From the NCBI GenBank assembly GCA_030272585.1, contig BSYQ01000006.1, forward strand, positions 1,761,001-1,825,000: a DNA stretch of 64,000 nucleotides, written 5' to 3'. The stretch comes from Bryopsis sp. KO-2023. Taxonomy: Eukaryota; Chlorophyta; Ulvophyceae; Bryopsidales; Bryopsidaceae. This document shows positions 1-64,000 of this stretch, piece by piece (within the stretch, counting starts at the first letter, position 1; each line of letters starts with the position of its first letter). The notes under the pieces were generated by a model. The model saw only the letters and a list, made by a program, of their open reading frames with translations, was not told the origin of the DNA and did no database searches. The position numbers were made by a program, and so were the translations under genes.

Positions 1-2369
1 CCTACTTCTCGTTCAATAGCCTCTCCACATCTTCTTTGCTGTATTTCTGATTTTGCACTTGATGTCTGGCAACAGTGATTTCCTGCACCAGGGCTCCAAA
101 CCAGTTTCAAATTTTCTACTCAATTTTGTTTTTTACTGGGCGTCTTTTTCTTCAAAAATAAACAACGTCCAGCACACAAAAATCTGAACGAAAAGATGTT
201 CCAAATATACCATATGATTTTTTGATCGCCACTGCTGCTTTGCCCCAGTTTTAAACAAAAAAAAACAAAAAAAGCAAACAAATCCTGTGCATTCTTCAGC
301 GAGAAAAGGTAAGGCTCATATTCTTTCGAACAGAAAGTTCACCTGCAAGATTTTCTCCATGTTTTTTTGGCACGAGGCCAAGTCGGTTTCCTTTTCGGCG
401 ATTTTCTTTTCGCATTGAGCTTTCGCTTTCTTGCAGCAACGACAGAAAAAAAACAAAAACGTGAATAACGCCAGCAGCAGCATCACTGCACTGCTCGATT
501 GGTTGGAAGAAAAAAAAATTCACTAAAATTTTTAAAGAAGTTCTGAAAATGTTTCAACCTCGTAATTCATCTTGAACAGAAAGAAAAAAGGGAAAAAAAG
601 GACAAAAAAAAGGGGATGAGCGTCAATGCATGAGGAGCTGCCCCTCTCCCACGCACCCACCCACCCCAAAAAAAAAACCTGAACACCTGAACGACGGTTC
701 ATCAAGAGCTGCAAGCGCATTGCATGTACAGTAGATTTCAAATTTGGCACCAAAAATTATTCAACATGAAAAAAGGAGTCGACTAATAGCATCCATGCCT
801 GTGCAGGGGTGATTTGGCTCCTCCGTCAAAGTACCTGAGTTTGGCTAAGCTTCGATTCCATGCGCTGCTTGTCCCTTTTCGTCTCTTCAAGCGACTGCTC
901 CATTGCATTTTTTGCCGACCTCTTGTTTCTGTATTCCTTGCTGGTGGCCATCACTTGGTCGTTTTTCTATTTTTCAAGAAAAAAAAAAAAATGAAACACA
1001 AGATGGTGGCGAATTTGTGAAAATCGGCAGTTTTTTTTTGTCAAAATCGAATGCAGAATCTGAAGATGGAAAAAAAAACCCATAGGGGAGCACCCAAAAA
1101 AATAGAGTTTTCGCCACTGGAAAATAAAAAAGAGAAAAAGAGTGAGAGGAGGTTCGACTTTCCTTCCCCCCACACCTTTTTTTATTTCTATTATTTCGGT
1201 GACTTTCTGCTGGAATTTTTATTTTAATAATTTACTTTTTCAATTTCCGAACAAGGCCTCTGAAACAAATCTCCTTACTGCTTTTGAAGCTGCGATGGAA
1301 TCTCTTAACGCTTGCTCCTGTTTTTCGATGCTGGCTGACTTTGAACGTGTCAATTCCTCCAAAGCAGAATCGTCCAAATCCATGAACGCTCTGTATCCAG
1401 CGATGGAGTGATTAGTAATGCTGACATCATCCAGCTCATCTTTTCCTTCTGTTTCCCTTGCTGGGATCTAAAAATAGGAGCGACGAGAGAAAAACAATAA
1501 AAAAAAATCACCATCAACAACAAAAAAACTTCAATGAACCATAAATTGTATATACATCTCCGTCAAAGCATGCCTCCGAGGAAATTGTTATCGAAAAAAA
1601 ACAAAACAAGAGAATGGTCCTTTCGGTAATTTTTGGCATGGTGACAAATCGGACTTTGTGGAATAAAATACTGTTTTGCTTTTTTTTTTAAATCATTTGG
1701 AAAATATAGCAAGAGAAAAATACCCTCTTTGTGCTGTTTTTTTTTTCCCTTCTTAAATATATCCAGAATCACTTATTCATTTGTTTAAGGCCCATCTCTA
1801 CAGGAGTATGTATTTTTCTACATCACAAAAAAATATATGCAACAATATATAACACTTTCTCAAAAAATTTAAAACTAGTTTATTATTGTTATCTTCTATT
1901 GTATACGTTTAGTAATAACCATGGATTCTGAAACTGGCACCTGGTCGAACAACGTCTTGAGGTTTATGAGCCAAACCAGGGCAGCACGGATGTTCGGCCA
2001 GACGTGCGTCGCCCCCGGCGTTCCCAGAGACGACTTCGACAAAGTGAATGGATAACGAAGCGTTTTCAGACAATCCGCGACGTGGTCCTCCAGTTTCTTC
2101 TGCTTCGACCGTTTGAAATTCAGCGCTCGGGTGATTTCCGTCCACATCGCCGCGAAATCTTTTCCCGTCGGCTCCACGAAAGCTTTCGGGCTCAGCTCGA
2201 TTGATGGGCGGTGTGCGGAGAAGAATGTTTCGAGGGCCTCGATATGCTTGCGCTTGGTTTCGGGGTTCTTGAAGAGACGGTTGTCCGCTTTGCCCACCAG
2301 GGATCCGGCGTCGGAGTATTTTCGAGAAGATGCGTCGCCCGCCAGGGACATCCCTCTAGACGACCTCAT
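1..2369 (-). CDS. NDC80: NDC80/HEC1 kinetochore protein, N-terminal and first coiled-coil part (partial)
   Basis: Outer-kinetochore subunit that binds microtubules through an N-terminal calponin-homology domain and a long coiled coil. Exon 1 (2369-1941; an upstream in-frame ATG lies at 2450) carries the CH domain with the family signature YPFTLSKSS followed by THVWPNIRAALVWLI. Further exons on the minus strand, all joining in phase 0, are 1467-1279 (YRAFMDLDDSALEEL, equivalent to the conserved FM.G.D segment after the CH domain), 966-835, a possible 30-base exon 708-679, 429-343 and 82-6. They encode Lys/Glu-rich coiled coil. The last exon seen has QKYSKEDVERLLNE, like the NDC80 S.EDVERL motif. 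The C-terminal part lies beyond the left edge. Exon 1 sits inside the left arm of an inverted duplication. Family assignment is firm for exon 1; the small exons are less sure. Confidence 0.8.
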
Positions 2370-2857
2370 ACCAAAGTTGTTGAGGGAGGGAAAGCCAGAT
2401 AGCAAACAGGCTGAGCCAGAGGCTATGTCGGGCACCCAAACCACTGCCACAAAAATTCAGCATTCGGCGGTAAATTTAAGTTTTTGCCACTGCTTTGCGT
2501 AAGACTCTGGCGGTACCGCCAGAATCTAGCTGGACTCATTATTTGTACTTTTTCAGATTGAAGTTCAATTTTGCACCCCCCACCCACCTGCAAAACCCCT
2601 CCAGGACCAGCAGAAAAAAACAATGGCAGCCACGCACGTCCAAACCGACGCGTGCACCGAAATGGACACCCCCTCGACACCCGAAAAGTGCACGAAAGCC
2701 AAGGTAATGAAGGAATGGATACCACCGTCCCGCGATCGAGTTCGCAACCTCACGGCAACGTGGCCGATGCTAACTTCGCCGGCGGCGCTAAACATGTTTC
2801 CTTGCTTTGTTAAGATTCTTTTTCGCTTTCGTTCCCGCTCTTGCGTCTGTCGTTGTG

Positions 2858-3301
2858 TTACGGGAGGGATTGCTCATCATTTTTGGAGCCGTCGGGGCTG
2901 ACAGATATTAACGAGATGCCAATTTTTTTGTCCAGCCACGTGCTCCTTCGAGCTCGACTTGTGCAACCCGACGATGCCCCGAAGAACCCCTTGGCATGGA
3001 TATTCCAAGGGTAGGTGTAGAAACTTCCCCACCAAGCGTGCGGGTCCGGCTTCGATAAATCGAAGAGTGGTGGAGAATAAGGAAGATGGTGGTTCCGGAC
3101 CCGCCGCTTGGGGTATAAGTAAACCAAGTCTTTAATCGCCCGGCTGGCCCAGTCTGTTCTCCGGAGCAGGCATCTGTCGAAACTCGCCGTCCTCGAGGCT
3201 GGGTCCTGGTCGCAGTGGTGGCAGATTTTCGAGATGGAGAAACCGGACCCCCCTACGTTGGGCCATGAGCAAACAGAGGATCTTGTGGGCCCAAGTTCCA
3301 A
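2858..3301 (-). CDS. Uncharacterised 147-residue open frame kept in both duplication arms
   Basis: An unspliced open frame that is also intact in the right arm at 41094-41537. The predicted protein is rich in Cys, His, Trp and Pro (for example SKICHHCDQDP) and matches no family I know. The opposite strand is also open across 3234-3653 and in its copy. Because the arms are very similar overall, an open frame in both copies is weak evidence for coding. It could equally be a terminal exon of an unspliced element, or non-coding. Confidence 0.2.
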   Translation of the reverse strand: MELGPTRSSVCSWPNVGGSGFSISKICHHCDQDPASRTASFDRCLLRRTDWASRAIKDLVYLYPKRRVRNHHLPYSPPLFDLSKPDPHAWWGSFYTYPWNIHAKGFFGASSGCTSRARRSTWLDKKIGISLISVSPDGSKNDEQSLP

Positions 3302-3544
3302 GCGGCCTGTTTGGGACAGCCAGTCATGGAGTTTTGAAGAGTGTTCAGAGGTGGAGCCAAGGGAAGTTTGGAGGAGTAACCATCAAGTGCTGGTTGATGG
3401 AATTGTTTCGTTGGTTTCGGAGCCTTTTGTGTGCTTAAGGGTGAAGTCGAGGGTCAGAAAAAACAAAAAAAAATATTGCAATATGATCATTAGGGTTCAT
3501 TTTGTGGTGTTTGGCCAGGTGGTGTGCTGGCTGGCCTGTTTTCT

Positions 3545-3775
3545 CAAGAGTGAGCTTAGTTGGTGGGAAAAGGATCTTAGAACCACCCAGAAAAAACTAA
3601 AAAGAAAGTCTGTTTTCAGATGCAAGCATGGTTGGTGGGTTTTAGCATCTTGACCCACCCAGAAAAAATTAAAAAAAAATTGACTGTTTTGAAAAACGAG
3701 CATAGTTGGTGGGGAGAAAAATCATGAACCACCCAGAAAAAAGAAAAAAAGAACATAGTGGGCTGTTTGAAAAAC
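3545..3775. repeat. Three tandem units of about 75 bases with CCACCCAGAAAAAA cores
   Basis: Each unit contains TTGGTGGG followed about 20 bases later by CCACCCAG and an A-rich run, so each can fold as a short hairpin. The same block is present, inverted, in the right duplication arm at about 40640-40865. Confidence 0.7.
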
Positions 3776-4734
3776 ATTTCCTTGCGTAGTTTTGGTTGTG
3801 TTGACAGCATGTCAGTTAGGATTATGGTCCCAATGTTGCAAAATATGAAATGTGAAACAATCGGCCATTTGGAATTTGCAGAGAAATTTGCTGGCACAGT
3901 TTTGGTGCTTGAACAGTCGGCTGTCAAGAGAGCCGATATCATTTGAACAATGAAGAGAGGGAGGTTTTGTTTTCGCTTTTGTAAAAGCTTCCATGGGTAT
4001 TTTTAACTTGTTTGAAGCATCTGAGCATGATTTAAGGCCTGATTAGGAAGAAACATAGGTGTGTAATGTGATACCCCTGCAAGGATTTTGCTGCTGTTCT
4101 CTTTGTGCTGGCTGTCAGAATTGCAACCCAAGGGGGGGGGGGCAATGTCTTTGATTTTTTTGCTTGTCAGCCAAGTTTTCCCAGCCATACTTTTTTGAAA
4201 GGTGTTGAGAGGATCCAAGGCAGGATTGCGGCCTGGTGCTGAACATACCAAAACAAGTAATTACGTATATCCTCGATTGAATTTTGACTGAATTGATGGG
4301 GGATAAAATGCTCAGCATCACTTACATGCGCATTTTTGTTATGAAACAAAACACTCTATCATCCATCTGGTGAACCTTTGAGATCCTCTGCCGAAATGAG
4401 TTGGGCTTTTGCTCCAACCAAACAACCTTCCATTTTGTCGTTGCTGTTTCATTACATGCATTGCACCACAGTGTCGAGCCAATGAGCTGGTGATTCCAAT
4501 CGCATATTGATTGCTCCCTCCACAAGCACTCCAATTATTCTATGTCGATGCAAGCCAATTGCAACATGCCACTGGCAGTTTCCGAGTTTTCCTGAGAGAT
4601 TTTCAGTAGGATTGACGACTCGAATTTTTTCAGCCAAATCGAGCATTTAATAAACCCCGTTTGCATTGCATATTACATTTCCCCTTTTTTCTCCAAGTTG
4701 TTCCGAATGCTCTACCAAGTGCTTTCGATCGACA

Positions 4735-5000
4735 TAGTCTTCAGTTTGCCGTGCACGCGCGCACACTTTGAAAAACACCCACTTCCTACAAACTGCCCGC
4801 CGCCACCCATGTGGACGCAAACAACTTTCTCTTTGGGACGCAATGCACGCACGTCTTCAACATAAAGTTCATATTCCTGCCTGGAACTTCTCTTTGTTGA
4901 GTATTGCATCCCAGAGAGGTGCCTCTTTGCCCAGTACACCCAAATGTCAATTAATGGTGTGACAATTATACTTAGGATAACGAGAGGATCACTCGAACGA
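4735..5000. repeat. Dispersed repeat, inverted relative to 59620-59880
   Basis: Contains CAGTTTGCCGTGCACGC, then GAAAAACACCCACTT, ACAAACTGC.CGCCGCCAC, and ends with CACCCAAATGTCAATTAATG. The same ordered blocks occur on the opposite strand at 59620-59880 with clear divergence between them. It may be an old interspersed element. Confidence 0.65.
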
Positions 5001-5094
5001 TTGTAGATCCCGTCTTGGGAATGGGAAGATGTGGATCGTGTGTTTGGTGGATAAGAGTGGGGAAGAATTAAGAGAGGAAGTTCAGCAACTGAGG

Positions 5095-5330
5095 GCGGTG
5101 CTGTTGAGTGGGTTGGAGTTCTTATTGGAGCCTCACAGTTCCAATTGCTGGAACTGTGCGCGACCAGCCTCATGTCTGACAAACATATCACGAAACTGGC
5201 GCAGGTTTGTGTGGGGACTGGACTCATGGCAACACGATTACTCTGAAACATTGCTACCAGAAATCCACAAATTTGTTCGAGGAAAAATATCGAACAGGAG
5301 TAGCATGCCCACGGCATGGATTTTGGACCT
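5095..5330. repeat. Mosaic repeat related to 42200-42385
   Basis: The first part (GTTGGAGTTCTTATTGGAGC) matches 42210-42235 in the same orientation. The later part (GCTACCAGAAATCCACAAATTTG, and CTGGACTCATGGCAACACG) matches 42280-42375 in reverse. The mixed orientation shows rearrangement after duplication. No coding signal is recognised. Confidence 0.5.
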
Positions 5331-5443
5331 TACAAAGAATCTCAACTGAGCCAAGCTGCTCAGCTTTTGATGGGGAACTTCCTTCCCCCCCCCCCCTCCC
5401 CAAGAAAAACCAAAGACAATTATTAATAATGAAGGTCGAAGCC

Positions 5444-7590
5444 CTATCGTCGCACCGTCTTGAATTTTTTCTTTTCCTTGCGTCGATCTGCTCTAGCTAA
5501 TTTTTCGTCATACTCCTGCCCATAATCCTGAAAGAATTCATTGCAGTCAGTTTTCATTCAAAAAACAAAAACAAAAAAGAAAGTTCTTAAGAATCTAGGG
5601 TATTTATATTTTTCAAAAGCCAAAAAACCAAAATTGTTCCTTCCCCCCCCCCAAAAAAAAATGAAAAATCACAATTCTAAGCAAGGACGGCAAGGTCTGT
5701 TTAGCAAACTCTTCTTTTTCATTGTGACAATCATCGAAGTCATATAACAGTTTAAAACCAAATGAAGCTTTGTTATTATTCATCCATTTTCTCTGTTGAG
5801 AAAAAACGGGGGAGGAAGGGGGGGGGAATAATCTTGCCTGTGCACTTGGAGCGCTTGCATAAGGAATAATCACGCCCAAACAGCATTTATAGCATCCAAA
5901 CAAAGGCACCTATTGCAAAATCATCAAAAAGCAAAAATGGTCAATATTGAGCAGCAAGGATTTGATAAATTCTGAGGTCAAATTTGCACACCAACTTGAA
6001 ACCTTTCAACGTAGAGCTAAACCCACAGCTGTACAAAAATTTGAAAAGGAGCGAAAGAGTGGAGGAAGGTTTCCGAAAAGGGGTGGGGTTCAACGAAACG
6101 TTGACCAGGAAAAAGAAAATCTTGAAAAACGATAAAGGACAGCTACAAGAACACACAGACAAAAAAGAGAAAATCGTTCGGCACAAGAAAACAGCGTTTT
6201 CCATTCCGGAGTACCGCTCCCAAAATTTACACTCCATTTCGGTGGAGGAATGTGTTGTTGATGATGGTGTGTTTGAGTGATGTGGTGTAATGTAGTGTAA
6301 CACAATGTGATGCAATGTAATGTAACATGATGTGATGTTTTGAAATCATTTGATGTAATGTAACGTCATTCAGTACGAAATCTACCCTGTCTGTGGTTTT
6401 CGTAACATACCGAAAGGAAAACCAGCCAACCCCAGTCGGAAAATCCCCCGATGAACTGAGCAAGAACGCTCAAATAGATGAAGTCATGGTTGTATTCCAA
6501 AACACCGCCCATGCTCAAATCGGACCCTCCATCTACAAGCTCCTCCCCTTTATATGTGGGCTCTGCAACGAAAATGAACAAAAAAAAAAAGATTGAACAA
6601 ACAGGCATTTTTGGATCAGGAAATTCAGACAAACGAGGGCAGAGTTGAAAGGAGGGGGTTGGGAAATCATATACAGAAGAAAAAGGGAAAAAAAAAACCG
6701 CTAAAGAAAACAAAAGGAAAAGCAAAGATTGCATCACGGATGGTCGGCATTGTGTGATATGGCCAAACGGTCGCAAAACAGCAATGTTCAAAATAACCTT
6801 GGGAAAAAACCCCTCCACAGAATTGCTAACACAGTATTTCGCTGGCGTCCTTTCATTTTTTCCTTTTTTTTTCCAAACTTACGGGCAGCCTTCAATATCC
6901 AATTGAAGCAAACGAGGTAAATAAATGATGTGACAGCCAACGCAGTCAGGTTAAGCCACCATACAGAAGATGAACGCAATATCAGCCGAACAAGGATGTA
7001 CCAAGCCTGCAAAAAGAAAAGAAAAAGACACCAGCAATAAATTAGGTACGAAAACAAAAACTGAGGGCAAGGCGAAAAATAAACACACAAGATGTAATGA
7101 CAGCCTCCTGAAAAAACAACATAACCCTCCTGAAAGGAAAAAAAATCCCTCTGTAACAAGCTCAAATCTGTAATGAGTTGGCCGTCTTTTCTTTTTCTTT
7201 CAATTTTTTTCTAATGCAGAGACATTGCATGGGGGTGGAGCAATCACACGATGCAATAAACTGGCCAAAATATATTTCAAAATATAAATAAAGATAATGT
7301 GGAATTGAGGAGGAGGGGGTGTTTTTGAGAATAAATGTCATGCAGGCATCTCCATTCACCAACCCGAAAATGAAAAGGACAATGTGTTGCTCCTTTTTTT
7401 ACAGGTTTTTCATTTTCACTCATTAGTTCATGGGAAATTGTGGTGGCAGGTTGGAAAAGAAATCAAAGGAGTTTCGAAGAAAAAAAAAAGAAGGATAAAC
7501 ACACACGTTTGCCGCGAAGATAACTATACGTAACGTCTTCAGGCGTTGCTTGTTTATCTCAACGCGCCGCTTGGCACCCTGGTTGGCCAT
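5444..7590 (-). CDS. TMEM208: TMEM208 / SND2-type ER membrane targeting protein
   Basis: Small ER membrane protein of the SND targeting route for tail-anchored and other membrane proteins. Five exons on the minus strand give 171 residues, close to the 173 of the human protein: 7590-7507, 7006-6883, 6562-6411, 5909-5838 and 5527-5444; phases agree throughout. The N-terminus is basic (MANQGAKRRVEINKQRL). Hydrophobic helices follow in exon 2 and exon 3, with the conserved block VDGGSDLSMGGVLEYNHD and WGWLVFLS; the C-terminus is Lys/Arg-rich (ARADRRKEKKKFK). The intron after exon 4 begins GCAAGA, a GC-AG intron. The gene is divergent from the EF-hand gene at 8396, with about 800 bases between the two start codons. 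Confidence 0.85.
6278..6366. repeat. Short tandem repeat of TGATGTAATGTAAC-like units
   Basis: Imperfect tandem copies of GTGATGTAATGTAAC variants within an intron of TMEM208. Simple-sequence repeat with no other function evident. Confidence 0.8.
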
Positions 7591-8395
7591 TTCTGTGTTT
7601 TCCCCAGCAGTGCTGCTTTTTCCGGGTTGAATGCGGTTTGGAGATGTCGATCGGGAACGCAACTCGATGGATTGAGCGCGAATCCCTGCATGGAGCGATT
7701 TAAAATAAGTTTCTGTGAAGAAATTAGTTGCATTACAGCACATCAAGACCCCCAAACGCTGTCGTATTCATTGGTTGAGCTGTGCGCTTGAAACGAATCG
7801 ATTGATCACGCCGCAGGTTGGTTGTGAAGTTCTGCCAGCGAAACTTATAAACACGAACCAAGGCCAGAGCAACCTAGCGACACAGTTGATTGCTAGGGAA
7901 TCGTTTGCGAGTCCAGGCATCGTGGACTTTTCCTGAATGTGTTTCGGCGTGTCCAAGCGTTTTTTTAGCTGGCGTTACTCGATTCTCAGCGATTTCCTTC
8001 CTTCGCTTCTCTCTTCAACCATCAAACAGCAACGCCACGGCTGCTTCGGGTCACCGTGGGGATTCGGTTTCTTGACTGTGAGAGACTGCGTCGGACCCAC
8101 TCGATGGCCTGTCCCAGGTTGCGCCGCCTGGGGCGGTTGGCTCGCTGTGCCGCGTTCCCAAGAGCACTGACAGAGAAGCTTCCCTCGTAACAATGACCGC
8201 GCCAGGCGTTCGTCATGGGGCGCACTTCCGCTTGTGTCGCACCAGCAGAGTGGGCGAGTTCCCCAAATAACGACGACAGCGTCTTTTTTCGACGCGAAGA
8301 AAGAGCTGTGTTAGAAAAGCGAAATCACGGAAATCGTAGAAACGGAAGGAGGGGGATTGTGAGTGCAAATCGTTCGACACCCTGTAATCGCAAGT

Positions 8396-9934
8396 ATGGA
8401 GGATGCTGCGGTGAGCCCACGCACCTCCCTCTCAAGGGAAACCTTCCTGAAACCTCTGAAAGATTCGACCGGATAATATATGGATAAATGCCCCCTTTCT
8501 TTGGTTGTGGGTTCTCCACTGCTGAGTTCAGTGGAGGTTTCAGATTTGGAATCAAACTGATTCTCACAGTGATTTCAACAGACCTTTCCAAAATACTGCC
8601 CCTGGATAACCCAAATCAAGTAAAGCGAAGTTTGAACACTTGAAATTAAAAAAAGTTAAAAAATCCATGGAAAAAATTATTTTTCATGGAACATAAGGTG
8701 AGCTTCACCCAGAAAGGCAATCCACTGTAGCAAACAGGACGGAATAATCAAAAACGAAGCTTGCTTTTCAAAACCCCATCATGAAGGATTCTAATACCAC
8801 ACTCAGGGTGAGGATGGTGGTGCAAATGAACAGCTCATCGATTGAGACTTGAAACAGGTCCCCCAGGTATACAGCCACAGCGACGTACTCAAGTGTAAAA
8901 AGATTCCTAGATTCCTTGGTGTGCATGCTTTCCCCCCCGAAAAAATGATGGAAACAGCTTTGTCTGACCGTGTCAGGATGAAGTCATCAGTCTGGAAGAA
9001 ATGATGGACAGCTTGAGTTCCGAAGAGCGAGCGCACTTCATAGAAGCTTTCAACGAAATCGACACCGACAAGACTGGCTCCATCGACAAGCATGAGCTGG
9101 GGGCATTTCTGGCTTTGAAATGGAAACATGTGGTTCCCAATAAAACCATCGATAGCATCATAGGCCTGGTGGATGAAAATCGGGACGGGAAGCTCCAGTA
9201 CGATGAATTTGTCATGCTGCAGCTGAAATACATACCCAAGTGCCGGGGGTATTGCAAGGACTGCAAGAATATTTTGATCGGTGAGCCAGGTTTGTGTGTC
9301 GATGTTGAGAAGCGGATGCTGTGGAAGCAGTGTGTTGGAGATTCTTTCTTTTCCACTGGAAATTTTAGACTTTGGGGTTTTCCCCCTTGTTTTTAAAAAT
9401 GCAGCAAAGAGGCAGCACCCACTGAGATTCATCAAAGGCATTCACTCACGGGCGGGTGGTCAGCCACAGTTGTTGGGAAATTGGGTTAATTTGTTTCAGA
9501 GCCATGGAATTAAAAAAAGGGGGAATATACTTTGAACATACTTTGGATGCAAGAGCATGTTTGTGGTCTGTTTACTGTTTTTTTTTTCTTTTTTTTTTTC
9601 GACCACAGGGAACGATAATTATGGCTGCCCGAAATGCAGCTACACCAAAAACACCGATGGCCTTCCCGAGCTGCGAAGCTTCACCTTATGTCCCATGTGT
9701 TTTGCTAAGAACGAGAAAAAACCACACAAGCACTCTTACGATCAGTTTCGGAAACTGGCCTACAGCCCGGTGGTGTTGGGTCAGGGAGCGGAGGGGGATG
9801 AGGAAATCTCGGAGCGAAAACTGAAAGGCAAGGACACGTTCCAAAGAAGAATCGTTCAGAAAATCCTGGAGGAGAATTACAGGGGGAAGAAAGGCTACTG
9901 GGGGGGTGCGGCTGTGGACTGTCTGGTCCAGTGA
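8396..9934 (+). CDS. EF-hand protein with C-terminal zinc-ribbon-like cysteine cluster
   Basis: Three exons, 8396-8410, 8977-9280 and 9609-9934, give 214 residues. The five-residue first exon (MEDAA, donor GTGAGC) is inferred from phase and is the weakest part. Exon 2 has two EF-hands with loops DTDKTGSIDKHE and DENRDGKLQYDE, both with acidic residues at positions 1, 3 and 12, so calcium binding is likely. Exons 2-3 carry a Cys-rich module: CRGYCKDCKN, then GCPKCSY, then LCPMCFAK and HKH. It could bind one or two zinc ions. The tail is basic. I know no family with exactly this order; the function is probably calcium-dependent binding to an unknown partner. It is divergent from TMEM208. Confidence 0.7.
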
Positions 9935-11512
9935 TCGGGTCGAAGATTTTTCAAAGGTTTAAGTTTTTTAAAGTTGTTTTGGTGTGTGTGGGGGAGAGGC
10001 AGTGTGTGCATGGAGTGTTTTGAAATTCAAGAAGGGGGTGTGGAAAATTGTGTCAGGTTTTTTTCAGTTTTTTTAGGTGTGTTGCGTGTGTAAGCGCCAG
10101 CAGTGCTTTTTGGTGTGGTTGGGAATGTGCAAATTGATCTCGTTCTTTTGCTTGGGAAGTGCATGTTGGGAGGAACTATGGAGATGCATGGTGGTTTGGA
10201 TGTGTGGCGGCCTATTCAATGGCCTTTGTGAACCTTGTTTCAGTAAGATTTTTGCAAGATCGATTGCTATTGAACCCCAAAACTATCTTGGAGATGATGG
10301 CATAAGAGTTGCAATTTTTTTTGTATTTTGTTGCCTTTTTTTTAATCTTGCGGTGGGTTTTTTTTTGTATCTTTTTGAGGTGGGGCCCACTTGGCCCACA
10401 AACCGACAAGTGTATGTTAGTGTATGTTATAGGGGGGGTTGTTCTCCAACACACATTGTCCGGCTAAAACCGTCCATTTTTCAGCGTGCAGTTCCCAGCC
10501 GACTGTACTGCTGTTCTGTAAGACTACAACAGGTCGGTTGAACAAAAAATCTCCACGCTTGATGCTCCTCTCACCACACTTTTTCAGTTTCAAAGATATG
10601 ACCTGCCGATATCAACACCGTGAACCTCAACAAGAAATGTACAATCCAGATCAGGATCTTGGGGAAACGTAAACGAGTGGAACTTTTCAATATCCTTCCA
10701 AAAATACGAATATATCGTTGCGCATGCACGTGTCATTCCAGATTTCGCTCGTAAAATTTCTGCATTGGTTGATCGATGCGCGCTCCACCTCGCTGTGAAT
10801 GCTTTGGTGGGAGAGATTTCCGCTGACAAAATGCAGTCAAATGTACAGAATCTGGATCGAGTCTTGGCGCACCTTCGGGGTGCGCCACCTCTCGAAGCTA
10901 CAATCGAGCACGTCGCCTGCCGATCGCCGTCCGCGAATTTCGCTTTGATTTGATTTCCTGTTCGCGCAGGGAACGACGCACAGCACATGGTCCTCCAGTC
11001 CGCAATGACATCGCTTTCGACGCCAGAAATATGCCAACAACTCCTACAGGTCGCATTCGAAGCAATGGTGGAGCGCCGGCCGTCGACCGCGCTCACTCGG
11101 TGACTGGAACACGGTCAACCCAATGCGCCCTTCCACCAAAACCAGCAACGAGACAGCAAACTTCGCGTGAGTCACGAGCGCTCGCCCCACAAAAGTAATA
11201 AAAGGTCATTCACGACAGATTGGGAGGTCGCATTGAAGTCAGCAAAATTTTCGGCGCAGTCGTACTGGCGGATGGCACATCGCGAGTTGCTGGTTTCTTC
11301 TGGTCAGCCCGACAGAAATCGCTCACCCTCCACGAGGAAGTTAAAATTCAGCGCGCAGGATGAGGCTGCCAATATCGGTACCCCTTGGTTTGGAGCGCCA
11401 GTCATTTTTAGCCAAACCACACAAGAGCGCGGAGGAAGTTCGAGCTCTATAATAGTCGTGCCAACGTAAACGAGTCCCATTCATATTCTTACCTCCGAAG
11501 GAGAGAAGCCCA
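9935..11512. other. Intergenic stretch with possible minus-strand exons
   Basis: Nothing is firmly identified. On the minus strand, about 10715-10610 reads HSFTFPQDPDLDCTFLVE, and about 10531-10430 (after the acceptor TAGTCTTACAG) reads VGWELHAEKWTVLAGQC to a stop. Both look protein-like, but I could not join them in phase. The rest is probably 3' flank of the EF-hand gene and upstream sequence of the cyclin gene. Confidence 0.3.
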
Positions 11513-14500
11513 ATGGCTGAAACGGACTGCTCGGAGTCGACCTACTATGACGACCCGCCCAGCGACGAGAATTGCGTCGCCAACAACGAAAATCAGGTCA
11601 GTTTCGACCCTGAAAACATCTTCGGGGAGGTAGATCTGCCGATGTCTGGGATGGTGCAAACCACCAATATAGAAGGCTTCGACGGGCCAACCCAGCTGAT
11701 CGCTACTAGCAGTTCCAAGTTCGAGTGAGCGTTTTTCTAGAGAAGGAAAGTGAAAGCTCGGGGGGGGGGGGGGGTTCTGTCGACGCAGTGGGTGCGGTTT
11801 CTGTCGATTCACGGTCCATGTGGCAGCTGCACAATAACATTCCATTACGAATTGTTTGTATGCGTCGGATTTTTTCCGCATGCGGGGCTGGAATCTCGGT
11901 GCTGCACAAGATTTCTGGAAAAAAATCGCACGTCCGTTTGTTCTTTGCCCTGGTTTCGGCAAGGGAGAGCGTTTTTTTTTTGCGTCCTGGTCTGTCACGT
12001 GGTCACACTCTGTTCAGTACGTCCCTGGGGATGTCGAGAAATGTTGAGAATTTGACTGGGCACCTCACCAAATTCCCGCACCGATTAGTCCACCCCTTCG
12101 TCTCGTATTTTTAAGCGGGCCGCACGGGCGGAAAAAGCAGACGCGGGCGCTGTCAGGGGATCGGCTACAGTTTGCTTACTTACGTTTAGGTACAAATATA
12201 ATAAAAAAATATTATGGTATCGCTCTTCTGCAATGAGACGCTGGAGGGCATGGAGCGGGAGACGTCGTCCGACAAAGAAAACGCTCCTCCTTTGGCGAAC
12301 AGACAGGGCGGAGGGAAGCCGCTAGGCTTCGCCCGCTCCGACGTGCTCTCAGACATATCCTCAGCGACGCTCTGCGCCAGCGAAGTGCACTCGTCAACAT
12401 ACCAGGTGCATTTCCACCCGTTCCTCATTCCCGCCACCCTACCCCCGCCCAGGGACTCGCGATCCCCTTGAGTCCACGTGACTTCTGGCGAACCTCTCCG
12501 TTCGGACGACAGTTTACCCTGGTGGCGCTACCAGCTCGAACATGTTAACCGCCCCTGTGGTGTCCTTGTGTTACTTGTGTTGAGTGTGTGTGTGTTTTCT
12601 TAATTCCAGGTCCAGTGCGGACGACATGCTCAACGAGCGCTGCCTATGGCCGAAGCCTTGCACAGGGACGTGGTCGCCGATCCCCCAGGGATTTCGAGCA
12701 TGGAGTCCTGCAGCAAGTAAGTCCAACTGGGGTTCGAAACGAGTAGTGGCCATTGAGCGTCGCTTGGGCGAAAGGGCGTGGACTCGGCATGAGCCGCGTC
12801 CTGGGGTTGGGGTGTTGTTTATCGTTGTGGGAAAGAAAAGAAGGGGGGGGCCCTTTCCGTTCGCTGGTTTTCTTTTTGGACACGTCAAAATTTCGCGAGA
12901 GTCGTCCGAAGATCGTTTTTCTGTCACTGAGCATTTCGTCGTCAAGTGCCCGCTCGTCGGTTGGTGTGCAGTGAATCTGATCTTGAAATGTGCCTCATCT
13001 TGCAGGTCCCAGTATGTCGACATGTATTATGGAACCTACGCCGTCGGCCATCCGCTCCCGGTGGGAGTGCCGGTCTTCGACCGCGCGCTGTACCCCCTCA
13101 TGTTCAACAGCATGACGACTGGGGGTCCCCAGCAAGTCCATCGTTTTCCCATCCACAAACACGCAGTCCAGCACCACCATCCTCCCCCCGCTTATGCCCC
13201 ACCCCCCCGATGCTACAGCAGCCACCCGACCCCATTCTGGGCGTTTCAAAATCTCCCTGACAAGATTCACATGACAGTCAGGCAGGATGGGGAGGTCATT
13301 ACCAGGAGGACCCTGAGGCAAATGACAGAGTGAGTTCCCCGCCAGTGCATCCCTGGCTAAAATCAACGATTGTTGGAAATGCATGTCCCCTTTCATGTAA
13401 TGTGTATAACAGATTTTTTGACAGGTCGACATCAAATGGATGCAAACAGGAATGCAGAACTGGATGAAAGATTGGCAAGGGATGCCTGCTGACGTGTGAT
13501 TGTGTTTTACCCTTTCTGCAGAATCGAGATCGAGCATGGGGAAAAGCATCAATACGAAATTCTTCCTTTTCAGACCGAGGACAGCGATTGCCGCAGGGAA
13601 AGGTGCCGGGCGATTCGATGGATGTCCCACCGATGCACCCGCTGGGGTTTGAACAGAAAGACCTTGTTCTTGGCGGTCGCTTATTTGGACAAGTACATCG
13701 CCGCAACCGGGATCAGATACGAAAATATCATGAGGGAAGCTTCCGCATGCCTGCGATGGGCATGCAAGTTTGAGGAAGTCGTGCATCCACCCGCGGAGGA
13801 GTTTTGCCAAGGCTTGGGCATGGAATGCACCGTGCAAGATTTGAAGGAGTGGATGGACAAGGTCATTCTCAAACTGGACTGGAGGCTCATGATGCCCAAC
13901 ATTTACGAGTGCTTGAAACTGTTCATTCTGCACACCAATGCTGCCGATGAGGTGCAAGCCTGGGCCATGTATCTTGCGGTGAGTCCAGCATCCATTCCAG
14001 AAAAAGAAACACAAAAACTCTCCCCCACCCTACCGAACAAGGGGAAAAAATTTCTCCATCTTCCATCTTCGAGTGCATGCTGGGTATGCATGCATGTGTC
14101 TTTAGCCCATTGTTTTCGATTTGGTTTGGCGTTACCTCTGCATTTCCCTGTGCTGGACGTCACTCGATATGTGTGTTTTTCCTACATCAGGAGCTCTGCC
14201 TTATGGACGCTTCGACTTTGAAATTCCGCCCAGCAGTTGCTGCGATCGCGTGCCTCGCGGTGGCTCTCGCTCGATGCAACGCAATCGACTGGCGTAAGGC
14301 GCTGGGCATCTTGTCGGGCTACCTGGATGAGGAGGTAGCCGCCGAAAGCGAGGCGAATGTCGCAACATTCATCAACACTTTGATCCAATTGCAGCACGAG
14401 GCCGTCACGCAGGCTCGTCGCGATGCGAACCATTACCTCAGACCGGTCGTGGAGCGGTTCAAGTCCGGCAGGATGCACCACGTGTCGCAGCAAGAAGGCT

Positions 14501-14535
14501 TCGACTGGAGCCTCGCCATGGCCCTCTCGGATTAA
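11513..14535 (+). CDS. Cyclin (A/B/E-like) with long Pro/His-rich N-terminal region
   Basis: Regulatory subunit of a cyclin-dependent kinase. Proposed exons are 11513-11596, 12238-12405, 12610-12716, 13006-13329, 13522-13978 and 14191-14535, all in phase, giving 494 residues. An alternative start is the ATG at 12214, which would drop the first exon. The cyclin box starts in exon 5 (RAIRWMSHRCTRWGLNRKTL, then LAVAYLDKYIA) and continues with ASACLRWACKFEE and LKLDWRLMMPNIYE; the second box is in exon 6 (RPAVAAIACLAVALARC). Exon 4 encodes a His/Pro/Tyr-rich low-complexity linker. Exon 2 has acidic SSDKENAPP, but no clear RxxL destruction box was found, so the cyclin class is undecided. Confidence 0.8.
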
Positions 14536-16929
14536 TCGCCAAATGGCGATGCAAATTCCTTCGAAGAGATTATCAAAACGAAGGAATTGCAAAAAAAGGG
14601 GGAAAAAGAAAAGAAAAGAAAGAGTATCTATGTAGTTTTGGTCTATTTCTTTCTTTTTTTTTTCCTTTCAGCATCTTTTTTTTTTCTTCTTCTTCTTATC
14701 CTACTTTTTTTTGTTTCTTTTCTTTTTTTCTACTTGCTGTTTTTGTTCCATCTTCTATCTTTTTTTTTTTTTTTAGTTTTTTGTTCCAAAGACGTTGGGA
14801 AAAAAGGTTGGGTCAGACATTTTTTGGAGGGACGACGTCAGGTGGGGGTGGGGTTAAAAAAAAATGAAAGTTTAGGGTGCAAGTCTTTTTTTTGCACCGT
14901 TTGGCCAGCTGAAGCCAAAATAGGAATACTTAGCATTGAAAAAAACCACATACACACTTACATATGGGCTGGAAATCCCCAACTTTCCCCTCAAGCTCAC
15001 GCTTTTCTTTTTTTTCTCACATGGGGGACAATAGTGTGACCAGTGTGAGACAGTAGCGGGCCACAGAGGGAGGGGTTTTTCCAAGGAAAAAAAGAAGTTT
15101 TTTTTTGTTTTTTTTTGCCTGATTTTGAAAGGTAGGGGGTGGATCCCACAGGATCCAAAAACGTGCGCACCAAGATACTGTTTCTATTCATGACAAAAAT
15201 TTGAAAAAAAAAAAAAAAGACGGAGAAAAAAGACAGAGAAAAAAAAAAGGAAAAAAAAACTGATGTAAAATGGATTAGTCGGGGAAAGAAAAAAAAAGTT
15301 GCAACAAAACAGAAAAAGAAATTATTATCAATAAAAAAGGAAGAAATGAAAAAAAAAAAAGATTTAACAAAAAAAAAACAAGAAGGAAACAATCATCAAT
15401 TCATAAGGGGGTTAGTGTATCTGCGGTGCGAGGCTACCTGTTCAAAAAGTCTGGTGGATTTTTTAGGGATATCTTGGTATTGGGGGAAAATTTGCGAAAG
15501 GATCATGAGGATTTAACTGAAGAAAAAAAAACTTCAACAGAAAAAAAAAATAAAAAAAAAATGAACACAGAGATGTATTTGAAAAAAAAAAGAGGAACCT
15601 GATGTATAATGTTTTTTTGTCTGCTTTTTTTTTCCTTTTTCGGAAAAAAAAAGGGGTGATGGGGGGCTTGATATAGGTAGCGGTTTGGAAAAATTTTGGT
15701 CCTCCCTTTTGAAAGCGCTCCCCATCCGGAGCCTTCGTTTCGAATATTCAGCGATTAATGGGACTGGTTTTCTTAGGAGTTTTTGGCAGCTGGTGGTGAT
15801 CCGAGTGATTTGCTGGAATGCAAAAAAAAAAAAAAAAAAATCCTCAAAAGGATTGCCAAAAAAAACCAGAAAAAAAAAGAGTTTAAAATCGTGGGGTTAT
15901 GCAGGTCTGAAATCGACGAAACGTTGGGAAAGGGAGGACATTTGGTTTGGAGTTTTTTTTTCTTCTTTTTTGGGAAGCTGTTGGGACTGCTAGTTGCTTC
16001 TTTTGCTTGCCTTTTTGGGTTTCTTTTGTTTTTTGAAGTTTAGACACACTGTTTAGGAGGGGGACATTTGTGTAAATCATTGTTTGTTTTGAACGTCACC
16101 AACTGTGTCTTGGACTCTAATCATGCACCCCACATTCAAATCATTACATGTGTAGGAAATACAAAATACAAAAACTTGTGTTTTGTGGACAAGTTTACCA
16201 GCATTGGTAAACTTTGGGTTTTTTTTTTCTTTCAAAAAGTGCAGTCAAAACTTGGGTTCTTGCTGGAAGGACAGGGATTCTTCTCCTCGATGTCCTCAGC
16301 AAATTATCAGTTGATGCGCTGGTAAATTTGGCACTGGAATCAGTAACCCTGACGCATGCGCATTCATATCTACAAGATATGAAAATATTCATGTATAGTT
16401 GATGTGACCTTCGGGTTAAAATTTATGTTGAAAACTTGGATAAAAGAAAAAAAGAAAGAAGCACGCGATGGTCCGTGACTCCAAGCCAATCCAGCATTCT
16501 TCAATGCAATCGAACAACAAACAGACATGGAAGCTTTATTACACAAGTCCCTATCTACAAACAATGGTTGTCGTTCAAAAAAAAACAAGGATATCACCCC
16601 CACTCATAAGAAAGACATGGAAGCCAGAGAAAGAAAACATAGCGTTCATAGCGTTCATTCAATTATTCAATCAGTCGACAAGAAGCATTCAAAACAAACA
16701 AACAAACAAACAAACATCAAAACAAGAAGCATTCAAAATTAGATGTTTGTTTTTGCTTTACCAGTCCACGCGCATTTTCTCAACCCTTGATGCGTGCAGA
16801 ATGATGATTTAATGAGGGAGTCCGCATGACGGACGGAGGAACGAAAAACGGAAACAGGTTCAAAGAAACGTGTCGCTGGAATCCTTGAATGTACAAGTCC
16901 GTTTGTTCGCGCGCAGAACTGCAGTCAAG
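14536..16929. other. Low-complexity intergenic stretch
   Basis: About 2.4 kb rich in A and T runs (15210-15370 and 15530-15650 are mostly A; 14640-14775 mostly T), with a CAAA-type tetranucleotide run near 16698. No exon or RNA gene was recognised. Confidence 0.7.
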
Positions 16930-19900
16930 ATGCGTTTCCCCAGGAAGGTCGTTTCTTACTTCTACGACGAAGAAATAGGAAACTACTCGTATGGCGAAGC
17001 CAACCCCATGCGGCCGCACCGCTTAAGATTGACCCACAACCTCGTCACGCACTACGGTCTAGCAAGGCAGTTGGTCATCCACAGGCCGAGTCCCAGGGAT
17101 GCGCGACAACTAACGGAGTTTCACGCCGACGGTGGGTACGGGAAAATCTGCCAGAGAAGAGCGAATGTGGTTTGTTGCGTTTTGGTGCGTGTGTGTGTGT
17201 GTGTGTTTTTGCTGGACGTTCGTTGCGGCTCCATCCTGCGCAAGTCGTCGGGGTTGTGACTTCGTCGAATCGGCGATAGGAAAGATCGACGTCGTTGCGT
17301 CGAATCCCGAAACCGCGAAGCCGCCGAGTTACGTGCCGTTAGCCCCGTTTTCGCACCCTTTTTCACCAAGGATTCGTCTGGCGAAGGTTTTCCTTTTCTT
17401 TTCTTTTTTCGCTGGTGGTGTTTTTTTTCTTTCATCCCCACCATCTGTGAAATACATCCAAAATATGGTATTTTTATTCAAAAAATTTCCCTTTCCTATC
17501 GACAAAACTGTCGAGCGCGACAGCTGCGTTTCTCTGAAAAAGCGTCAGAACGACTGCATAGATTCGGGGGATGCGCGTCTCTGACTTCAATTTCGAATTC
17601 TGTTTTTGGTTTTTTCGTTTGCCCAGACTACGTCAACTTTCTGCAGAACATCACGCCGGACAACAAGAGCGAATACATCGCGCAGCTACGACGCTTCAAC
17701 GTCGGAGTGGCTGGCGAAGCAGACTGTCCAGTATTCGACGGACTATTTCAGTATTGTCAGGTAAACAAATTTGACGCGGCAAAATGCGCTCAGAGAAATT
17801 TTGCTCTACATTTCTGTTTTTTTTTCCCCACAATTTCTGTTTCGTTTTGTTTTGTTTTTTTTGGGAGGGGGAAGACAAAAATTTTCAAAATGCAGAATGG
17901 ATCACATGATCGGATTCGATGTGAGGGTGAAAATTTTAAATTTCTATGTGTGAAAAATCCTGGGCATTTTATCTGTTTTCTATTTTTTTGGAAATTTTTT
18001 TTTGGAGGGGGGAAGTGAAATTTTCCAGTTTTGAGAAGAAAGAGAATCTGGAAGGAAGTCAACTGGATGCTTTTGAGTAGAATCTGGGAAGTCGTCTTGA
18101 TATATATAAACATGTCCTGACCAACTAACCAACTGCAGGAGTGGAATTTTCCCTGTTTATACATTTATTATATCATAAAATTTGTATTTTCTTGCTTTTT
18201 TTTTCCACCGTCAATCGGATCCAATCCGATGTTGGGCAGTTTTGCTGAAAGAGGGGGGAAAAAAGGTCGAATAGTGACAGATGGTTGGCAAGCACTTTGA
18301 CAAAATTCTCTTTCATGATGTTTTCTCATTTGAACGAGATGATGCTGTTGTCCTAGGTTTATGCAGGTGGATCGGTCGATGGGGCTGCCATGCTAGCCAA
18401 TGGAAGTTCTGAAATTTGCGTCAATTGGTCGGGTATGGTTATTTCAGAAAAAACATACCCTCCAGCAAGAAATATGACTAAAAACATGACGTTCATTCAA
18501 GATTCCAGCTAGAATCTTGAAAAAACGAAAAACGAAAAAAAAAAAAGAAACGAAAAAAGAAACAAAAATAAGGCGAATTTCCAGCGATTCACTCAATATG
18601 TTTGAATTGTGGTTTGTGCAGGTGGGATGCATCATGCGAAAAAGGCGGAAGCTTCTGGATTCTGCTACATCAACGACATCGTCCTAGCGATCTTAGAACT
18701 GCTGAAAACGTTTCAGCGGGTTTTATACGTGGATATCGACATTCATCACGGTGATGGGGTGGAGGAGGCATTTTATCGAACAGATCGAGTCATGACAGTA
18801 AGAATAACAGCAAAATCCTGATACCTCTATGTCTACATTGTTTAAATATATTTGCTTATGTTTATTTCACTGTTTTTTTGGGGGAGGGGGGATAGTAATG
18901 GTTTGTTCAGTAACGAAATGAAACTTCACAGGAAGAAGCGTTTCGAGTCGGAATATCTGTCAGGGAGCTTCTTTTTTTTTCCCTCCTTTTCTTCTAAAGA
19001 TTATATTTTTGGATGAGCTTTTTTTCCCTCCACCAGCACTCCAAATTTTTCTTTTCGCAAGATGTATACATATGTGATCGACTGGGCGCGTGCATTTTGA
19101 AAGCGCATGGAAGGAAGACTGGAATAAAATATATGTATAGATATATATACGGAGCATTGAATATTTTTCCAGCACAGACGGTTTGAATCTGAGTGTGGGG
19201 GGAAAAACCTTTCATCAAAACAAGATTTTTAAAACGTTTTGTGGAAACTCTGTTTCAGGTCAGCTTTCACAAACATGGAGAGTTTTTCCCCGGAACGGGG
19301 GCTTTGGGGGATATCGGATACAATCGAGGGAAATATTATTCTTTGAACGTGCCGTTGAGGGAAGGCATGGACGATGCTTCGTACAAAACGATTTTCGAGC
19401 CCATCATGGAGAAGGTCAGCTTTTTTACCGTTTTATTATAATCACAGTCTTCTTCCACTGTCATTATTATTATTATTATTATTATTATTTTAAACAGAGA
19501 GAAACTCACTTGGTGAGTGATTTTTTTTTAAATTAAGAGAGGAAAAATCACTAGGAGAGTGATTTTTTTATAATTTTTTTCCGCATTTTTTTTAATGTGA
19601 ATACATTGTAGCCCTTTGTCGAGACATTGCAGGAATCTTGGCATACTGTTTTTAAAATTCAACCGTTCCCTGAAATCAGGTGTTGGAGGTTTACCAGCCG
19701 GAGGCGATCGTGGTGTGTGCGGGGGCCGACTCCTTGTCGGGCGATAGAATCGGATGTTTCAATTTATCGCTGGAGGGCCACAGCAATTGCATAGAGTTCT
19801 TGTCGAAGTACAGCGTCCCCATGCTGGTTCTCGGTGGAGGGGGCTACACGTTGAGGAACGTATCCAGATGTTGGACGTACGAAACTGGAAAGCTCATGGG

Positions 19901-21343
19901 CTCCGAAATGTCAGACAAGTAAGTTTCAACTTGGTTACTCATCAGGGTGGGATATCTATGTCGAGAAAAGATGACAGGTCAATATGGGGGATAAAGATTT
20001 GTTACAGTCAATAGCAAGCTTTTTTTGTGCTCATGACTCACTTCAAAGTGAGTCATCCATCCGTTTTAGCCAGAACCGTTTTTTTTATTTCAGAACCTCC
20101 TTGTTATCAGCCGCAATTTTTCGCCTCTGGGGGCGATATTTCGTTCCTTGAGTTGAGATAAAATTCTACTGATATGAAATGATCGAGCGGTTCTTTTCTT
20201 CCTCCCCCCCAAATCTGTGCAGGATTCCTGAGAGGGCATTGCGGGAATATAACTATTACATGGATACTGGCCGGCTCCGGATCGAAACCAGCAACATGCG
20301 AAATGCAAACACGGCGGAGCATCTGGAAATGATCAAGATGAGGTGTTTGGAGAACCTTTCGAGAGTGCCCCCTGCCCCGGGAGCACCCCTTCAAGAACGG
20401 CCTGCTCATCATGAATTGTCGTCAGATCCGGAAGAGGATCCCGATGTGAGGGGGGGAGGCCAAGCTGCTTCAGAGAGGAGGAGGTAAGGGGCAGAAAATA
20501 AAGCGCCTCCCAAAAAAAACCCACGAAAGAGAACGTGTATTCATATGTATGTTTTCCTTTTTTTCTTTTTCTTTTCTTTTCTTTTTATTATTGTATTTTT
20601 TGGTAGGGGTTTCTCTTTGATCACCGTCAAAATCCACGTTAATCCGGATTCTATTCTATTTTATTTTATTTGAGTTGATTTTATTTTGTTTTTTTTTTTT
20701 TGGGGGGGGGGTTCTTAAATCACCATCATAATCTGCCTTTATCTGGATTTAAGTTCTCTTTTTTTTTTTTTTTTCTCTCGCAAAACTAATTTTTGACATT
20801 TTTTTTGTGTTTTTTTTCCCCTGCTTGAAGAGAACAGGATGACGAATCGGATAGCGAGGACGACTATCGGATTCGGCCGTCGATGAATTCAAGTCCGCCC
20901 CCCAAGAGAATGAGGGTTGTGGAAAACGGGCCGATGTTGGGGCACATGGATGATCATGGAGGAGACCCCCAAGAGGAGGAAATGGAGGGAATGGGGCAAG
21001 CGGATGACATGAAAATTGACGAAGAAGCAGGGCAGGTGGGCAAAAATGAAAATGAAATGAATGACAAGTACTGTGGTGGTTTGTTTGTCTCCTCCACACA
21101 CACACACACCCTGGATTTGTGTCGAGAATTAATCTTTTTTTCTTGTTCTTTTGTTGCGTTCGGTAAAAAAATTGTCGAAAAAATGACAGAACAGAGAATT
21201 CCACAACATGACATTTTTGATTAACAAAAATCTGAGAATTTAATGGGAATTTTTGGGTGTAGATGATGGTGGATATGTTCAGAGGGGACGATAACATGGG
21301 TGGCATGTCATCAGCGAGCGAAGTGGATCCAGAAACCATGTGA
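16930..21343 (+). CDS. HDAC1: Class I histone deacetylase (RPD3/HDAC1 type)
   Basis: Zinc-dependent lysine deacetylase acting on histones in nuclear co-repressor complexes. Nine exons in consistent phase give 509 residues: 16930-17131, 17627-17760, 18357-18432, 18622-18797, 19259-19414, 19680-19918, 20223-20483, 20831-21035 and 21263-21343. Catalytic-pocket motifs are present: [19 protein letters not shown] (His-His dyad), [10 protein letters not shown] (zinc ligands Asp and His), [17 protein letters not shown] (zinc-ligand Asp) and GGGGYTLRN (catalytic Tyr). The start [19 protein letters not shown] matches the usual N-terminus. After the catalytic domain there is a disordered acidic tail ([16 protein letters not shown] and repeated Glu/Asp/Met), typical of the family but divergent in sequence. 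Confidence 0.93.
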
Positions 21344-22508
21344 AAAAAAAAAAAGGAAAAAGAAGTCCTGAAGGATTCTTTTGTTTCTTTTTTTTTTCCA
21401 AAATTTCTTATGTTGGTAGGTAGGATGAGTAAGGGGGAAAAGAGAGAGAGAGAGAGAGAGAAAGTGAGCGCACGCATGTGTATGTTATTGTTTGCTTTTG
21501 CTTCGCTTTTTTTTTTTTTACACTGTGAATGGATTTGCGCTGGATTTCGGCAACTTTATTATCGATAGGAGAAGTAGCAGTCATTTTTGGGGTGGGCTGG
21601 AAAAAGAAAAAAAAGGTGGAAAGGGAGGGGGGGGGAAGGAAAAATATTGGGACAACAATGCAAGGTGTTAGTGAGGGTTTGGGGATGTTGAAAAGAACGA
21701 AAAGGGTGTTTTTCTTTCATGGTTTTTTTCTTTTCTTTTTTTCTTGGGGGGGGGGAGGTGATGGGAGCAGTTTGGGAAGGGAGAAAAGGGTTGCATACAC
21801 AAATATATGCAGATACATTCGGACACAGAATTATTGGAAATTAAAGATTCGTTTATTTGCAAGAAAGAAAAAGGGAAAAAAAAATCAGCACGGCAACAAC
21901 AGAAAGAGAAAACATAGGTCAAGATTTTTATTTTTATTTTAAATTGTGGAGGAATTTTTTGCGTCGCAATTTGACCAAAATTGCCCGGGGGGTGGGTTAA
22001 AAAACAGAAAAACGAAGGGGGTGGGGGAAAATGACGACAGAAGAGGGTGATGAAGAAAAAATAATGCATTCTTTTACATAGATCTTTTCAGCCATTGATC
22101 CCTGTTTCCTCGTCTGACTATTTTTTTTTGGGGGGGGGGGAGATCCTCATGAATTATAGAGGTGTTTCAAATTCATCGTCAAAGAAAAAAAAAACTCGAG
22201 AGGGGGGAAAGCATCGTTTTAACATTTTTTCCCCCACCAAAGGGAAATCGTTCTGGCTTTTTTTGTTCCCCAGTCATTTCCTGACCCAGCCGAAATTCGA
22301 AGCGAGGATAAAAAAATTAATCGACCTCATTTCCTGGACTTTCATCGGACAAACCCCAGAGAAAAAACGGGTTTTCCACGATGTTTTTTTGTTTTCATTT
22401 ACAAAATAAAAGAGAAAAAAGGGTGGGGAAACAAGCCTCGTCTTTTTCAATTTCCAGATCATGAACACTGGAAAAGAGTTTCTTAAGTTTTACATCCAAC
22501 TGCCAGGT
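21344..22508. other. Intergenic stretch between convergent genes
   Basis: Contains a (GA)n run at about 21443-21462 and several A, T and G homopolymers. The histone deacetylase and the RIIa/EF-hand gene converge here. No additional gene was recognised. Confidence 0.6.
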
Positions 22509-25463
22509 TCACTCCACAGGTGATTTCCTTCCAATATCGATCAGCATGTCTTTGATTGGCATTTCGTTCTTTCTCAACAAGTAGCCCGCCAGCTGCTTCG
22601 ATCCAGGGTGCAATTTTTCGACAACTTCTCCTGAGGGGCCCCTCAATTCCCCCCCTCCATTGAAGTAGTTTATCAGGCCACCACACAGGTTGCGAAATGG
22701 GTGGTTGAACTCTTCGGACAATATTATCGCAGCAGCGCCGCCTGCAAGGATAACGGGAAAACACAATCTGAACAGGGGGCAAATGCTGCGCAAATTTGCT
22801 GTCATAATTCGATTCAGAATTTTCCTTGCAACATGACTGCCAACCCCTGATCAAAACTCCGGTGCGTAAAGGACAATGAAAACAGTTGGCTGTTAGGTAA
22901 ACGCCCCCCCTCCAAAGACGAAAAACAAAAATGATGATAGAATTAAATAAAATAAACAAATACATGTACATCTAAAATAAGAAAAAAAAATGCTAATGCA
23001 GGGTTGACGTGCTCGATGCCTTTCAAGAATGCCGTTTTTGAAACTTTTATTTTTGTCAATGATTCTTCTCGCTCCGCACCTCTCAGTCCTGTGTTGCAAA
23101 CCACCACAAAAGTTCTTCGGAATTTGATTTCATCCACCTGATCCCCCCCCTCCTCCTCTTCCTCCTCTTCTTCTTCTTCTTCCTCCTCCTCTTCTTGGTC
23201 GAACAAAGCCTCCAGCTCTTCGTTGTCCCCGAGGCGAACATCATATCCATAGGGCTGCTGGGCATCTTCCACGACATCGACCACTATTGCACCTTTGATG
23301 CCTGAAACATCCTGTTCCATCAGAGAAACCACAGCAGTTGTTGGTTGCACACAAGACACCATCCTTTTCTGAAGTGAGACAATGGACGAAATTAGGGGTC
23401 GTTTCTGTTCGAATCGCATGTGCTGGAAAGCATCCCCCAGTGCTTTTCTGTTAGTAATTCCTATACATATATGAATAAATAATTGTGGGGAGATTGCATG
23501 TGATGGGGATGTTTATGTCGTATGCATAAACTTCTGGAACCTCCATTTTCTCTCCTCCTTTTATTTGAAAAAAAACCCACCACCTGAAAAAGGATCTCTG
23601 TTTCTGCTCTACGATGCAATCATTGCATCTCCTGAACCAAAAAAAAAATAGAAACATTTTTCGCCACACACATACCCGCTCTTCTTCCGACCTCACATCA
23701 ATGACAGTCAAGTTTTCCGAATCTTCGGCCATCAGTTTCAGGAATTCAGAGCACCCGATTTGATGGGCATCTTCTTGAGTGACAAAAGAGGAAACGAATT
23801 TGGAGTACTTGGGTGGCATGACGGTTTCCAGGATGTTGGGAGGGACTTCCGCTGGCTTCAGCATGATGCACACCTTTCTGTCGAAACTGTTCTCTTCGCT
23901 TTGCCCAAGGAGCTCCAACATCACCTTGACGAATTCAGCTTTATCCACCTGCAACACAGGGGGAGAAGGGGAAGGGGGGGGGGGGGGGGGGGGGGGGGGG
24001 TTGACCACAAAATATGTCAGGCTCCTGTCCATGTGTTTTCAAGGTTTTTTTCTTTTTTGGTTTTCTCTTTTCTATCCAGCCATCGTGAAGCAGCAAAAGC
24101 CACAAAACTTGAGAAGAAACGCAAAGGAAACTGCTGGGTATTCCTCCACAACCAACTATCGGCTGTGAGAATGAAATCGAATGAAAATTGACCGAGAAAA
24201 AGAAAAGGGTCGTTTGCTTGAAAGTGTAATTACTATTTCACTGCCTGTTTTCCTTTTTTTCTGAATATAGAGACTTATCCAATCTACCTCTCCAGAGTTG
24301 TCTTTGTCCAAAAGCTCAAAAGTGTTTTTCACTATTTCCATTGTGGTGGAGGGGTCCATTTTGATGGCCAAGCGAAATATTTCATCCATGGTCAGCGTTT
24401 CGGAGTGGTCCTTGTCAATGGATGCGAACAAAAACTCCAGCTTTTCCTCCCTGGAATCACAGTCCAGAAAATGCTTCGACAATACGTAACCCTTCAGCAC
24501 TGCCTCCGCTTCTTCGTCAGACATCCCTAGAACCTGCATATCAGCAAGTGAAATTGAAAAGAAAGCGGCAGGGGTGGATGGGTGGGGGCTATCCATAAAC
24601 GTGAAAAACACAGCACACAGAGAATCTGAAGGTCAGTCAGATTTTTGATTTTTGATTTTTCCTCGCTACCATGAGGGGCATTGTCTCCATGAATTCATGC
24701 AGGTCGACTTGATCGTCACCATCCAGGTCCCAGAAAGAAATGAGGGCAGCAGCTTTGGCCAAATCCCCTTCAATATCGAACTGACCGACGAGGCTGATCA
24801 CTTTCTCTGCATCCAAATATCTGCGGCAAAAAACCCACCACTTCGCCGCCACTTCCAAAAACTCTTTCGAACCCAAGCATCTCACACATTTTTGCCTTTC
24901 TTCGGTCTTAAGGCTTTTCTGGTCGACCACCGTTCCATTGAGGACACCTTGCAGTCAGACATGCAAATCGTTTGCAAGGATTGGGCAAACCTACCCGCTG
25001 CCATCCACATCCAGCCTCCGAAACGTCTCAGCCATCATGTTTGACCTGGTGGCGACGGCTCCAGCCGTTCCCAAATTGCCTTCTTTGTTTTGGTTGTGAT
25101 CTTTCAGCCATTGTCCCAGCCACCTCAGGGGGCTGAAAGGTCGCCATCCCCTGGGAAGGTAACCGTCCTCATCCCATTCCAATCCAGATGCCACCCTCAA
25201 TCGATCTTTTTGAACCTCATGCAGGAGTTCCTGCAGTCCGTGGCGGAGGACTGGGACCAACTCTCTTGATAGATACTCCCTGTTGCCTGGGTAGCAGCAT
25301 CACCCCATTTGGAATTTGAAAGATGTTTCATGATTTGGATGCAAAACCTGGCGAGGATTTTTTTTTCAGTGGATGAAGATGGAAGGGGGAAAGAGATTTG
25401 ACGTATCGTAGTCGTACATACGGCATCTCTTTGGGCCACTTCGATACGTTCGTACGAATGCAT
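22509..25463 (-). CDS. RIIa/Dpy-30-like + EF-hand + rhodanese-like fusion protein
   Basis: Eight proposed exons on the minus strand, in phase, give 543 residues: 25463-25422, 25275-24995, 24820-24670, 24533-24288, 23948-23676, a 25-base exon 23608-23584, 23460-23080 and 22741-22509. The N-terminus (YLSRELVPVLRHGLQELL) fits the RIIa/Dpy-30 dimerisation motif of many axonemal proteins. EF-hand loops follow: DVDGSGYLDAEK, DLDGDDQVDLHE, DKDHSETLTMDE and DKDNSGEVDKAE. The C-terminal half looks like a rhodanese domain: LTVIDVRSEEE, a Glu-rich insertion of about 15 residues, then VVVCNTGLRGGAAAII with a Cys in the active-site loop, and NLCGGLINYF. A calcium-responsive flagellar role is inferred. The 25-base exon is the least certain join. 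Confidence 0.7.
23974..24000. repeat. 27-base G run (C run on the gene strand)
   Basis: An uninterrupted G27 on the plus strand. On the minus strand it is a poly-C tract just upstream of the acceptor CTGTGTTGCAG of the exon starting at 23948, so it forms much of that intron's polypyrimidine tract. Confidence 0.9.
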
Positions 25464-26041
25464 GCAAATGCGGAGTGGCCGTTACGTGATATGATGGTGA
25501 ATGGGGACGCTGCGTCAAAACGCACCAGCAGGATGGACATGCACAGCTGACGACCCTGACGTCTCCTCCATACAGACAATTCCTTATTGATTTTCAGCGG
25601 CTTTTAAAAATTCTGACTGGGTTCTCAAGTTTCCCAAGCGAATACGTCAGATAAAACACAAAGAGCGACGACTTTGACGCCTATTATTCAACTGTTGGCC
25701 GTCTCGTCGATGAATAAAAATGTCACTTAAACCACATAAATTACGGCAAAAGAAAACAGGAGCACAAGGATGTTGCGTTGCTATGTACAAACAGAGAAGG
25801 AAAAAAAAGAGGCCCCCTTATCATTGAATTGATTCTCTCTTCTGATCATAAATTAACCCCCAGCACCAGACCACGAACCGGATGCATCATAGCCCCATCG
25901 TATCCAAGCTATGAAGCAAGAATTCAGCAATATATATTGTCCATCAATACTACCTACTTTTTCTTGTGTTTTCCCCTCCCCTAACCCCCCCCCCCCAAAA
26001 AAAAAACGAAACCAATAAGGAAACAATTCAAATCAGCCCAA
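25464..26041. other. Upstream region of the RIIa/EF-hand gene, 3' flank of IPK1
   Basis: Holds the presumed promoter of the minus-strand gene starting at 25463 and ends at the IPK1 stop codon. No other gene was seen. Confidence 0.5.
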
Positions 26042-29000
26042 TCACTCGGCCACCTTGCCTTTGTTCAAGGGACCTTCAAAGAGATCCTGAATCGTTCGAT
26101 CGACAGCAAAGTGGTTGGGAATTTTCGACACATGCTTTATATCTAAATCGGCAACCACCACCTTGTACAACACCCTTTTACTTCCCAAATCAAGTAATCT
26201 ACATTCGTCCCCATAGCTACTACCCCCACTCCCGCAGGCATCCTCCTCCTCCTCATTATTCTTGCCCTTTTCTTGACTAACCCCTCGAAACGTTAGAAAC
26301 ACGCTGCAATCTTTTGCGGTGGCCGCGATCAAATAGTCCCGAACACTGTGCAGCAACTGACGATGCTCCGCACAGGATTCGTCCCCACAATTTCCATTTC
26401 TGTCGAAAGAATGGCAGGCCGAATCGCTTCCGGCGGACTTGTTTCTGGTGTCTGGACCATCCACCGTCTGGCGACAACCTGCTCCGCCTTTTCTTACACA
26501 CACACATTGCTCCAGAAGCAACGTGTCGGCGCTGGTGCTTTCGAAACATCTGGGATCGCCTTCCAGGTCCGCCAGTTCCTCCAGCTCAGCATCGGATAGA
26601 CCCATCAATTTCTGGTAAATGGGGTAAATCCCCTCAATGTCGAAACGATCGAGTTTCTGAAGACTTAGAATTCTCTCCAGAATCCCTACAAAAAGTACAG
26701 GCACAACTTCCTGAGCAAGGATTCATTCACACATGGGGTGCAATGATGCATGCAGACGAGTGTGAACTGTGCGTGCAGCTAATTGTTTTTTTGGGTTGCG
26801 GATAAGAAGCAATAAACGAACTTACCTTCTTTCAAAAGCATCCGGATCAGCATGTCAATGAGAACATCCCAACCAACTGCCTCTGTGTTTCCCACAGAGC
26901 TAGCTATAGCAGATTCTACGAGTTGTCCAACCTTCGGATCCAAAAGCCCCGATGCACCCACAGGCACAGCTTTCCCATCCAAAAACAATCGCAAGTTGTT
27001 CTGGTGCCAGAAAACATTCACCACCTCAGTGCAAGTAAAACAAAGAAAATGATACGAAGTACGGCCATTAACTCGATGCATGCCCATTTGGAAGTTGGCT
27101 GGATTTTGAGAAACTATGTCGGCGGACATCCGCATTCTGGAAGCATCTGTTTTTACCTGTGGAGTTTTCAGTAGTTCATAAAAAGCTTTTTTCATTCTCT
27201 CAGGATCGCCCGAAAACATGTCCAGCGGGTTGTACTGACTGTAGCTGTCAATTCGCCCCTGTGGTTGAAACAGAAAAAAACTCTTCAATGCACCGACAGA
27301 AGCAAAACTGAAAAAAAAAAACCAAAAATGTTTGGGCGACAACTGATAAAACCCCAAACATCGTAACCACGTTCAGTTATGAAATTTTTGAACTCGATTC
27401 CACCACTCGATTTTTTAAATAATTTTTGGATTTATTTTGGATCCAGCCCTTCTCTCGTATGGTCGACAAAATCAATGCTGGAAGCGTTGTTTTTGACAGT
27501 GGATGGTACAGTTTCAATTCCAGTTGGTTCACCTGCTTCAGTTTCAGCTTTTGCTGCAGCGCAAATTTTGGAATGTTGCCTTTAGGATTCTCCGCTGAAC
27601 ATGAGGGCAGAAATCCACACTTCGGTTTCAGTTCGATGCTCATGATGGGCCCTTTAACCCTGCAACCGTTGATCGCTGATCGCGAAAAAACAAAAACAAA
27701 AAACATCAAACAGAGTTACCCCCCTTCCCCTTCCCCCTTCCAGCATAGAAAAAAAAGACATCTGCAATTTAAAAAACAAAAACAAAAAAACAAACGCTGT
27801 CCAGAAAAAACTATCGATGTTGAAGAATCCACAAGCACCAGTGCACTAGCCCATACGCTCGTAAAAAAGAGCAACATGACCAATTCTGGGTCGAAAATAC
27901 AATGGAGAGTGCGTCGGGTTTTGTTTTCTTTCCTTTCTTGGCGAAATCTTATTTATCTTTATCTTTATGATGCTTTTCTTACTGTGTACCCGATTCGGAG
28001 AACAGGGTGCTGTCTGGCAGCAAAAACCCTCGCTCCTCCAAGTTCAATCCACTCCACAATGACATAGGTACATCAACTATCAGCTACGAAACACAACAAT
28101 AAATTAATAAAAACACAACAACAAATTAATAAATTTAACAAAAAAAAATCCCTTGGAACGATTTATAACAAAAGAACTCGCTGTCGACGATTCCATCTGT
28201 CGTGGAAATCCAGCGAAGAGGATTAAAAATGGACTAAGATAAAAACGTTAAAAATATTTTTTTGAAAAAGTAAAAGAAGTGTGACAAAAAGAAAATTTGC
28301 ACACGAGATGGGAGTATCAGCACGTGTGTTTTCCCGTGCAGCGTTATTTTTTCTTCTTCTTCTTTGGTTATCCGTTTTCAGTTTGAACAGATTAAAATTT
28401 TTAGCAGGAGCAGGATTACCTTGTTTCTAAAAAGAAAACCAAACATCTAGGATGAGTTATTTTTGGAACGGTATCGACCCTTCCATCTGAACCCCACAAC
28501 ATCCAAAACAAATTTTCACACGCCAAACGAGGAGGGGGCTTCGGACTGTGTTTCTTATTTTTTTTTTCTCCAAAAAATTGTAAATTTGTACGTACAAGTT
28601 TTCTCTGGGGTACAAAAAAATATTTTTCGTATTTTTATTTTTTGTCACAGTCATCCTCACCCCATCACTGACAAATCGTTTCCCCAGCACTGGTCCGATC
28701 ACATTGTGCATGTAGTTCCAGGACTCCACCATTTGGTCTGACGCAGGTGGTAATTCCAAAAACAAAAATCAGTCACTATTTCCCCCCACAACCCCCAAAC
28801 ATTTTCCGCCTAGGTCCAATTATCATTCATTTATTCACATTTAACATAGTTTTTTATATTATTCATTCACTAATACATTAATCTTTTTAGTGAATCTAAA
28901 CATACAATCCCATGAAATCAATTGCAAGACTGAAATTAATCCAGCAGTCAGTGGTTAATGTACCAATTGTTGACCTGCCCACAATTGTTGTGAATAAAAG

Positions 29001-29720
29001 GCACTCATTGGGGATCGACCAACTGTTGGTCTTACCTCCCATTTGTGTACTTGCATCAATGCCAGATGCACCAGCAAATTTTGAGTGAAATGCCCAGTTC
29101 ATTTGTGATCTTTTTTTTGTTGTCGTTCTTGCTCATTTTCATTCCACTTTGGGTGCTTCAGTTTCCTGTAATCTTTTGTTTTGGTTTTCAAGGGCTAAAT
29201 CGACTTGCCCCAAAAATACACGCTTAAAAAGTTCGCTCCCCAAAAATGCACCCCCAGAAATTCACCTTGCAAGAGCATTCCGGGGACGCCAGCCCAAACA
29301 GCATCCCGCAAAGCTCGATGCTTGTCGCGTTGGCCCGCTTTATCCGTTTTTCGCTTTGCCACCCGCAAGACTTTTCCACCCTGAGGACACACAGCGCATC
29401 AAGCACAGGGTCACGTGTTTTCTTTACTTTTGGGGGGGGGGAGTTGCGACCGACGTTGAGGGGAAAATCTCAGGACATACTTTTAATGAAAGTGACGAAA
29501 TCCTGGACGTCAAAAGGTTTCGATCCGCGAATTCCCAGAAACTGGCTGTGTTTTCGCCCCGTATGTATTGCCTCATGCACAGGGACATCCATAGTCGACA
29601 GCGCGCAACACTCACCAAGATTGCAACCGTGCCGACGTAGCCGAAAACCACGTTCGCGCGTCCCTGGCCTCGCACAGCCCAATCCTTGCTTTCGGAATCC
29701 GGGCCAACTTCCGAGACCAT
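26042..29720 (-). CDS. IPK1: Inositol-pentakisphosphate 2-kinase
   Basis: Phosphorylates the 2-position of inositol pentakisphosphate to make phytate (InsP6). Supported minus-strand exons are 29720-29616, 29380-29266, 28737-28661, 28083-27983, 27659-27533, 27258-27157, 27000-26826 and 26685-26042; one or two short exons between 29266 and 28083 are unresolved. Family motifs: WAVRGQGRANVVFGYVG then GGKVLRVAKRK (nucleotide-binding N-lobe), MHNVIGPVLGKRFVSDG, SIELKPKCGFLP (the signature EIKPKxGFLP block), YNPLDMFSGDPERM, NNLRLFLDG, QKLDRFDIEGIYPIY and YLIAATAKDCSVF. An acidic, Cys-containing insertion lies in the last exon. The gene is divergent from the small gene at 30209, with about 490 bases between start codons. 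Confidence 0.85.
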
Positions 29721-30208
29721 GGCGCTACACGGAGCCTCCTGGCGGCAGGTAGTGGAGTCGGTTGCGACCACCCTGCGCGCTACGTTACTTTCGACGAACA
29801 ACTCTCGTGGTTCCAGAAACAGCATTTCGTTTTCCAGCAAGAAAATATTCCGTCTGATCGAAAATCTGTCCCCCTCCCTTTCTCGCGGAATTTATTGAGT
29901 TTTGCCCCTATGTCTGACATCGAGCCACAACGGCGGTCTGACGCGAGTCACGTGATATATCCCTGTGTTGACGACACGTCACGGCACCTGCTGTCGTCAA
30001 GGGCAAGGGACGAAGGAGCTGGGTATTTTTAATTTTTGCTTTACGATAGAGGGCTGTGGGGTCTTCCAAAGCGCAGAAGATGAACGCTGGTAAGTTTATT
30101 GGCACCGGATCCCGTCTCGGCTGTCCGCAGCTGAACAGGGAGCGACTGGGTGGGTTATCGAGGGATGGTCGCACAGTGCGTGTACACGCGGAACGAGCTA
30201 TTTTTCAG

Positions 30209-31301
30209 ATGAACCCTCCGCGTGGGCCCGCGACGCTGGAGGATGCGAGGTATCATCCTTCGGAAAGGAACAAGAAAAAAGCAGCTCTGCTTGAGTTTTT
30301 GAGTCCCATCAGGAATGCTGCAGCTCTGCTTTGTGTGACCCAGCGATGCTTTGGATGCGTGTAACTCGCACGCGACGGCCGACGCCCGCCGCGCCTGCTT
30401 CGTGGCTTTCGGCGTGGACGTCGGAAGAGTGGACGCTTATTATCACACCGTGCAGCTGTATGAGTCGTCTTACAAGAGAGGTGCGTTGTTTCAAACCTCG
30501 ACGAAACAAACTATCAGACGGGCGCCAGAAAATGAGCAGAAAAGACAGACGGACGGACGGGCGCGGATAAGATTTTGCTGTTGAGTATGGTCTCCTCCAA
30601 TTTGGGTGGAGTCAGCTTTGCAAACATTCACCCTTCAAAATGTAAATGATTTTTTTTTTGAATCACGTGCAGCGATTTTTTCTAACGTCATGTGCATGTC
30701 CCAGTGTTTCAATGATATTATGTTGAGGTTGCCTGGAAGATGGATTTTTGAAGTGAAACAAAAAACACATTTCATTTACATATAGAAGGGTGAATGTTTG
30801 CGTGGTGTGTCCAAAGTCTAATTTGTTTTTTTTTGTTCGGGATGTAATAATCAGTTTTTGCTAAACAAGTGCAAACCTCACTGCTTCTTCACCAGAATTT
30901 CGAAGCAAAAAACTGTTGTATTGTTATTTGAACGAGCATCTTCCTAGTTGGTGACCGAGTATCAAGATGTTGGTAAAAAAGCGAATAAATTATTTCTGAG
31001 CTTTCTTACCAAGGCTTTCTTGCGTTGGAGCTTTGAATGTTCAATCAAATAAATAAATAAAATAAGTAAAATAAAATAAATAAAAATAAGAGTAGAAAAT
31101 AAGGATACATGATGTGTTGAGCTATCGGCTCGACGTGCTCCTCATTGATTTGTTTTTTTTGTTTTTTTTGCGATTTTTGCAGGGCCTGGAAGCAGCGGAA
31201 ACGGGATTTTGAGTTTTGTCAAAAAATTTCAGGAGAGGTTGAATGCTGCAACCCAATCGGACCAGACATCAGAAACTTCTGAGAACAAAAAATATGCCTG
31301 A
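30209..31301 (+). CDS. Small protein of unknown family
   Basis: Three coding exons in phase, 30209-30249, 30344-30480 and 31183-31301, give about 98 residues. A preceding exon ending at 30089 (ATGAACGCTG before GTAAGT) seems to be 5' untranslated, because its ATG is out of frame with the rest. The central exon reads DACNSHATADARRAC then VDAYYHTVQLYESSYKRG, with two cysteines 12 positions apart; the tail is Ser/Thr/Glu-rich. A CHCH-like mitochondrial protein was considered, but the cysteine spacing does not fit. I do not recognise the function. Confidence 0.45.
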
Positions 31302-33073
31302 AACTGAACGGGTCGATGTGAATTATCGGTATTTGAAGCTTTTCTCACCAAGTTCAATCTGAAAGGGGAGGGGGGCATTTCTTTTTAAGAAAAATTACAA
31401 CGAGAGAGGAAAAAAAAGCAACAAATGTGGCAAGGATTTTTTTTTTTTTACAATTCTGGGGTTTTCTTAGATTTGGAAACTTGTATCGGTTGATGTACAA
31501 TACCATGAGATGTTTTGTTTTTTGTTTTTTTTTTGCTGTGAATATTTTTTTCACAGTTTTGATGTGCCCGGCGGCTAATCAAGATAACCAGAAAGAAGGA
31601 GAGAAAGGGTTTCGGGTGGTCCTTTTTATGTATGCATTTTTTGTTTTGATTTTGAGATGGATAAAATATCATTTGCTGGAAAGAAAGAAAAAAAAACCAT
31701 CCTCGGGGGAAAAAAATGTCTGGGTTGATATCTGTGGATTTCAGGGTGGGTGAAAGACCTGCCCTATGTGTGTTGTTAACGACTGAGTGAACGTTTTTTA
31801 ACGTGTTGAGAAAAATAGAGTGAGAAAAATAGTGATGTGTGTTGTAATGCAAAAATTAATGTAGAAAAAAAAATTCAGAAAGCCTTGTTTTTTCGATCAC
31901 GAATCGAAAAAAAATTAAAGAACTGTAGACTTTTGATGATCTCCGGAGGATTTAGTTTTGAGGGCGAAACATTCATTCGAAGAAAATCAATTATTGATTT
32001 GGAAAAGAGCAGTGGTGGTTGGGCTGCCACTCTCCAGCAGTTCGTCGCTGGCACTCTGGGAAAAGCATGGTTTCGCTTCCGATTTGATTTTGATTCGATT
32101 CTGAAAGGGTTTTGTTTGCCGGTTTCTGGCCCACCTTGAATTCAAGCGAGTCTGTAGCATGATGAAAATCTGCTGGCCCTCCAGAAACTGATTGGGCAGT
32201 TTGCTGTTGTGGTGTGTGCATGCATCGTCGCTCCAGAGAAATCTAACCTCCCTGTGGAAAGAATTTCAGGCTTTTGTCGTCAGCATGTTTTTTGTTGTGC
32301 CGCTGTAATTTGGATATTTCGATATTGGATTTCGAATATCTCCTGCCAGAGATGAAGCTCTGACCGGAATCTATCTTTCAATCAGGCCCCCTTGCACAGA
32401 ACCAGCCCAGAGAGCATAGAAAATACAAAACGTAGAACATTTGGAAAACAATACATCGTGTTGTTTTTATTTTGGTCAGTTGTTCTGTTTCCCTCACGCC
32501 AGAGTTGCCTCCAGTTTTTTTGGCCTCGATTGTGGCATGTTGTGTTTTTTCATTGCAAAGACTTTTAGGAAAAGAATAGGCGGAGACAGAAAAAAAAAGT
32601 GATTTGGTACGCAGGGTAGGGTTTTGGGAAATATATTTTTGGTGTGCTGGCAGCATTGGCTGGGAAAAAAATTAACTTCTTAATGAATATTGTCTGATCC
32701 AACCACCATCTCGTAATCACTGGTCCCTGGGAATAAGGATTTTCTCTGTTGCAAAGCACCTTGGAAAAAATAATTCCACATAATTTTCCAAGAAAATGAC
32801 GTTTCTGGGGTGATTTAAAAAATACTCCACTCCATGAAAGAAAGAAGACACCTCCATCCTTTTTTGGTTCCTTTTTCTGATTGGCAGCATTGAAAAGTCA
32901 ATCCTGAGGAGAAGGTCCATCTTGCAGATCATCCTGCCAAAATGCCTCCCCCTCCCAAAAAAAAATCCCCCCAAAATCCCCAGCACTATCTCCAATATCA
33001 AAAGTCATGAAAAAAAAAACTGGCCGCTCAAAAACAGGAAATACCCCCGATGAGGAAAAAACAACAAAACAAC
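31302..33073. other. Intergenic stretch without recognised genes
   Basis: A- and T-rich, with short open frames only and no exon pattern I could support on either strand. It separates the convergent small gene and the seryl-tRNA synthetase. Confidence 0.6.
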
Positions 33074-36539
<3,466 letters not shown>

Positions 36540-36892
36540 CTCGTCTGCTGTTAATGAACGAATCCCTCGCTTTGGTGTCCGTCCAGAGAATGGCTTGCCA
36601 ACGCAATTCTTGGGGCAATGATCAGGGACGCCTCTGTGTTTTTCCTTCGAGAGCGACGCTTCGCGGCAGCTCAGCCCACCAGGTCCGCACAAGAACAGCG
36701 TTGAAGAAAGTGATCGGTGGGCAGCGCCAAGAAAGAGAAATCGGCGTGAAGGGGGACTCAACAAACGAGGGAAAGAAGAATAAAGCCATCAAAACCACCA
36801 CCCAGTGCATCTCTCTTGTGTGTGGCTCGCTGGCGCTTCTGGACTTGTGGGTGGACCGCACGTATATCCATGCATTTGTAGCGACAATTATG

Positions 36893-39580
36893 ATGTTTTC
36901 CTGTGGAAAAAGCGAGCGGAATTTTGTCACTCAGAGTTCTGTTCGTCACGTCTTTGCCTCCTGGGTGGCGCACCCGTTGGAACAAGCTGCTCGTAAAGGG
37001 TTCACAGAAATTCGCGAAACAAGCCGACCGCTCTCCACTGAAGATTCTTGACAAGAACCAAACTCTCGTCGCTGTGATCAAGAACGCGCTGGTGAGTGCG
37101 GGAATCGCCGCCGCCACTTTTACATCAAACAACCACCCTTTTTGGCAGTATCTCTACGAACAATTGACGATGAAGAACGTGGGATATGGCTTTTTGGTAG
37201 ACCCCCCTTGAAGAGGTGCCGTCACATGCATGGCAAGCGATTGTCGCTTCAGAAGACAGACGATTTTTTCACCATGGAGGCTTGGACAACCGTGGGATGG
37301 CAAGGTATTCGACAAACGAACAACGATCAGGTGTCAGAATGCCTTGTCGCCAGCTTCGCCAGTTTTGCTTCGGGATGACCGTTATTCCCAGAGCCATTGG
37401 ACATGCGTCTGAAGCTCAATTCTTGCGTTTGCGTTTGCTCCAGGGCGTTCTTGAGCCTTGGACTCTGTGGTGGAGGATCGACCGTCACGCAGCAAGTCGT
37501 TAAGAACATGGTGCTCTGTCATGTATGTCTCATGGACGCCACTTTTTCGATCTAAGCATCACAGGTTCACAAAACGGCGGCAGCTAAAACCAGATTTTCC
37601 AGTCTAGGACCACCTCCAGAAAGATCATGGAAGCCATCCTAGCGACGAAGCTTGAGCAACATCTCTCGAAAGAGCAGGTGGGGCGAAACTCTGGGGAGGG
37701 AGCCGGGGTCACGCTGCTGGGAATGCTCAGAACTCACTTTAGCTCCCTTTGAACAGATTCTTCAAGTGTATTTGAACAATATCTACTGGGGTCATGGAAC
37801 GTGGGGAATTGGACAAGCTTCGGCTCTGTATTTCTGCAAAGACGTCGCCGATGTTTCGCTCCGTGAAGCAGCCCTCTTGGCAGGTAGGCGTATCTTTGTA
37901 TATTTTGTCGCGTCCCAGCTGTATTGATGGGGGGAAAGAAATGATTGTGATGGAAAAACAGGTATTCTGCCCTCCCCTGAAACGCTCACCCCCCTGCGCC
38001 ACCCAGTCCAGGCCAGAGGCAAAATGAACTGGACACTGTATTGTATGGAGCGAGAAGGCTACCAGACAAGGCCAGATGGCGAACAGACGGTGGAGCCTGT
38101 GTTTCACGAGCTTAAAATTAGATCTGGGAGTGGCGCCCTCCAAATACCAGGTTCCATAAACTTTTCACGGTAGATTTGCTTGGTCGAACTTTGACACTGT
38201 TGAACAGACAGTGCTAACTAAAATGGACGTGTCAGTAGCGCATACATGTTGTTTAGGAATACCCTATCGGGCTCCGCATTTCATTCAGGAAGTTTTACTG
38301 GAGCTTAATCGAATTCATGGTCTCCATGCAAACGAAAGGCTGGTTGGCGCAACTGTGGAAACCACGCTGGATCTGAGCCTCCAGGTAAGTTCTACACTTT
38401 CCTCCTGTGATTGCAACATTGCATCGAATAAGCCATTCAGACAAACTGTCAGTTGATGCTTTTCTTTTCTTCCAGGAAAGAATGGAGGTGGCTGTGGATG
38501 CTCTAAGTGCGAAGAGCAGAAACAGACTTGGGCTTGGAATAGTTTGCATTGAGCGCGGTGGAGGCATCTGTGGTCTGATAGGTGGGATGGATCCATATGC
38601 TGGAGATTGCGGGAGGGTGTTCAGGAAGCGGCTTCAAATAGGTTCGAAAATATATATATATATATATATTGTCTTTCTCCGTAGGCCGTTTTGGCAGAGC
38701 AGGATCTTTTTAATATTCGATAAATCTTTCAAGTGCTCTGATAAAGTAGCTTGTAGAACAGTGAAATATTTGAAAAGGTCTGGAATTGGGTTCGGCAAGC
38801 AAAATACTCAGCAAGCGAATTGAAGGGTAAGGGGTGGCACGATTCTGAAACAAAATGTTAATTGATGACAGATGTGGGGAGGTTGTTTGATTCCCAATGC
38901 AGAGCGACACAAATGTCGAAATGTGCTGTGGAACGTTTTGACCCCAGGTAGGCATCCATTATATATAAGCACAAGAAGTTGGTCAAACCTTCTGACGTTT
39001 TCTTTCTGTCGTTTTTTTTTAGTGATGATGAGTTGCATGATATTTTTGGTGATATTTTTTTATTTTTGCATTATGTTCGACAGGGCATTGCTTCTTGAAT
39101 GCGGAATTCTCCCTGGGAAAAAGGACCATCATGGTCATCATCTCGAAATGACTTTCCTTCAGTTGGTGTCTCTCTGTGGCGTTTTTCGTCGTGAGCAAAA
39201 AATTTCTTGCACTATTTTTTAATCTGCAACTATGGTATTAAAGTTGGTAAATACCAAATGCTTGCAACTTTTCGCTTAGAATTTTTTTTGCAATTTGGAT
39301 TTCTTCCCCGGTCAATGAAGGCACATGTGAAGATAAGAGCACACAATGTTTTCGAATGCAAAAATGTAGCAAACCTACTCACAGCATCATTTTCTGCAAT
39401 TTTTTTCCACCACAGATGGGGTGCACTCTGAGCCTTTCCTCATATCTAAAATCGCAACAGCTCAAAAAAAGATAATTCACCGACACCGGCCTGAAGAGAG
39501 GAAAGTGAGCAGAAAACACAGGATTGTTAAACTGAATGGGAATGGCGATCAACAAAGCGAAGGAAACCCATGGCTCAGAG
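36893..39580 (+). pseudogene. Class A penicillin-binding protein (GT51 + transpeptidase), apparently decaying
   Basis: Bifunctional peptidoglycan synthase of the type nuclear-encoded in plants and algas with plastid peptidoglycan. Glycosyltransferase block: VSLRTIDDEERGIW, WQAIVASEDRRFFHHGG (catalytic Glu), GGGSTVTQQVVKNM, ILQVYLNNIYWGHGTWGIG and LREAALLAGILPSPE. Supported exons: about 37143-37304, 37444-37522, 37608-37677, 37757-37883, 37962-38150, 38257-38384 (YRAPHFIQEVLLEL, TTLDLSLQ), 38476-38641, 38685-?, 38872-38947, 39084-39190 and 39416-39580 (GVHSEPFLISKI). Lesions: reading frame breaks at the C run near 37201-37206 and upstream at the T run near 37138-37142, and near 37610; the exon holding the expected Ser-x-x-Lys reads RAGSF then TAA at 38711 and TAG at 38747. 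The S-x-N site reads SQC. No KTG motif is found before the repeat at 39697. Start codon uncertain. Confidence 0.75.
38651..38668. repeat. (TA)n microsatellite
   Basis: An 18-base TA run within an intron of the penicillin-binding protein locus. Confidence 0.9.
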
Positions 39581-39696
39581 GTGAGGTCTTTTGGGATTAT
39601 GCACTATAAATTTTATCAGACATTTTTCTTACCGTATTAACCGTTGGCCCCTGCCTCAGGAAAAAGGGGAAATGTTATGTACGTCTGTTTGTGTGG

Positions 39697-42140
39697 AATG
39701 CAAACGGGGTTTCTTAAATGCTCGATTTGGTTGTGAGAATTCGAGTCATCAATCCTACTGAAAATCTCTCAGGAAAACTCGGAAACTGCCGGTGGCATGT
39801 TGGCTTTCGTGGAGAAAGAATTATTGGAGTGCTTGTGGAGGGCGCAACCGATACGCCATTGGAATCTCCAGTAGAATCCCCAGCTCGTTGGTTCGACACT
39901 GTTGTGCAATGCATGTAATGAATGCATGTAATGAAACAGCAAGTACAAAATTGATGCTTGTTTGGTTGGAGCAAAAGCCCAACATTTCACCAGAGGATCT
40001 CAGGGCTTCACCAAATGAAAGATTGAGTGTTTCGTTTTAAAAAAACAATGTGCACATGAGTGGTGTTGGGCATTTTATCCCTCACCAATTCAATCAAAAT
40101 TCAATCGAGGATATAAGTACTTACTTGTTTTGGTATGTTCAGCACCAGACCGCAATCCTGCCTTGGATCCTCCCAACACCTTTCAAAAAAAGATTTCAAA
40201 AAAGTATGGCTGGGAAAACTTGGCTGACAAGCAAAAAAATCAAAGACATTGCCCCCCCCCCCCCCTTGGGTTGCAATTCTGACAGCCAGCACAAAGAGAA
40301 CAGCAGCGAAATCCTTGCTGGGGTATCACATTACACACCTATGTTTCTGCCTAATCAGGCCTCAAATCATGCTCAGATGCTTCAAACAAGTTAAAAATAC
40401 CCATGGAAGCTTTTACAAAAGCGAAAACAAAACGTCCCTCTCTTCATTGTTCAAATGATATCGGCTCTCTTGACAGCCGACTGTTCAAGCACCAAAACTG
40501 TGCCAGCAAATTTCTCTGCAAATTCCAAATGGCCGATTGTTTCACATTTCATATTTCCCAACATTGGGACCATAATCCTGACTGACATGCTGTCAACACA
40601 ACCAAAACTACGCAAGGAAATGTTTTTCAAACAGCCCACTATGTTTTTTTTCTTTTTTCTGGGTGGTTCAAAAATTTTCTCTCCACCAACTATGCTCGTT
40701 TTTCAAAACAGTCAATTTTTTTTTTATTTTTTCTGGGTGGGTCAAGATGCTTTTACCCACCAACCATGCTTGCATCTGAAAACAGACTTTCTTTTTAGTT
40801 TTTTCTGGGTGGTTCTAAGATCCTTTTCCCACCAACTAAGCTCACTCTTCAGAAAACAGGCCAGCCAGCACACGAACTGGTCAAACACCACAAAATGAAC
40901 CCTAATAATCATATTGCAATATTTTTTTTTGTTTTTTCTGACCCTCGACTTCACCCTTAAGCACACAAAAGGCTCCGAAACCAACGAAACAATTCCATCA
41001 ACCAGCACTTGATGGTTCCTCCTCCAAACTTCCCTTGGCTCCACCTCTGAACACTCTTCAAAACTCCATGACTGGCTGTCCCAAACAGGCCGCTTGGAAC
41101 TTGGGCCCACAAGATCCTCTGTTTGCTCATGGCCCAACGTAGGGGGGTCCGGTTTCTCCATCTCGAAAATATGCCACCACTGCGACCAGGACCCAGCCTC
41201 GAGGACGGGGAGTTTCGACAGATGCCTGCTCCGGAGAACAGACTGGGCCAGCCGGGCGATTAAAGACTTGGTTTACTTATACCCCAAGCGGCGGGTCCGG
41301 AACCATCATCTTCCTTATTCTCCACCACTCTTCGATTTATCGAAGCCGGACCCGCACGCTTGGTGGGGAAGTTTCTACACCTACCCTTGGAATATCCATG
41401 CCAAGGGGTTCTTCGGAGCATCGTCGGGTTGCACAAGTGGAGCTCGAAGGAGCACGTGGCTGGACCAAAAAATTGGCATCTCGTTAATATCTGTCAACCC
41501 CGGCGGCTCCAAAACTGATGAGCAATCCCTCCCGTAACACAACGACAGACGCAAGAGCGGGAACGAAAGCGAAAAAGAATCTCAACAAAGCAAGGAAACA
41601 TGTTTAGCGCCGACGACGAAGTTAGCATCGGCCACGTTGCCGTGAGGTTGCGAACTCGATCGCGGGACGGTGGTATCCATTCCTTCCTTACCTTGGCTTT
41701 CGTGCACTTTTCGGGTGTCGAGGGGGTGTCCATTTCGGTGCACGCGTCGGTTTGGACGTGCGTGGCTGCCATTGTTTTTTTCTGCTGGTCCTGGAGCGGT
41801 TTTGCAGGTGGTGCAAAATTGAACTTCAATCTGAAAAAGTACAAATAATGAGTCCAGCTAGATTCTGGCGGTACCGCCAGAGTCTTACGCAAAGCAGTGG
41901 TTTGGGTGCCCGACATAGCCTCTGGCTCAGCCTCTGTTCGACCAGGCGCCAGTTTCAGAATGCATGCTCATTACTAAACGTATACAACAGAAGGTAAGAA
42001 TAATAAAATAGTTTTTAAAATTTTGACTAGTGTTATATATTTGTTGCATACATTTTTTTGTGATGTAGAAAAATACATACACCTGTAGAGATGGGCCTTG
42101 AACGAATGAATAAGTAATTCTGGAAATTTTCAAAGGGGAA
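39697..42140. repeat. Right arm of the long inverted duplication
   Basis: Reverse-complement copy of about 1745-4668, including the 75-base tandem units (about 40640-40865) and the 147-residue open frame (41094-41537). It begins about 115 bases after the last recognised penicillin-binding protein exon, so the arm may have been inserted into or next to that gene. Confidence 0.85.
41840..41950 (+). pseudogene. Remnant of duplicated NDC80 exon 1
   Basis: Keeps the two flanks of the NDC80 exon (GGGTGCCCGACATAGCCTC, and GTTCGACCAG at its end) but lacks the roughly 460 bases between them, so the CH domain is gone. The 5' splice site after GACCAG reads GCGCC instead of GTGCC in the intact copy. On the duplicated arm the gene would read along the plus strand. 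Confidence 0.75.
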
Positions 42141-42383
42141 AAATAACAGCACAAATTAAGAGGGGAAGTTTTGATGTTTTGCTTTTCACTTATTGTGGTT
42201 CTGTGGAGTGGGGGAGTTCTTATAGGAGCTTCACACTTCCCATTTTCTGGAAAAAGAAAAAGCGGGCACGCTATTCCTGTTCAATGATTGTGCTCGATCG
42301 AGTCTGTGGACTTCTGGTAGCAAGTTTAAAAAAATCATAAAAAAAAAAAAATTGTGTTGCCACCAATCCAGTCCCAAAATTTT

Positions 42384-43020
42384 ATGTGGCATGTGAAAAC
42401 TGGGGACCCCATAATCAGGGTCAGTCTTGGGGAAACACCTCGTCCATGCGAGGCTTCCTGGTGGGTTGTCAAGACCCCCTCTGAATTCGCAGTCATTGAC
42501 AAATTCTCAGGGCTGGAAATCAGACGAAGACGATATGATCCATTAAACCGAGGATTTCCCAGCGGTCACTCGAGAATTGAAGGAAGCATCAGGAGCGGCT
42601 TCCCTGGTGATTTGGACCGAAAGGGAGGCCTTTTCAAAGGATGCTGCCACGGCAAGAACGTTTTCTGTTCAGGGAAAGGGGGCTCAACGATGTGCAGGAT
42701 TTCCCCCCATGGATCCAAAATTGGGGTGGCAGTTTTGGGCAGCGAAAAAAATCTCCATCTCATTCAGGAGGGGGAGAGCAGCATTCAAGTTTGGGATTTG
42801 GTGGGTGAGATGACTTACAAAATTCCATTAGTCAGGCTGGATGTGGGTCTGACTCCAGAGACTTGCTACATTGGGGGTCGAAAACCTACGCAGGGCTGTG
42901 GGGATGCAAGTTTGGAAGCAGCTCCTTTCGCATTTCGACTTATCCGAAAACGGCAAGAGGTTGGTCGCGTGGGATGTGTCGACCTCGGCTCGTCTGTGGG
43001 AGATCGGAAGCTCGGGATAG
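42384..43020 (+). CDS. WD40-like exons, structure unresolved
   Basis: Several short stretches resemble WD repeats. After the acceptor GAGGATTTCCCAG at about 42560, a frame reads AASLVIWTEREAF and AQRCAGFPPMDPKLG; after a possible 54-base intron (42805-42858) the same frame continues with HFDLSENGKRLVAWDVS and ARLWEI to a TAG at 43018. Another frame is open from 42354 to the donor at 43041 and includes SSIQVWDLVG. Which frame is translated cannot be settled by eye. The first residues (MWHVKTGDPIIRV) also look WD-like. Sequence up to about 42375 is repeat-derived, so the 5' end may have been rebuilt or lost. Confidence 0.35.
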
Positions 43021-43160
43021 TGCACGGCGCTGAAAACTCGCAGTAAGTTATCGTGTGTTGCATCGTCTCGAGTTGCTTCCTCTTTTATTCCTTTTCCTTG
43101 CTGCGTGAATATGCTTACCCTTATGGTTTGGACCTGTTCTGAGCCACCGCTTGCATTCAG

Positions 43161-45375
43161 GTCTGAATATATGTGGGGCCTGCGTTTCATCAAGTTGGCT
43201 GCTGCCGTCACCAACCGGGATCAAAATCAGATCCGAGGTAGGGGTTGCGCCGAGGTACCGCCGAGGTGACGCCGTGGAGCGTCTGGTCAGGTCGTCAGTC
43301 CAAGGAAAAGTAGAGCTGTCGTGCATGCACCGAGCGAATTCGAGAGGCGGCCCCTGACTATCGCACTTTTCCCCGTTGGAGCGAATTCGAGAGGCGCCCC
43401 TGAGCAACGAACTTTTTTTGTTGGAGCGAACTTGACGTCGAGATGGCTCGTCGGAGGAGGAACACGCTGTACAGCGGTTTGAGAGGTTAAAATTGGTGAA
43501 AGAAGGGCTCTTTGGTATTATTATCATGTTGATTGTGCTCTGGAATTCAGCATATCCCCATAGGGGCAGCTGGGGGACCTTGGGGGGGGCTGCCCCTCCC
43601 CAAAAACACTCCTCTCCCCCAGATTTTGCGGTGCACCAAGAGATAATCCCCCAAAAAATCCCAAAAAAACAAAAAAAAACCAAACGTTGCTATGTCTTGT
43701 TTTTCTGAACAGCCCCCAATTTTTTCTTTGCCTTCCAAGTTTATCATCCTGGATACCCCTATGCATATCCCCTAATATGTCTTTTTTGATTCCAGTTGGG
43801 GGAGTCGGTCCCTATCTAGTGTTCATCAGTGGGGTCTGATATCTTCATACAAATGAGATACTTCAATGTGAATTGATTTTTTATTGCGGGAAAAAAGCCA
43901 GATTGCTTGTTTCCCTAGTGCAATTTTCTTTCTGAGCGCACACACTTTTTTTCAACGTTTTCAGAATTCCATTCTTGCTGCTGAATCATCTCTTACCCTG
44001 ATTTTTTTGATCCCTGTGAGTTTTCTGTAGGATAGTTAAACATTATGAAGCTGTTGAAAAAAAATCCAGCATGGATTATGTTAATAGGGATTCAATTTTT
44101 TTGGTTTTTTTTTCAGATGCGCCCATTTTTTGCGATGCCAACAACCCGCCCGCCCTCTGTGTGAAACCCAACACAGGGGGTTTGGCATCAATTGCGGAGG
44201 ATGAAGATCAGCCCACCACCCCATCCATCCAGCCCACCACCCCGTCCGCCAGCCCGTCCGTTCAGGCCACCACCCCACCCATTATCCCGTCCATCCAGCC
44301 CACCCAGCCTGCCAGCCTGTCTGTCATCCCGTCCGCCAGCCCGTCTGTGATCCCGTGCCCCAGCCCATCCGGTCAGGCCACCACCCCACCCATTATCCCG
44401 TCCGTCCAGCCCATCCAGCCTGCCAGCCTGTCTGTCATCCCGTTCGCCACCCCGTCTGTCCTCTCGTGCCCCAGCCCGTCCGGTCAGGCCACCACCCCAC
44501 CCATCATCCCGTTTGTCCAGACCACCCAGCCCGTCAGCCCGTCCGTCCAGCCAAAAAATGGAGATCGAAGAAAAGAGGGTGAGGACGTGGTGATGGCAGA
44601 ACCTCCCACGATTTTGCAGACCGTTCCGGGAGAGAAAGTGGGGTCCAAAAGGAAAAGGGATGATGATCGAATGGAGCTTGACGAATCAGGGCGCATCTTG
44701 ATCGCTGGAAGGAGATTGAAGAAGGTTCGACGAGTACCACCAAAGAAAGCGAAAGAGGAGGAGGTCAGCCGGATGCTCCACTCCATCAAAGTTTTCACTA
44801 GCTTTTTTGCCGGTGGGGAGACAGATGAGGATCAATACAAGGTGAGTTTTAGTTAAAAAAAAAATTCTGGGTGGTACCTCTTTTGCTTCAAAGAAATAAA
44901 ATAAAACTGAATAGAAGGTAATAAGTATATATATGTGTAAGTTCAAAGAGTTTTTTTTTTTCCCTTGAAAACAAATGATGGTGTGTCTGTTTTTTTTTGT
45001 GGTTTGTTTTCTTTGATACGAATTTAAAAAATGCAATCAGCCAGATTATATGAGTTGGTTCGAAGTTTTTTTCTTTTTTTTTTCTCTCCATAAAAACAGA
45101 TGATGTAATGTGGCGTCTTTCTTTACCTTTATCTTATTTTTTAATTATTTTTTTTCTAATATATTATAAATCCAATCGGCCAGATTTTAGAAGTCAGTTT
45201 TTCAAAGGTGTCTTTCCCTCCCCCCTCTGAAATCAGAAGATGTTATTATATCCTTCTTGTTTTGTTTTCTTTTATATGAATGCGAAAAAGAATCTGACTG
45301 GCCAGATTGTCTAAATGTTTATTTTATTTTTTTTCGGTTTGTATTCAGAGCTTCATGCATGAGGAGCTGAGTTGA
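43161..45375 (+). CDS. Protein with Pro/Ser/Thr tandem repeats and basic nuclear-type segment
   Basis: Three exons in phase: 43161-43237, 44117-44841 and 45349-45375. The upstream exon is uncertain: the donor at 43041 would join in phase from the long frame of the WD40-like locus, so the two loci may be one gene. Exon 2 encodes about ten imperfect repeats of the kind ATTPPIIPS.QP and ASLSVIPSASPSV, then an acidic/basic region with GSKRKRDDDRMEL and RRLKKVRRVPPKKAKEEE, a plausible nuclear localisation signal. The last exon adds SFMHEELS and a stop. No catalytic domain is visible; the repeats suggest a disordered scaffold. Confidence 0.5.
44209..44553 (+). repeat. Coding minisatellite (CCACCCC/CCCGTCC-rich)
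   Basis: Imperfect direct repeats, with a higher-order unit of about 110 bases (GGTCAGGCCACCACCCCACC recurring at about 44263, 44371 and 44482). The repeats stay in frame throughout, giving the Pro/Ser/Thr tract. Confidence 0.8.
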
Positions 45376-46089
45376 CATTGGCGAAAAAGCCCCAACCGAG
45401 CATTCGAAGTCATGAGGAATCTTCGAATCCAGGCCATCAACAGAAATAGCCTCCATCTCTTCGACCAGGTTTGTTCTATTTAAAAACACATGTAACCCTT
45501 CCAAACGCAAAGCAATAAATAACGCTCGAAAGTAAGAAAAAACAACTGCAGACCGAAAAAACCCTTTTAATAATAGTTCAGCAAATTTTATTGAACCTTT
45601 CGTTTGGCACTCGATGAAGATTTAAAAGAAAAAAGTGTATGTGTATTCCATTCCCGATATAAATTTTGGCAGTTCATTTTTTTTTTTTACATCCATGCCC
45701 CACAACATCGATGTTTCAGCCATTCTGATTTTCTTTTTTGTTCATTTTGTCGTGTTTATCGTGGGTTTTCTTTTCCAGCCAAATATTTTCAGCCACATTT
45801 GCTGGCAAATGGAATTGAATGAATTGTTGATTGTTGTTGTTTTTTTCCAGCCGAAAATTTTCAGCCATGGTTGAGAAAAGAATGAATAGTTGGTCGACTG
45901 ACAATGTTTTTTTGTTGTTTTTTGGTTTAGGTGATGAACGAATCCAACTATATTCAGTGCCATGGGACGGTCGCCAATGGATTCTACCCATTGTTTTAAC
46001 CCCAAAAAGCAAACAGAGCAAATGCGCAGCATTGGATGGTTAAAAAAAAACAAAGAAGAAAATTTGGATAAAAAAAGACGAGAACTGAT
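45376..46089. other. Intergenic stretch
   Basis: A- and T-rich. A short AATATTTTCAGCCACATT/AAATTTTCAGCCATGGTT pair recurs at about 45783 and 45853. No exon was recognised. Confidence 0.5.
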
Positions 46090-46640
46090 TTGGATTCGAA
46101 AAAAAAAAAAGTGCTATTGGGGTCAAAAGAATTCGCAAAAACAAAAAAGAAAAATCAGTAAGAAACAATCTTGCGGTTGTTTCTTGGAAAATTAGCGATT
46201 CTTTTGGGGTTATTGGCAGCTCAAATGGCTGTGATTTTTGAAAAAAAAAAAGTGGAAAAAAGTAAGAGGGGTTAAAAGAATTCGCAAAAACAAAAAAAAA
46301 ATCAGAAAGAAACAATCTTGCGGTTGTTTCTTGAAAAAATTAGCGATTCTTTTGGGTTATTGGCAGCTCGAATGGCTGTGATTTTGAAAAGAAAAAATTG
46401 AAAAAGAAAAAAGTAAGAGGGGTCATAAGAATTCGCAAAAACAAAAAAAAAATCAGAAAGAAACGATCTTGCGGTTGTTTCTTGAAAAAATTAGCGATTC
46501 TTTTGGGTTATTGGCAGCTCAAATGGCTGCGATTTTTGAAAAAAAAATTGAACTGGAAAAAAAAAGTGTTATTCGCAAAAACAAAAACAAAAAAACAGTA
46601 AGAAACAAATCATTGTTTCTTCAAAAATTAGCGAATAGCG
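46090..46640. repeat. Four tandem units of about 140 bases
   Basis: Each unit has TTCGCAAAAACAAAAA, then AGTAAGAAACAATCTTGCGG, TTAGCGATTCTTTTGGG and TTATTGGCAGCTCAAATGGC. Copies begin at about 46130, 46280, 46430 and 46575. No open frame is conserved across units. Confidence 0.8.
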
Positions 46641-47259
46641 AATTAGGTTCAATTCTGCAAGGGGCAGAATGTATAGAAGGGGGCAGGTTTGAAAAAATAT
46701 ATATATATATCTATATATAGATGTAGTTTGGGATATGCAAAATGAAAAAATTGAATGAAAATGAAAAAAAGAAATTGAATGTGAACAGTTCAACCATGCC
46801 AGAATCGGGGGGGGGGCTGAAAAGAAAAGCTTTTCATGAAAAAAAAAATAAAAAAATTGGGGGTTAAATTCGCAGAAGGTGAATCAGAGCTGGAAAAGTT
46901 TTTCTTGTTTAGAAGGGATTTTTTCTTTCATTTCCAAAACACAAAAAACAATGAGGTTAAAAAATAAAAAAAATAAAAAATGGATTGTTCACAAAAAACA
47001 AGATGGATTAACTTTATCAAAAAAAAATAAAAATTGATTTACGTTGAATTCGTCAATTTGAGTTTTTTTGGGAGGGATCTTGGGAGCCATTTCTGGCTGT
47101 TAAGAGTGGGGTAAAAATTTCTTCTGGGTGGAGTTATGGAGGATGGTTTGGATTGGCAGTGGGGAAACACGAAATTTTGCTGGGTGGAGTTTTTGGGGGA
47201 AACCGGATGGAAGGGTTTCAATTTGAAATCGTAAACATAAAGTAACACACTGTCGTATA
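46641..47259. other. Low-complexity intergenic stretch
   Basis: Mostly A-rich, with a short TA run near 46701. Nothing else was recognised. Confidence 0.5.
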
Positions 47260-47742
47260 TTCCCACCCTCTAGTCCCTTTGAGGTTTTTTTTTTCAATCC
47301 TCGAAAAAATGGGCGGGGGACAGAAGAGGGTGGGATATATTTTTGAGAGATTTTGGAAGTATCCGGGGACTTGACTAAAGAAATAAAAAAAAGGAAAATT
47401 CTGGTGGTGCTAGAATCGAATCCAAAGTGAAAAGAGCATGTGTTCATTTGAGAGGTGGGGATATTTCTGGAACCAGACAAAAAAAAAGACAAGAATAAAA
47501 AAATGGTATCTGAAAGGACCAAAAAGAACTGGAAAAAATGGAAAGAATCAAATTGAAGTGGGGATTCAGATAAAGATGAAAAAAACGATTCTGATTTTCT
47601 GGTTTGGTTTTATTTTTATTTTCCTATTGATGGGAATGATTTTTTTTTTTAATGGATGCGAGGCGGAATGGATGGGAATTTCGATTCTTATTTTTGTTCT
47701 TTTATTGATTTTGATGGATGCAGCGGATCCTTACTATTTTTT

Positions 47743-47890
47743 TGATGGCAGCAGATTCTTTTTTTTTTCATTCTACTATTTTTTTCAAGGCAGCGGATTC
47801 TTTTTTTTTTCATTCTACTATTTTTTTCAAGGCAGCGGATTCTTTTTTTTTTCATTCTACTATTTTTTTCAAGGCAGCGGATTCTTTACT
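47743..47890. repeat. Three to four tandem 43-base units
   Basis: Unit GGCAGCGGATTC, T-run, CATTCTACTA, T-run, CAA. The near identity of adjacent units suggests recent slippage or unequal exchange. Confidence 0.85.
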
Positions 47891-48000
47891 TTTCTTCCCA
47901 ATTGATGGGAAGTATTTCTTGATTTTTGCTGGACCATTCTTTAGTTTTTCTTCACCCCCCCCCCCCCCCCGAAACCCCATAAAAAAATAAAAAAACTGTA

Positions 48001-48080
48001 AGGTGTATCACCACCAACCTCTCGGTGAGGGAGGTCGGTGGTAATGGACTGAACAGCCCACCTCAACATGGGTGGCTGAA
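48001..48080 (+). ncRNA. Candidate structured element, copy 1 (two hairpins)
   Basis: Hairpin 1 at 48010-48042: basal stem ACCACC/GGTGGT, an A.C mismatch, apical stem ACCTC/GAGGT and a 9-base loop. Hairpin 2 at 48054-48078: CAGCC.ACC pairing with GGTGGCTG. Preceded by GTAAGGTGTATC and followed by AAAAGGGCAGTGGG. Strand and transcription are unknown. Confidence 0.35.
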
Positions 48081-48454
48081 AAGGGCAGTGGGCGGGGGAC
48101 AAAAAAAGTGGGGGATGTTTTTCGAAATATTTTAAAACTTTGCTCGGGTTTCGGATGAAATCAAACTTGAAAAAGAAACGTTTCTAATGGTGTTTGAATC
48201 GGATCGAGGGAAAAAAGTTCTTGGGTTTGTTCGAGAGGTGGGGATTTTTAAAAAAATGGGTGTATGGAGGAAAAAGAACTGGAAAAATGGAAAGAATCGA
48301 ATTGAACATGAGGATGGAAGAAATGATTGTGAATTTCTGGTTTGGATTTTACGATAGAAATAAGACGTGTTTTGGGGATATATTCGAATTTGCTGGACTG
48401 CCCCTTAAGTTTTTCTTCCCCCTGAAACCCCATAAAAAATAAATAAAAAATGTA

Positions 48455-48540
48455 AGGTGCATCACCACCAACCTCGCAGCAAGGGAGGTCGGCGGTAATG
48501 GACTGGACCGCCCACCTCAATATGGGTGGCTGAAAAGGGT
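48455..48540 (+). ncRNA. Candidate structured element, copy 2 (two hairpins)
   Basis: Same organisation as copy 1: 48464-48496 with ACCACC/GGCGGT (one A.C mismatch), apical ACCTC/GAGGT, then CCCACCTCAATATGGGTGG as the second hairpin. It is embedded in a longer diverged tandem unit also shared with 47440-48100. Confidence 0.35.
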
Positions 48541-48824
48541 AATGGGGGGAAGTGGGGGGACCGGGTTCAATGTTTTTGGAGTAAATTCTGGCCGGTGAGC
48601 CTTTTTCTTTTTTTTTTTTGGGACATGGACTGAAAAAGGAAAAAAAAGGTTATGAAGAGGACATTGGATATGAATCCAGAAAGGAAAAAAGGATGGCGGT
48701 ATTCGGAGTGGGTGTTTTCGGATGAGGATTTTTCACATGGACAAAATATTTTGGAGTTGTATTATATATAGGGCCACCCCCTAGTTCCCCATAATCACCT
48801 CCCTGAGCAACACATGCAAATGGA

Positions 48825-48905
48825 CAGTGGATCGCAACCAACCTCGAATTTTGGAGAGGTCGGCAGCGATCGACTCGAAACCCCTAAAATGGGCAGGGTG
48901 AGGGA
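48825..48905 (+). ncRNA. Candidate structured element, copy 3
   Basis: At 48830-48871 the apical stem ACCTC/GAGGT and its A.C mismatch are kept, while the basal stem is now GATCGC/GCGATC, fully paired with changed sequence on both sides. The second hairpin is weaker here. Confidence 0.35.
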
Positions 48906-48919
48906 AGAACGGTGAGGGA

Positions 48920-50184
48920 GGGGGGGGACAAAAGGGGGTGGTTAAAAAAAGTCCAAAATTTGTAAATCAAAAATTGGACAGCAAACAAGTGTTTTATCTT
49001 GTTTTGTTTTGGGATGCCCATTGAAATGCCATTTCACCAGTGTTTGTCGACTGCGGAAGCTCACAGGAATAACAATTTCTGGATGATTTTTGATCAATTG
49101 ACATTGCGATGGCCAGTTTAAGGAGAGGTGCCCCGATTGGCTAAACTTAATTGAAGGGTTCTGGAAGACTTCGTTGAGGAAGTCAGTATGGCTGGGCGAG
49201 AAAAGAGTGAGAAGCAATAATGGCCATTAACCATTTATGGCCCCTCAAGCGGGAGCATTGGCATGTCTGGGTTTCTGGATGCTTTGATCAATCGATTGGA
49301 ATTTCTGTTTACAAGAATTTTTCTAATATAACACTGCATGCTTGCAGGAACAGGAAATAGCCAAAACCAAAATTTCCATTCTTTGGGCAGTGCGAGGATG
49401 GAACCCATCCTGCAAAAACTTTCTCAAAAAATGTATTCTAATTGTAAAAATCCAGCCCCTCCACAACTCAACTGTCTTCAAAACATGAAAAATAACATAA
49501 GAATAGACAGGACCAATTGTTTTCTTGATGCAGTGATCACTGTAGTATATTACATCGCAGTTCCAAACGCCACATGCAAGCAACTCATATGAGTTCGACC
49601 AGTCTGATCCACTCGACACTCGAAAGCCAAACTATCAATACAACACAACAACAAAAAAGCCTAGTTTCTCTTACAACTGTGGTTTTTTACACTTTACTCA
49701 GTCTGCATTTATCTTTATTATTTTTTATTAGATTTAAAAACAACACTTCACAGCACAATGTCCCTCCAGATGCTTCCGTCATATTATGCATCATACCTCG
49801 GATTGCGTGGTACACATCCCCTTTCACCTTGTTAGCACCAACCGCAGAAATCAACCAGCACCACCCGCACTCAATTGAAGATAACAACCCAATAGGCGTT
49901 CATATAGATTCTTGCAGCGAAAACAAGATCACCAGCCCCTACAATAATTTAACCACTGTTGCCGTTTTGAACGCTTTCCAGTCCTACACTGAAACAAGAT
50001 CTGTGTATCCAGGTACATTGATGCCACCATCGTTCGCTACCTCGTTCTCCTGTTGAAAATCTATAGATTTGGAATGTATTGGAATATATTCCAACTTCGT
50101 TGGTAGTGGTGAGAGCTCGAAACCATACCACTCCCAAGCTTGTTTTTTTCACAGCTTTCTCAGGATTATTTGAGGAAATGCATC
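48920..50184. other. Intergenic stretch with one unspliced open frame
   Basis: An open frame at 49574-50056 would give 160 residues with one hydrophobic segment (TTVVFYTLLSLHLSLLFFI), but has no family match I recognise and no splice signals. It may be chance. The rest shows no feature. Confidence 0.3.
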
Positions 50185-51827
50185 TCATTCCATTGTCAGG
50201 AACATAGCTTGAGCTTCGCTCGACATTTGCGATGGCTTGTTTGCGCGTCGAGTGGCGTCACTGTGGTTCCAAGGCTTTGATGGAACTTGTGTCCAACTCA
50301 TATATTTCATACACGCAGCTTGCAGGATGTCCTCCAACCCAAACTCATCCTCGTCGTCCAAAAGGAAACGAAAGCCTTTTCTGCCACCGTGGTTTCTCTC
50401 CAGTTGTCGATTGTCTTGCCTGATCCCTCTTTTCCACTGAATTTCTGATTCCGTCAACTCAGGCCTCACCAAGGTGACTGTGAGAACGACTATCTTGTCC
50501 CCAGCTCCATTAACCTCTTCGTTCAAGCACCAAGAGCAAGAGTCCATCTGAACAGCTAGAAAATTCTTTTCAGGGGGTGCTCTTTTTGTCCAGAAGTCTC
50601 GACGAATGTTGCAAATGTTCCGGACCCATATCCCCACACTTCCTTCCGTGAACGTTACGTCGACGTCGCTGGTTTCTATCCAAAAAGGCAAATTCATTTC
50701 TAAAACCACCTCGTCTTCCAGCTCATACAGAGTATATGGCGGCTCCAGGCACCGGACTCCATCGCTGTCCCCCTCAAACATGCAGTTCCAGATGGAAGGA
50801 TGAAGCTTAGGCAAAACGAGAACATAGAAACGATTGTCTTTCGTCTTAAAGCAGGTGAGTTGGTCGGTGGAAGAAATGGGTTTGGACAGCCGCCTTTCGA
50901 CAACTGGGGGCGAATTTTCAGGCTGTATCTTGATGGCGCTTTCGGTGCAGTCCACTTCGACGCATTTATCTTGATAGCCTGTTGGAATGTGGCACGCCAA
51001 AATCACATGGCTTTCCGACTGAGCCCACATATACATTTTCGCAACGTCATATTCGTAATGAGTTTGTCTGTCGTCCCTCGTCCACTGCCGCTGTGCGGCT
51101 GCTTTAAAGGAGCGTATGGTTTGAAGCTCCAGCTGGCTTCTGTAATTTGGGACACTCATGTCTGCGACTCTGGCGTCTTCGACACGCTTTTGCTCGAGTT
51201 CCCTTTGTGCGAGCGTGGTTCGCATGTGCTGGGAGTTGATCAGCGGCCAGTGCAAGGTATGATGCCCTGAACAGAAATCACCCCATCGGTAACAGCACTT
51301 CAAACACCCCATTCAACAAAGGGAGTTATTTTGAGAACAGCGAACGTCTGCAGGCTGTGGGCTGCTGCATCTCGCGCACCTTTCCAGTGGCGCTTCAGCA
51401 CGCAAAACTCGCATATTTGCATCTTGCATACCCAGCATTCTTTCGTCGCCGGCCTGCGGCACACCTCGCACGTCACGACCAGCTGAGTCTTAGCATCACA
51501 GCGCACTCCCCGTTTCTCGAGCTCTTTCAACAGAATGTCCTCTCCTCCCTCAGCTCTGTTCGCCACGCCTTGAACGTATCTGAACTCCAGAACGCTCGCC
51601 CAGTCATCGTATACCGCCCTCCTGACAGGATCCGACAGCAATTCATATGCAGCGCGAACTCGAGCAAAAGCTTGAGCGTCTCCTCCCTTATCAGGATGGC
51701 TTTTGCGAACGAGTTGCCGATAAGCTCGCCGCACTTCCTCGATCGTGGCATTGTGGGGGATCCCCAGTGTCTTGTAGTGAGCCCTCCCTTCAATATCTTC
51801 CACATCAGCCCAGGGGTCCCTACCCAT
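50185..51827 (-). CDS. J-domain protein with B-box-like zinc finger and CS/p23-like domains
   Basis: Predicted Hsp70/Hsp90 co-chaperone. Two exons, 51827-51308 and 51266-50185, separated by an intron of only 41 bases, give 533 residues. J domain at about residues 15-80 (HYKTLGIPHNATIEEVRRAY; catalytic HPD in KSHPDKGGD; AYELLSDPVRRAVYDDW). A Cys/His cluster follows at about 118-155 (CEVC, CWVC, CEFC, then His pairs), like a B-box. The C-terminal half has two segments resembling CS/p23 beta-sandwiches (KMYMWAQSESHVILACHIP; EDEVVLEMNLPFW then VDVTFTEGSVGIWV). The combination suggests a dedicated assembly chaperone, perhaps for ciliary or other large complexes; that is an inference. It ends with an acidic, Lys/Ser tail. 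Confidence 0.8.
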
Positions 51828-52300
51828 AGCGCGCGTGGGAGGAGCGGATCAGCTTGGACGACTCTGTGACGCCTCTTCGTCTTCTTGCAGGTGTCTTGGG
51901 GGCGCACACTCTCCTTTTTTTTGATATTTAATGAAGTGATGCTGTGGGAAGTTGAGGCCCCTCAGTCGAGGTTGCTTTGTGAAGGTCCGTGGAGGTGGTG
52001 GTGGGGTCGTTTCTATGTTCAGATTACACCCTTTAGAACTGTGTGGATTGGGTAAAAGCATAGTACAGCTTGCACACAGAAAGCTCAGTGGCACGACTCA
52101 TTTCTGTCATTTTTTTCTGGCAAATCTCACTCTTTTTCTCAGTGAAGCAAGCCACCAAGCCACCAAACAGGCACTGGTGCGAATACATATATTTTTACAG
52201 CCATTCCCTCGCCAAGCATTACGGGCACCAAAAACAACACAGCCAGACAAAAGCCAGTGGGGAATTCAGTCCTTGTGCCAATAAATGGATACAACCAACT
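51828..52300. other. Upstream region of the J-domain gene
   Basis: Presumed promoter of the gene starting at 51827 and 3' flank of the next minus-strand gene. No further gene was seen. Confidence 0.5.
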
Positions 52301-53276
52301 TCACATTCTCCTTGAAGCACCGAGAGAAGGAGCTGATGTTCTGTAGTTGCGTTTGGGTTTCACTTTTGAACGAGACATTCTCTTTAGCCGGCGACGAGCA
52401 GCCTTCCGTATGGCACTCCGGCTCCGAATCTGTCACAAAAACACCAAGGAAATCACTTATTGAAAAGACAGTTCAAATTTTCAATTATCCCTTCAATCTC
52501 TTGCTCAACTTGTCATAATTTCTCCGACACACATCCGATGTACCGTGATTGGCTCTTTAACATATTTTGGGCACTTACTCTGTTAAGATTGATTTTTATC
52601 AATGCCTCATCCACCAGCTGTATGTCTGACCCAGCCCTGACTTGGCCAGCTATGAGCATCTGAAGGTGTCTGGGGGTGTGTTTCAGCCTGAATCTCTGGA
52701 AAACCTGAGGATGAGCATTTCCACACATCATTGCCTGACCACCATCCATCCCTGTAAAATTCTACCATCCATTATTCAAAAATGGTAGGAACCATCAGAC
52801 GGTTTTTCTGCAGATTATGCCTATCTAAGGGTGACACATCAATCCCACTCATTTGATCGTAAATCTATCTGTCTATTCATATATATATATACATACACTG
52901 AGATAAATTGGAAAGCAAGATTGCGTATCTGTGTGCTGTACTGACCAGTCTGGAAAACACACATGAATATTATTCAATGAAGGAAATCTCATCCATCGAT
53001 GGACGCATTCAATTTCATCAATCATTGCTGATGCCCTGTGCATTGCAAGCCTACCATGTTGAGAAAATGCACGCAGCTTTGGACATCGCTTGGGGCGACG
53101 AACCTTGCGCATACCAAAAAAACAACTTCACTCGCCCAGTCGAAACGACCCGACCAGCGCCACTAATGAGAACATCCAACGTGCGCAACCCACAGGCATC
53201 GCTCGAGTTTCTTAGCGCGCATCTCCTCCGTCACGAGCTCCTCGTCGAACTCCAACCGCACTCTCACGTCGGCCAT
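52301..53276 (-). CDS. Small basic protein of unknown family
   Basis: Four exons with fully consistent phases, 53276-53194, 53035-52963, 52704-52579 and 52429-52301, give 136 residues. It starts MADVRVRLEFDEELVTEEMR (acidic), has a middle part RHLQMLIAGQVRAGSD and ends in an Arg/Lys-rich stretch (RSAIRKAARRRLKRMSRSK). The basic tail could bind nucleic acid or be a nuclear localisation signal. No domain was recognised, and the model rests only on splice signals and phase. Confidence 0.4.
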
Positions 53277-53540
53277 TGCCCTGACCCCTCCCGAGAAACG
53301 AGCGCCGCGGGTTGCACCTCATCCTTCTTGGGGAAAAGTTGGAGAGTGGATGGAAATGTTGATGCGTGGATGGGTTGATTGATCACGGAACAATGACAGA
53401 ATGTAAGACATCGGGGGGTTTCTGGAAGGTGTTCCGCAACGAGCGAATATAAGCTTTTCGGCTCGCGCAGTGATATTTGGGGACTTATTTCCTTCGCGAC
53501 CAGTCGCTCGTACCGCGCGTTCGTGTCTTCTAAGGATAAG

Positions 53541-56500
53541 ATGCGTTCGAGTGTGTTGAGACGCATTTGCGCGCTTTCTGTGGCGCACGCTCGGCCCAGT
53601 GCATCCCATCAAACTGGCACCCAAGCGCTCCACAGGGCTACAGTTGACTTTCAACAGGTGAGTTGGATTTTTCATACATTTCTAGAGCGCTTTCTGGTTT
53701 GTTTGTCGTTTACTTTCGCTCGAATCCGTCGCCCTTCTCCTTGGATATCGATCTGATTGTCGACTGGCGTCCCACACCGGGATTATGTCTTCGCTTTTCG
53801 ATAGGGCTATCACTCGCTGCTTGCCTCCCACAGAACAGGGGGAAACCGATGTCTAGCGTGGTTTTCGTCGGCCCCGGCGGAGAAATCTCGGGACGACGAC
53901 GATCAAGAAAAACCTGAGCAAGCGCAAGCCTCGAAAGATGACATCTCCGAAAACTCTTCAGAAGAAGAAGAACAGAACGCAAAAAAAGCGACAGAAAACG
54001 GGGAAGATTCGCCGGAGAGTGCCGCGAACGATGCGGACGCTCAAGAAGATGCCGACGAGCCCATACAGACATTGAAAGCGGAGCCCGTCAGCGAATCCGC
54101 CTCAGGGGTTGGCGCGGAAGAAGCTTCTTCTGAAGGGGAGTCTGTGTCGGAAGCACTCACTGCCGAAATTAAGCGAAGAGGAGTCGTCATGGCCGAGCTC
54201 CAGAAAAAGGTCAGAGCAATGAAAAACCTAAGCCTTCGTTGAACTTGAATCAAAGGTGCACTCTGGCCAAAAACGATCCTCCAGTTCGGAGCTCCTGCTA
54301 TTTTTGTGGATATCTTGGGAAGACTTGACAACTTCCACTGGCAGGCAGCCCCAGCTGCTCTTACTGTTGCATGAGTCATAACTTGGCAAATACACCTGGT
54401 GTTATGGCACCAGATTCTGTTGTTAGGCAGTCTGACTCAGTGAAGGTTCTTCTCCTTGCATGATTTCCTTTTTCACAACCTTTCAAATGGATGCATCAGT
54501 TTATGCATCATGGGTGGGTGCGGGCGTCCTGACAGTAAATCAAATGGAACCCCCCCCCCCCCCAAGTTATCAGCGAAGTAACCAACATATATAGCATGCG
54601 ATATATTATGTATGTATGTCAGCCTATCAACCTGCCACAGCAGAATTATATTAATGTGATAATAAAGCCTCGATGCGCTGTTCTCTTTTTTTTTTGAAAA
54701 AATTGAAATGATTTTGTTCGAAACCAAATGGCCGAGTGCAGCCCGTTCATGCAAATGTGTTACAGGCTGACTCAGAAGTAAATCGCCGTTTCATCCTAAT
54801 GCCCATACCTAGCTCTCTACGCCACTCAATGTGCTGTATCTAGAAAAAATGAAAAAAAATTGTCAACGTTGCACACAAATTCACAAGAAGGGCGCCCTTC
54901 ATAAAGACTGCGTTCTTTTTTTTTACTTATGTTTTTTTTCAACGGGCGCCGTATCGTGATTGTACCATCATATCCATTCATTTTGAAAATTAAAAATTGA
55001 TGCGTTAATGGAAAATTATTATGGGAAAAAAAAATGTGTGTGGTGTGTCAGAATGATGAGTTGAAAGACAAGGTGTTAAGAACTCTGGCTGAAATGGAAA
55101 ACATGAGGGATCGAGTGCTGCGGCAGGCCGAGCAATCGAAAAAATTTGCATTATCGGTAAATAGCCCGACTCTTTTTATCTCTGCATGCTCCATTGTCAA
55201 GAAGCTTCCAGAAGGGAGAAAAAAAAAACTCAAGAAAAATGTCAAAAATCAGAATTTCTTGGAAGGGCGAGGAGGGGGGCTGTTTTCCTTCGTTTTTGTT
55301 TTGCATTACTAATGCCATAATGTCGGGAAAAAAGTGCAAGTCTTCAACAATTTTTTTAAAGTACCTGTTTGATCTATTGATAAAATAATAAAAGTGACAT
55401 ACTCATAGTTTTGATCGAGTATATATTTCCATATTATCGGATTTTTTTGGTTCGATTTTCCTGAAAATTGTAGGTGAACCCTGTGATGTGATTTTTTTTC
55501 TAAATCATGTTTGCATGCAGGGTTTCGTTAAAGATTTATTTGATGTCGCGGATAATTTGGAGCGAGCTCTAGACAGCGTACCTCTCGACAAAGCAAACGA
55601 CCCTGGTGGTGAAGAAAACGCCAAGAAGCTGCTGCTAGGTTTATTGGAGGGGGTCAAACTCACCGACCAGCAGTTAATACAGGTAGAAAAAATTGCAGTC
55701 AGTTATCGTCCTATCGTGTTTTTACACCTTTTTGCTTGGAAATCATGCTCAAGATGAAAAAAAGGCAATTTCGGAGTTTCGACATTGCTGAATCGAGCCC
55801 TCCAGACACCCCGAAAATATGAAACTGGATGGGGGAGCGGGAAAGGGTCGTTTTAACCAATGCTTTATGGTTGAGGAATCCGGTGGAAGTCCCTGAGGAA
55901 AAAAACAGGAGTTTCTACAAATACGTGTCGAAAAGGTGAGAAAATATAAAGCACCCAGCCCCTGATGAGTTTGTGTTCTCTCGAATTAAAACAGTAACGA
56001 ATCGCAAGACGAATGCGAGTGGTTCTGCAAGTTTCATTGAAAGGTTAGCATGCCAGGGATGGATAAGGATACCAATGATGTAAAATTGTGTATATGGAGG
56101 CGAATGTATACATGCCAGTGACTTCTGATCGATAGGCCTGAGGTGCATCCATCCCTATTCCATAGATACATGATTGAGTGCCGGTCGTCTGGGGACCTCA
56201 ACCTCAGTTTCTTTTTTTTGTTTTTGTTTTTTTTTCGCTGCATTGTCAAATCCTCCAGGAAAAACACACTTGTGTACTTTCAGATATATACATGCTGCTG
56301 TTGAGGAAAGCCTTCGATTGAGTTCTTTTTTTCCACCCCCTTTTTTTTTGCAGGGATTGCTTGGACACACTACAAAGCTGAGGGCTGATGCCGAGTTCAG
56401 AGAGGCTATCCTCTCCATTCCTGACGCTTTCTTTGTCTTTTTGTCTTTTTTTTTTTGGTGGTGAGAAAAAAATTCCCCATGGCCATGCGATTTTTACATC

Positions 56501-57164
56501 TGGACGCTTGGACTGGTGTGCAGGTCTTCAAGAAAAATGGAGTGCAGAAGTTTAGTCCGGAGAATGAAACCTTCGATCCAAATAAACACAGCGCGATGTT
56601 TGAAATGCCTGGGACTTCGGAAAATTCCGGCACTGTGGGGGCAGTCATGAAGGTGAGGGGCGGAAAAAAAAAAAAATCCACACATTTTTTTTCTTGTTTT
56701 AATTGTCAGATTTTTCAGACTTTTTTTTTCCCGAGTTCAATGAACCGAAAAAAGTGTGGTTCCGAAGATTTGGTTATTCCCCCTTGAAATTCTATGGAAG
56801 AAGTTTTGAGTGCTAATATATGGCTTAGACAAGAATGAAGGAATGAATGTTTAATTCACATTAGGCAAACTTGCCCAACGAAGGCCGTCCAACACGAACT
56901 GATTTGACTCTTGGGAAAAGATCCAGCTCAATATAATCAGCTCCAGAAAACCCTCCACAGTTATACAAGTAGCAACACATGTACATTACAAGACAAATCA
57001 GGCTGAAGCATCGTCAGACATGGAGACGTGAGTGTGTCATTGTGGGTTTTTTTCAGTGTGGTTATTTGATGCATGACCGAGTTGTGAGAGCAGCTGAGGT
57101 CGGAATTTACAAGGCCCCACCCGAAGAAGAAACCCCAGCTACAGCAGAAAGCGATTCCAAATGA
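53541..57164 (+). CDS. GRPE: GrpE-type nucleotide exchange factor, organellar
   Basis: Exchange factor for organellar DnaK/Hsp70. Six exons in phase, 53541-53657, 53883-54209, 55052-55156, 55521-55682, 56524-56652 and 57057-57164, give 315 residues. The N-terminus (MRSSVLRRICALSVAHARPS) is a good mitochondrial targeting peptide. A long acidic Ser/Glu/Ala segment follows, then the GrpE coiled coil (RTLAEMENMRDRVLRQ), the core (GFVKDLFDVADNLERAL, LLEGVKLTDQQLIQVF) and the beta domain (FDPNKHSAMFEMP, GTVGAVMKCGYLMHDRVVR). The acceptor of exon 2 is the least certain; the alternative AG sites nearby shift the frame. The acidic insertion is longer than in most family members. Confidence 0.88.
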
Positions 57165-58211
57165 GTGTTTGGATTTGCGCAACATAGATATGCTTTTCAA
57201 AATGGGAAGGGAAAAAAAAATGAGTTCATTAAAAAACAACTTATATTTCAGGCTGAAAGAAAGGGGAGGTTTTTCTTTTCTTTTGTCTGTCTAAACTGAT
57301 CGTTGCGATGGGGGGAGGTGTCGAAAGATAGCGACAGGCAAAAAGAGGAAAAACGAGAAAATCATACAGGGTGGATTATTTTTAGTTTGGTACGAGAGCA
57401 GGGCATACTTGTTTAGGTTCCGATGATGTGTCACAATCTATCTAGAGGCTTCATTTCCGAGCTTGTTTTTTTCCAATTACTCTTGTTCGCTTCTTTGTTT
57501 TTCCATGGGAGCCAAGCAGTAATATTACTAATATTGCTGATAACAGCCAAATGGATGCTTAAAATAGAATATTATTTTTTTGTCCTATGAAAATGTGTCA
57601 CAGAAGCTCCAGTTTCCCCAACCAAAACATTGCTACGAAGCTTGAGGGGAAGAATGGAGGTTCCAGACGCTATGCCGCGAGCAGACGCTTGAAATGAATA
57701 CACCCCCCAAATACACGTCGAATCGAAACGTATTTGTTGCTTTTCACCAAACTTTGAAAGTCAGGAGAGTGAAAACTCTGTGTGGGTTCCAACTACTCCC
57801 TCCCAGTATTATCTCTTACGCGCGTACCACCCAAGAAACCTTGCTGGTGTGGTCACAGGGGTTCGAAATGCCAGCCGCCATGCAAACACGTGATATAGGC
57901 GCTCATCAGTTGTTTTCGTTGAGTGGTCAAAGATTGCGGCGACCGGGTGTGTAACCACCCCCCCTTTCGATTGCGCATGATTTCGAATCGGGTCAGCGCC
58001 GAGTTTCCACTGGGACAGATATTCTGCGAGCGATAAATCCGTCGAGGGGTTTTGGGAAGGAGATCTAACGCGCGCACAAGGACCAAAAGTAGAAACAGCA
58101 CGAGAATAAACCCTCGTCAAACACAGACGCGCCGTTGCTGAGGAGTGTACTTTATAACATTCTCCTTTTCGATAATTTTGGGGGAGGTCTCTCCTTGGAA
58201 GTCGTGGAAGG
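57165..58211. other. Intergenic stretch between GrpE and PACRG
   Basis: Contains the presumed PACRG promoter. No exon or RNA gene was recognised. Confidence 0.5.
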
Positions 58212-59405
58212 ATGAATGACAATCCAGACGTGGCGGCGTCTCTCTTCACCACGAAATACCGAAATGAACGCATTGCTGGGAAGAAGCCTGCGCCGGCGAA
58301 TCTCAGCGGGACCGGCTCGTGTTTTGACATGACCACGCCCTTGCAAATCAAAGCTGGCGCCCACAAAACTCTGAAAGTGCAGAAGAAGACCTTGCCACAA
58401 TGGTCGAAGGCGAACATGACTTTCCGCTACACGGCACAAAAGCCAGATCCCCACGAGTACTTGCACAAGGGTGAGGGGGAAACGATCAAGGCTGGCTGCT
58501 GCGCGAAAAACACCACCTTCGAGTACAATCCAATCCCGCCAAAGGCAGGCGCTTTCGTGAGGAGAGACAATCCCCCCAACACAGCTTTCAGGCGGTTCTA
58601 CGAAAGGGGGGACTTGCCCATTGCTGTGGAGCATCGAGGGGTGAAGAACGTGATCGCGTGGAAGGTCGACGTGCAAAAGCTGGACTACCATCACTACCTC
58701 CCCATTTTCTTTGACGGTATCCGCGAGACGCAGGAGCCATACAGGTACGAAACTTCACGCAAACAAAAAGTTTCGCGCTCCTAGGCGAAAAAGGGGGAGT
58801 TTGGGACTTTTCTTTCAAGAGGTGTACAACTGATTATTCGGGAAAGAGGGGTTGATCTTATTCCCCGACATTGAAAACGGTCATTGCTGGAGTACAATGC
58901 CGTTTACGGAAGCTGAAAGGAGCAAACATGCGAAAAGTGATTGTGGAAGCCACAGCGACGATGTCTTGGGCAACGTAACGTGGTGATGTGTGTTTGCAGG
59001 TTCTTGGCTGTGAAGGCTGTCGAAGACATGTTGCGTGTGGGCGGCAGCAAGATTCTGCCCGTCATTCCGCAGCTCATCATCCCAATCAAGACCGCGCTCA
59101 ACACGCGGGACGAGCAAGTTATGTGCATCACTCTCCAGCTCCTCCAAAAGCTGGTCGTCAGCGCCGACCTCGTGGGAGAGGCGCTGGTGCCGTACTACCG
59201 TCAAATCCTGCCGATTTTCAACATCTACAAAAACAAAAACAAGAACATTGGATCGATGATCGACTACGGGCAGAGGAGCTACGATTGTCTGGGGGAGCTC
59301 ATTTCTGACACCCTGACTTTGTTCGAGCAAAGGGGTGGCGAGGACGCTTTTATCAACATCAAATACATGGTTCCCACATATGAATCTTCTGTGAACTACG
59401 CCTGA
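58212..59405 (+). CDS. PACRG: Parkin co-regulated gene protein (PACRG)
   Basis: Axonemal protein that sits at the inner junction of the doublet microtubule. Two exons, 58212-58744 and 59000-59405, joined in phase 2, give 312 residues, close to the usual length. The conserved core starts after about residue 110: [52 protein letters not shown]-like sequence with [30 protein letters not shown] and YESSVNY at the C-terminus. The N-terminal 100 residues are less conserved. Presence of this gene implies motile cilia or flagella. Confidence 0.95.
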
Positions 59406-59619
59406 TTTACAGAGAGAAGGGTTTTTGCTGGGAATGAGGAAATGACGTCATAGAAATGTTACAGTCGTGCTGTGAAGCCAGGCAGGATGGAGGCGGAGAG
59501 GTCACGTGTCAGAATGCACGTGTGCCGTTGGGGGGCTGCTTGTGCAATTCCTTCCTGGATTTTGAAAAGATTGTACGATTTGTGTAAGGGGTTCACGAAG
59601 AAGGGACTATTGATAGTCT

Positions 59620-59880
59620 CGTTATTCATTTTTTCCACACCATTAATTGACATTTGGGTGCACGGGGCAAAAAGGTGCTTGCACTTCCCTGGGCTGTAAC
59701 CTTCAACAAAGAGGTCCAGGGAGGAACAAAAAAACGCATGCATTGCATCCCCAAAAAAATTGGTGTCTCAGCAGTGTTTCCACACAGTGGCGGCGTGCAG
59801 TTTGTAAAAAGTGGGTGTTTTTCAGAGGCGCTGGTGTGTGCGTGTGTGCACGGCAAACTGGAGACTGTGTCCCCAAAACA
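59620..59880. repeat. Dispersed repeat, inverted relative to 4735-5000
   Basis: Shares CACCATTAATTGACATTTGGG, GTGGCGGCGTGCAGTTTGT, AAGTGGGTGTTTTTC and GCACGGCAAACTG with the other copy on the opposite strand. It begins about 215 bases downstream of PACRG. Confidence 0.65.
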
Positions 59881-59954
59881 CAGTTTATTTTTATTTTTAT
59901 TCATTTTTTCTCTCATGGGGGAAAAAACCCACCCACCCTCCGATTACTCTGCAC

Positions 59955-60130
59955 CTCTCGGCTCTTCCGTCCACGCCTTGACGCTTCTGTTAACGCTTCA
60001 GACCCTTCAGACGTCATGGTTTAGAGGCCGGCTCGAACCCCCGCCGCCTGGCAAACAGTGGCACACGTTAAACCGGCTGCGTCGAAACCACTGTAAACCA
60101 CTGGGCCCGAGCGATGACTTACAGCGACTT
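59955..60130 (-). repeat. tRNA-like (SINE-like) repeat, copy 1
   Basis: Read on the minus strand it has an A-box-like GGGCCCAGTGG and, 68 bases on, a B-box-like GGTTCGAGCCG, bounded by GTCAT and ATGAC. It does not fold as a normal tRNA. A second copy in the opposite orientation lies at 63355-63515. Confidence 0.5.
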
Positions 60131-60308
60131 GACATTCAAGTACCCCCTTGATTTCGAATCAAGTTGATGACTCACCAGCGCCAGGGACTCGACCGCGGAT
60201 GCACGTTCCAAAAGAACCTCGACCCCGTTCGTGGGGAGAAAGTCGGACAACCTGAAAAGTGCGTGGCCGCGGCAGGGCAGGGCAGGGCTGGAGGAGTCGG
60301 GCTCGAAC

Positions 60309-60341
60309 CCAAATTCGAACTCGAACTCGAATTCGAATTCG
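60309..60341. repeat. Hexanucleotide repeat (TCGAAC/TCGAAT)n
   Basis: Five to six imperfect TCGAAY units. Microsatellite only. Confidence 0.85.
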
Positions 60342-60771
60342 GTGCGCACATCTTGCTGTTCCGAGAGCTAAAGGGCAATCGAGCCGTGTGTCTGTCGACC
60401 TGCTTCGACGAAGCCCTGGGCAGTCGGTTGTCCGAGCGATTGCTCTTGCAAGGGGTTGGCTTTCTTTTTCTTTTATTTTGAGGAAAAACAATTGGTTTTC
60501 TGGCGTCGTCGGGGGTGATGGCCTTCTCTTTCTCGATGTTTGCCACACACACACTGACACTCCTGCCAAGCAGGGCTCTTTTGGATACGATTCTTCATTT
60601 TCTTTGTTTTGATCCAAATATATATACAGCCGTCGAAAGAATCAACAAATGCAACGTCTCCAACGTGGTGTGTCCAGGAAACTGGCTGTAGGGAAAGACA
60701 TGACCTCGACAGTCCAAAACATTCAAAATTGCTGGGAAGAATTCTTCCATTGCTCCAACACCCCCCAAAAA

Positions 60772-61021
60772 CTAATTCAAACGTAAAACAAGGCTATGGA
60801 AGCTGTTGGTAGAATTTTCATGCCAGCATCCTTCATATTCGACTACTTCCTTCAGGTGTTGTTTGTGACTGCCCAACGCCTCCGTCAAGTCTGTGTCAGA
60901 AGGATATAAAAAAAAATGCGAGTCATCAAGTTTCTTCTTACCAACATCAAACCGCAAAGGATGTATTTCAACAGTGGAGCATGAAAAGGGGGGTGATTGT
61001 GCGCGTTGGGAAATTTTTTTC
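60772..61021 (-). CDS. Last two exons of an unidentified gene
   Basis: Exons 61021-60942 and 60890-60772 join in phase (G|AC giving Asp) and end at a TAG. They encode STVEIHPLRFDVD then LTEALGSHKQHLKEVVEYEG and a C-terminus ending SLVLRLN. Donor GTAAGA and acceptor CTGACACAG are good. Upstream exons were not found, and the family is not recognised. Confidence 0.35.
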
Positions 61022-62088
61022 CTGCTTTGACAGATAAGCACAACACTGAAAAGTATCCCGAAAGCTTGTGTGCAATAAACTTGATTGAATTGATAACTTG
61101 CAAGCGTTTCATTCTCCAGCGTTTTGTTCCACCCAGACTATTCAAAAAGTGCGCACATTATTACACACACAATAATGAGTGGATTTGATTTCGACATTCC
61201 TCACTGGCGCTGTATTTGTCTGCAGATTAGAAACTTATCTTTTGTTTGGTGGTGCAGTGTTGTTTGAATAGATGCATCCTTTGCTCGTTCTTGCAGCAAT
61301 TTTTTTTTTCAATGAAGAAGCTGCTGCTGCAGGGTCCAGGTATCAAGTGGGTTTGAAATTTTATTTATTTATTTTTCCACGGTAGGTGCACAAACACATG
61401 CAAGATGGTTCATCCCTTTTTTTTGTCTGACTGCGCTCATGCTTTAACCCCACTTCATTCCACCAGAATAACATGCTTCATTCTTTTTTTTATTTTAGGA
61501 AAAGAAAAAATGATCGAGTGTCACAGTTTTTTTCAACCCGTTTTAGCTGAATACGATTCGGGACTGATCAATGCTGATTCTGTGCAATATCATTCTATTT
61601 CAAAAAACACTTTCTTCCTTTCACAGTGTAAGAAAAAACAGAAAGTCTGCTACAAGACGATTATTTCTCACAACTTCTCCCTCCTCGCATCCCTCCTCAG
61701 TTTCTGCCAGATGGAACCCATCTGACGCCTTCTCCCGAAACAAGGTGGCATGAAGTGGCGGCGGCGTGGTCACGTGTGCAACCCATTTTTGTCCATGTTT
61801 TCTTCAATTTTCGAGACAAAACCAAACGTTGATTGCGTCCAATTCGCAACCCGACCATTATCTCTTTCAGCGTGCCTGGACGAGGACAGACAGAAGCTGG
61901 GGAGAACGCAAAGTTTCGGATCCGTCTCCGTTTCAGGGTGTACACATACTTCGGTTTTATCTTCCTCTTGCGCCTGCAAGTGCAGGAAAGATCCCGTCCT
62001 AGAGAAAGGAAGAACTGTCTGACAGCAAAAAAAGGACGACCATCCGTCGCAAGGCCAGACGTGTCGGTTCGATGTGGAAACGGCAGCC

Positions 62089-63321
62089 ATGGGGAACGTC
62101 CTTCAGGAAACTTTCAAAATTGCTAAAGGTACGTTGCGCCGTCGAGTGCTATTGTAATCGATAGTCCTATTGAATACGTTTCGATTGAATCAACCTCAAA
62201 AAGCTTCAGAACCGGTTGCTGCTCGATCAGCGACAAGATATCTAATCCTTTTCTATTCAAGGAAAGAATAGAGCTCTGCGCTCTGCACTTGGATAGCTGG
62301 AATTCTTAGTGAGCGACCAGACGCGCGACGAAGTTGTTTGCACTTCAAGTGAAAGAGAGAAGAAGATAGCGGGTGTGTTCGCCAGTCCAGGAAGGCTGAG
62401 TGCCGAAACCGACTTGCTCATTTTTCTTTGTGATGCACGAACGAGGGACCCCAGAAGCGACGTTTTTTCATCCAAACGGAGGAAATTGCGGCTGACAGGA
62501 TCAATAAGGAAGAGAGGAAGTGGCAACATAGTGATGCTATGATACACTGGCAGTTCAGCAGTGGCATTGTTATAACAATTACAATTACAATTCCACTGGT
62601 GCATGCACTCAAAATCGCATTCAAGTTGAAGCAAACAAGGTTACTTGTTGGGTTCACAAGTGGTAAGGACTGGAACATCATGGAGGGGGATCCTGTCGAT
62701 GTTGCACCTGGTGCACAGAGATGTGGCTGCCACAATTTTTTCGATCAGCTCATGCACCCTCAATACTCCAGACTCTGTTTCACCCTGAAATGTGTTGTCC
62801 ACCCCGGGTGGACAACACCCGGGGCCATTGCCAATCATGCCTGGTTTCCAGAGGGAAACCACTGGGTCGTTTTCCTGCACACAGACTAATAGATAGAAGC
62901 CACAGTTTTTTTTCGAAAGAAAAGAGAAAGGCAGATCTGCAACACCCATGTTTGTTTCGATGATCGCAGAAAAGCTGTGAACACCGAAGTGGAGGAGCTG
63001 AAACCACAAGCTTTCAGAAATTTGTCGGGCGATGGTTTCGATGCTCGTCTCAAAATCGCACCGGAAAGCTCTCTCGCCTGTTGAAAACCAACCCCCCCCC
63101 CCTCCATGTCAATTCCTCGCTCGACGAATGCTGGGCAGTCGAAACAAGTCGAAAGACGGATCGATTGCCTTGTGCTCACGGAACAATACGGTGTGGTGCT
63201 ACTCCGGAGTTGTGTGCGCCGAACCCAAATCCTTCAGCTCTATCCACACACTTTCACGTGTGCATTCCCCATTCTCCAAAGTCGTTCTCGACGTTTCGCC
63301 GAAGAAAACTGCTTCTGAGAA
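62089..63321 (+). CDS. Possible plus-strand gene, exons unresolved
   Basis: A candidate first exon at 62089-62128 encodes MGNVLQETFKIAK before the donor GTACGT. A candidate later exon runs from 62970 (acceptor GATGATCGCAG) to the donor GTGAGT at 63322. It has two open frames, one starting AVNTEVEELKPQAFRNLSG and one ending VVLDVSPKKTASEK, with a C9-10 run between them. Sequence from about 63751 may continue in phase after the last donor. I could not join these into one protein. The Gly at position 2 would allow N-myristoylation, but that is a guess. Confidence 0.25.
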
Positions 63322-63354
63322 GGTGAGTCATCAAATGAAGTGGGTATTTGAGTG

Positions 63355-63515
63355 TCAGCTCGCCGTAGGTCATCGCTCGTGTCCCCCTTCGCTTGGTTCA
63401 GAGGTTTAACGTGAATCTCTGTTAATCAAGTGGCGGGGGTTCGAGCCGACCTCTGAACCATGACGTCTGGAGACGTTGATAGAAGCGCCAAGGCGTGGAC
63501 GGAAGTGCCCAGAGG
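63355..63515 (+). repeat. tRNA-like (SINE-like) repeat, copy 2
   Basis: Opposite-orientation partner of 59955-60130, sharing GTCATCGCTCG, GGTTTAACGTG, GGCGGGGGTTCGAGCC, ACCATGACGTCTG and GCGTGGACGGAAG. It contains an 11-base inverted pair TGGTTCAGAGG/CCTCTGAACCA around the B-box-like core. Confidence 0.5.
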
Positions 63516-64000
63516 TCGAGTCTCAGGCGGTGGGGGGACGCTCCCACCCGGGAAGACGGGTTATGCTGATTTTATTTTTTTGCTTGCATGCTTGTAAGCT
63601 GGTTTGTTGGTCTGTTGGTTGCTTGTGTGTGTTTTTGTGTATTTTGGGGCCCCTGAATTGGTGGCTGACTGCATCTTTAGCTATAGTGCATGCATATTTT
63701 GGTGGTCGGAGTGTATGTGATTGCAATGAACATAACTTCAACTCTTGCAGGGATCGTTTTTAGAACAACGAAATTCGTTGTTGAACGACAACGATCGAGC
63801 AAAAGTGCCTTCTTGTCAGTCTCAGGACGCCTCTTGGTGTCGGTTGACCAAGACCTGAACCTCATACTTTCCTGTACAAGGAGCGGCGCACTCGATGCAC
63901 TCTTCGCCGTGGGTTGTAATTATTGGTCGACATTGATTGACTACCCCCACAGTAAAACAGGGTTTGTTCAGATCAAGGCCCCTCGTTGCTCTCCCATCCA

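Follow-up and report, generated by a model that had tools for sequence, protein, structure and literature searches.

Whether peptidoglycan can be built in chloroplasts without cross-linking enzymes is disputed, and a gene of the siphonous green alga Bryopsis sp. KO-2023 offers a setting for the question of how a GT51 enzyme on its own would act in a plastid. The gene, a homologue of class A penicillin-binding proteins (PBPs), lies on the plus strand at about 37,035-39,918 of the window, the whole stretch of 64,000 bases analysed here (positions 1,761,001-1,825,000 of contig C6). The first-pass annotation described it as a plastid-type class A PBP caught in decay, broken by stops and shifted frames, with the glycosyltransferase half decaying after the transpeptidase half, or else as one inactive paralogue. 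A literature search found no published account of this gene. The question is whether the locus is a dying gene or one of which a single half is still in use.

The exon structure was determined by spliced alignment of prokaryotic PBP profiles against the DNA, with GT-AG introns in three phases and penalised frameshifts allowed. The reference set comprised 112 loci, each with a GT51 open reading frame (ORF) and 111 of them distinct, and the alignment profile was built from the 32 distinct sequences of the cyanobacterial phylum. Between 37038 and 38641 lie eight exons; the seven introns that separate them are all of the GT-AG type and keep the phase, and 307 amino acids are encoded without a stop. 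Extended to the stop codon, one path (route A) comprises 13 exons and 12 introns of 76-225 bases, again all GT-AG and in phase. The spliceosomal introns seen at first pass were thus confirmed, as was the in-phase junction of SLCGVFR and HGVHSEPFLI across intron 39191-39415. The extent first given to the gene, 36893-39580, proved too short at its 3' end: homology begins near 37035, and the TAA that closes the last exon lies at 39916-39918. The true gene start is upstream of 37035, where an ORF with an ATG at 36554 can be joined to the first mapped exon by several in-phase routes.

Table 1. Features of the PBP gene, in window positions, with the basis of each assignment.
Feature	Position	Strand	Basis
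Exon, strand before GT51 (PLKILDKNQTLVAVIKNAL)	37035..37091	+	profile-guided spliced alignment
Intron GTGAGT..TGGTAG, phase 0	37092..37200	+	spliced alignment
Exon, GT51 motif 1 (EDRRFFHHGG)	37201..37304	+	PF00912 match, alignment
Exon, GT51 motif 2 (GGGSTVTQQVVKN)	37444..37522	+	spliced alignment, column counts
Exon, GT51 motif 3 (RKIMEA)	37603..37677	+	spliced alignment, column counts
Exon, GT51 motif 4 (ILQVYLNNIYWG)	37757..37883	+	PF00912 match, alignment
Exon, GT51 end (ILPSPETL) and linker start	37962..38150	+	end 38150 set by hand, 38129 by alignment; both in phase
Exon, linker (IPYRAPHFIQEV..TTLDLSLQ)	38257..38384	+	spliced alignment
Exon, transpeptidase start (GLIGGMDPYAGDCGRVFRKRLQI)	38476..38641	+	top of 1999 window ORFs with the SxxK block, E 0.10
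Expected place of Ser-x-x-Lys to Ser-x-Asn	38642..39083	+	several splice routes; route A exons 38778-38826 and 38903-38947
Exon, transpeptidase (ALLLECGILPG..SLCGVFR)	39084..39190	+	in-phase route
Exon, transpeptidase (GVHSEPFLISKI..)	39416..39580	+	top of 1999 window ORFs with the mid block, E 0.011
Last exon, KLGN replacing KTGT (KLG codons 39775-39783), stop TAA 39916-39918	39773..39918	+	MAFFT, global splice alignments

A seryl-tRNA synthetase gene lies directly upstream on the minus strand (33676-36290) and is divergent to the PBP gene; its N-terminal domain and core were matched at 4e-12 and 3.3e-20, respectively. Because of this neighbour and of the introns in the PBP gene itself, the locus reads as ordinary nuclear sequence, and a bacterial contaminant is disfavoured.

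The supposed signs of decay did not survive the exon map. The homopolymer frame breaks reported near 37140 and 37204 fall in, or just past the acceptor of, the phase-0 intron 37092-37200, and no frameshift was used by the spliced alignment even at a low penalty. A frameshift in the run of C at 37202-37207 was also considered and dropped, since the same intron accounts for it. The two stops that had been called in frame, TAA at 38711 and TAG at 38747, are each shifted by 1 (mod 3) from the reading frame of exon 38476, a frame that stays open to 38820. The case for a gene caught in decay thus rested on features that lie in an intron or outside the reading frame. Since a route from 37038 to 39916 is open, the two stops are no evidence of gene death. 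The window is rich in homopolymers, with 67 C or G runs of at least six bases and 161 A or T runs of at least eight, and false frameshift calls are easily made when such DNA is read by eye.

Openness of the frame is equally no evidence of function over 38642-39083, because many splice routes are open there. Under loose rules, the exon at 38476 could be joined to the exon at 39084 by five open routes without an intermediate exon and by 191 with one, and the region came out differently depending on the setting (global spliced alignment, smoothed profile). When four transpeptidase exons were subjected to dinucleotide shuffling (1000 shuffles each), 47, 422, 89 and 141 of the shuffled sequences were open in the chosen phase.

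The GT51 half was tested with PF00912 in three frames with stops written as X. Two frames matched (E = 2.3e-18 in one and 1.2e-11 in another), and these matches, together with five motifs that include the catalytic Glu, place the protein in GT51 as the first-pass annotation had it. Compared with the 111 bacterial sequences, the gene kept 23/23 of the GT51 columns conserved at ≥95% and 35/38 of those conserved at ≥90%. The predicted GT51 domain is thus whole and read in one frame, and none of the near-invariant positions examined has changed; the decay proposed for the glycosyltransferase was not seen. Conservation of this kind would also be compatible with a very recent loss of function.

The overall order of GT51, linker and transpeptidase is that of a bifunctional enzyme, with two transpeptidase blocks following the linker in order, both as weak matches (E 0.10 and 0.011). 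Among the 1999 ORFs of the window, the PBP gene ranked first with two blocks, SxxK (9.8 bits) and mid (12.7 bits); it was unlisted for the SxN block, and for the KTG block alone it ranked 26th (E 23). Over the whole transpeptidase, it scored 11.1 or 16.0 bits, depending on the splice reading, whereas the lowest score among the 106 of 111 references that have both SxxK and KTG was 276.3; the gap is somewhat inflated because these references also built the model. Transpeptidase columns were kept at 11/24 (route A) or 10/24 (route D, a second splice reading) for ≥95% conservation and at 14/37 in both routes for ≥90%.

As was first claimed, an intact Ser-x-x-Lys/Ser-x-Asn/KTG set could not be recognised. 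An ungapped profile match at the SxxK block gave GGMDPYAGDCGRVFRKRLQIGSKIY (QIGSKIY), in which the Ser is kept and the Lys at +3 is Tyr. The candidate catalytic Ser codon is TCG at 38644-38646, and a donor at 38642, if used, splices it out. An (AT)n microsatellite (38650-38669) follows this codon directly and adjoins a possible exon end. A second Ser-x-x-Lys-like string, SASK, is present in exon 38778-38826 of route A. At the SxN position SQC was read, by eye only. The KTG motif most likely reads KLG, since KLGN was aligned to KTGT and is followed by W-x-V-G-F as in the references. The three motifs of a class A PBP thus appear as SKIY or spliced out, as SQC by eye, and as KLG. The predicted transpeptidase is partly recognisable but without its catalytic motif set, and the loss of transpeptidase function suggested at first pass is supported by the lost motifs and by the score of 11-16 bits.

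The search of the rest of the genome (91,088,769 bases, 28 contigs) that had been proposed with the first-pass annotation was carried out in six frames, exon by exon, with limited sensitivity. It recovered MurE, MraY and Ddl; a second GT51 gene, MurA and any further Mur ligase went undetected at this sensitivity. One GT51 gene was detected in the whole genome, and no PF00905 match was found in it at E 1, the PBP gene itself included, a level at which eroded copies would escape. The suggestion of one inactive paralogue is accordingly unsupported.

PF08245 matched one gene, for which MurE was the best fit (one exon scanned, below the whole-protein curated cut-off). This gene (C10:3337049-3341473) reads VDNAQTP and NDSPR where bacterial MurE has VDYAHTP and DNPR, and its P-loop is GSTGKT. 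With PF00953, two genes were found: MraY (TIGR00445, 170.9 bits over two exons against a cut-off of 192.05) and one that by eye resembles ALG7. The MraY-like gene (C4:3370154-3373642, minus strand) has FMGNAGALGLG against FMGDVGALGLG in the best solved bacterial MraY, so that Asn replaces an Asp which we take to be catalytically important; its DD, NLTDGLDG and HHHLE parts appear kept. A clear Ddl was matched by PF07478 on contig C2 (NF002378, 312.1 bits, cut-off 243); the same profile matched an ORF that by eye looks like carbamoyl-phosphate synthase, and a weaker Dala_Dala_lig_C match of 26.4 bits, over the cut-off, lies at C7:4939225-4939554.

No MurA was detected in the whole-genome PF00275 search, which matched one gene; its six exons were read, by their motifs, as AroA rather than MurA. 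The detection of six AroA exons indicates that intron-rich genes can be found by an exon-level search. No MurG was detected either: PF04101 gave two other genes, which by their motifs we take to be MGDG synthase and ALG13, and TIGR01133 gave only 21 bits to the first of them. Other Mur ligases and other transpeptidases were likewise undetected at the exon-by-exon level. Folylpolyglutamate synthase, which is expected to match PF08245, was not listed in the whole-genome search with that profile, and the Mur absences are therefore provisional. The observed set is MurE, MraY and Ddl, with MurA, the other Mur ligases and MurG undetected at this limited sensitivity.

Taken together, these data suggest that the locus is probably a nuclear gene still in use, coding for a class A PBP homologue that would in effect be a glycosyltransferase only. 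A recent pseudogene, unexpressed or mis-spliced and with a GT51 half that has not had time to decay, is unlikely. It would account for the eroded transpeptidase, the AT repeat at the SxxK site and the ambiguous splicing there, but 37038-39916 can be read without an assumed stop or frameshift and the two halves have eroded unequally (23/23 against 10-11/24 columns at ≥95%, 35/38 against 14/37 at ≥90%). This inequality suggests that selection held GT51 after it had released the transpeptidase. For GT51 to be kept in this way, it must still have had a use once cross-linking had gone, and a glycosyltransferase-only protein is thus favoured over a pseudogene. We regard as highly improbable a working bifunctional PBP with a divergent transpeptidase, its motifs masked by wrong splicing. 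GSASK is in phase in route A, and the exon boundaries of the first-pass annotation were wrong elsewhere, both of which speak for it. Against it, the stretch from SxxK to SxN is shorter by about 40 residues in route A, an estimate made from the profile; neither SxN nor KTG was restored in any of four routes that were spelled out; the ungapped profile match sets the Ser at 38644 and not within SASK; and the transpeptidase score stays far below the ≥276.3 bits of the references.

A GT51 tree was built from 63 rows, namely the 32 cyanobacterial-phylum sequences, 30 of the 79 others (random draw) and this gene, all references being prokaryotic. The gene grouped as sister to most of the cyanobacterial-phylum rows (25 of 32), on a long branch with a support of 97/58, and the motif YWGH, which it shares, occurred in 19/32 cyanobacterial-phylum sequences and in 0/79 others. 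A cyanobacterial origin is favoured, not firm; descent from the plastid ancestor would perhaps follow from it, and the label plastid-type is plausible. That the donor was instead a non-cyanobacterial bacterium, with erosion setting in later, appears very unlikely on the YWGH count and the tree from the mended reference set. Some observations lean that way: the sister position is not firmly supported, given the long branch and an unusual composition; a tree on a faulty reference set had joined the gene to 3 of 30 non-cyanobacterial rows; and the best prokaryote match in a pattern-seeded scan was a Myxococcales MAG (47% over residues 2-166), obtained with a query that had exon 37444 in the wrong frame.

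For the glycosyltransferase-only product, the best reading is a remnant convergent with the transglycosylase-only proteins of angiosperms, which lack the transpeptidase according to passages of PMC12681378 and PMC9954125. As in those PBP relatives, GT51 appears kept and transpeptidation lost; the Bryopsis gene differs in belonging to a separate lineage and in having a worn transpeptidase still attached, and fewer Mur genes were detected here than the nine reported for some transglycosylase-only angiosperms. The alga would thus represent an independent case of the angiosperm-like asymmetry, one in which the transpeptidase is only partly eroded and few genes of the pathway were detected. Bacterial monofunctional glycosyltransferases (TIGR02070, 119.9 bits) would be alike if the protein acts as GT51 only, but the PBP1A-family model TIGR02074 scored higher (213.4 bits), and a linker and transpeptidase remnants follow the GT51 domain.

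PpPBP of moss and PaPBP of Picea, the plastid class A PBPs described in PMC12681378, resemble the Bryopsis gene in being nuclear, in the order of GT51 and transpeptidase and in their photosynthetic hosts; here, in contrast, the transpeptidase motifs are lost and most Mur genes were undetected. For the moss PBP, the same source reports that both activities are needed for plastid division and that the protein binds PDV2. PMC10784329 gives PBP orthologues in seed plants and considers a peptidoglycan layer likely in Ulva mutabilis. Micromonas commoda, for which part of PMC4815162 gives a reduced set of MurE, MraY, MurG and PBP, is likewise a green alga with a PBP beside an incomplete pathway, a likeness by gene set; Bryopsis differs in having Ddl and in that MurG was undetected.

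Once the need for cross-linking was lost, selection would have retained the GT51 half alone. The pathway as detected is down to MurE, Ddl and MraY, and a normal supply of lipid II is therefore doubtful. That MurA, MurC/D/F and MurG were undetected may mean that the usual substrate is absent, which would equally suit a gene that no longer has a function. An altered substrate is plausible for the GT51 protein, as is service as a scaffold: it could act in the plastid envelope on a lipid-linked amino sugar, polymerising it, or take part in the plastid-division machinery. It is predicted not to bind beta-lactams. By analogy with the PDV2 binding reported for the moss PBP in PMC12681378, a scaffold role is conceivable. 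The boldest form of this idea, which we hold to be possible though rather doubtful, is that in an alga which has stopped making lipid II by the known route, with GT51 fully conserved and the transpeptidase dead, the protein has acquired a new use. Candidate uses would be as a scaffold in plastid division, acting through the worn domain, or as a polymerase of some other lipid-linked sugar in the plastid envelope.

The genome is that of a photosynthetic organism, with at least 107 LHC-domain matches among those listed. Over 121 residues, an LHCII segment agrees at 120 positions with two solved chains, 8hlv_A (siphonaxanthin, Bry-Lhcb1) and 9k7v_1 (Lhcb1), and the entry 9jzr scores almost as high; a chlorarachniophyte origin was dropped on this match. 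One pair of LHC genes with equal scores lies in opposite orientation 68 kb apart (C9:482708-483292, plus strand, and C9:551333-551917, minus strand), and other equal-score pairs were present among the 107 matches listed.
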